Shown here in pieces: positions 1 through 34,740 of a stretch of 34,740 nucleotides of DNA (positions within the stretch are counted from its first letter, which is position 1; each line of letters opens with the position of its first letter). Position numbers and translations under genes: made by a program. The notes under the pieces are model-generated. The model was not told where the DNA came from. It made no database searches and was given only the letters and a program-made list of their open reading frames with translations. This stretch comes from an uncultured Clostridia bacterium (GTDB taxonomy: Bacteria > Bacillota > Clostridia > Oscillospirales > Ruminococcaceae), in assembly GCA_944388265.1 (NCBI GenBank), contig CALXIC010000236.1, forward strand, positions 1 through 34,740, given 5' to 3'.

Positions 1-363
1 GAGTTGATTCAGTCTGTGGGCGGCATCGATTTACAGCTGTTGGGGCTGGGTTACGACGGCCACATCGGCTTCAACGAACCGGCGGGCGCGTTTGAAAAGA
101 CCACTCACCTCGTCGATCTCGACCCGAGCACCATCGAAGCCAATGCGCGCTTCTTCGCTTCGGCCGACGATGTGCCGAAACAGGCGCTCACCATGGGGAT
201 CAAATCGATCATGCAGGCGAAAAAAATCCTCCTCATCGTGTCCGGTGAGGACAAGCGCGACATCCTGCACAAAGCACTCTACGGACCGGTCACCCCGCAG
301 ATTCCGGCCTCCATTTTGCAGCTGCATCCGAATCTGACGGTCGTCGCGGCAAACGCATTATAA
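1..363 (+). CDS. nagB: Glucosamine-6-phosphate deaminase, C-terminal part (5' end outside window)
   Basis: NagB converts glucosamine-6-phosphate to fructose-6-phosphate and ammonia in the cytoplasm, the last step of amino-sugar catabolism. The frame is open from base 1 and ends with TAA at 361-363, leaving 120 residues, about half of the usual 240-260. Visible is the family motif GLGYDGHIGFNEP, which carries active-site Asp/His/Glu residues, followed by the region KQALTMGIKSIMQAKKILLIVSG that is typical of the NagB C-terminal half. nagA follows 68 bp downstream on the same strand, so the two enzymes probably form an operon with a partial terminator between them. No start can be given because the gene begins upstream of the window. 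Confidence 0.95.
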   Translation, partial: ELIQSVGGIDLQLLGLGYDGHIGFNEPAGAFEKTTHLVDLDPSTIEANARFFASADDVPKQALTMGIKSIMQAKKILLIVSGEDKRDILHKALYGPVTPQIPASILQLHPNLTVVAANAL

Positions 364-375
364 GTGGACCCATCC

Positions 376-415
376 GGGCAGCCCGGCGGTACGCCCGCTG
401 GGCTGTCCTTTTTTT
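376..415 (+). terminator. Hairpin plus T-tract between nagB and nagA
   Basis: An 11-bp G+C-rich stem (CAGCCCGGCGG paired with CCGCTGGGCTG, one G-T pair, extendable by three outer pairs) with a short TACG-type loop is followed by seven T. It looks like an intrinsic terminator. Because nagA starts only 16 bp later with no clear promoter of its own, it may act as a partial terminator that lowers nagA relative to nagB. Confidence 0.75.
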
Positions 416-431
416 CGAAAGGAGAAGACCG

Positions 432-1553
432 ATGATTATCAAACAGGCTCTGGTATTCTTAAACGGGGAGTTTACGAAAACCGACGTGCGCGTGGAAAAC
501 GGCGTCATCGCCGAAGTTGGCACACTGGAAGCCACCGGCGACGTCGCCGACGGGGAAGGCAAACTCCTGCTCCCCGGACTACTCGAAATCCACTCCCACG
601 GCTGTGTGGGCGAAGATTTTTCCACATCGGACGAAAAAGGTGTGGAAAAGATGCGCCGCTATTACCTCGAAAACGGCATCACCTCGGTACTTGCCACCAC
701 CATGACGGAAGAACCCGGCCGCCTGCGCCGCGCGATGGAAACGATTGACCGCGCAGCCAAAGGAACAAGCGAAGGCTGCCGCATTTTGGGCATCAACATG
801 GAAGGCCCGTTCCTCTCGCCCGCCAAAAAAGGCGCGCACGACGAACAGTATCTGAAAGCGCCCTCCGCCGAACTCTTGGAAGAGCTCGACGCCCTCTCCG
901 GCCACCGCATCAAACTGGTGGATCTGGCGCCCGAACTGCCGGGCGGGATGGACTTCATCCGTCAATATGCGGGGAAAAAGGTGCTCTCCCTGGCGCATAC
1001 CGGCATCGGCTACGACGAAGCGATTGCCGCGTTTGACGCCGGCGCCAACCACGTCACCCATCTGTTCAACGCGATGAACGACCCCAAACACCGCGAACCG
1101 GGCATTGTGGGCGCGGTGTGCGACCGCGAAAACGTCTTTGCCGAATTCATCTGCGACGGCATCCACAACCACCCGTCCATCATCCGCATGATGTTTGCCG
1201 TCTGCCCGGAAAAGCTGGTGCTGATCTCCGATTCGATGAGCGCCTGCGGCATGCCGGACGGTGACTATGAGCTGGGCGGTTTGGCCGTCACCGTCCAAAA
1301 CGGCAAAGCCACCTTAAGGGACGGCACCATCGCCGGCAGTGCGGTCAACGTCTTCACCTGCATGAAGCGCGCCGTCTCCTTCGGCGTACCGCTCGAACAG
1401 GCGGTTGCGGCGGCCACCCAAAACCCCGCGAACAGCATCGGCGTTTCGGATCAGTACGGCGTGATCCGTCCGGGTGCGGCGGCGGATTTGCTGCTCACCA
1501 CCCCCGATCTTGCCCTTTGCCAGGTATGGCTTGGTGGTGTCCCGCAAAAATAA
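432..1553 (+). CDS. nagA: N-acetylglucosamine-6-phosphate deacetylase
   Basis: NagA removes acetate from N-acetylglucosamine-6-phosphate, making the glucosamine-6-phosphate that NagB uses. The 373-residue length fits the amidohydrolase-superfamily enzyme. Visible features are the barrel-entry metal motif EIHSHG, the metal-binding Glu in GINMEGPFLSPAKKGAH, the two histidine motifs SLAHTGIGYDEA and NHVTHLFNAMN, the substrate-site histidine in CDGIHNHP, and the catalytic Asp in ISDSMSACGMPDG. The ATG has a good AGGAG about 8 bases upstream. It lies directly behind nagB and ends at a strong terminator. The role is salvage of GlcNAc from peptidoglycan or host glycans; the source is inferred. Confidence 0.96.
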   Translation: MIIKQALVFLNGEFTKTDVRVENGVIAEVGTLEATGDVADGEGKLLLPGLLEIHSHGCVGEDFSTSDEKGVEKMRRYYLENGITSVLATTMTEEPGRLRRAMETIDRAAKGTSEGCRILGINMEGPFLSPAKKGAHDEQYLKAPSAELLEELDALSGHRIKLVDLAPELPGGMDFIRQYAGKKVLSLAHTGIGYDEAIAAFDAGANHVTHLFNAMNDPKHREPGIVGAVCDRENVFAEFICDGIHNHPSIIRMMFAVCPEKLVLISDSMSACGMPDGDYELGGLAVTVQNGKATLRDGTIAGSAVNVFTCMKRAVSFGVPLEQAVAAATQNPANSIGVSDQYGVIRPGAAADLLLTTPDLALCQVWLGGVPQK

Positions 1554-1558
1554 CCAAC

Positions 1559-1591
1559 AAAAAATGCTTCCCCGCGGGGAAGCATTTTTTT
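1559..1591. terminator. Bidirectional terminator between convergent nagA and the MATE gene
   Basis: A perfect 22-bp palindrome, ATGCTTCCCCG followed by its mirror, is flanked by A on the left and T on the right. It therefore gives a hairpin plus U-tract in both directions. It ends nagA (+), and it can also end the MATE gene (-), whose stop codon is at 1593. Confidence 0.93.
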
Positions 1592-1592
1592 G

Positions 1593-2936
1593 TCAAGCGC
1601 GAAGGGCGGGTTCTTTCCTGCGCAGCCAGAAGAAGTATACGATGTTGATGACAATCCCGAAAATGGTCGCAATGGGTGCTGCAAGCCCGATCATCGTCAG
1701 GCTCGCGTCGGGCTGGATGCTCATCACATAGGACACCGGCAGACGCACCAAAAAGGTCTGCGCCAGCCCCTGCACCATGACGAACACCGTTTTGCTGTGA
1801 CCGTTGTAGTAGCCGATGAAGCTGAAGAGCACGCTGGTGACGAGCGCTTCGAGACAGAAGCCCCGCAGATATTCAAACGAGCGCGCAATAACCGCCGGGT
1901 CGGTGGAGAAAATGCTGCTGATGACGTCCCCGAAGAAGAAGACGAGCACCATCACGACCACCCCGATGCAGGCGCCGATGCCCATGCCGGTAAACATCGC
2001 ATGGCGGGCGCGGTCCTCCCGTCTTGCGCCGACGTTTTGCGCGACAAAGGACGCCATCGACTGCATCAAGGCGCTGGGAATGAGCATGACAAAGCTCACG
2101 AGCTTGTTGGCAACGCCGTATCCCGACGACGCACCGATCCCCAAACGGTTGATGAAGGCGCAAAGCGCCAAAAAGGAAAGCTGGGTGAGCACTTCCTGAA
2201 TGGCAATCGGGGAGCCGACCACCAAAAAGCGCCGCACTTCCACGCTCCAGCGGATATCTTTGACGGACATCGCAAAGGGCAGCGGCTGACGGGCGATGAT
2301 CCAAAGCGAGAGCACCACGCTCACCGCCTGCGCCAGCACCGTTGCCAGCGCGGCACCCGCCACGTTCATATTCAGCACCGCCACGAAAAACAGGTCCCCG
2401 ACGATGTTGGTGGCACAGGCAATCGCCACAAAGATGAGCGGCAGTCGGGAGTTTCCCATGCCGCGGAAGATACTGCTGATGAGGTTGTAGGCGATGATGA
2501 ACAAAATCCCGCCGCCGCAGATGCGGATGTAGGTGACGGTATGGTCAAACGCCTCCTCGGGTGCCTGCATCCAGCGCGCAAACACCGGCGCAAAGCCCAA
2601 AAGCAGCACCATCAGCACCACACCGGTGATGGCAAAAAAGAAGATCGCGCCGCCGATGATCTTACCCACCCGCTCGGGGTGATTTTCTCCCAGATAGCGC
2701 CCGATGAGCACGGTAATGCCCATCGCCAAACCGGTGATGGTAAAGGTCACCAGATTCATCACAATGCTCCCGGTGGAAACGCCGGAGATCCCCTCCGTCG
2801 TACCGAAACGGCCCACCACTAAAATATCCACCGCGCCGTACATCGCCTGTAAAATCAGCGCGCCCAAAATCGGAAACATGAAGCGAATGAGCTTTTTCGC
2901 AATGCTCCCTTCGGTAAAATTGTTGGTTGAACTCAT
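1593..2936 (-). CDS. MATE family multidrug/solute exporter
   Basis: This 447-residue polytopic membrane protein has the repeated 6+6 helix organisation of MATE (MatE/NorM/DinF) transporters, which export cationic drugs or metabolites in exchange for Na+ or H+. Diagnostic stretches are the N-terminal GSIAKKLIRFMFPILGALILQAMYGAVDILVVGRF, whose length, mid-helix Pro and VDILVVGRFG motif are typical, the repeat-related IAIQEVLTQLSFLALCAFINRLG in the second half, and SFVAQNVGARREDRAR after it. The ATG at 2936 is preceded by a weak AGGCAGGTG ribosome-binding site. The gene has its own near-consensus promoter and shares the terminator with nagA. The substrate cannot be told from sequence. Confidence 0.93.
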   Translation of the reverse strand: MSSTNNFTEGSIAKKLIRFMFPILGALILQAMYGAVDILVVGRFGTTEGISGVSTGSIVMNLVTFTITGLAMGITVLIGRYLGENHPERVGKIIGGAIFFFAITGVVLMVLLLGFAPVFARWMQAPEEAFDHTVTYIRICGGGILFIIAYNLISSIFRGMGNSRLPLIFVAIACATNIVGDLFFVAVLNMNVAGAALATVLAQAVSVVLSLWIIARQPLPFAMSVKDIRWSVEVRRFLVVGSPIAIQEVLTQLSFLALCAFINRLGIGASSGYGVANKLVSFVMLIPSALMQSMASFVAQNVGARREDRARHAMFTGMGIGACIGVVVMVLVFFFGDVISSIFSTDPAVIARSFEYLRGFCLEALVTSVLFSFIGYYNGHSKTVFVMVQGLAQTFLVRLPVSYVMSIQPDASLTMIGLAAPIATIFGIVINIVYFFWLRRKEPALRA

Positions 2937-2990
2937 CTGTACTGCACCTGCCTTTTTTCATTTATTCATTTAATGGTTATAACGTTAAGT

Positions 2991-3020
2991 ATTATAGCAA
3001 AGGGGCGGGCACACTGTCAA
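2991..3020 (-). promoter_or_regulatory. Near-consensus sigma-A promoter of the MATE gene
   Basis: On the minus strand TTGACA (3020-3015), an 18-bp spacer and TGCTATAAT (extended -10; TATAAT at 2996-2991) lie 55 bp upstream of the MATE start. An 8-bp palindrome TAACGTTA (2980-2987) covers the expected transcription start. Confidence 0.85.
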
Positions 3021-3041
3021 GAACGCCGGCGAAAAAGAACG

Positions 3042-3067
3042 AAAAAACCCGCCGAAAACGGCGGGTT
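3042..3067 (-). terminator. Terminator of the PAP2 phosphatase gene
   Basis: Read on the minus strand, AAACCCGCC and GGCGGGTTT form a 9-bp stem around GTTTTC. A run of T follows, just after the stop codon at 3079. Confidence 0.9.
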
Positions 3068-3078
3068 TCCGAACAGGG

Positions 3079-3735
3079 TTATGCTTTCTGACGAATCTGT
3101 TCGTGCGAAGGATTTTTGGTGCGTCTGATGCTGTAAACGACCTGATAGAGCAAAAACGCGAGCACCGCAGCGCCGATCACATCGGCGGCGGAATGCTGTT
3201 TTAAAAAGACGGTCGACAGACAAATCGAAACGGCCAGCACCAGCGACAAGCCGCACACCACGCGGTTTTTGCCGAGCGTGTCGCTGCGGGCAATCGCCAA
3301 ATGGGTGGCGATGGAGTTGAAGACATGAATGCTGGGGAAGACGTTGGTGCAGGTGTCGATGGTGTAAAGTTCTGCCACCAGATGGGTGAAGATGTTCTGA
3401 TCCCCATAAAAACCGGGGCGCAGGTCGGTGCCGTTGGGGTACACCGTACAGATCAACAGTGCAATCGACATCCCGGCAAAGAGCATCCCGCAGCAGCGGT
3501 AATAGGCTCGTTTGTCGCGGAAAAAGAAATAGAGCACCGTCCCCGCCACATAGAAAAACCACAACAGATAGGGGATGATGAAATATTCGCAAAACGGGAT
3601 CACATCATCGAGCGGAATGTGCATCACATGAAAATTACTGCGGACATTTTCTTCCAGCCAGGTAAACCAGGCAAAATAGATAAACATATACGAAAGGATC
3701 CAAACGTGCCCGTAACGGCGCAGCAGTTCTTTCAC
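3079..3735 (-). CDS. PAP2/inositol-phosphotransferase-like membrane phosphatase
   Basis: This is a 218-residue integral membrane protein with about six hydrophobic segments. It carries the PAP2 catalytic signatures: DLRP near residue 104 (motif 1), FPSIH at 133-137 (motif 2, PSxH), and ST-x5-H-x3-D at 174-185 (motif 3, where the usual SR is ST, as in the Aur1-like branch). Members dephosphorylate lipid phosphates or transfer phospho-headgroups at the membrane outer face. The start is GTG at 3735, supported by AGGAG 8 bases upstream. It has its own promoter and terminator, so it is a single-gene unit. The lipid substrate is unknown. Confidence 0.85.
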   Translation of the reverse strand: MKELLRRYGHVWILSYMFIYFAWFTWLEENVRSNFHVMHIPLDDVIPFCEYFIIPYLLWFFYVAGTVLYFFFRDKRAYYRCCGMLFAGMSIALLICTVYPNGTDLRPGFYGDQNIFTHLVAELYTIDTCTNVFPSIHVFNSIATHLAIARSDTLGKNRVVCGLSLVLAVSICLSTVFLKQHSAADVIGAAVLAFLLYQVVYSIRRTKNPSHEQIRQKA

Positions 3736-3771
3736 AATCGTTTCTCCTTTCCGTCCAATTACTGTGACTAT

Positions 3772-3800
3772 ATTATAACAAAATGGTTACATTCCCGCAA
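3772..3800 (-). promoter_or_regulatory. Promoter of the PAP2 gene (extended -10)
   Basis: On the minus strand TTGCGG (3800-3795) is followed by a 17-bp spacer and TATAAT (3777-3772). The TG of an extended -10 element (TGTTATAAT) compensates for the weak -35. Confidence 0.7.
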
Positions 3801-3895
3801 TGTGTTTTCATGAGAAATCTATGAAGATTTGTTAAGGAAGTTGTGAAAAACACCAAAAATCCAAGCCCGCTTTTGCCTTTCCTGCTCTCCAAAAG

Positions 3896-3926
3896 AATTG
3901 CCCGGCGCTTTTGGCGCCGGGCAATT
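3896..3926 (-). terminator. Terminator of the four-gene operon ending with the methyltransferase
   Basis: A perfect 13-bp stem AATTGCCCGGCGC / GCGCCGGGCAATT with a 5-base loop lies 11 bp beyond the methyltransferase stop (3938). The minus-strand U-tract (CTTTT) is short, but the stem is very stable. Confidence 0.85.
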
Positions 3927-3937
3927 TTGCTTTCTCT

Positions 3938-4582
3938 TTACTTTTTCGCCTTCAGCAGAATGGTCCATCCCTTTTGCCACAGCACCTGGATGTCGGTAAA
4001 ACCGCCCCGCCTGAGCCATTCCATTTCATGTTCGAGGGTGTGGGGGGTATCCAGATGATAATAGCGGGAAGCATCCGTTTCCTGTAAAAGATTTCGTTCA
4101 TATTCCTCCCGGCAGGCCTTTTCGTACGCCTCATCCGGTGCAAAATAGTCGCACTCCACAAAATACCCGTCCGGTGTGAGCGCACGAAACACCTTTTGGT
4201 AGAGTGCGGTTTTCTGTTCGCCGGTAAAGTGATGCAGCGATTCCACCGAAACGGCGGCATCAAAGCACCCTTCCCCCAACGGACAGGTGAGGTAATCCTC
4301 CAGCCGGATGACCACCCCGCGGTCGGGAAATTTTTGAAGCAGGGCGTTGGTCATCCCTTCGGACAGGTCGATGCCGGTCACCTTCATCGACGGGATGCGC
4401 GCAAAAAGCGGTTCCAGCTCGAGCCCGGTGCCGCAGCCCAAATCCAACAGCCGCAGCCCCTCCATCGGCGCAAAGCACGCGGCGGTTTGGGCATAGAGTT
4501 CGTCCCCGCCGTCCACTTCGGTGCGCATGTGTTCGTCGTATTCCGCCACCCGGCGGTCAAAAAACGCGGCCATTTCTTCCAT
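3938..4582 (-). CDS. Class I SAM-dependent methyltransferase
   Basis: The Rossmann-fold methyltransferase has motif I LLDLGCGTGLELEPL near residues 45-59, the acidic end of strand 2 in VTGIDLSEGM, strand-4 FDAAVSVESLHHF, and the later ALTPDGYFVECDYFAPDEAYE. The closest general type is the UbiE/small-molecule methyltransferase fold; the substrate is unknown. I place the start at ATG 4582 (MEEMAAFF) because GAGGAG lies 8 bases upstream. An in-frame GTG at 4591 touches that ribosome-binding site and is unlikely. It is the last gene of the operon, 38 bp after the patatin gene. Confidence 0.85.
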   Translation of the reverse strand: MEEMAAFFDRRVAEYDEHMRTEVDGGDELYAQTAACFAPMEGLRLLDLGCGTGLELEPLFARIPSMKVTGIDLSEGMTNALLQKFPDRGVVIRLEDYLTCPLGEGCFDAAVSVESLHHFTGEQKTALYQKVFRALTPDGYFVECDYFAPDEAYEKACREEYERNLLQETDASRYYHLDTPHTLEHEMEWLRRGGFTDIQVLWQKGWTILLKAKK

Positions 4583-4620
4583 TTGTTTCACTCCTCAAAG
4601 CCTTTTCGGCTGGTCCATTT

Positions 4621-5487
4621 TTACGGCTTTGCAAGCTCCTCCTGCCCGACAAAGGACAAGATTTCCGCCAGCCGTTCTTCTGCGACCTGACGGCCCAGAT
4701 GATACGCCGCCAGGAGTTTGTTTGAATCGTGTTCCACCGAACCCACTTCGAGCGCATAGGGCGGCCGAATGACCAGGGTTTTTCCTTGTTTTTCCTGTTC
4801 TTCGAGGTAGGCGGTGGTGTTGTTGTAGTGGTGGTGCCGCAGCGCGATGGCATTGATCAGTTTCGGATAGCGCGCATACCGCGCTTTCATGAGCGGCAGG
4901 TAGGCGTTTCGCTGTTTGACAAAGCCCTTCGGCTGGGTCAACACCACGACGTTGTGATGATATCCCAATTTTTCAAAGGCGCGCACCGGGATGGAATCGC
5001 TCATCCCGCCGTCGAGCATGCGGTGCCCGTCCACCGAAACGATGCGCGACACCAGCGGCATCGACGCCGACGCCCGAAACCACTGCAATTCCTGGTCGTC
5101 CCCCGTCGTGCTCTGATAATAAATCGGCCGTCCGGTTTCAACGTCGGTGCAGACGACGAAAAATTCCATCGGGTTTTTCTGATAGGTTTCGCGGTCAAAC
5201 GGGTCGAGGGTGTCGGGAATGTCGTGATAACAAAACCGTTCGCCGTAGAGATCGCCGGTCGTCAAAAGGGAACGAAAGCTCGCATAATGCGGGTCGTTGC
5301 AAAAACGCAGATTGTAGCGGATCGCGCGGCCGGGCTGCTTGGATTTGTAGTTGCAGCCAAACACCGCCCCGGCGGACACGCCGATGGCGCCGTCAAACAC
5401 CACGCCTTTTTCCAGCAGCACATCCGTCACCCCGCAGGTGAACATGCCGCGCATCGCGCCGCCTTCCAGTACCAAACCGTTTTTCAT
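4621..5487 (-). CDS. Patatin-like phospholipase
   Basis: This 288-residue cytoplasmic Ser-Asp dyad acyl hydrolase is of the YjjU/RssA type. It begins with the oxyanion-hole motif LEGGAMRGMFTCGV (residues 7-20), followed by the nucleophile elbow GVSAG (Ser38) and the catalytic Asp in LDGGMSDSIP (Asp159). The start chosen is ATG 5487, which overlaps the TGA of the preceding GNAT gene (ATGA) and has AAGGAT upstream. A longer in-frame reading from 5532 would add 15 residues without patatin character. Substrates are probably membrane phospholipids or other acyl esters; this is family knowledge, and the specificity is not visible. Confidence 0.9.
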   Translation of the reverse strand: MKNGLVLEGGAMRGMFTCGVTDVLLEKGVVFDGAIGVSAGAVFGCNYKSKQPGRAIRYNLRFCNDPHYASFRSLLTTGDLYGERFCYHDIPDTLDPFDRETYQKNPMEFFVVCTDVETGRPIYYQSTTGDDQELQWFRASASMPLVSRIVSVDGHRMLDGGMSDSIPVRAFEKLGYHHNVVVLTQPKGFVKQRNAYLPLMKARYARYPKLINAIALRHHHYNNTTAYLEEQEKQGKTLVIRPPYALEVGSVEHDSNKLLAAYHLGRQVAEERLAEILSFVGQEELAKP

Positions 5488-5966
5488 TGGACATCCTTCT
5501 TTCCATCTTCCAGCCAAAAGCGGTAGATGCATTTTCTCCGCTCGCCTTTTTCGTACATATCGTTGTCCTTTGGTAACTCCTCCACCGCTTCAAGCACGCC
5601 GCCCGCCCGTTCGCAGGTTTTGCGGGAGGCGATGTTTTCGGGATTGCAGGTGATCCAAAGGAACGAAAATCCATGCTGTTTTGCCAGCAAACACAAGAGT
5701 GTTACCGCACGCGCCGCATAGTGATGCCCGCGGTACGCTTCATACACCTCATAGCCGATGTGTCCGCCGTAGTAAAGATTTCGATTTTGCCCGATGCGCA
5801 GATCGCAGATCCCGGCCACTTCGCCGCCGGGCAGGCAGATCGCAAAGTGATAGGTGGGCACCCACCCCGTCACCGGATCGGCGGGCACGGTGTGGGTGAG
5901 CTGAAGCGACACCACCCCGTCATCGAGTACCGGGAATTCCCCCGGCAAAAACAAGGTTTCGATCAA
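5484..5966 (-). CDS. GNAT family N-acetyltransferase
   Basis: The 160-residue protein resembles RimJ/RimL-type acetyltransferases. It has GGHIGYEVYEAYRGHHYAARAV, matching the strand-4 and acetyl-CoA pyrophosphate-binding region (R/Q-x-x-G-x-G/A, here RGHHYA), then FLWITCNPENIASRKTCERAGG, the typical N-x-x-S-x-x-x-x-x-x-x-G ending. The start is TTG at 5966: it overlaps the TGA of the upstream hydrolase (TTGA) and has GGAGG 10 bases before it. The stop overlaps the next gene by four bases, so translational coupling is likely. The acceptor is unknown. Confidence 0.85.
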   Translation of the reverse strand: MIETLFLPGEFPVLDDGVVSLQLTHTVPADPVTGWVPTYHFAICLPGGEVAGICDLRIGQNRNLYYGGHIGYEVYEAYRGHHYAARAVTLLCLLAKQHGFSFLWITCNPENIASRKTCERAGGVLEAVEELPKDNDMYEKGERRKCIYRFWLEDGKKDVQ

Positions 5967-6763
5967 AGGGACAGCACCTCCAGATCATCCGGCACCCAGA
6001 TGCCGCCGTCAAACACCTGCCGTCCCTCGGCGGTGTAGCGCGCGCGGCGGTGGGGAAGATCGGTGTCCTCGGTGTGGTAGAGCACGACATTTTCCACCCC
6101 AAGTTTTGCGGCAAGTGCGCAGGCGTCCTTCGCCGTGGAATGGTGCTTTTCATAGGGATGGAAGCGGTCCGCTTCCTCGAACAAGCAAAACGCTTCGTGC
6201 AGAAGCCATTTGCTGCCCTTGGCGTAACGCTCCGCATGGGGCGGGCAGGGTTCATCCCCGCAGCAGGTGAGTGTTTCGCCGGGAGCCAGCTCCATCGAAA
6301 AGCCGTACTGCATTTCCTTGGTGGACTGCAAATCAAAAAAGGTGATGTCATGACCGATGATGCTGCACGTTTCCCCGTCGTTTACGGCAATGAGGCGGAT
6401 GCGGTCGTGCAGTACACGGCATTGCTTTTCGGTAAACAGCAGCCGGCAGAGCGCTTCGATGGTCTGCATCAAGGGCGCGTGGCCGTAGATCGAAAGCGTG
6501 CCCTCATATTTACCGGCATTCATCGACTGCGTCACCATTCGAAGCATCCACAAAATCCCCGTCAGGTGATCCAAATGCTTGTGGGTCACGACGATGTCGT
6601 GCAGATCCATCCACGAAATGCCCGCGCGTTTGAGCTGGGTGAGCAGGGTACTGCCGCCCCCGCCGTCCACCAACAGCATGCGGTCTTCGTCTTTTAAAAT
6701 AAAACAGGTGTTGTAGCATTTGGTCACAACGGCGTGACCCGTTCCCAGCAGAATGAGTTCCAT
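5963..6763 (-). CDS. Metallo-beta-lactamase fold hydrolase (RNase Z/ElaC-like)
   Basis: The 266-residue protein starts MELILLGTGHAVVTKCYNTCF, the typical first strand of RNase Z-like MBL proteins. It carries the zinc motif HKHLDHLTG (H-x-H-x-D-H), a second metal histidine in LHEAFCL, DRFHPYEKHHST, and the distal histidine in VVLYHTEDTDL. It may be a tRNA 3' processing enzyme relative or a phosphodiesterase/arylsulfatase-like hydrolase; the exosite arm of true RNase Z is not evident. ATG 6763 has AAGGAG 7 bases upstream. It is the first gene of a four-gene operon driven by a recognisable promoter. Confidence 0.85.
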   Translation of the reverse strand: MELILLGTGHAVVTKCYNTCFILKDEDRMLLVDGGGGSTLLTQLKRAGISWMDLHDIVVTHKHLDHLTGILWMLRMVTQSMNAGKYEGTLSIYGHAPLMQTIEALCRLLFTEKQCRVLHDRIRLIAVNDGETCSIIGHDITFFDLQSTKEMQYGFSMELAPGETLTCCGDEPCPPHAERYAKGSKWLLHEAFCLFEEADRFHPYEKHHSTAKDACALAAKLGVENVVLYHTEDTDLPHRRARYTAEGRQVFDGGIWVPDDLEVLSL

Positions 6764-6795
6764 GGTGCTTCTCCTTTTTTGCAGTTGCTGGTTTT

Positions 6796-6824
6796 ATTGT
6801 AGCACCATCGACATAAAATAACAA
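6796..6824 (-). promoter_or_regulatory. Promoter of the MBL-GNAT-patatin-methyltransferase operon
   Basis: The minus strand reads TTGTTA (6824-6819), a 17-bp spacer and TACAAT (6801-6796) with an extended -10 TG (TGCTACAAT), 33 bp before the first start codon. Confidence 0.7.
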
Positions 6825-6840
6825 CAGAAGATTTGCGCCG

Positions 6841-7686
6841 TTAAAAGGCGGAATCGGGCGCAAACTGCCGCCCGGTGACGTCGATGTTTTCGGAATTGGG
6901 ATAGATGAGTTCCCCCACCGGCACAAAGGAATAGCCCATCGCTTCGATTTCGTCGATGAGGGTGGGAAGTGCGGCGGCGGTGTAATCGGTGCCGCTGTGA
7001 AAGAGCAAAATATCGCCGTAGGTCAAATTGGGGAGGATGCGCTCCTCCATTTCCGGCAGGGTGAGGCTTTTCCAGTCGAGGCTGTCGACGCTCCACTGAA
7101 TCACCTCATACCCCAAATCGCGGGCGGTGTCCACCGCCAAATTGTTGTAAGCCCCCGACGGACAGCGAAAGAGGGTGGGGCGCTCGCCGGTAATGGCTTC
7201 GATCTTGTCGGAACAGCCTTCGATCTCCGCTTCGATGCCCGCTGCATCCAGAGTAGTCAGATCGGCGTGGGTGTCGGAATGATTGGCCAGTTCATGGCCG
7301 CGTTCGTCAATTTCCTCCACCACGTCGGGATAGCGGTCGACAAAACTGCCCACAAAAAAGAAGGTGGCTTTCACCCCCGCGTCGTCCAGCGCATCGAGCA
7401 GGGCGGGCATGTCGCTGCTGCCCCAGGCGCAGTTGATGCCCAAAGAAATCCGTTTTTGCTGGTCTTCGGTCTCCACCGAATAGATGGGCAGACTTTTGTC
7501 GGATGCCGCCGCGTGCAGTGCCAGCTGCTGGGTGCCGAAAATGCCGGCGGTGATGGTGGCTGCCACCAGCAAAATCAAGAGTGACAACTGCCGTCCGGTA
7601 ATGTTATAATAGAGAAAACCATCGTTTTCCCGTGTTTGCTGCGTGCCGCGCAGCTTTTGTTTGATGGCTTGCCAAGAATGGTTCAT
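6841..7686 (-). CDS. Membrane-anchored polysaccharide deacetylase, PdaB-like (NodB homology)
   Basis: The 281-residue protein has a cytoplasmic N-terminus, one transmembrane segment (LSLLILLVAATITAGIF, about 34-50) and an extracellular NodB domain. The domain shows motif 2 NHSDTHADL (H-S-x-x-x-H), motif 3 RCPSGAYNN, motif 4 DSLDWKSLT and motif 5 ILLFHSG. Motif 1, usually TFDDG with the catalytic Asp, reads GINCAWGS, as in the sporulation PdaB subfamily where Asp is replaced. It probably acts on peptidoglycan or another wall glycan, but catalytic competence is uncertain. ATG 7686 is chosen because GGGAGGA lies 6 bases upstream; an in-frame extension to 7761 lacks such a site. Confidence 0.87.
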   Translation of the reverse strand: MNHSWQAIKQKLRGTQQTRENDGFLYYNITGRQLSLLILLVAATITAGIFGTQQLALHAAASDKSLPIYSVETEDQQKRISLGINCAWGSSDMPALLDALDDAGVKATFFFVGSFVDRYPDVVEEIDERGHELANHSDTHADLTTLDAAGIEAEIEGCSDKIEAITGERPTLFRCPSGAYNNLAVDTARDLGYEVIQWSVDSLDWKSLTLPEMEERILPNLTYGDILLFHSGTDYTAAALPTLIDEIEAMGYSFVPVGELIYPNSENIDVTGRQFAPDSAF

Positions 7687-7820
7687 CGTCTTCCTCCCAT
7701 GCGGTTTGTCCCATTGTATGAGAAAACCGAAAGAGAAAGAACCGAAACCCACTTCTTTCACCGCCCCTGTGCCGCAGCGGGGGAAACCTGGTGCCTTCTG
7801 CGGCAGGATTGGAGAGTGTC

Positions 7821-8270
7821 ATGGCAAAAGAAACGCTGCCCATTCGGGTATTATGGGTCTGGAGAGGCGCTGCCGTGCTGACGGCGGTGGTCTTTACCCT
7901 GCTCACCGTGCTGATTTTTCGCCCGACGAGTGTCGTGCGCCCGATTTTGCTGCTCATCATCTGGGGGCTTTGCGCCTTTGCCGCCGCGGTTTACCTGCCG
8001 GCGTACTACCGCAGCTATTATTTTGAACTGGGCCCCGAGCAGCTGCACATCCACCGCGGGGTGCTTTTCGTGCGGGAACAGTGGCTCGACCGCTCAAAAA
8101 TCCTGCTGGTTTCGCTCTACCACAATCCGCTGACCCCGGTGCTGCATTTAAGTTCGCTGATGCTCACCACACCGGGGGCGCACTGCCTGTTGGTGTCGCT
8201 CGACACCGGACGCGCCAAACAGCTGGCGTCGAAGCTGTCGCGTCACCGCAAAGGAGGTGGCGCGCCGTGA
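7821..8270 (+). CDS. PH-domain membrane protein, YdbS-like
   Basis: The 149-residue protein has two N-terminal transmembrane segments (about 8-30 and 38-61) and then a bacterial PH-like domain (bPH2, formerly DUF304) with ELGPEQLHIHRGVLFVREQWLDRSKILLVSLYHNPLTPVLHLSSLMLTTPGA. Size and partner match the B. subtilis ydbS-ydbT pair, whose products belong to the bPH2 family. ATG 7821 has GGAGAG 6-8 bases upstream. The gene overlaps the next one by four bases (GTGA), so the two proteins probably work as a membrane complex. Function is not known beyond that. Confidence 0.82.
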   Translation: MAKETLPIRVLWVWRGAAVLTAVVFTLLTVLIFRPTSVVRPILLLIIWGLCAFAAAVYLPAYYRSYYFELGPEQLHIHRGVLFVREQWLDRSKILLVSLYHNPLTPVLHLSSLMLTTPGAHCLLVSLDTGRAKQLASKLSRHRKGGGAP

Positions 8271-9769
8271 AGCAAACCATGCGTTCCAACCCCATCAACA
8301 TCCTGGAACGCACCTCCAAATACCTGATTTTGCTTTTGCTGCCGCTGGTGCGCACCGTGTGGGAACTCTTTGTCAGCTTTCAGTTTGATCTGGTCTATTC
8401 GTGGCTGTCGAGCGTGCGGTGGACGCTGATCGTCGTTTTGATCATTCTGGCGCTGGGGTGGTACGAGTGGTACCGCTTTCGCTTTTCGTTTGAGCCGTAC
8501 GGGCTTTTGGTGCTGCGCGGCATCTTTTTGCAAAAGGAATTAAAGCTGCGCTATGCGGCGGTCACGTCGGTGTCGCTGGTGGCGCCGTGGTATTACCGCC
8601 CGTTTGGCATCGTGCGCCTGGCGTTTGACACCGATGCGGGCAACTCCGCCCGCACCGATTTTTCCATCACCATCTCCAAAAAGAAAGCGCAAAACCTCCT
8701 GGACGTGTTCCGCGCCCAAAACATTTCCATCCAAAGCCCCGCCATCCACTATCTGCCAAACGTCTGGTCCATCGCCTTTTTTTCGGTGCTGACCTCCAAT
8801 TTGGTGACGGGGGCGTTTTATTTTACGATGTCGGTGTCGCAGGTGGGGCGGCTGCTGGGCATGGATGTAGGGCGCTGGCTTTTGGTGCATTTCACCTCGC
8901 TTTTGTCCTATATCAAGCTGGGCATTCCGCCCATCGTGTCCTTCTTTTTCTGGATGGCGATCGTGGTGTGGGGGTATTCCTTTCTGCGAAATTTTGAACG
9001 CACCCTGCGCTTTTCCGTCGTGCGGCAGGACGATTTTCTGCTCATCCATTCCGGCGTCTTTACCAGACGGGAAAATCTGGTGCGCATCTCCCACGTAAAT
9101 GCTTTGCTTTTGCAGCAAAATCTGATCTGCGCGCCCTTTGGCATCGTTTCGGCGGCGCTCTCCTGTACCGGATACGGGCCGAAAACCGGCACCTCCAACG
9201 TGCTGCTGCCCACCGGCCGGGCGGGAAAGATCGTCACCGAACTCCAGCACATGCTGCCCGAACTCGCACCCGCTCCGCGGCAAATCCGCGCCAGAAAAGA
9301 CTGCAAACGCTTTTTCCTCATGCCGCCGGTATTCCTCTGCGGCGGGCTTTTGCTGTTTTTTATCACACTGCTTTTCCTGTTCCCGGCGCTTCGCATGACG
9401 CTGGCGGGCGGTTTGGTCATCACGGAAATCCCGTCGCTGTGGTGGCTTTTGGCGCGTTTGATCGGATTTTACCGCGCAGGTGTTGCCAAAACCGAAAACG
9501 GCTACGTCTTTTGTTATCTGCGGGGCTTTCGGCTGATGACCGCCTGTGTCCCGAAAGAACGCATTTCCCATTTTCTGTGCTACCACAGCCGGATGCAGGC
9601 CTCCTCCCACAGCTGCCATCTGGTGGTTTCCCTCTACGGGGAACAGCGCATGAACCTCTTCATCCCCTGTCTGGATGAGCAGGAGGTGCACGATTTGTTA
9701 AACGTCGAACCGTTTGAGGGCATCGACGAGGAGAAAACCAATAAACCGATCCAAAACCCCGAATCCTAG
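8267..9769 (+). CDS. PH-domain membrane protein, YdbT-like
   Basis: The 500-residue protein is close to the usual length of YdbT (about 490). It has about six hydrophobic segments arranged in pairs, each pair followed by a bPH2 domain: RFSFEPYGLLVLRGIFLQKELKLRYAAVTSV, then LRFSVVRQDDFLLIHSGVFTRRENLVRISHVNALLL, and a third divergent one, AKTENGYVFCYLRGFRLMTACVPKERISHF. GTG 8267 is the start because a perfect AAAGGAGG precedes it by 9 bases and it overlaps the previous stop; the open frame further upstream runs through ydbS. The first two PH-domain segments and the paired transmembrane layout support the family call, not a biochemical role. Confidence 0.83.
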   Translation: MKQTMRSNPINILERTSKYLILLLLPLVRTVWELFVSFQFDLVYSWLSSVRWTLIVVLIILALGWYEWYRFRFSFEPYGLLVLRGIFLQKELKLRYAAVTSVSLVAPWYYRPFGIVRLAFDTDAGNSARTDFSITISKKKAQNLLDVFRAQNISIQSPAIHYLPNVWSIAFFSVLTSNLVTGAFYFTMSVSQVGRLLGMDVGRWLLVHFTSLLSYIKLGIPPIVSFFFWMAIVVWGYSFLRNFERTLRFSVVRQDDFLLIHSGVFTRRENLVRISHVNALLLQQNLICAPFGIVSAALSCTGYGPKTGTSNVLLPTGRAGKIVTELQHMLPELAPAPRQIRARKDCKRFFLMPPVFLCGGLLLFFITLLFLFPALRMTLAGGLVITEIPSLWWLLARLIGFYRAGVAKTENGYVFCYLRGFRLMTACVPKERISHFLCYHSRMQASSHSCHLVVSLYGEQRMNLFIPCLDEQEVHDLLNVEPFEGIDEEKTNKPIQNPES

Positions 9770-9770
9770 C

Positions 9771-9809
9771 AAAAAAAGCGAAGACCAAAAATTTGGTCTT
9801 CGCTTTTTT
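9771..9809. terminator. Bidirectional terminator between convergent ydbT-like and surface-protein genes
   Basis: AAAAAAAGCGAAGACC and GGTCTTCGCTTTTTT form a long symmetrical stem around AAAAATTT. It has A on one side and T on the other, so it works for both strands. Confidence 0.93.
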
Positions 9810-9823
9810 CCATCCAACGGATC

Positions 9824-11752
9824 TTACCGCGAGCGTTTTCTTTTCGTTCCCAATACGGTCAAACCGGTAAGCGAGCCCAAAAGCAAGCATGCCCACACCA
9901 CCGGAGCGCTGTCATCCCCCGTTTTGGGAGAAGCCGCCTCGGCGGAAGGTTTGTCCGAATCCTCCGGTTTTTTGGCATCATCCTCCTCGGACACATCCAG
10001 CACGGGGATTTCCTCGCCTTTTTGGATTTCATAGCCGCACACCGCGCACACCGTATCGCCGGTATAGCCGGTTTCGGTCGCGGTCGGTTTCTTTTCCCCG
10101 GTCACCTTCGGTTCATGCGCCGACACGGCATCTTTTGCGCCGCAGACGCATTCGTGCCAGTGGCCGTTTTCATCCGATTTCCATTCGGTGCTAAATTCGT
10201 GCCCTTTCGGGTCGCCGCTCGTGAAGGTTGCTTCGTCGGCGGTGCCTTTGCTGCTTTCGCCGCACACGCAGGATTTGTAATACACCGCCGCATGCTCGCA
10301 GTCCGCTTCGGATTTCAAGTATTTGTCGGACGTTACTTCCTGATCGTAGACATGGATGTGAATCAGATCAAACACATCAAAATAGGGGGCCATCTCCTCA
10401 ATGACCTTTTGTTCCGAGACCGGCTGACTATCGTTGTACGTCACCCAGGAAGAACCATTCTTCCAGAAAACATTGACGGAATTCCATTTGCCGTAGATTT
10501 TGTCCCCTTCCAGAGTAGCATTCGTGCCGTAATACAGGCAGGTGTGCATCCTGCCGCCGCCAGAATTGGAACCGACCAGTCCGCCCGCCGTCGCGCCGGC
10601 GGTCACGCCGGATACCGTGCAGTTCGACAGACAGCCTTGGATGGTACCGCCATTGTTGTGTCCCACAATGCCGCCGATCGACCAGCTGCTTCCGCTGACC
10701 GTCCCGGTGGAGGAACAGCCTCTGACCGTTCCGGCATTGAGGCCTACCAGCGCACCCACATTTCCCGTGCCGCTGATCGACACATTTTCCAGCACCACCC
10801 ATTTTACCGTACCGGAAGAGGAGGCAAACAACCCGTTGACTCCCGACAGATTGGTGCTGGTCTGCTTGCCGCCGTCAAAGGTTCCCAAAAAGTCTTCCAT
10901 CGGCGTCCAGGTGATCCCGGTCAGATCAATGGGGGCGGTGACCAGCGCGCTGAGAGCTTTCTGACCGCCGTTGACCTCTTGGGCAAACCACAAGAGATTG
11001 CCGGCATTTGCCAGCTGATAAACACCGTTTTCCAAAACGGGCGTTTCGTATTGGCCGCAGCTGCAAATCCCGTTATTGTAAGAATGCAGATGCAATACCA
11101 AATGCAGCGTGCTTTCTTTTTGAATGTTGTAATCCGCAAGGGTGTGCCCGTCTTCGAGTTTTTTGCCGGCAAAGATCAGGTGCTGCTGATCGGGCGGAAT
11201 TCCTTCCTTCTCCTGAATCATTGCCTTGACATGATCCACGAGGTCGCCGGGTTCCACCTCCAGCGTGATGGTTTTGCCGGTAAGTGTTTTGATGAAAATC
11301 TGCATATACAGATCCGCGCCGCCCAATGTGACCAGTACTTCCGGCGATGCCGCCGCGGACGAAAGGGCGTAGCCCTCCGGCAAAACCGCCGTGAAGGTGT
11401 ATTCGCCGGTATAAGCGCCTTTGGCCGGATAAGCGTCGCAGCTCCAGGTCACCGAAAGTGCTTGCTGTTCGCCGGTTTCCAGCGTGGCTTTGATCTGTGT
11501 CGGCAGCAGCGCGCACACATCGTCCATGCCCGCGATATTCGATGCACCGGCACCGGGAAGCGCCAATACCGCCGGACTGCCCGACGTATTCAGATTTTCG
11601 GTGCGGTCTGCCCATTCCCACGAAAGGATGGTCTGCACGCTTGCCGGATCACCGTTTGGCGTCACTTCGATTGGTGAAGCCAAGACCGACAGCGGCAGCA
11701 GCCCCAAAAGCAGGAAGACGGCCAGGAAACAACCCAGTACTTTTGCTTTCAT
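9824..11752 (-). CDS. Secreted, sortase-anchored surface protein with an embedded ubiquitin domain
   Basis: The 642-residue protein has a signal peptide (residues 1-26, [20 protein letters not shown]..., cut near VLA-SP). An Ig-like segment follows at about 75-145 ([21 protein letters not shown]...). A nearly intact ubiquitin fold occupies 150-223, and then H-x-Y-x-x-G-x-C-x-C-G (223-233). Next is [23 protein letters not shown], then GLUG-type repeats at about 330-405 ([36 protein letters not shown]) and Cys/His-rich modules with three CxCG/CxxCG motifs (CVCGESS, CVCGAKD, CAVCGYE). It ends in an acidic Ser/Pro/Lys linker, SPKTG at 608-612, a hydrophobic helix and KRKRSR. The end is a class LPxTG-like sorting signal. 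ATG 11752 has AAGGAG 6 bases upstream. No sortase gene is in the window. The function is unknown; adhesion or binding of host ubiquitin-recognising proteins is only a possibility. Confidence 0.9.
11084..11305 (-). other. Ubiquitin domain (residues 150-223 of the surface protein)
   Basis: The 74 codons from [19 protein letters not shown] to LHLVLHLH align without gaps to eukaryotic ubiquitin 1-74. Fourteen positions differ from human ubiquitin (V5I, S20G, T22L, I23V, E24D, N25H, K29M, D32E, R42H, Q49K, R54H, S57A, R72H, R74H), so 60 of 74 are identical. Lys 6, 11, 27, 33, 48 and 63 and the L8-I44-H68-V70 patch remain. The terminal Gly-Gly is replaced by Ser-Tyr and the chain continues. Confidence 0.97.
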
Positions 11753-11784
11753 TTCATTCTCCTTGTGTGAAAAATCATTGATTT

Positions 11785-11815
11785 CCCGTCTCCGAGCGTT
11801 CGACCCGGGGACGGG
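11785..11815 (-). terminator. Hairpin in the gap between gyrA and the surface-protein gene
   Basis: CCCGTCTCCG pairs with CGGGGACGGG (one T-G pair) around an 11-base loop just after the gyrA stop. No T-run follows on the minus strand, so it may be a weak terminator, a processing site or an RNA leader structure of the surface-protein gene. Confidence 0.4.
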
Positions 11816-11823
11816 AACTGTTG

Positions 11824-14454
11824 TTATTCTTCTTCCGAGGTGTCCGCAGCTTCTTCCTGTTCGAGCGCTGCTTCCATCGCTTCAGCGGCGGCTTCTTCCG
11901 CCGCATCGGCTTCGAGGTCTTCTTTCGACGCCGCTTCCACCGCGCTCACTTCTTCGGAATCGTCGTGTTCGGCGCGCACAAAGGACACCAGTCTTGCCCC
12001 TTCGTTGACGCGCATGACGCGCACGCCGCCGGCATAACGCGACATGATGCTCACATCCGACACGCGGATGCGGATGATGATGCCGTCGTCCGACACCAGC
12101 AGCAGGTCTTCGTTGTCGTCCACGGCGCGGATGCCGATGACGTGACCCTTCACGTCGGACACGCGGTAGTTGATCTTACCGAACCCGCCGCGCTTTTGCA
12201 GACCGTATTCGCTGTATTCGCTCTGACGGCCCTGTCCGCGGTCGGTGATGGTCATGATCCGGGCACCCGGACGCAGTCTTGCCATGCCGACCACTTCGTC
12301 GTCGCCGCGCAGCTTGATGGCGCGGACGCCCTTCGCCGTACGGGAGAGCGGACGCGCGTCCGTCTCGCGGATGCGGATCGCCATGCCGTTTTTGGTCGCG
12401 ATCAGCAGATCCTGTTCGCCGTCGGTAAGTTTGACAAACGCCAGTTCGTCCCCTTCGTTTAGGGTGATGGCAATCAGCCCGTTTTTACGCACATTGCGGT
12501 ACGCGGAAAGCTCGGTGCGCTTGATGAGCCCCTGTTTGGTGACCATCACGAGATACTGATCGGGGCTGAAATCGTGCACCTTGAGCATGTTGGTGACGTG
12601 TTCGCCCTTTTCGAGCTGCAGGAGGTTGACGATGTTCATCCCCTTGGCGGTACGGCTGCCTTCCGGAATCTGGTAGCACTTCAAGCGGTGAATGCGTCCG
12701 AAGTTGGTGATGAAGAAGATGTGGTCGTGGGTCGAGCTGATGAAGAGCTCTTCGACAAAGTCTTCTTCCTTGCTCGACACGCCCGTCACGCCGCGGCCGC
12801 CGCGCTTCTGGGTCTTGTAAACGTCCACCGGCATGCGCTTGATGTAGCCCGCATGGGTGGCGGTGACGACGCAGTCTTCCTCCGGAATGAGGTCTTCGAT
12901 GTCCACTTCGCCGCTGATCGCCTGAATATCGGTGCGGCGCGGGTCGTTGAATTTGCGCTTGATTTCGCCCAATTCTTTTTTGATGATCTCGACCACCAGC
13001 TGATGATCGGACAAAATGGCTTCCAATTCGCCGATGCGTTCCATCAGCGCCTTGTATTCGTCCTCAATCTTCTGCTGTTCGAGTCCGGACAACTGCCCCA
13101 AACGCATCGCCACGATGGCGGACGCCTGCGCTTCGTCGAGGTAGATGCCGTCTTCGCCGTAATCCACCAGCTGCACTTCGCCGATGTGCACCCAGCCTTC
13201 GGCCGGTTTGAAGCAGCGTTCCATCAGGTTTTTCTTGGCGTTTGCCTGGTCGGAGGACGCGCGGATGATGCGGATAACTTCGTCGATGAAGTCGTGCGCA
13301 ATGTTCAAGCCCTTGAGGATGTGGGCGCGTTCGCGCGCTTTGCGCAGATCAAACATCGTGCGGCGGCGGATGACGTCGCACTGGAAGTCAATGTAATGTT
13401 CGAGGATTTCTTTGAGGGACATGATCTTCGGCACGCCGCCCGTGAGGGCCAGCATGATGATGCCGACGGTGTCCTGCATCTGGCTGTAACGGAACAGCTG
13501 GTTTAACACCACCTGCGGATTCGCGTCGCGCTTGAGGTCGATGACCATGCGCATGCCGTCGCGGTCGGAATGGTCGCCCAAGTCCGAAATGCCGTCGATG
13601 CGCTTGTTTTTGACCAGTTCGGCGATGCTTTGAAGCAGGCGCGCCTTGTTGACCATGTAGGGCAGCTCGGTGACGACAATCTGAAAACGTCCGTTTTTCT
13701 TTTCGACGATTTCGGTTTTGGCGCGCAGAATGATCTTGCCGCGCCCGGTGGCGTACGCCGCGCGGATGCCCGAATAGCCCATGATGATGCCGCCGGTCGG
13801 GAAGTCCGGCCCTTTGATGAAGTCCATCAGTTCCGGCAGTTCCGCGTCGGGGTGATCCATCAGGTAATCGACCGCGTCGATGACTTCGCCCAGGTTGTGG
13901 GGCGGGATGTTCGTCGCCATGCCGACAGCGATCCCCGTCGATCCGTTGACCAGAAGGTTCGGGTATCTCGACGGCAGAACCATCGGTTCCTTGCGGGTAT
14001 CGTCAAAGTTCGAGCCGAAATCCACCGTTTCTTTTTCGATGTCGGTGAGCATTTCGAGCGCGATTTTGCTCATGCGCGATTCGGTATAACGGTAGGCAGC
14101 CGGCGGGTCGCCGTCCACCGAACCGAAGTTCCCGTGGCCGTCCACCAGCGGATAGCGCATCGAAAAGTCCTGCGCCAGACGCACCAAAGCGTCATAGACC
14201 GACGCGTCGCCGTGCGGATGATACCGGCCCAGCACGTCGCCGACCGAGGTGGCGCACTTGCGGTACGGCTTATCCGGTGTGAGGCCGTCTTCGTGCATCG
14301 TGTACAGAATGCGGCGATGCACCGGTTTCAGACCGTCCCGCACGTCCGGCAGCGCACGGCTGACGATGACGGACATCGAATAATCCAAAAATGCGGTGCG
14401 CATTTCTTTTTCGATGTCGCGGGTATAAACGGTCGTATTCTCCAGATTATACAA
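11824..14454 (-). CDS. gyrA: DNA gyrase subunit A
   Basis: GyrA is the breakage-reunion subunit of the A2B2 gyrase that introduces negative supercoils. The 876-residue protein shows [22 protein letters not shown] near the N-terminus, the quinolone region [23 protein letters not shown] (77-98), the catalytic Tyr123 in [11 protein letters not shown], the gyrase-specific GyrA box QKRGGRG at 549-555, beta-pinwheel repeats, and a very acidic tail ([16 protein letters not shown]). The residue at the E. coli Ser83 position is Ala84, with Ser next to it. It is transcribed away from oriC, downstream of gyrB and one small membrane protein gene. ATG 14454 follows an A-rich leader with a weak GGTGGA ribosome-binding site. 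Confidence 0.98.
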
Positions 14455-14510
14455 CTAAAATTCCACCTTTCCCCGGGAAAGTTGTTGACTTCTTAAGGGT
14501 TCGAAAATAC

Positions 14511-15254
14511 TCATCCCGAAACCTTCACAAATTGCTGTCCAAGCGTCTGAAGACAGCTTCGGATGTCCTCCTCCCATCCGGCGCAGCAGCGCTTCGGAAT
14601 GGGGAAGAGGCTTTGGTTTTTATAACACACGATGAACAGATCGTCGGTTTCAAAGGCGCGCAGATCGCCGCTGTCAAACCGAAACAGCACCGCCTGATCG
14701 CCCGTACCGGTGCGCACAGCACCCGGATACAGCTCCATGAAAAATTTCGGCGGCGTGTCGTAGGTGTCCATCGCCTTTTGCACCTGACGGATGTGGCTCT
14801 GCGGCAGATACCAGATCATCGCCAGCACGGCAATACACACCACGCAGATCAGATAGCTGATCTTGTCGGCCGTTCCCATCATAAGCTGGCTGAACTGGAT
14901 CACAAAGAGTGCTGCCACAATGGCGCTGTAGAGGATGTTTTTCTTATAAAGCGTGTGCTTTTGAAAGAGGCGAAGGGCTTTTTGGATCTCCTCTTTGGTA
15001 AAATCGTACCACACCGAAACCCCGGTGCCCGGGGCAAATTCGCCCGATTCTTCTTCCTTTGGCGTCAAAAGTTCCCCTTCGTAGCGGTCCGCCGCAATGC
15101 CTGCTTTGGTAAAGACGGCGTTTTTCAGTTCCTCTTCGGTGCGCTTTTCTTCGCTTTGGGTGTCTTCGGTAGGGGTGTCTTCACAAGCGCAGGACGCTTC
15201 CTCCTGCGGTGCGGTCGGTTCCTCGGCTGCCGGATACCGGCGTTTTTCCTCCAT
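14511..15254 (-). CDS. Membrane protein with YcxB-like C-terminal domain, between gyrB and gyrA
   Basis: I do not recognise a characterised homologue. The 247-residue protein has a strongly acidic, low-complexity N-terminus (PAAEEPTAPQEEASCACEDTPTEDTQ), then VWYDFTKEEIQKALRLFQKHTLYKK. Two transmembrane helices follow (about 107-125 and 133-149), and then a soluble domain with FFMELYPGAVRTGTGDQAVLFRFDSGDLRAFETDDLFIVCY, which looks like the YcxB-like/PH-related fold. ATG 15254 has GAGGG 7 bases upstream. The gene is 15 bp from gyrB and 56 bp from gyrA on the same strand, so it is probably co-transcribed with them. Function unknown. Confidence 0.75.
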   Translation of the reverse strand: MEEKRRYPAAEEPTAPQEEASCACEDTPTEDTQSEEKRTEEELKNAVFTKAGIAADRYEGELLTPKEEESGEFAPGTGVSVWYDFTKEEIQKALRLFQKHTLYKKNILYSAIVAALFVIQFSQLMMGTADKISYLICVVCIAVLAMIWYLPQSHIRQVQKAMDTYDTPPKFFMELYPGAVRTGTGDQAVLFRFDSGDLRAFETDDLFIVCYKNQSLFPIPKRCCAGWEEDIRSCLQTLGQQFVKVSG

Positions 15255-15269
15255 AGGATCCCTCTTTTC

Positions 15270-17207
<1,938 letters not shown>

Positions 17208-17483
17208 TCAGCGGTTTTTCCCGTTTTGCCGCAGGTTGGCGCGCTTCCACAGCGTGCGGGACGAAATCTGTGAAATATAGACCGTTCGCTTCTTCGTTTT
17301 GGGGTCTTCGCAGACGACAAACGATTTCGGCATTTCAAAACTGACGTTGTAGACCTCTTCGGCGTGGGTGCAGCGCGACAAAAATTCCCGCGTGAATTTG
17401 GAAAGCGACGCATTTTCCAGATCGAAAATGCCGATCACCGCATCGCTTTGCACCACGGTATCCTGTCCTAAATGCAGATACAT
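17208..17483 (-). CDS. remB: DUF370 protein, RemB-like (extracellular matrix regulatory family)
   Basis: The 91-residue protein MYLHLGQDTVVQSDAVIGIFDLENAS... belongs to DUF370. In B. subtilis the equivalent gene between recF and gyrB (yaaB, remB) affects biofilm-matrix gene expression together with the DNA-binding RemA. Position, size and sequence fit. The start ATG 17483 lies directly past the recF stop, with GGAG 6 bases upstream. The open frame continues upstream to 17531 within recF but carries no family sequence. The C-terminal half (SFVVCEDPKTKKRTVYISQISSRTLWKRAN) is basic. The function in this organism is inferred. Confidence 0.85.
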   Translation of the reverse strand: MYLHLGQDTVVQSDAVIGIFDLENASLSKFTREFLSRCTHAEEVYNVSFEMPKSFVVCEDPKTKKRTVYISQISSRTLWKRANLRQNGKNR

Positions 17484-17484
17484 G

Positions 17485-18618
17485 CTACGCTCCGTTCTCC
17501 GGGATGACCGTGGTTTCCTCCACGAGCGCACCGTCCCGGATTTGAAAAATTTTTCCTTCCTCCAGACGGAAGGTGTTGTAAATATCGCAGCAGGTGATGA
17601 ACACCTGTTTCGTTTTGACGTGGTTTAAGATATAGTGCTGACGGGTGGCGTCGAGTTCACTCATCACGTCGTCCAATAAAATCACCGGCGCTTCTCCGGT
17701 GATGCGCTGCAAAAGCTCCGCTTCCGCCAGTTTTAAGAGCAAAACGGCGCTGCGCTGCTGCCCCTGCGAGCCGTAGTTTTTCACCGGAAGCCCTTTTAAG
17801 AAGAGCCCCAGATCGTCGCGGTGGATGCCCGCCGTCGTGTGGCAAAACCTCGCGTCGACATCGAGCGTCTCCGACAGCTTTTGTTCATAGGTTTCGATGA
17901 ACGCATCCTCGTAACTGGTGACCTCTTCGGGGTGCTCAAAGACGGTGGACTGGTAGGTGATCGAAAAATCATCCGCACCGGTCATCCCCTCGTAAAGCTT
18001 TGCCGCCACGCGGGAGAGCTTTTGCACGTAGTCGTTTCGGTAGATGTGTAGGATGGTGCCGAGCTTGGCGAGCTGTTCGTCCCAGATGAAGAGCGTCCCC
18101 CGCATCGACGGGCGGCGTTCCAGTTCCTTCAAGAGGGAATTGCGTTGGTCGAGCACCTTTTCGTATTTGTCGAGGTATTCGCGGTACTGCGGGCGCAGCT
18201 GGGTGATCGCGTCGTCCAAAAAGCGGCGCCGTCCGGCGGGCGAGCCCTTCACCAGATCGAGGTCATCCGGGGAAAAGATCACCCCGTAAAAATGCCCCGC
18301 AAACTCCGAGGCGGATTTGAGCGGCACCTGGTTGAAGCGAAAGCGCCGGCGGGACCCCAGGCGCATCTCCATCGTCTGTTCGCGCTGGGCGTCGGCGAAG
18401 GAGAGGGACAGATCGGCAAACGGTTCGTCAAAGCGCACCAGTTCCGATGCTTTTGCCCCCCGAAAGCTCTGATTCCCGGTAAACAGCCAGATCGCTTCGA
18501 GGATGTTGGTCTTTCCCTGGGCGTTGTCGCCATAGATAATATTGACATGTTCGCCGCAGCTTAGTTCCAATTCCCGCAGATTTCGGTAATTTTTCAGTGC
18601 CAAACGGGTGAGCTTCAA
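17485..18618 (-). CDS. recF: DNA replication/repair protein RecF
   Basis: RecF is an SMC-like ATPase that with RecO and RecR loads RecA at gapped DNA. The 377-residue protein has the N-terminal MKLTRLALKNYRNLRELEL, Walker A GDNAQGKT (30-37), the RecF-specific region GVIFSPDDLDLVKGSPAGRRRFLD, the ABC signature YGSQGQQRSAVLLLKLAEAEL and Walker B PVILLDDVMSELDATR. It starts with TTG at 18618, supported by AGGGGA 7 bases before it; no ATG fits better. It is 12 bp from the S4 gene and 1 bp from remB, a compact operon. Confidence 0.97.
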   Translation of the reverse strand: MKLTRLALKNYRNLRELELSCGEHVNIIYGDNAQGKTNILEAIWLFTGNQSFRGAKASELVRFDEPFADLSLSFADAQREQTMEMRLGSRRRFRFNQVPLKSASEFAGHFYGVIFSPDDLDLVKGSPAGRRRFLDDAITQLRPQYREYLDKYEKVLDQRNSLLKELERRPSMRGTLFIWDEQLAKLGTILHIYRNDYVQKLSRVAAKLYEGMTGADDFSITYQSTVFEHPEEVTSYEDAFIETYEQKLSETLDVDARFCHTTAGIHRDDLGLFLKGLPVKNYGSQGQQRSAVLLLKLAEAELLQRITGEAPVILLDDVMSELDATRQHYILNHVKTKQVFITCCDIYNTFRLEEGKIFQIRDGALVEETTVIPENGA

Positions 18619-18630
18619 GCCGATTTCCCC

Positions 18631-18837
18631 TTATTCAATCGTAAATTCGTGCCCCAAAAGCTCAATATGATCGCCCGGGCGCAGTTTTTTGCCCCGCATG
18701 GTGCACACTTCCCCGTTGACGGACACACATCCCCCGGCAACCAGTTCCTTGGCGTGGCCGCCCGTTTCGGCGACGCCCACATACTTCAGAAACTGATCGA
18801 GCTTGATATATTCGGTTTTGATGGCAATGGTCTTCAT
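18631..18837 (-). CDS. yaaA: Small S4-domain RNA-binding protein (YaaA-like)
   Basis: The 68-residue protein consists of one S4 RNA-binding domain: [51 protein letters not shown]. This is the small ribosome-associated type that lies between dnaN and recF in most Bacillota (B. subtilis yaaA/rlbA). ATG 18837 is 4 bp beyond the dnaN stop, with AAAGGA inside the dnaN end as ribosome-binding site. A role in ribosome assembly is suggested by the family; not shown here. Confidence 0.9.
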
Positions 18838-18841
18838 ACAA

Positions 18842-19954
18842 TCAGTCCTTTAAACGAATCGGCAGCACGAGGAAGAGGAAATCGTCCCCATCCACCGGCA
18901 CCAGCTTGATCGGCGAAAGCGGCCCGCTCATTTCGAGCAGCAATTCGTCGCAGCTGCTGGCCTTCAGTGCGTCTGCCATGTATTTGTTGTTAAAGCCGAT
19001 GCGGATATCTTCGCCCTCTTTTTCGGCCAAGAAGGAATCCTGCAATTTCCCAAGAGTGGTTTCGCAGTTTAAGCGCACCACTTCGCCGGAAAATTCGCAT
19101 TTGATCGGGCTTTTTGCGCGGTCGTTGATGATGATCGACGCGCGGTTGATGCTGTTTAAGAAATCGCGCACCGAGACGCGCACCTTCGTCTTGTAGCCTT
19201 TGGGAATCGCGTTGTTGTAATCGAGGAAATCCCCTTCCAGCAAACGGGAGGTGATGTGATAGCCGTTGATGGTAAAGATGATGTGCTTCGAGGAAACGCG
19301 GATCTGCATCTGCGGATGTTCTTCCTCGTCGTTCATCTTGGCCAGAATCTTTTGAATTTCATTCAAGGTCTTGCCCGGCACGATGAAACGGAATTCTTCG
19401 TCGGTCATGACCGGCTGTTTTTTCATCGCCATGCGGTAGCCGTCCACCGACACCACCGACAGCATGCCCCCTTCCAGTTCAAACAGGGAACCGGTGTACA
19501 CCGGAGTCTGTTCGGTCTGCGCGACGGCAAACAGCGTCTGCGCGATCATGTCGCGGAAGCCTTCCTGATCGACGGAGATTTCATGATCCTTGGCGATCAT
19601 CGGCATTTCGGGGTAATCCTCCGCCGAAAGACCCAAAATCGTAAATTCGACGTTGCCCCCCTGAATCAGAGTGAGCAGTTTGTCATCGGAAGAAAAGGAG
19701 AGTTCCCCTGCCGGCATGCGGTTGACGATGGAACCCAGACGGGTGGCGTCAATAATAATCGTGCCGTTTTCCATGCCATGCACCGGAATGGTTTTGGTGA
19801 TTCCCAGTTCCAGATTGTACCCCGTCATGGTGAGGGTATTTTCCTTGCATTCCATCAAAATCCCTTCGAGTGCAATCAGGTTGGATTTGGAGACGGCAAG
19901 CGACACGTTGTTGACGGCTTCACATAAGGCCGATTTGTCGCAGGTGAATTTCAT
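18842..19954 (-). CDS. dnaN: DNA polymerase III beta subunit (sliding clamp)
   Basis: DnaN is the ring-shaped processivity clamp of the replicative polymerase. The 370-residue protein shows the three-domain pattern: [72 protein letters not shown] (clamp core) and the C-terminal [21 protein letters not shown], which forms the partner-binding pocket. ATG 19954 follows AAAGGAG by 9 bases; an open frame upstream to 20017 has no clamp sequence. Its leader carries two CGGATGT palindromes. It is the first gene leftward from oriC. Confidence 0.98.
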
Positions 19955-19974
19955 AGAGCAAAACTCCTTTCCTG

Positions 19975-20029
19975 ACATTTGGCCGGATGTTGTTTTCCTG
20001 CGAAGAGTTTTACACATCCGGTCGGATGT
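19975..20029 (-). promoter_or_regulatory. Two inverted repeats in the dnaN leader
   Basis: ACATCCG-GT-CGGATGT at 20014-20029 is a perfect 7-bp inverted repeat. ACATTTGG-CCGGATGT at 19975-19990 is a related imperfect one with the same CGGATGT half. Their centres are 39 bp apart, near four helical turns. They may be an operator pair or RNA hairpins in the dnaN 5' leader. Confidence 0.45.
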
Positions 20030-20042
20030 ACTCTCTATCCTG

Positions 20043-20082
20043 CCAAAAATAACATCATATAAAATAAATAATAAATAAAATT
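20043..20082. other. AT-rich DNA unwinding element
   Basis: About 40 bp are almost only A and T (AAAATAACATCATATAAAAT followed by AAATAATAAATAAAATT). The stretch lies between dnaN and the DnaA-trio, in surroundings that are GC-rich. This is where duplex opening is expected. Confidence 0.75.
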
Positions 20083-20090
20083 CGTCGTTG

Positions 20091-20120
20091 TATTAGTAGG
20101 CCGGTGGAATTGGTGGAAAA
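20091..20120 (+). other. DnaA-trio-like element next to two abutting DnaA boxes
   Basis: TATTAGTAG (20091-20099) read 3' to 5' is GAT-GAT-TAT, the repeated G/A-A-T/A triplet of DnaA-trios. It is followed by G-CC and two directly adjoining boxes, GGTGGAATT (20103-20111) and GGTGGAAAA (20112-20120). Order and polarity (boxes, GC spacer, trios, AT-rich stretch) match the B. subtilis basal unwinding system. Confidence 0.65.
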
Positions 20121-20210
20121 AGTCCGTTTTCCCCTTGAACGCGGCCTTTTTTGGGACGAAAAACCTGGCGGAAAAAGCGGTCGAAAACTTGTGGAAACGG
20201 TGGAATGATT

Positions 20211-20234
20211 TTTTCCACGTGAAAAAGTGGAAAA
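20211..20234. other. Inverted DnaA-box pair containing a parS-like core
   Basis: TTTTCCAC (20211-20218) faces GTGGAAAA (20227-20234) over an 8-bp spacer. The left box merges into TTTTCCACGTGAAAAA, which differs at only two of 16 positions from the parS consensus TGTTNCACGTGAAACA. Confidence 0.6.
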
Positions 20235-20311
20235 CGTTTCCGTGGAAGCACGGTGGAAAGGTTTTTCCGTTTTGTGGAAGACTCAGCCGGTTTTCCACCG
20301 AAAAAGTAGGG

Positions 20312-20336
20312 TTTTCCACATTGATTCTGTGGAAAA
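20312..20336. other. Two perfect DnaA boxes face to face
   Basis: TTTTCCACA (20312-20320) and TGTGGAAAA (20328-20336) are exact inverted copies separated by 7 bp. Another box, AGTGGAAAA, follows immediately at 20337-20345. Confidence 0.8.
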
Positions 20337-20400
20337 AGTGGAAAACTTGGGGAAAATTCGTCCGTTTTCCGAAGAATCCGACGCGATTTGGCCAAAAAAA

Positions 20401-21846
20401 TTATTTGCTGCGGATGTTTTTCACAATGTCCTCGACGATCGCTTTGGTTTTCGGATCGGTGTCGATCTTCTTTTTGATCGTCTTGAGGGAATAAACGATG
20501 GTCGAGTGGTCGCGTCCGCCGAATTCGTTGCCGATGGCTTCCTGCGACATGCCCGTCAGCTCATGGACAATATAAATGGAAACCTGTCTCGCCAGCGGGA
20601 TCATGCCGGATTTCTTCTTGGAACGGATGTCCTCCGCCGAGATGTCGTAGGTTTTGGCGACTTCCTCGATGATGCGGTCCACCGTGTAGGGGATGGGCTG
20701 GTTTTCGTTGTTTAAAATTTCCCGCACGACCGAATTGGCGATGTTGATGGTCGGTTTGGCGCCGCCGTAGGTCTGGTGCGCCTTGAGTTTTTTGACGGCT
20801 CCCTCCAGCTGACGGATGTTGCTCTTGAGTTTGTCCGCCAACAGATCGCAGATTTCGGGGCTCAGTTCCAGATTCAAAAGCGACGCCTTGCGCTGGATGA
20901 TCGCCACGCGGGTTTCGTATTCCGGATAGGTGATGTCCGCCAAAAGCCCCCATTCAAACCGGTTTTTCAAACGGTCTTCGAGGGTTTTGATCTCCTTGGG
21001 CGGACGGTCGGAGGTGATGACGATCTGTTTGCCGTACTGGTGCAGTTCATTGAAGGTGTGGAAAAATTCTTCCTGCATCTGCGTCTTGCCGGCGATGAAC
21101 TGGATGTCGTCGATCATCAAAAGGTCCGCCTTGCGGTATTTCTGGCGGAATTCCTCCATGTTCTTTTTGGAGATGGAGGTAATCAGTTCATTGATGAAGG
21201 TTTCACTGGTAATATAAATGATATGCGCAATTGGATTATTTTTTTGATAATCGTGGCTGATGGCGCGCAGCAAGTGGGTCTTGCCCAAACCGGACGGACC
21301 GTAAATAAACAGCGGATTATAAGGAAGCGTTTCCGACTGGCCGATTTTTTGCTGCGAAACGGCGCGGCAGGCGGCATACGCAAAGCGGTTGGACTCCCCG
21401 ACGATGAAGGTATCGAAGGTGAATTCATACTTTGCGTTGCGGAAGGAGTCGATGAGGGTCGTTTCCGTTTCCTGCAGCAGATTGAGTAAATCCGGATTCA
21501 CGCCCAGATCGTTGTCCGACGGTTCCTCTTCGGGCTGCGGCGGTTCAGCGGGCCGGACAGGCGCGGCTTCCGCCGGTTCTTTGCCGGCGATGCACAGCGT
21601 GATCTGCACCGGGAACCCCATCACCGATTCAAAGGTGTTTTCCAGCAGCGGGATGTGGTGGGTTTGGATCATATTCAAATGAAATTCACTCGGCACCGAA
21701 AGGAGCACGTTGTTTCCGGTCATACTGACGATCTGCAGCGGACGGATCCAGACATTATAAGCCGTTTCCGATGTTTGTGGCTGCTCTTTGCACAATGCTT
21801 TGACGTAGTCAAAAATATCCTGGATCGAATCCATCGAGACACTCAT
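20401..21846 (-). CDS. dnaA: Chromosomal replication initiator protein DnaA
   Basis: DnaA binds the boxes at oriC, opens the duplex and loads the helicase. The 481-residue protein has domain I (about 1-90), a Pro/Glu-rich linker II (91-115), AAA+ domain III with Walker A GPSGLGKT (183-190) and Walker B LLMIDDIQF (242-250), and DNA-binding domain IV with the family signature GGRDHSTIVYS (443-453). ATG 21846 has AAGGAG 7 bases upstream. It has its own strong promoter and a single-gene transcript that runs into oriC. A DnaA box at 22055 lies about 90 bp upstream of this promoter, compatible with autoregulation. Confidence 0.99.
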   Translation of the reverse strand: MSVSMDSIQDIFDYVKALCKEQPQTSETAYNVWIRPLQIVSMTGNNVLLSVPSEFHLNMIQTHHIPLLENTFESVMGFPVQITLCIAGKEPAEAAPVRPAEPPQPEEEPSDNDLGVNPDLLNLLQETETTLIDSFRNAKYEFTFDTFIVGESNRFAYAACRAVSQQKIGQSETLPYNPLFIYGPSGLGKTHLLRAISHDYQKNNPIAHIIYITSETFINELITSISKKNMEEFRQKYRKADLLMIDDIQFIAGKTQMQEEFFHTFNELHQYGKQIVITSDRPPKEIKTLEDRLKNRFEWGLLADITYPEYETRVAIIQRKASLLNLELSPEICDLLADKLKSNIRQLEGAVKKLKAHQTYGGAKPTINIANSVVREILNNENQPIPYTVDRIIEEVAKTYDISAEDIRSKKKSGMIPLARQVSIYIVHELTGMSQEAIGNEFGGRDHSTIVYSLKTIKKKIDTDPKTKAIVEDIVKNIRSK

Positions 21847-21933
21847 AGTGACACTCCTTGTATGAAATCAACAGCAGAAAAGTCCTGCCCAATGGGTTTT
21901 GATGGGCAGAAGGCGCTATTTTTAGATAGTATC

Positions 21934-21962
21934 ATTATAGCAAAAATCGAAGAGGAGTTCAA
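21934..21962 (-). promoter_or_regulatory. dnaA promoter and structured leader
   Basis: The minus strand reads TTGAAC (21962-21957), a 17-bp spacer and TATAAT (21939-21934) with an extended -10 (TGCTATAAT). The resulting leader of about 80 bases contains an inverted repeat TGCCCA / TGGGCA at 21886-21908. Confidence 0.85.
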
Positions 21963-22054
21963 ATGATTTTTCATTTTTTTTGAAACTTTCGTTTTTTTGC
22001 ACAGCTTTTCGTTTAGCGGAGCAAAAACATGCCGAATTTCGCTTAAGGTGCAAA

Positions 22055-22063
22055 TGTGGAAAA
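22055..22063 (-). other. DnaA box in the dnaA-rpmH gap
   Basis: TGTGGAAAA is an exact match to the box form used in oriC. The 469-bp dnaA-rpmH gap (21847-22315) otherwise holds the two divergent promoters and AT-rich sequence without a gene. The box may belong to a second, upstream origin segment as in B. subtilis. Confidence 0.65.
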
Positions 22064-22187
22064 GCCCCAAAATCGAGTTTCTGTCCAAAAAACGAAAAAT
22101 AGAACGCGTCTTTTTCTTTCATTTTTTGTTTGACGGGCGCTGCATGAAGAAAATGCCAAAAAATTGCAAAAAAATGCCCAAAAACCC

Positions 22188-22217
22188 TTGACAAAACCAA
22201 AGTTTATCCTTTATAAT
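22188..22217 (+). promoter_or_regulatory. rpmH promoter
   Basis: TTGACA (22188-22193), an 18-bp spacer and TATAAT (22212-22217) are both perfect consensus hexamers. A leader of about 90 bases follows, with a CTCTG-CAGAG hairpin near 22235-22250. Confidence 0.88.
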
Positions 22218-22315
22218 AAATTTTCGCAGGGTTTCTCTGTTTTTGCAGAGGAATGAATCATTGAGAGATCAAAGAAGTTTGATAACCATTCTCACGTTTG
22301 AGAGGAGGGCGACCC

Positions 22316-22450
22316 ATGAAAAGAACCTATCAGCCGAAGAAACTGCAGAGAAAGAAAGAACATGGCTTCCGTAAAAGAATGTCTACTTCCAATGGTAGAA
22401 AAGTTCTTGCTCGCAGACGCGCAAAAGGCAGAAAACAGCTGACTCACTAA
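22316..22450 (+). CDS. rpmH: 50S ribosomal protein L34
   Basis: The 44-residue, highly basic protein [20 protein letters not shown]... to [13 protein letters not shown] matches L34 along its whole length, including the invariant GFRxRM-STxxGRKVLxRRRAKGR pattern. GAGGAGGG precedes ATG 22316 by 8 bases. It diverges from dnaA and begins the classic rpmH-rnpA order. Two hairpins separate it from rnpA, which may let L34 be made in excess over RNase P protein. Confidence 0.99.
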
Positions 22451-22462
22451 GAGAATCATGGC

Positions 22463-22497
22463 TAGACTGCGCCAAACGGTGCAGTCTATTCGTTTTT
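22463..22497 (+). terminator. First hairpin after rpmH
   Basis: TAGACTGCGCC pairs with GGTGCAGTCTA (one G-T pair) over the loop AAAC. TTCGTTTTT follows. It is an imperfect U-tract, so probably a partial terminator. Confidence 0.65.
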
Positions 22498-22519
22498 CGT
22501 TCCCAGGATAACAACGAAT

Positions 22520-22574
22520 AACCACAAAAAGTCCTGCCGGGAGAAGTCCCTGCAGCTGCTTTTTGTGGTTTTTT
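22520..22574 (+). terminator. Second hairpin between rpmH and rnpA, with T-tract
   Basis: AACCACAAAAAG pairs perfectly with CTTTTTGTGGTT (12 bp). It encloses a GC-rich 27-base region that can form its own small stem (GGGAGAAGTCCC). Six T end the element, 41 bp before the rnpA start. Confidence 0.7.
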
Positions 22575-22615
22575 GTTGGAGTCGAGTCTGCACCACATCC
22601 AAAGGAGGGACTCTG

Positions 22616-22975
22616 ATGCGTTCGATGGTGACGCTCAAATTGAATAAGGAATTTAAGCGCGCCTACTATCGGGGACGTTTTCGGTCGTCTCCGGTGCTGA
22701 CGAGCTATCTGATCCCCAACGGACGGGGCATCAACCGCGTGGGCATTACCACTCCGAAGAAGATGGGCAATGCCGTCGCGCGCAGCCGTGCGCGGCGCGT
22801 GATCCGCGCGGCGTATGTGTCGGTGCGGGAGCGGCTTTCGTTTCCGCAGGGGTATGATCTGGTGTTTGTGGCGCGGGACAAAACTCCCGCCGCCAAGTCC
22901 ACCGATCTGGCCCGGGTGATGGAAAAACAGCTTTACGCCTTGATTCACGACAAGCCGCGGAAAAAGAAGGGATAA
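22616..22975 (+). CDS. rnpA: Ribonuclease P protein component
   Basis: RnpA is the protein cofactor that helps the RNase P RNA remove 5' leaders from tRNA precursors. The 119-residue basic protein shows LNKEFKRAYYRGRF at the N-terminus, VGITTPKKMGNAVARSRARRVIRAAY (the conserved RNR-like motif, here ARSRARR) and GYDLVFVARDKT. ATG 22616 is chosen because AAAGGAGG lies 7 bases upstream; the frame opens earlier but has no RnpA sequence. yidD follows after one base, so translation is coupled. Confidence 0.97.
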   Translation: MRSMVTLKLNKEFKRAYYRGRFRSSPVLTSYLIPNGRGINRVGITTPKKMGNAVARSRARRVIRAAYVSVRERLSFPQGYDLVFVARDKTPAAKSTDLARVMEKQLYALIHDKPRKKKG

Positions 22976-22976
22976 G

Positions 22977-23240
22977 ATGCGGCATCTGTTGATACTATTG
23001 ATTCGCTTTTACCAGAAGATCATTTCCCCGATGAAAGGGCAACCCTGCTGCCGCTTTTATCCGAGCTGTTCTGCGTATGCGGTGAAAGCGCTTAAAGAGC
23101 ACGGCGCGATCAAGGGCACCATTTTGGCGGTCTGGCGGCTGTGCCGGTGCAATCCGTGGAACGTCGGCGGCATCGATTATGTGCCGCGCACCTTCAAGCT
23201 GGTGCCGTTTCGCGGAAACAATCATGAAAAGAACCTGTAA
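22977..23240 (+). CDS. yidD: Membrane protein insertion efficiency factor YidD
   Basis: The 87-residue protein has an N-terminal amphipathic/hydrophobic stretch (MRHLLILLIRFYQKIISP) and the family core CCRFYPSCSAYAVKALKEHGAIKG...RLCRCNPWNVGGIDYVP, with the conserved cysteines. YidD sits at the membrane and assists YidC-dependent insertion. It lies between rnpA and yidC as in most bacteria; AGAAGGGA before ATG 22977 lies within the end of rnpA. Confidence 0.96.
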   Translation: MRHLLILLIRFYQKIISPMKGQPCCRFYPSCSAYAVKALKEHGAIKGTILAVWRLCRCNPWNVGGIDYVPRTFKLVPFRGNNHEKNL

Positions 23241-23261
23241 ATCCAAAGGAGATTTAGACCC

Positions 23262-24365
23262 ATGTCGATTATTGCTACCCCGCTTGGCTGGATCATGTCG
23301 TGGATGTATGAGATCATCCAAAACTATGGGATTGTGCTCATTCTGTTTACGTTTTTGATCCGTCTGCTGCTTTTTCCGCTGAACATCAAACAGCAGAAGG
23401 GCACCGCGAAGATGTCGCTTTTGCAGCCGAAGATGGACAAGCTGCAGAAAAAATACGGCAAAGACAAGGCCCGTTATCAGGAAGAGCTGATGAAGCTCTA
23501 TGAAGAAGAGGGCTATAACCCGATGGCGAGCTGCTGGCCGCTGCTGTTCCAGATGATTTTCCTGTTCGGGATCATCGAAGTGGTGTACCGTCCGCTGCGC
23601 TACATGCTGGGCATTTCGACCGACGCCATTTCGGCGGCAACCAATATTCTGACCGAAGCCGGCGAAAAGGTGAGCGGCTCCAACGCACAGCTGGTGCTGG
23701 TCAACATCCTGCAGGGAAACGAAACCTCTTACAGTGCCGACGTCATTCAGAAACTCAAAGACTGCTTTGACCCGCAGGCGCTCGACGCCATCATGAACTT
23801 CAACATGCACTGCTTCGGCTTGAACCTCGGCGAGGTGCCGACCTTTGCATGGCCGATCATCCTGCTGCCGATTTTGTCGGGCGTCACCTCGCTGGCGGTT
23901 TCGATTCTGTCGGTGCGTCAGCAGAAACGCAACGGCATGTCCAAAGAACAGCAGAAGACGATGAACTCGATGAACGTGGTCATGTACCTCATGCCGCTGA
24001 TGTCGGTGTGGTTTGCATTTTCGCTGCCGTCGGGCGTTATGTTCTACTGGATTGCGTCCAACGTCTTCTCCTTCCTGCAGACCTTTGTACTGTATAAATT
24101 CTATACGCCGGAACGCATGCGCGCGATCGCGGAAAAGGAAAGCCAGAAACGCAAAAAGAATCCGTCGCGCTATCAGCAGGCGATGCGGGATGCCCGCCGC
24201 GCACAGGCGCTCAAGGAAGGGCGCACCTTTGACGAAAGCGGGGTAAACCTCGACGACGAGGATGCCGCGGATGAAGCGCCCAAGAAGGAACCCACCGCCG
24301 CGGAACGCATTGCAGAAGCGAGAAAGCGCATGGCGGAAAAATACGGCGACGAATACGACGATTGA
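23262..24365 (+). CDS. yidC: YidC/Oxa1 family membrane protein insertase
   Basis: The insertase places membrane proteins into the bilayer with or without SecYEG. The 367-residue protein has the Bacillota-type core: helix 1 YGIVLILFTFLIRLLLFPLNIKQQK with the conserved Arg in the hydrophilic groove, the cytoplasmic hairpin MDKLQKKYGKDKARYQEELMKLYEEEGYNP, then TM helices including LMPLMSVWFAFSLPSGVMFYWIASN. A charged C-terminal tail follows, as in ribosome-binding members. No lipobox is seen at the N-terminus, unlike SpoIIIJ of Bacilli. AAAGGAG precedes ATG 23262. It is followed by jag as usual. Confidence 0.97.
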   Translation: MSIIATPLGWIMSWMYEIIQNYGIVLILFTFLIRLLLFPLNIKQQKGTAKMSLLQPKMDKLQKKYGKDKARYQEELMKLYEEEGYNPMASCWPLLFQMIFLFGIIEVVYRPLRYMLGISTDAISAATNILTEAGEKVSGSNAQLVLVNILQGNETSYSADVIQKLKDCFDPQALDAIMNFNMHCFGLNLGEVPTFAWPIILLPILSGVTSLAVSILSVRQQKRNGMSKEQQKTMNSMNVVMYLMPLMSVWFAFSLPSGVMFYWIASNVFSFLQTFVLYKFYTPERMRAIAEKESQKRKKNPSRYQQAMRDARRAQALKEGRTFDESGVNLDDEDAADEAPKKEPTAAERIAEARKRMAEKYGDEYDD

Positions 24366-24387
24366 TGGAAATAAAGAGGGATTCAAA

Positions 24388-25350
24388 ATGGCAAAAGAAG
24401 TAATTATGACCGGGAAAACCACCGAAGAAGCGGTGGAAAAAGCGATTGCTTCGCTCGGGGTTTCCAAAGAACAGTGCCGCATCGAAGTGCTGGAAGAAGC
24501 AAAGAAAAAATTGTTCGGCTTGATCAAAGAAGATGCGAAGGTGCGCGTCACCGTGAAGGAAGAAGCACCGGCGAAACCGGCTGTGAAAAAAGCGCCGGCG
24601 GCGCAGAAACCGGCCCCCGAAGCACCGAAGGCAGAACAGCCCAAGGAAGAAGCAAAACCCTTCACCGGCGAACGCAATCCGAAACTGGTGGTTGCCATCG
24701 ATTATCTGCGTGAAATCCTCGACCGCATGGGTCTGGAAGATTTCACCATTGAGGTGGACGAACACGAAGATTCGGCAACCCTCACCGTGCAGGGCAACAA
24801 GAAAAAACTGGGTGTGCTGATCGGCCGCCACGGCGAAACGCTCGACGCGCTGCAATACCTGCTCTTTTTGGCATGCACGCGCGTGGAAGGCAGCTATTAC
24901 CGCATTACCCTCGACTGCGGCAACTACCGTGAAACGCGGGAAGAATCGCTCAAAGAACTGGCTGCCCGCACCGCAGCAAAGGTGAAGAAAAACGGCAGAA
25001 GCCAGATGCTCGATGCGATGAACGCTTACGAACGCCGCATCATCCATGCGGAACTGTCGAACATCGAAGGGGTCATCTCCAAATCGAAGGGCGAAGAACC
25101 GAACCGCCGCGTCGTGGTGATCCCCACCAATAAAAACGGACAGCCTTTGAACAACCGCCGTTCGGGCGGCTATGGCAGCGGACGCGGCGGATACCGAAAA
25201 TCCCGCCGTCCGGAAAAGACGATGGAAGAAATTTTGAAGGAAGACCGCGCCGAAAAAGCAAAAGACACGGCGGATTCGGCAGCACCGGAAAAAATTTCGT
25301 TCTCGGAAGAGGAAAAGAATACCAAGCTGTATTCGAAAATTGAACTGTAA
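24388..25350 (+). CDS. jag: RNA-binding protein Jag/KhpB (Jag-N, KH and R3H domains)
   Basis: The 320-residue protein has a Jag-N domain (MAKEVIMTGKTTEEAVEKAIASLGV, 1-50), an Ala/Pro/Lys-rich linker (55-90), a KH domain with the GxxG loop LIGRHGETLDALQYL (about 145-160), and an R3H domain (MNAYERRIIHAELSNIEGV, about 210-230). The long C-terminus contains SGGYGSGRGGYRKSRR, an RG-rich stretch typical of RNA binders. KhpB with KhpA binds RNAs involved in cell elongation and sporulation in Bacillota. ATG 24388 follows AAAGAGGG; an open frame upstream overlaps yidC and is not used. It ends in a terminator. Confidence 0.95.
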   Translation: MAKEVIMTGKTTEEAVEKAIASLGVSKEQCRIEVLEEAKKKLFGLIKEDAKVRVTVKEEAPAKPAVKKAPAAQKPAPEAPKAEQPKEEAKPFTGERNPKLVVAIDYLREILDRMGLEDFTIEVDEHEDSATLTVQGNKKKLGVLIGRHGETLDALQYLLFLACTRVEGSYYRITLDCGNYRETREESLKELAARTAAKVKKNGRSQMLDAMNAYERRIIHAELSNIEGVISKSKGEEPNRRVVVIPTNKNGQPLNNRRSGGYGSGRGGYRKSRRPEKTMEEILKEDRAEKAKDTADSAAPEKISFSEEEKNTKLYSKIEL

Positions 25351-25358
25351 AAGTCACG

Positions 25359-25392
25359 AAACGTGTCTGTACCTGTGACAGACACGTTTTTT
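25359..25392 (+). terminator. Terminator after jag
   Basis: AAACGTGTCTGT and ACAGACACGTTT form a perfect 10- to 12-bp stem around ACCTGTG. T follows to position 25392, only 24 bp before the next start codon. Confidence 0.92.
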
Positions 25393-25416
25393 GTTCGATT
25401 GACGGAGGGAAAAAAG

Positions 25417-25686
25417 ATGTTGAAACTGTATGGATCGAAAATTTGCAGCGACTGTGTCGAAGCGAAAGCCGCACTCGAAGCGCAGGGCGTGCCCTTTGAA
25501 TATGTGGAGATTACCGAAAGTGTGGCGAACATGCGGGACTTTCTGCATTACCGCGACACCGAACCCGCCCTTGCCGAAGGCAAGGCACAAGGCCGCATCT
25601 GCATTCCGTTTTTGGTGTCGGAGGACGGCACGGTCTCGACCGACTGGGAAGCGTATGCCGTGACCAAAACCTGCGACTGCTGCTGA
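25417..25686 (+). CDS. Glutaredoxin-like small thiol protein
   Basis: The 89-residue protein starts MLKLYGSKICSDCVEAKAALEAQGVPFEYVEITES, a glutaredoxin-type thioredoxin fold with the redox motif CSDC (10-13) at the start of helix 1. It continues with IPFLVSEDG, where the cis-Pro loop is expected (ICIPF), and ends in an unusual TCDCC. It may reduce mixed disulfides or relay electrons. GGAGGG lies 8 bases before ATG 25417. It is sandwiched between the jag terminator and mnmE, 10 bp from the latter, without a visible promoter of its own. Confidence 0.85.
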   Translation: MLKLYGSKICSDCVEAKAALEAQGVPFEYVEITESVANMRDFLHYRDTEPALAEGKAQGRICIPFLVSEDGTVSTDWEAYAVTKTCDCC

Positions 25687-25696
25687 GGATGTGGCT

Positions 25697-27067
25697 ATGA
25701 GTACGATTGCAGCGATTGCCACCCCGCTGGCGCTGGGCGGCGTATCGATGATTCGAATTTCCGGAAGTGGGGCTTTCTCGATTGCGGAACGCGTTTTTTT
25801 GCCGATCAGTGGGGAAAAACTTTCGGATAAGGCGGGTTATACTGCTTGTTATGGGAACTTTGTGGGGAATACGGGCGAAACGGTGGACGACGGCATCGCG
25901 CTCGTCTTCCACGCCCCGCACAGCTACACCGGCGAGGATGTTGTCGAGCTTTCCTGCCACGGCGGGGTGTGCATCACGAGAGAAATTCTCCGTCTGGTCT
26001 TAGACGCCGGCGCATCGCTTGCCGAGCCCGGCGAATTTTCCAAACGCGCCTTCTTAAACGGCAAAATGAGCCTGACGCAGGCGGAAGGGGTCATCGATCT
26101 GATCCATTCCAAATCGATGCAGGCGGCGCGCAGCGCGCATTCGCAGATGGACGGCGCGCTTTACCGCCGCATTTCGGGGATGAAAGAGGCGCTTTTGGCG
26201 ATTGCCGGGCACCTCTCCGCCTGGGCGGATTATCCCGAAGAGGACTTGGAAGAGGTGGAATCCTCCGATCTCTTGGGACAGCTTTCCGCTTTGCAGCGGG
26301 AGAGCAAAAAGCTCCTTGCCACCTTCGACTCCGGCAAGCTTCTGCGCGAAGGGGTGGAAACGGTGCTCGTCGGCAAACCGAACGTCGGCAAATCGACGCT
26401 GATGAATTTGCTGTCGGGTGCGGAAAAGAGTATCGTCACCTCCATTGCCGGCACCACCCGCGACGTGGTGGAAGAGACGGTACAGCTGGGCGATGTGCTG
26501 CTGCGGCTGGCCGATACGGCGGGCATCCATGAAACCGACGACGTCGTCGAACAGGTGGGTGTCAAGCGCGCCATCGACCGCATCGAAACGGCGGGACTGG
26601 TGCTGGCGGAGTTCGACTATACGCTGCCGCTCTCGGAAGAGGACAAACAGCTCACCGAAGTGCTCGAAAAACAGGAAGTGCCGGTGCTGGCGCTGCTGCA
26701 TAAAACCGACCTTGCCGGACAGATGGACGAGGAGTATCTGCGGGCGCATTATCCGAATTTGGTGATGACCTCGAAAGACGATCCCGAAAGCCTGACCCGC
26801 ATCGAAGAGGCGGTCACCCGGCTGCTGCATTTGACCGGATTTGATCCGTCGCAGGGCATTTTGGCCAACGAACGCCAGCGCGGCTGTGCGGTGTTGGCGG
26901 ACCGCGCCATCGGCGAAGCGGTGGACGCCCTCCAGGCCGGGATGACGCTGGACGCCGTCGATCTGTCGGTGGAGGAAGCGCTCGATGCGCTGCTGACCCT
27001 CACCGGCGAGCGGGTGACCGAAGCGGTGGTCGATCAGGTTTTCCACAATTTCTGTGTGGGTAAGTGA
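25697..27067 (+). CDS. mnmE: tRNA U34 modification GTPase MnmE
   Basis: MnmE with MnmG makes the 5-carboxymethylaminomethyl (or aminomethyl) group on U34 of certain tRNAs. The 456-residue protein shows the N-terminal [15 protein letters not shown]...IRISG, ELSCHGG and [23 protein letters not shown]. The GTPase motifs are GKPNVGKS (226-233), GTTRD and [10 protein letters not shown], with HKTD (335-338) at the G4 position where NKxD is usual, and the C-terminal FCVGK has the catalytic Cys. I choose ATG 25697 because GAGG lies 8 bases upstream; GTG 25691 is too close to it. mnmG follows within 20 bp. Confidence 0.95.
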
Positions 27068-27086
27068 AGAAAGGCAGACAAAACGG

Positions 27087-28973
27087 ATGAATTACGAATT
27101 AGGAAGTTATGATGTCGCGGTGATCGGCGCGGGGCATGCCGGGGTGGAAGCGGCGCTGGCCGCCTCCCGGTTGGGGACAAAGACGGTGCTCTTTACCCTC
27201 AGTCTGGACGCCATCGCCAACATGCCCTGCAACCCCTCCATCGGCGGGACAGCCAAAGGGCATTTGGTGCGGGAGATCGACGCACTTGGCGGCGAAATGG
27301 GCAAGGCGGCGGATGCCACCTTTTTGCAAAGCCGGATGCTCAACCGCGGCAAAGGACCGGCGGTGCACAGTCTGCGCGTGCAGGCCGACCGCCGCGCCTA
27401 TCATCATTATATGAAGCGCGTGCTGGAACACGAGCCGAATCTCGAAATCAAACAGGCGGAAGTAGTGGACGTCGGCTTTGACGACGAAGGCTGCTTGAAC
27501 CGCGTCTATACCAAACTCGGCGCCTGCTACCATGTGGGGGCGGCGATCATCTGTACCGGCACCTATCAGCGGGCGATGATCCATGTCGGCGAACTTTCTT
27601 ACGAAAGCGGCCCGGACAGCAGCCTGCCGTCGGTGGGGCTGACGGATAAGCTTAAAGAATATGGCATCACCATCCGCCGCTTTAAGACGGGAACGCCGGC
27701 GCGCGTCCACCGCCGCAGCATCGATTTTTCGAAGCTCGAAAAACAGGACGGCGACAACCCCATCACCCCCTTTTCTTTTGGCACCAAGGGCGAACTCAAA
27801 AACCAGATGAGCTGCTACATCGGCTACACCAACGAGCGCACCCATCAGGTGATCCGCGACAACCTCGACCGTTCTCCCATCTATTCGGGGCGCATCCACG
27901 GCATCGGGCCGCGCTACTGCCCAAGCTTTGAGGACAAGGTGGTGCGCTTTGCCGATAAGCCGCGGCATCAGCTTTTCATCGAACCGATGGGGCTGGACAC
28001 CGAGGAAATTTATTTGCAGGGAATGAGTTCCTCTCTCCCGGAAGATGTGCAGCTGGCATTTTTACGCACCATCGAAGGGCTGGAACACGTCGAGATGATG
28101 CGAAACGCCTACGCCATCGAGTACGACTGCGACGACCCGCAGGAACTGCTGCCGACCCTCGCGTTTAAGAAAATCCCGGGGCTTTACGGGGCAGGGCAGT
28201 TCAACGGCACCTCCGGCTACGAAGAAGCCGCCGCGCAGGGGCTGATTGCCGGCATCAATGCCGCGCATTTTGTCCAAGGCAAGGAACCGCTGGTGCTCGA
28301 CCGCGCCTCCTCCTATATCGGGACGCTCATCGACGATCTGGTCGTCAAGGGATGTTCCGACCCCTACCGCATGATGACCTCTAGGAGCGAATACCGCCTG
28401 ATTTTGCGGCAGGACAACGCCGACCAGCGCCTGACGCCGATCGGGCACGAACTGGGACTCATTGACGATGCGCGGTATGCCGATTATCTCGAAAAACAGC
28501 GTTTGATCCAAGAAGAACTCGACCGCCTGCGCCATACGACAATTTCCCCGCAGGAAGGGTTAAACGCCCTGCTTGTTTCACGTGAAACATCGGCGATGAC
28601 GACGGGGCAGCGCGCTGCCGAACTGCTGCGCCGCCCGCAGCTTTCCTACGCCGATTTGAAACCCTACGACCCGACGGCGCCCGATCTGCCGCGCGAGGTG
28701 ACCGAGCAGGCGGAAATTGAAATCAAGTACGAAGGCTATATTGCCAAACAGTACGCCCAGGTGGCGGAGATGCGGCGCATGGAAGGGAAAAAGCTTCCCT
28801 CGATGGATTATGCCGACATCCGCGGACTGCGGCTGGAAGCGATCGAGAAATTAAACAAAGTGCAGCCTTTAAACATCGGGCAGGCATCGCGCATTTCGGG
28901 CGTAAGCCCGGCGGATGTGTCGGTGCTGCTGATCTGGCTGGAACAACACGAAAAGGAAGAACGTCATGATTGA
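27087..28973 (+). CDS. mnmG: tRNA U34 modification FAD enzyme MnmG
   Basis: The 628-residue FAD enzyme partners MnmE in wobble-uridine modification. It shows [21 protein letters not shown] (dinucleotide-binding motif), [87 protein letters not shown] and the C-terminal ALEAI-type helical region [36 protein letters not shown] 27087 is the start; the AAAGG upstream is rather distant (12 bases). A perfect parS site is written into its coding sequence at 28574. It overlaps rsmG by 8 bases. Confidence 0.97.
28574..28589. promoter_or_regulatory. parS: parS site inside mnmG
   Basis: TGTTTCACGTGAAACA is a perfect palindrome and an exact match to the parS consensus TGTTNCACGTGAAACA bound by Spo0J/ParB. 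It lies about 8.4 kb from the oriC boxes. Confidence 0.95.
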
Positions 28974-29679
28974 CCGTGCATTTTTATTGGAAGAAGCAGC
29001 GAAGATGGGGATCACCCTCACCGCGGAGCAGGCTGTACTCTTTGACCGCTATGCCGCACTGCTGGTGTCGTGGAATGAAAAAATCAACCTGACCGCCATC
29101 ACCGAACCGGCGCAGATCTGCGACAAGCATTTTGTGGACAGCCTGCTGCTGTGGCAGGCGGTGGAGCTTCCGGCGGGTGCGGCGGCGATTGACGTCGGCT
29201 GCGGCGCAGGTTTTCCGTCCATCCCCTGTGCGATTGTGCGCGGCGATGTGGAGTGGACGCTCTTAGACAGCCTGCAAAAGCGCATTCACTTTTTGGAAAC
29301 GGTGTGCGCAGAACTTTCCCTCCCGGCGGCGGCGGTGCATGCCCGCGCGGAGGATGCGGGAAAGGATGCGGCGTACCGCGAACAGTACGATTTGGCGACG
29401 GCGCGCGCCGTGGCGAATCTGCGCGATCTGTCGGAATACTGCCTGCCGTTTGTCAAGGTGGGTGGCATGTTTGCCGCGCTCAAGGGCTACGAGGTGGAAG
29501 AGGAATTGACCGAAGCCGCCCGCGCCATTGAAACGATGGGCGGAGCGTTTGAAGGGGTGGAGAAATTCACCTTGCCGGACGGTTCGCGCCGTGCGATTGT
29601 GAAGATTCGAAAAGTTTCTCCCACGCCCCCGGCGTATCCCCGCACTGCGGCGAAGATGAAGAAAAAACCGCTGGTATAA
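28966..29679 (+). CDS. rsmG: 16S rRNA (guanine-N7)-methyltransferase RsmG
   Basis: RsmG (GidB) methylates N7 of G527 (E. coli numbering) in 16S rRNA; its loss gives low-level streptomycin resistance. The 237-residue protein has [29 protein letters not shown], the SAM-binding motif [32 protein letters not shown] and [36 protein letters not shown] 28966 overlaps the end of mnmG by 8 bases and has AAGGAAG as ribosome-binding site. It is the last gene of the run and is followed by a strong terminator. The C-terminus is extended and basic ([11 protein letters not shown]). Confidence 0.97.
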
Positions 29680-29686
29680 AGAAGAA

Positions 29687-29723
29687 AGCGTCCAAACCAA
29701 ACGGTTTGGACGCTGTTTTTTTT
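29687..29723 (+). terminator. Terminator after rsmG
   Basis: AGCGTCCAAACC and GGTTTGGACGCT form a perfect 12-bp stem with loop AAAC, then G and eight T. Confidence 0.95.
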
Positions 29724-29756
29724 ATGAAAAAAGGAATAACAAGTGAATGATAAAAA

Positions 29757-29911
29757 TGGGGAAACCCCATACGAGGGTTTCCCCTCAAAAACAGTCCCCC
29801 GGACTGTTTTTTTCACCCCTTCCTGCGTTTTGCGGTGCAAAAAGATTCCGCTTTCTGCGGAAAGCGGCCAAAGGCGCCGCCTTTGGAAACCGCAAACCTT
29901 TGAAAAGGTTT
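29757..29911. repeat. Cluster of five short inverted repeats (probable dispersed non-coding element)
   Basis: No gene is visible between rsmG and the ABM gene. Five hairpins follow in 155 bp: GGGGAAACCC/GGGTTTCCCC (29758-29784, also able to refold as ATGGGG/CCCCAT), AAAACAGTCC/GGACTGTTTT (29787-29810), CCGCTTTC/GAAAGCGG (29848-29867), CCAAAGGC/GCCTTTGG (29868-29886) and AAACCTTT/AAAGGTTT (29894-29911). The look is that of a REP- or MITE-like intergenic repeat; copy number cannot be seen in this window. Confidence 0.6.
29787..29813. terminator. Bidirectional terminator-like hairpin within the repeat cluster
   Basis: AAAACAGTCC / GGACTGTTTT with a CCCC loop is flanked by A and by seven T. It could end the minus-strand ABM gene, whose stop is at 29942, as well as any rsmG read-through. 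Confidence 0.65.
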
Positions 29912-29941
29912 GATCGAAACTTCTTTTGGTGTCCACTCACT

Positions 29942-30277
29942 TTATTTTTTGTCTAAAAAAGCCTGATCCCTGGACGGGATGCCGTCCTCATCGGAGCGCA
30001 TCCGTTCGGCGCGGACGCGAAGCCCATATTTTTCCCGCAGACGCAAAATCTCCGCCATCATAGGGGAGGCATGGTGCACGTCGATTGCTTCCTGATCGCG
30101 CCAGCTGTCGATGAGCAAAATCGTCTCCGGATCGTCCAGCGGCTGATAGTACGCATACTGCAAATTGCCATCCTCCGCACGGATGGCGCTGACCACGCCG
30201 CTTTGGGTCATTTCCTCGGCAAAGAGACGCGCACGATCGCCGGTACCGGTATAATAAAGATGCAGGGTGATCGCCAT
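29942..30277 (-). CDS. ABM-fold putative quinol monooxygenase (YgiN-like)
   Basis: The 111-residue protein MAITLHLYYTGTGDRARLFAEEMTQSGVVSAIRAEDGNLQYAYYQPLDDPETILLIDSWRDQEAIDVHHAS has the antibiotic-biosynthesis-monooxygenase dimeric ferredoxin-like fold. This includes the E-x-G-N/N-x-x-Y-x-Y strand (EDGNLQYAYY), the L-I-D-x-W-x-D-Q-x-A helix start and the conserved histidine in DVHHASP. Family members oxidise quinols or degrade haem. GGAGGG lies 5 bases before ATG 30277. It follows noc on the same strand by 57 bp and may be co-transcribed or use its own weak promoter. Confidence 0.85.
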   Translation of the reverse strand: MAITLHLYYTGTGDRARLFAEEMTQSGVVSAIRAEDGNLQYAYYQPLDDPETILLIDSWRDQEAIDVHHASPMMAEILRLREKYGLRVRAERMRSDEDGIPSRDQAFLDKK

Positions 30278-30303
30278 AAAATCCCTCCGTTTGTGTTTTC
30301 TTT

Positions 30304-30332
30304 ATCCTACCACAAACAGCGCCGAACTGCAA
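30304..30332 (-). promoter_or_regulatory. Possible promoter of the ABM gene
   Basis: The minus strand reads TTGCAG (30332-30327), a 17-bp spacer and TAGGAT (30309-30304) with a TG extension (TGGTAGGAT). Both hexamers are 4 of 6. Confidence 0.45.
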
Positions 30333-30334
30333 GC

Positions 30335-31138
30335 TTAGTGCTTCGGAGGTTTCGGCTTTAAGGGAATTTGAATGGTGTAGGTGATGGTGTCTTCGGTCTG
30401 CACCTGTTTGGCAGTTGCCAAAATGCCGCTTTGCTTCATCGCATCCACCGCCTTGTTGATGCTGTTGACAAAAAGCCGCACGTCCTTTGCCAAAAAAATG
30501 CGCTTTTGCCGGTGCTCTACCGAACGCCGCCGCCGCACCAGCTCTTCGGTCTGCGCGACGGTCAAATGCCCGTGTCCCACCTCGTCGATCACACTGCTTC
30601 GCAGTTCGGGCGGGCCGAGTTTTAATAAGGCGCGCGCGTGCCGTTCGCTCAAGTCGTAGGACAGGATTTTTTCCCGCTCTTCCGGTGTAAAGCGCAGCAG
30701 CCGCAGCTTGTTGGCAAGGGTGGACTGCGCCATCCCCAGTTTTTTGGCGGCCTCTTCCTGCGTGATCTGCCAATCGGTCAAAAGGGTCTGAATCGCTTCC
30801 GCAAATTCAAAGAGATCGAGGTTTTCCCGTTCCATGTTTTCAATCAACGCCAGCACGGCGGATTCGCGGTCATCTTTTTCCACAATGATGCAGGGCACTT
30901 GTGGAAAACCTAAGAGTTCGCAGGCACGCAGCCGCCGTTCGCCCGACACCAGCTCCAGACGGCCGTCCTCCACCCGCCGCACCGTCAACGGCTGCAGCAG
31001 GCCGTTTTCCTGAATGGAATGCGCCAGCGACGAAAGCTGTTCGGCGGAAAAGCGTTTGCGGGGCTGTGCGCGGTTGGCGGAGATCTTGTCGCAGTCCACC
31101 AAAAGTACCTGATTGACGATTGTTTCTTTCGTTTCCAT
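30335..31138 (-). CDS. noc: Nucleoid occlusion protein Noc (ParB-family paralogue)
   Basis: The 267-residue protein has the ParB CTPase domain (ISANRAQPRKRFS, VSGERRLRACELLG) and a central helix-turn-helix (ITQEEAAKKLGMAQSTLANKLRLLRF). The four positions that separate Noc from ParB specificity read Gln138, Lys144, Arg149 and Arg166, close to the Noc set Q/K/K/R and unlike the R/T/A/G-type set of ParB. Position next to rsmG-soj-spo0J also matches noc in Bacilli. Noc spreads on DNA and blocks division over the nucleoid. The N-terminus (METKETIVNQVLLVD) lacks the amphipathic membrane helix of B. subtilis Noc. ATG 31138 is preferred over 31147 because AAAGGA lies 9 bases upstream. The gene runs opposite to its neighbours. 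Confidence 0.87.
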   Translation of the reverse strand: METKETIVNQVLLVDCDKISANRAQPRKRFSAEQLSSLAHSIQENGLLQPLTVRRVEDGRLELVSGERRLRACELLGFPQVPCIIVEKDDRESAVLALIENMERENLDLFEFAEAIQTLLTDWQITQEEAAKKLGMAQSTLANKLRLLRFTPEEREKILSYDLSERHARALLKLGPPELRSSVIDEVGHGHLTVAQTEELVRRRRSVEHRQKRIFLAKDVRLFVNSINKAVDAMKQSGILATAKQVQTEDTITYTIQIPLKPKPPKH

Positions 31139-31167
31139 CGCATCCATTCCTTTCTTCGTCTGATTTC

Positions 31168-31196
31168 AGTATAAGGGAAATAATGCATCATTTCCA
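31168..31196 (-). promoter_or_regulatory. Probable noc promoter
   Basis: The minus strand reads TGGAAA (31196-31191), a 17-bp spacer and TATACT (31173-31168). The -10 is good and the -35 weak. Confidence 0.55.
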
Positions 31197-31308
31197 GAAC
31201 AATCCATCGCTTTCTTGCGACAGATCCGGCGCTTTTTTGCACACTTCCTCCAACGAGGCGGCCGATTCGGCAAAAGAAGCGCATTTTTACAAGAAAAAAT
31301 GCCCATAT

Positions 31309-31324
31309 TGTTTCACGTGAAACA
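31309..31324. promoter_or_regulatory. parS: parS site between noc and soj
   Basis: TGTTTCACGTGAAACA is a second perfect parS. It ends 24 bp upstream of the soj -35 box and lies in the divergent noc/soj promoter region, so Spo0J spreading from it could also influence both genes. Confidence 0.95.
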
Positions 31325-31347
31325 GTGAAACTTTTTGCGGTGAACGC

Positions 31348-31376
31348 TTCACAAGCCATGGGAATTGTGTTATACT
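31348..31376 (+). promoter_or_regulatory. Promoter of soj-spo0J
   Basis: TTCACA (31348-31353, 5 of 6), a 17-bp spacer and TATACT (31371-31376) preceded by TTGTGT lie 37 bp before soj. Confidence 0.8.
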
Positions 31377-31413
31377 AGAAACCGTACAAGAAGAGAGAGG
31401 AAGGAGGCCGCCG

Positions 31414-32208
31414 ATGGGAAAAATTATTGCCATTGCCAACCAGAAAGGCGGCGTTGGAAAGACGACGACCGCCGTAAACCTTGCGGCGGCGTTGGGAAAA
31501 GCGAAGAAAAAGACCCTTTTGGTGGACATCGACCCGCAGGGCCATGCGACCAGCGGACTCGGAATCAACAAACGGGCCATCGGCTGTTCGTCTTATGACC
31601 TGGTGCTGGGAGAAGCCCGCGCCAGCGAAGCGATTCTGCAAACGGAATTTAAAAAATTGTGGGTGATTCCGTCCAATATGCAGCTGGCGGGTGCGGAAGT
31701 GGAACTTGCCAAACGCGAACACCGCCTGCAAAACCTCAAGCGCGCGCTGGTGCCGATCAAGGAGGACTTTGATTATATTTTGATCGACTGTCCGCCTTCG
31801 CTGGGGCTGGTGACGCTCAATGCGCTGATCGTAAGCGACAGCGTCTTGGTGCCGATTCAGTGCGAATACTATGCGCTCGAGGGGCTGTCCCAGCTGATGG
31901 CGACGGTGCGACAGGTGCAAAAGCTCTACAATCCCGCGCTGGACATCGAGGGTGTACTGCTCACGATGTACGACAAACGCTTGAATCTCACCATTCAGGT
32001 GGTGGACGAGGTCAAAAAATATTTTCCGAAAAAGGTGTATAAAACGACCATTCCGCGAAACGTGCGCCTGTCGGAAGCACCAAGCTTCGGCGAACCGGTG
32101 CTTTACTACGACAAGGGATCGAAAGGTTCGCGCGCCTATGAGGATCTTGCCGCGGAATTTCTGAAAAAGCAAGCGAAACTGGAAAAGAAAGGAACGAACG
32201 CCGAATGA
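31414..32208 (+). CDS. soj: Chromosome partitioning ATPase Soj (ParA)
   Basis: Soj is a DNA-binding ParA ATPase that with Spo0J moves or segregates origins and also regulates DnaA. The 264-residue protein has the deviant Walker A KGGVGKTT (11-18), [17 protein letters not shown], Walker [20 protein letters not shown], and the C-terminal [23 protein letters not shown] typical of chromosomal ParA. AAGGAGG lies 6 bases before ATG 31414. Its last codons overlap spo0J by four bases (ATGA), so the pair is translationally coupled. Confidence 0.97.
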
Positions 32209-33056
32209 AGAAAAAGAGTCTGGGCAAAGGGCTCGACGCGCTGTTTGAAGACAACAGCACGACGCTCTCGTCCGGTACCGAACGGGTGCGGATGGCGGAC
32301 ATCGTCCCCAACAAGGAGCAGCCCCGCCGGGATTTTGATCTGGCGGCGCTCGAACAGCTGGCGGCGTCCATAAGAGAACACGGCGTGATTCAGCCGCTGG
32401 TGCTTCGCCCGATGCCAAACGGCACCTACCAGATTGTGGCGGGGGAACGGCGCTACCGCGCGTCCCGCATGGCGGGATTGTTGGAAGTGCCCGCCGTCGT
32501 GCAGGAGCTGACCGATCAGGAAGCGATGGAACTGGCGCTCATTGAAAACCTGCAGCGCGAGGATTTGAATCCGCTGGAAGAGGCGCAGGGGTATCAGGCG
32601 CTTTTGGATGAGTACCACCTCACCCAGGAGGAAATTGCCAAAAGCGTGGGTAAGTCCCGCCCGGTGGTGGCAAACGCCCTGCGGCTGCTGCATCTGCCGG
32701 AACCGGTACTGCAATATATCAAGGAAGGCGCACTGAGCGCCGGACATGCCAGAGCGCTCTGCGGGATGGACGATCCCAAGCAGCAGATTGCGCTGGCGGA
32801 AAAAGCGCTCAAAAGCGATTTGACGGTGCGGGAGGTCGAAAAGCTCGCCAAAAACCTGGAACCCTCCACGGTGAAGCACCGCACGCGCGACCACTATTAC
32901 GAAGAAATGGAAGTGGCGCTCACCAATGAACTGGGGCGCCGCGTTCAGGTGCAGGGAACCCGGAAAAAGGGCAAACTCACCGTCGAATTTTATGGCAAAG
33001 AGGATTTAAGGGAACTGGCCGACCGGCTGCTGCAGCTGCTGGACGACCGCGACTGA
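32205..33056 (+). CDS. spo0J: Chromosome partitioning protein Spo0J (ParB)
   Basis: This is a CTP-dependent DNA clamp that loads at parS. The 283-residue protein starts with the ParA-stimulating peptide [13 protein letters not shown], followed by NKEQPRRDF, the CTP-binding motif [15 protein letters not shown] (79-93), [20 protein letters not shown], the helix-turn-helix [27 protein letters not shown], and the C-terminal dimerisation domain. The specificity positions are Arg152, Ala158, His163 and Gly180, ParB-like at Arg and Gly. Two perfect parS sites are in the window. It overlaps soj by four bases; serS follows after 19 bp. Confidence 0.97.
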
Positions 33057-33075
33057 CAGGAAAGGGTTAAGTATT

Positions 33076-34356
33076 ATGTTGGACATGCGTTTTCTCCGGG
33101 AAAATCCGGAACTGGTAAAGGAAAATATCCGCAAAAAATTTCAGGATCACAAGCTTCCGCTCGTGGATGAAGTGATCGAAAAAGACGCCGCTTACCGGGA
33201 AGCAAAACAGCGCGCGGACTATCTGCGCAGCCAGCGCAACAAGATCAGCAAGCAGATCGGCGGGCTGATGGCGAAAGGCCAGAAGGAAGAAGCGGAAGAA
33301 GTCAAAAAACAGGTCGCGGAAATGGCCAAAGAACTGGCGGAAACCGAACAGAAGGAAGAAGCACTGTCGGCAGAAATCCGCAAAATCATGCTGGTGATCC
33401 CGAACATCATCGATCCGTCGGTTCCGGTGGGCAAGGACGACAGCGAAAACGTTGAACTCGAAAAATTCGGCGATCCGGTGGTGCCGGCTTACGAAATTCC
33501 CTACCATGTGGACATCATGGAAAAATTTGACGGCATCGACCTCGACAGCGCGCGTAAAACCAGCGGCAACGGCTTTTATTACCTCTGCGGCGACATTGCA
33601 AGACTGCATTCTGCGATTTTGAGCTATGCGCGCGATTTCATGATCGACAAGGGCTTTACCTACTGCATCCCGCCGTTTATGATCCGTTCGAACGTCGTCA
33701 ACGGGGTCATGAGCTTTGACGAAATGGAAAACATGATGTACAAGATCGAAGGGGAAGACCTCTACCTGATCGGTACGTCGGAACATTCGATGATCGGCAA
33801 ATTCATCGACACCATCACCCCGGAAAGCGAACTGCCGAAGACCTTGACGAGCTATTCGCCCTGCTTCCGTAAGGAAGTCGGCGCACACGGCATCGAAGAA
33901 CGCGGCGTGTACCGCATCCATCAGTTTGAAAAACAGGAAATGATCGTCGTCTGCAAACCGGAAGAAAGCATGGAATGGTTCGAAAAACTCTACCACTATA
34001 CGGTGGAACTCTTCCGTTCGATGGATATTCCGGTGCGTTCGCTCGAATGCTGCTCGGGCGACCTGGCGGATTTGAAAGTCAAGAGCATCGACGTGGAAGC
34101 ATGGAGCCCGCGTCAGCAGAAATATTTCGAAGTGGGCAGCTGCTCGAACCTCGGCGACGCACAGGCCAGACGTCTGGGCATCCGGGTGCGCGGCGCGGAC
34201 AAAAAGACCTATTTTGCCCATACGCTGAACAATACGGTGGTAGCGCCGCCGCGTATGCTGATTGCGTTCCTTGAAAACAATCTGCAGGAAGACGGCTCGG
34301 TGCGCATTCCGAAACCGCTCCAGATGTACATGGGCGGCAAAGAAGTCATCCGCTAA
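33076..34356 (+). CDS. serS: Seryl-tRNA synthetase
   Basis: SerS is the class II synthetase that charges tRNA-Ser. The 426-residue protein begins MLDMRFLRENPELVKENIRKKFQD, followed by a long antiparallel coiled coil (about 30-110, RADYLRSQRNKISKQIGGLMAKGQKEEAEEVKKQV) that grips the tRNA long variable arm. The catalytic core has YLIGTSEHSMIGKFIDT, motif 2 in LTSYSPCFRKEVGAHGIEERGVYRIHQFEKQE and motif 3 in NNTVVAPPRMLIAFLENNLQEDGSVRIPK. The serine-site TSEHS replaces the common TAE motif. AGGAAAGGG precedes ATG 33076 in the short gap after spo0J. A position after spo0J is usual in Bacillota. Confidence 0.97.
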   Translation: MLDMRFLRENPELVKENIRKKFQDHKLPLVDEVIEKDAAYREAKQRADYLRSQRNKISKQIGGLMAKGQKEEAEEVKKQVAEMAKELAETEQKEEALSAEIRKIMLVIPNIIDPSVPVGKDDSENVELEKFGDPVVPAYEIPYHVDIMEKFDGIDLDSARKTSGNGFYYLCGDIARLHSAILSYARDFMIDKGFTYCIPPFMIRSNVVNGVMSFDEMENMMYKIEGEDLYLIGTSEHSMIGKFIDTITPESELPKTLTSYSPCFRKEVGAHGIEERGVYRIHQFEKQEMIVVCKPEESMEWFEKLYHYTVELFRSMDIPVRSLECCSGDLADLKVKSIDVEAWSPRQQKYFEVGSCSNLGDAQARRLGIRVRGADKKTYFAHTLNNTVVAPPRMLIAFLENNLQEDGSVRIPKPLQMYMGGKEVIR

Positions 34357-34361
34357 ATCGA

Positions 34362-34398
34362 AAAAAGGGAAAGGCTTTAAGAAAACCTTTCCCTTTTT
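34362..34398 (+). terminator. Terminator after serS
   Basis: AAAAAGGGAAAGG and CCTTTCCCTTTTT form a perfect 13-bp stem around an 11-base loop, ending in five T. Confidence 0.92.
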
Positions 34399-34420
34399 GT
34401 GCCATTTGAAAGGGATTTCG

Positions 34421-34740
34421 ATGAACGAAGAGCAAAGAAACAGGATTGGATGGCAAGTGCTCGCCGCGCGGTTTGGATGCAAAGTGGATGCCTTGTTTCA
34501 GGGGAAAACCGTATTTGTGGACGATCCAAGACTTTGCGGCAGCAGCGCACACGCGGCGGCATTCGGGGAAACGGTGCTGGTCTCGGCATCACACGAACTG
34601 TTGCCGCTCTTAAAAGAAGCGATGGCGCAAAAATCGCGGGATGAGGTGTTGGAATGTCCGCTTTTTTATGGTCAGTCCATCATTTATCTGCCGCACAGGG
34701 AAACGAAACCGTTTTCGTTACCCCAAGGGGTAACGCTGAT
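34421..34740 (+). CDS. Unidentified protein, N-terminal part (continues beyond window)
   Basis: The frame opens at ATG 34421 with AAAGGGA 7 bases upstream and stays open to the last base, giving 106 residues: MNEEQRNRIGWQVLAARFGC...KVDALFQGKTVFVDDPRLCG...SHELLPLLKEAMAQKSRDEVLECPLFYGQSIIYLPH. I do not recognise the family with confidence. The pattern of a short leading domain before a catalytic part resembles the N-terminus of some Clostridia-type GNAT acetyltransferases, but nothing here proves it. Its codon use is like its neighbours, so it is very likely a real gene. Confidence 0.7.
   Translation, partial: MNEEQRNRIGWQVLAARFGCKVDALFQGKTVFVDDPRLCGSSAHAAAFGETVLVSASHELLPLLKEAMAQKSRDEVLECPLFYGQSIIYLPHRETKPFSLPQGVTL

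Follow-up and report, generated by a model that had tools for sequence, protein, structure and literature searches.

The nucleoid occlusion protein Noc prevents bacteria from placing their division septum across the chromosome, and its accepted mechanism requires simultaneous binding of DNA and the membrane. Excerpts of Adams et al. (2015, PMC4331003) describe the first ten residues of B. subtilis Noc as required for membrane binding and function, and report a predicted N-terminal helix and a highly conserved N-terminus in all Noc homologues examined. A first-pass annotation of a 34,740-nt stretch of DNA from an uncultured Clostridia bacterium (hereafter the window) proposed a Noc that is recognizable by its specificity residues, lacks the anchoring helix and is encoded opposite to rsmG and soj. 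This locus raises the question of whether the protein is a Noc, whether its anchor is truly missing, and what a Noc without an anchor would do. Among the titles and abstracts listed in searches of the open-licence literature on nucleoid occlusion, Noc and Clostridia, none concerns an anchorless Noc.

Assignment of the window protein to Noc

The open reading frame lies at 30335..31138 on the minus strand, as first annotated, and encodes 267 residues comprising a ParB-type CTPase domain, a ParB helix-turn-helix (HTH) and a Noc C-terminal domain, an assignment drawn from the reading frame, domain and structure matches, a tree and conserved columns. PF02195 (ParB_N) and PF17762 (HTH_ParB) match well above the Pfam cut-offs, and the sequence contains the GERR motif and the Glu-Asn of the ENxxR motif. 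The closest solved structures, 7ol9, 7ng0 and 7nfu, are all named nucleoid occlusion protein and represent the B. subtilis and G. thermoleovorans proteins.

The specificity region (residues 138–166; 30641..30727, minus strand) carries Q138, K144, R149 and R166 at the relevant alignment columns. R149 is ordinary, since the combination QKRR occurs in 70 of 189 Clostridia Noc proteins; QKKR occurs in 86. Similarly, excerpts of Jalal et al. (2020, PMC7383237) report that both Arg and Lys prevail at positions 179/184 in selected variants specific for the Noc binding site (NBS). In a FastTree phylogeny of 225 core rows, restricted to the window's class and thus without Bacilli Noc, a single branch with full support separates 189 Noc from 36 ParB sequences (out of 58 eligible ParB). 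The window protein falls on the Noc side, where it groups with L019 and L002; of the 50 alignment columns with 90% or higher conservation among Noc, it keeps 47. Since it clusters on the tree with 188 other Noc sequences and away from ParB, we identify it from its sequence as a Noc orthologue; the four residues by which the first-pass annotation had recognized it, the tree, the gene neighbourhood and the conserved columns all agree.

The NCBIfam Noc model TIGR04285 does not decide the matter alone: the window protein scores 264.6 bits over residues 11–259, below the 315-bit cut-off, while the ParB paralogue of the window reaches 240 bits. The Noc proteins of two relatives also fall below this cut-off, so that none of three genomes exceeds it. 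The cut-off appears to have been set for Bacilli, and we therefore do not treat it as defining. A scan of genome contigs with the window protein as the single query returned one distant ParB-like locus.

The neighbourhood holds a soj (parA) gene, assigned by profile and domain matches (31414..32208, plus strand), followed by a parB (spo0J) paralogue with R/A/H/G at the specificity columns (32205..33056, plus strand). An exact parS site, TGTTTCACGTGAAACA, lies in the divergent noc–soj gap (31309..31324) and a second one inside mnmG (28574..28589); these two are the only parS sites in the genome at up to two mismatches. The site in the gap could suggest that the window protein serves as another ParB acting on parS or regulates the noc–soj promoter region, and yet its base-reading positions are of the Noc type (Q138 and R166, against R and G in the ParB paralogue), and parS sites between genes of the mnmG–parB neighbourhood are common in relatives with an ordinary Noc. 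ParB/Spo0J shares the fold and the CTPase motifs with the window protein but differs from it at the specificity columns and forms a separate clade. With an R/A/H/G ParB and two exact parS sites adjoining, binding of the window protein to parS in place of the NBS is unlikely, and we regard either role as very improbable. For the same reason, ParB and Noc probably still divide the labour, with ParB acting on parS and Noc at other sites.

The missing N-terminal anchor and its recurrence

The start codon of noc is the ATG at 31138, with the ribosome-binding site AAGGA (31148..31152, minus strand) nine bases upstream. The only alternative in-frame upstream start, at 31147, adds MDA alone; it has no ribosome-binding site, and a stop precedes it by six codons. 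Consequently, no upstream start restores a helix, an outcome that had been raised as a check on the original claim. The N-tail METKETIVNQ (31109..31138, minus strand) has, apart from Met, no bulky hydrophobic residue among its first six positions and forms no amphipathic helix. After these ten residues, the chain runs directly into strand β1 (VLLVDCDKI). B. subtilis Noc has about 28 residues before β1, a length that fits the alignment numbering. The best nine-residue hydrophobic moment within the first 18 residues is 0.37 in the window protein versus 0.62 in the B. subtilis N-terminus. The helix is thus absent, as first proposed. According to excerpts of Jalal et al. (2021, PMC8429893), α1, α2 and an eight-residue loop precede β1 in Noc. 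Compared with B. subtilis Noc (PMC4331003, PMC8429893; PDB 7ol9), the window protein has the domains and specificity positions in common but lacks α1, α2 and the linker, carries Arg at the equivalent of K184 and is encoded by an inverted gene. A single-sequence AlphaFold model of the protein was set aside at a mean pLDDT of 50.6.

We compared the N-tails of 110 Noc proteins from the window's family, 79 from other Clostridia families and 27 from other classes, with starts picked by a simple ribosome-binding-site score. Noc was fetched from 108 relatives of the 120 noc-positive genomes in the family and from 80 of 122 in other Clostridia, where one protein longer than 345 residues (L138) was left out; in other classes, 27 of 40 loci gave a Noc row. 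Noc proteins of other classes often open with a helix resembling that of B. subtilis (MKEQLSKLFGL...; MKEQLSKLFGLS..., MGEKLSRFWSFG...), and such a start was found in 10 of 27 with a loose pattern that also catches a few dissimilar starts. The typical N-tail in the window's family is instead a short tip, MAGFFxKEKxVNKV, with an adjacent bulky pair in 82 of 110 proteins. The window protein lacks this type of tip, and the same is true of L002 (MALTKTKEK...) and L019 (MKYKLMK...), its two closest neighbours on the tree.

By our own rule, an N-tail counts as anchor-poor if no more than one of its residues is F, I, L, V, W, Y or M, with the initial Met and the last four residues disregarded. This label applies to 17 of 110 Noc proteins in the window's family and to 21 of 79 in other Clostridia families; no bulky residue at all is left in four (the window protein among them) and 12, respectively. 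The label requires 26 changes on the tree and the stricter one 12, counts that do not infer direction. In 12 of the 38 anchor-poor rows, an in-frame start further upstream might supply a bulky pair; the other 26 offer no such start. The anchor-poor proteins of other families (L162, L193, L194, L195, L199, L200, L201, L213 and others) have N-tails of 2–10, hardly hydrophobic residues; unlike the window protein, they are encoded by genes that are not inverted and belong to separate anchor-state changes on the tree. The missing anchor is real, yet recurrent across Clostridia. The survey of Clostridia N-termini, of the kind proposed in the first-pass annotation, shows that this state is not a peculiarity of the window gene.

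Excerpts of PMC8429893 name I65, Q66, I81, R86, K103, I116 and Q120 as the residues that hold the anchor in the G. thermoleovorans apo structure. We considered whether these had been lost together with the anchor; anchor-poor Noc proteins resemble the others at these columns, and we see no such co-loss.

The window protein might still work as its B. subtilis counterpart does and reach the membrane via a partner, or by a weak N-terminal contact that a count of hydrophobic residues misses. In fact, excerpts of PMC4331003 describe the helix as binding weakly and B. subtilis Noc complexes as functional when not saturated with N-termini, and most Noc proteins of the window's family retain the two-residue hydrophobic tip. 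Against this, the window protein has neither a bulky residue other than Met among its first six positions nor a longer N-tail, and B. subtilis Noc without its first ten residues is described in the same excerpts as losing both membrane binding and function. We consider a B. subtilis-like membrane role unlikely.

Binding sites and a possible membrane-free role

With NBS sites counted per genome as matches to ATTTCCCGGGAAAT with at most one mismatch, noc-positive genomes of the window's family have a mean of 4.6 sites (n = 120) versus 0.9 in noc-negative ones (n = 26; Mann-Whitney p = 7e-8), and in other Clostridia the means are 5.3 (n = 122) versus 1.5 (n = 66; p = 1e-15), in comparisons that ignore phylogeny, genome size and G+C and in which assembly gaps may account for some noc-negative calls (G244, G260 and G316, for example). 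The gene was called present at an E-value of 1e-46 or better and absent at 1e-40 or worse, and eight genomes in between were set aside. The reversed pattern, used as a control, is rare in all groups (means 0.1–0.5). Genomes with QKRR and QKKR proteins have means of 5.0 and 4.8.

Genomes with an anchor-poor Noc carry as many sites as those with other Noc proteins (means 5.1, n = 38, and 5.0, n = 150; p = 0.81), versus 1.3 in genomes without noc (n = 92); restricting the anchor-poor set to the 26 proteins whose start is unambiguous gives a mean of 5.6. NBS counts thus track the presence of noc and not that of the anchor, which suggests that many related bacteria lost the anchor while keeping Noc DNA binding sites.

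The genomes of the anchor-poor proteins from other families carry NBS sites; in that of the window (84% complete), such sites are weakly represented, in contrast to B. subtilis. It has one exact site, inside an open reading frame, against a Markov expectation of 0; three at up to one mismatch against 0.5–1.0; and 26 at up to two mismatches against 13–15, with a maximum of 21 in 16 simulations. This enrichment is weak, and NBS binding in the window's organism is consequently suggested by the specificity residues and by the relatives. The genome has 145 TTTCNNNNGAAA sites, and among the 50 of them listed, one has a CCGG core. G068, the genome of one of the two nearest relatives, encodes Noc, yet no NBS occurs in it even with one mismatch allowed. 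Exact 12-bp cores are scarce in 12 near-complete relatives (0–11 per genome) and, judged by eye, not clearly missing from the far side, which gives no clear sign of terminus depletion.

Excerpts of PMC5540599 describe S. aureus Noc, an orthologue of the window protein, as restraining replication initiation in addition to its role in occlusion, with an NBS consensus obtained by ChIP-seq. This makes a membrane-free task for Noc conceivable. In contrast to S. aureus, the window has no site near dnaA; in fact, no NBS within two mismatches occurs anywhere in its 34,740 nt, so that nothing in it points directly to a role at oriC.

Our main reading, to which we assign a probability of roughly 0.6, is that the window protein is a Noc-type CTP-dependent DNA clamp without membrane insertion of its own that stays bound to the nucleoid, and whose function we infer. 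By homology, the dimer would load at NBS-type sites resembling ATTTCCCGGGAAAT, bind CTP, close, and slide along nearby DNA. Because the N-terminal anchor is gone, the complex would not insert itself into the membrane and would remain on the nucleoid. The anchor may have worn away stepwise, from a full helix as in other classes, through the short hydrophobic tip of most of the family, to none in the window. The likeliest role would depend on DNA binding without a direct tether, e.g., restraint of replication initiation or an influence on division through a partner.

It is plausible that the missing helix makes the window protein act differently. Since it lacks the N-terminal amphipathic helix, we class it, on its sequence, as a variant Noc orthologue and leave it out of the B. 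subtilis-type occlusion factors that bind the membrane. More broadly, and at somewhat less than even odds, Clostridia Noc may often be membrane-free, its anchor having been worn to a two-residue tip and repeatedly lost, whereas the residues that read DNA and the NBS were kept. If so, tethering would be a single application of Noc, conspicuous in Bacilli, and the protein and its sites would be retained for another reason. If many Clostridia retain Noc and its sites without an anchor, either the mechanism differs there or the protein has another conserved job, and the anchor-poor proteins form a natural set for separating these two possibilities.

Inversion and surroundings of the gene

The usual gene order in the fetched loci of the window's family is mnmG–rsmG–noc–soj–parB, and noc keeps its place in the window. 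In B. subtilis, noc likewise lies between rsmG and soj. The window gene that we take to be rsmG from its position (28966..29679), a conserved neighbour in relatives, is on the plus strand together with soj and parB, while noc is on the minus strand. The inversion relative to rsmG and soj, as first described, is real and not unique: one or more of rsmG, soj and parB were present in the stretch at 172 loci, and in seven of these noc runs against every such neighbour, namely in the window, in L063 and L073, which belong to one genus, and in L072, L091, L098 and L123; L107 has a mixed orientation. Inverted noc genes occur with and without the tip, which L063 (MAVIFQQK) and L073 (MAAIFQQK) keep. 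The inversion is rare and has probably arisen several times; it is probably incidental, and we see no link to function.

A small open reading frame with an antibiotic biosynthesis monooxygenase (ABM) domain (29942–30277) immediately follows noc, likewise on the minus strand, and no counterpart of it was found in the window-family loci examined. Upstream, a sigma-70-like promoter, TGGAAA-17-TATACT (31168..31196, minus strand), is recognizable by consensus match only.

Such surroundings could mean that noc is decaying after relocation and inversion, without an important function: the inverted gene stands beside an unrelated reading frame, its N-tail is lost and NBS enrichment in its own genome is weak. 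However, the reading frame is intact, with a ribosome-binding site and a promoter-like site. The end branches of noc and its neighbour parB are of similar length on the tree (0.60 and 0.58) and 47 of the 50 conserved columns are kept, and we therefore see no sign of decay. Decay is quite unlikely, and a nucleoid-bound clamp remains our preferred reading.

A near-perfect 20-bp palindrome, GGAAATAATG/CATCATTTCC (31176–31195), spans the -35 element and spacer of the promoter-like site. It is possibly an operator; by our own estimate, chance alone gives about one such palindrome per window. An Rfam search of the window gave no match.

The window contains dnaA, dnaN, a recF-like gene, gyrB and gyrA, and yet it has no copy of the canonical DnaA box TTATNCACA. 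Since TTTTCCACA occurs nine times and TTTTCCAC, in both orientations, packs the dnaA–dnaN gap (20018–20400; further sites at 618–649, 27039–27063 and 30876–30908), the window's sequence suggests the use of a variant box. Two convergent copies of TTTTCCACA lie within the noc coding region, at 30876–30884 (plus strand) and 30900–30908 (minus strand), in a geometry similar to that of the pair at 618–626 and 641–649. We rejected DnaA boxes inside noc as a feature of the gene: there are two in the window, and relatives show just a slight excess, with 1.9 per 10 kb in noc versus 0.6–1.6 in other genes.

MinC gave no match in the window's genome (G000), which is weak evidence at a completeness of 84%. 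We note that two other loci, L173 and L191 (G156 and G189, same genus), contain two tandem noc-type genes adjoining rsmG. Genome G117 has two separate Noc-type genes on one contig (L089 and L125), each with its own mnmG–rsmG–soj–parB neighbourhood; this may reflect either duplication of the region or a mixed assembly.
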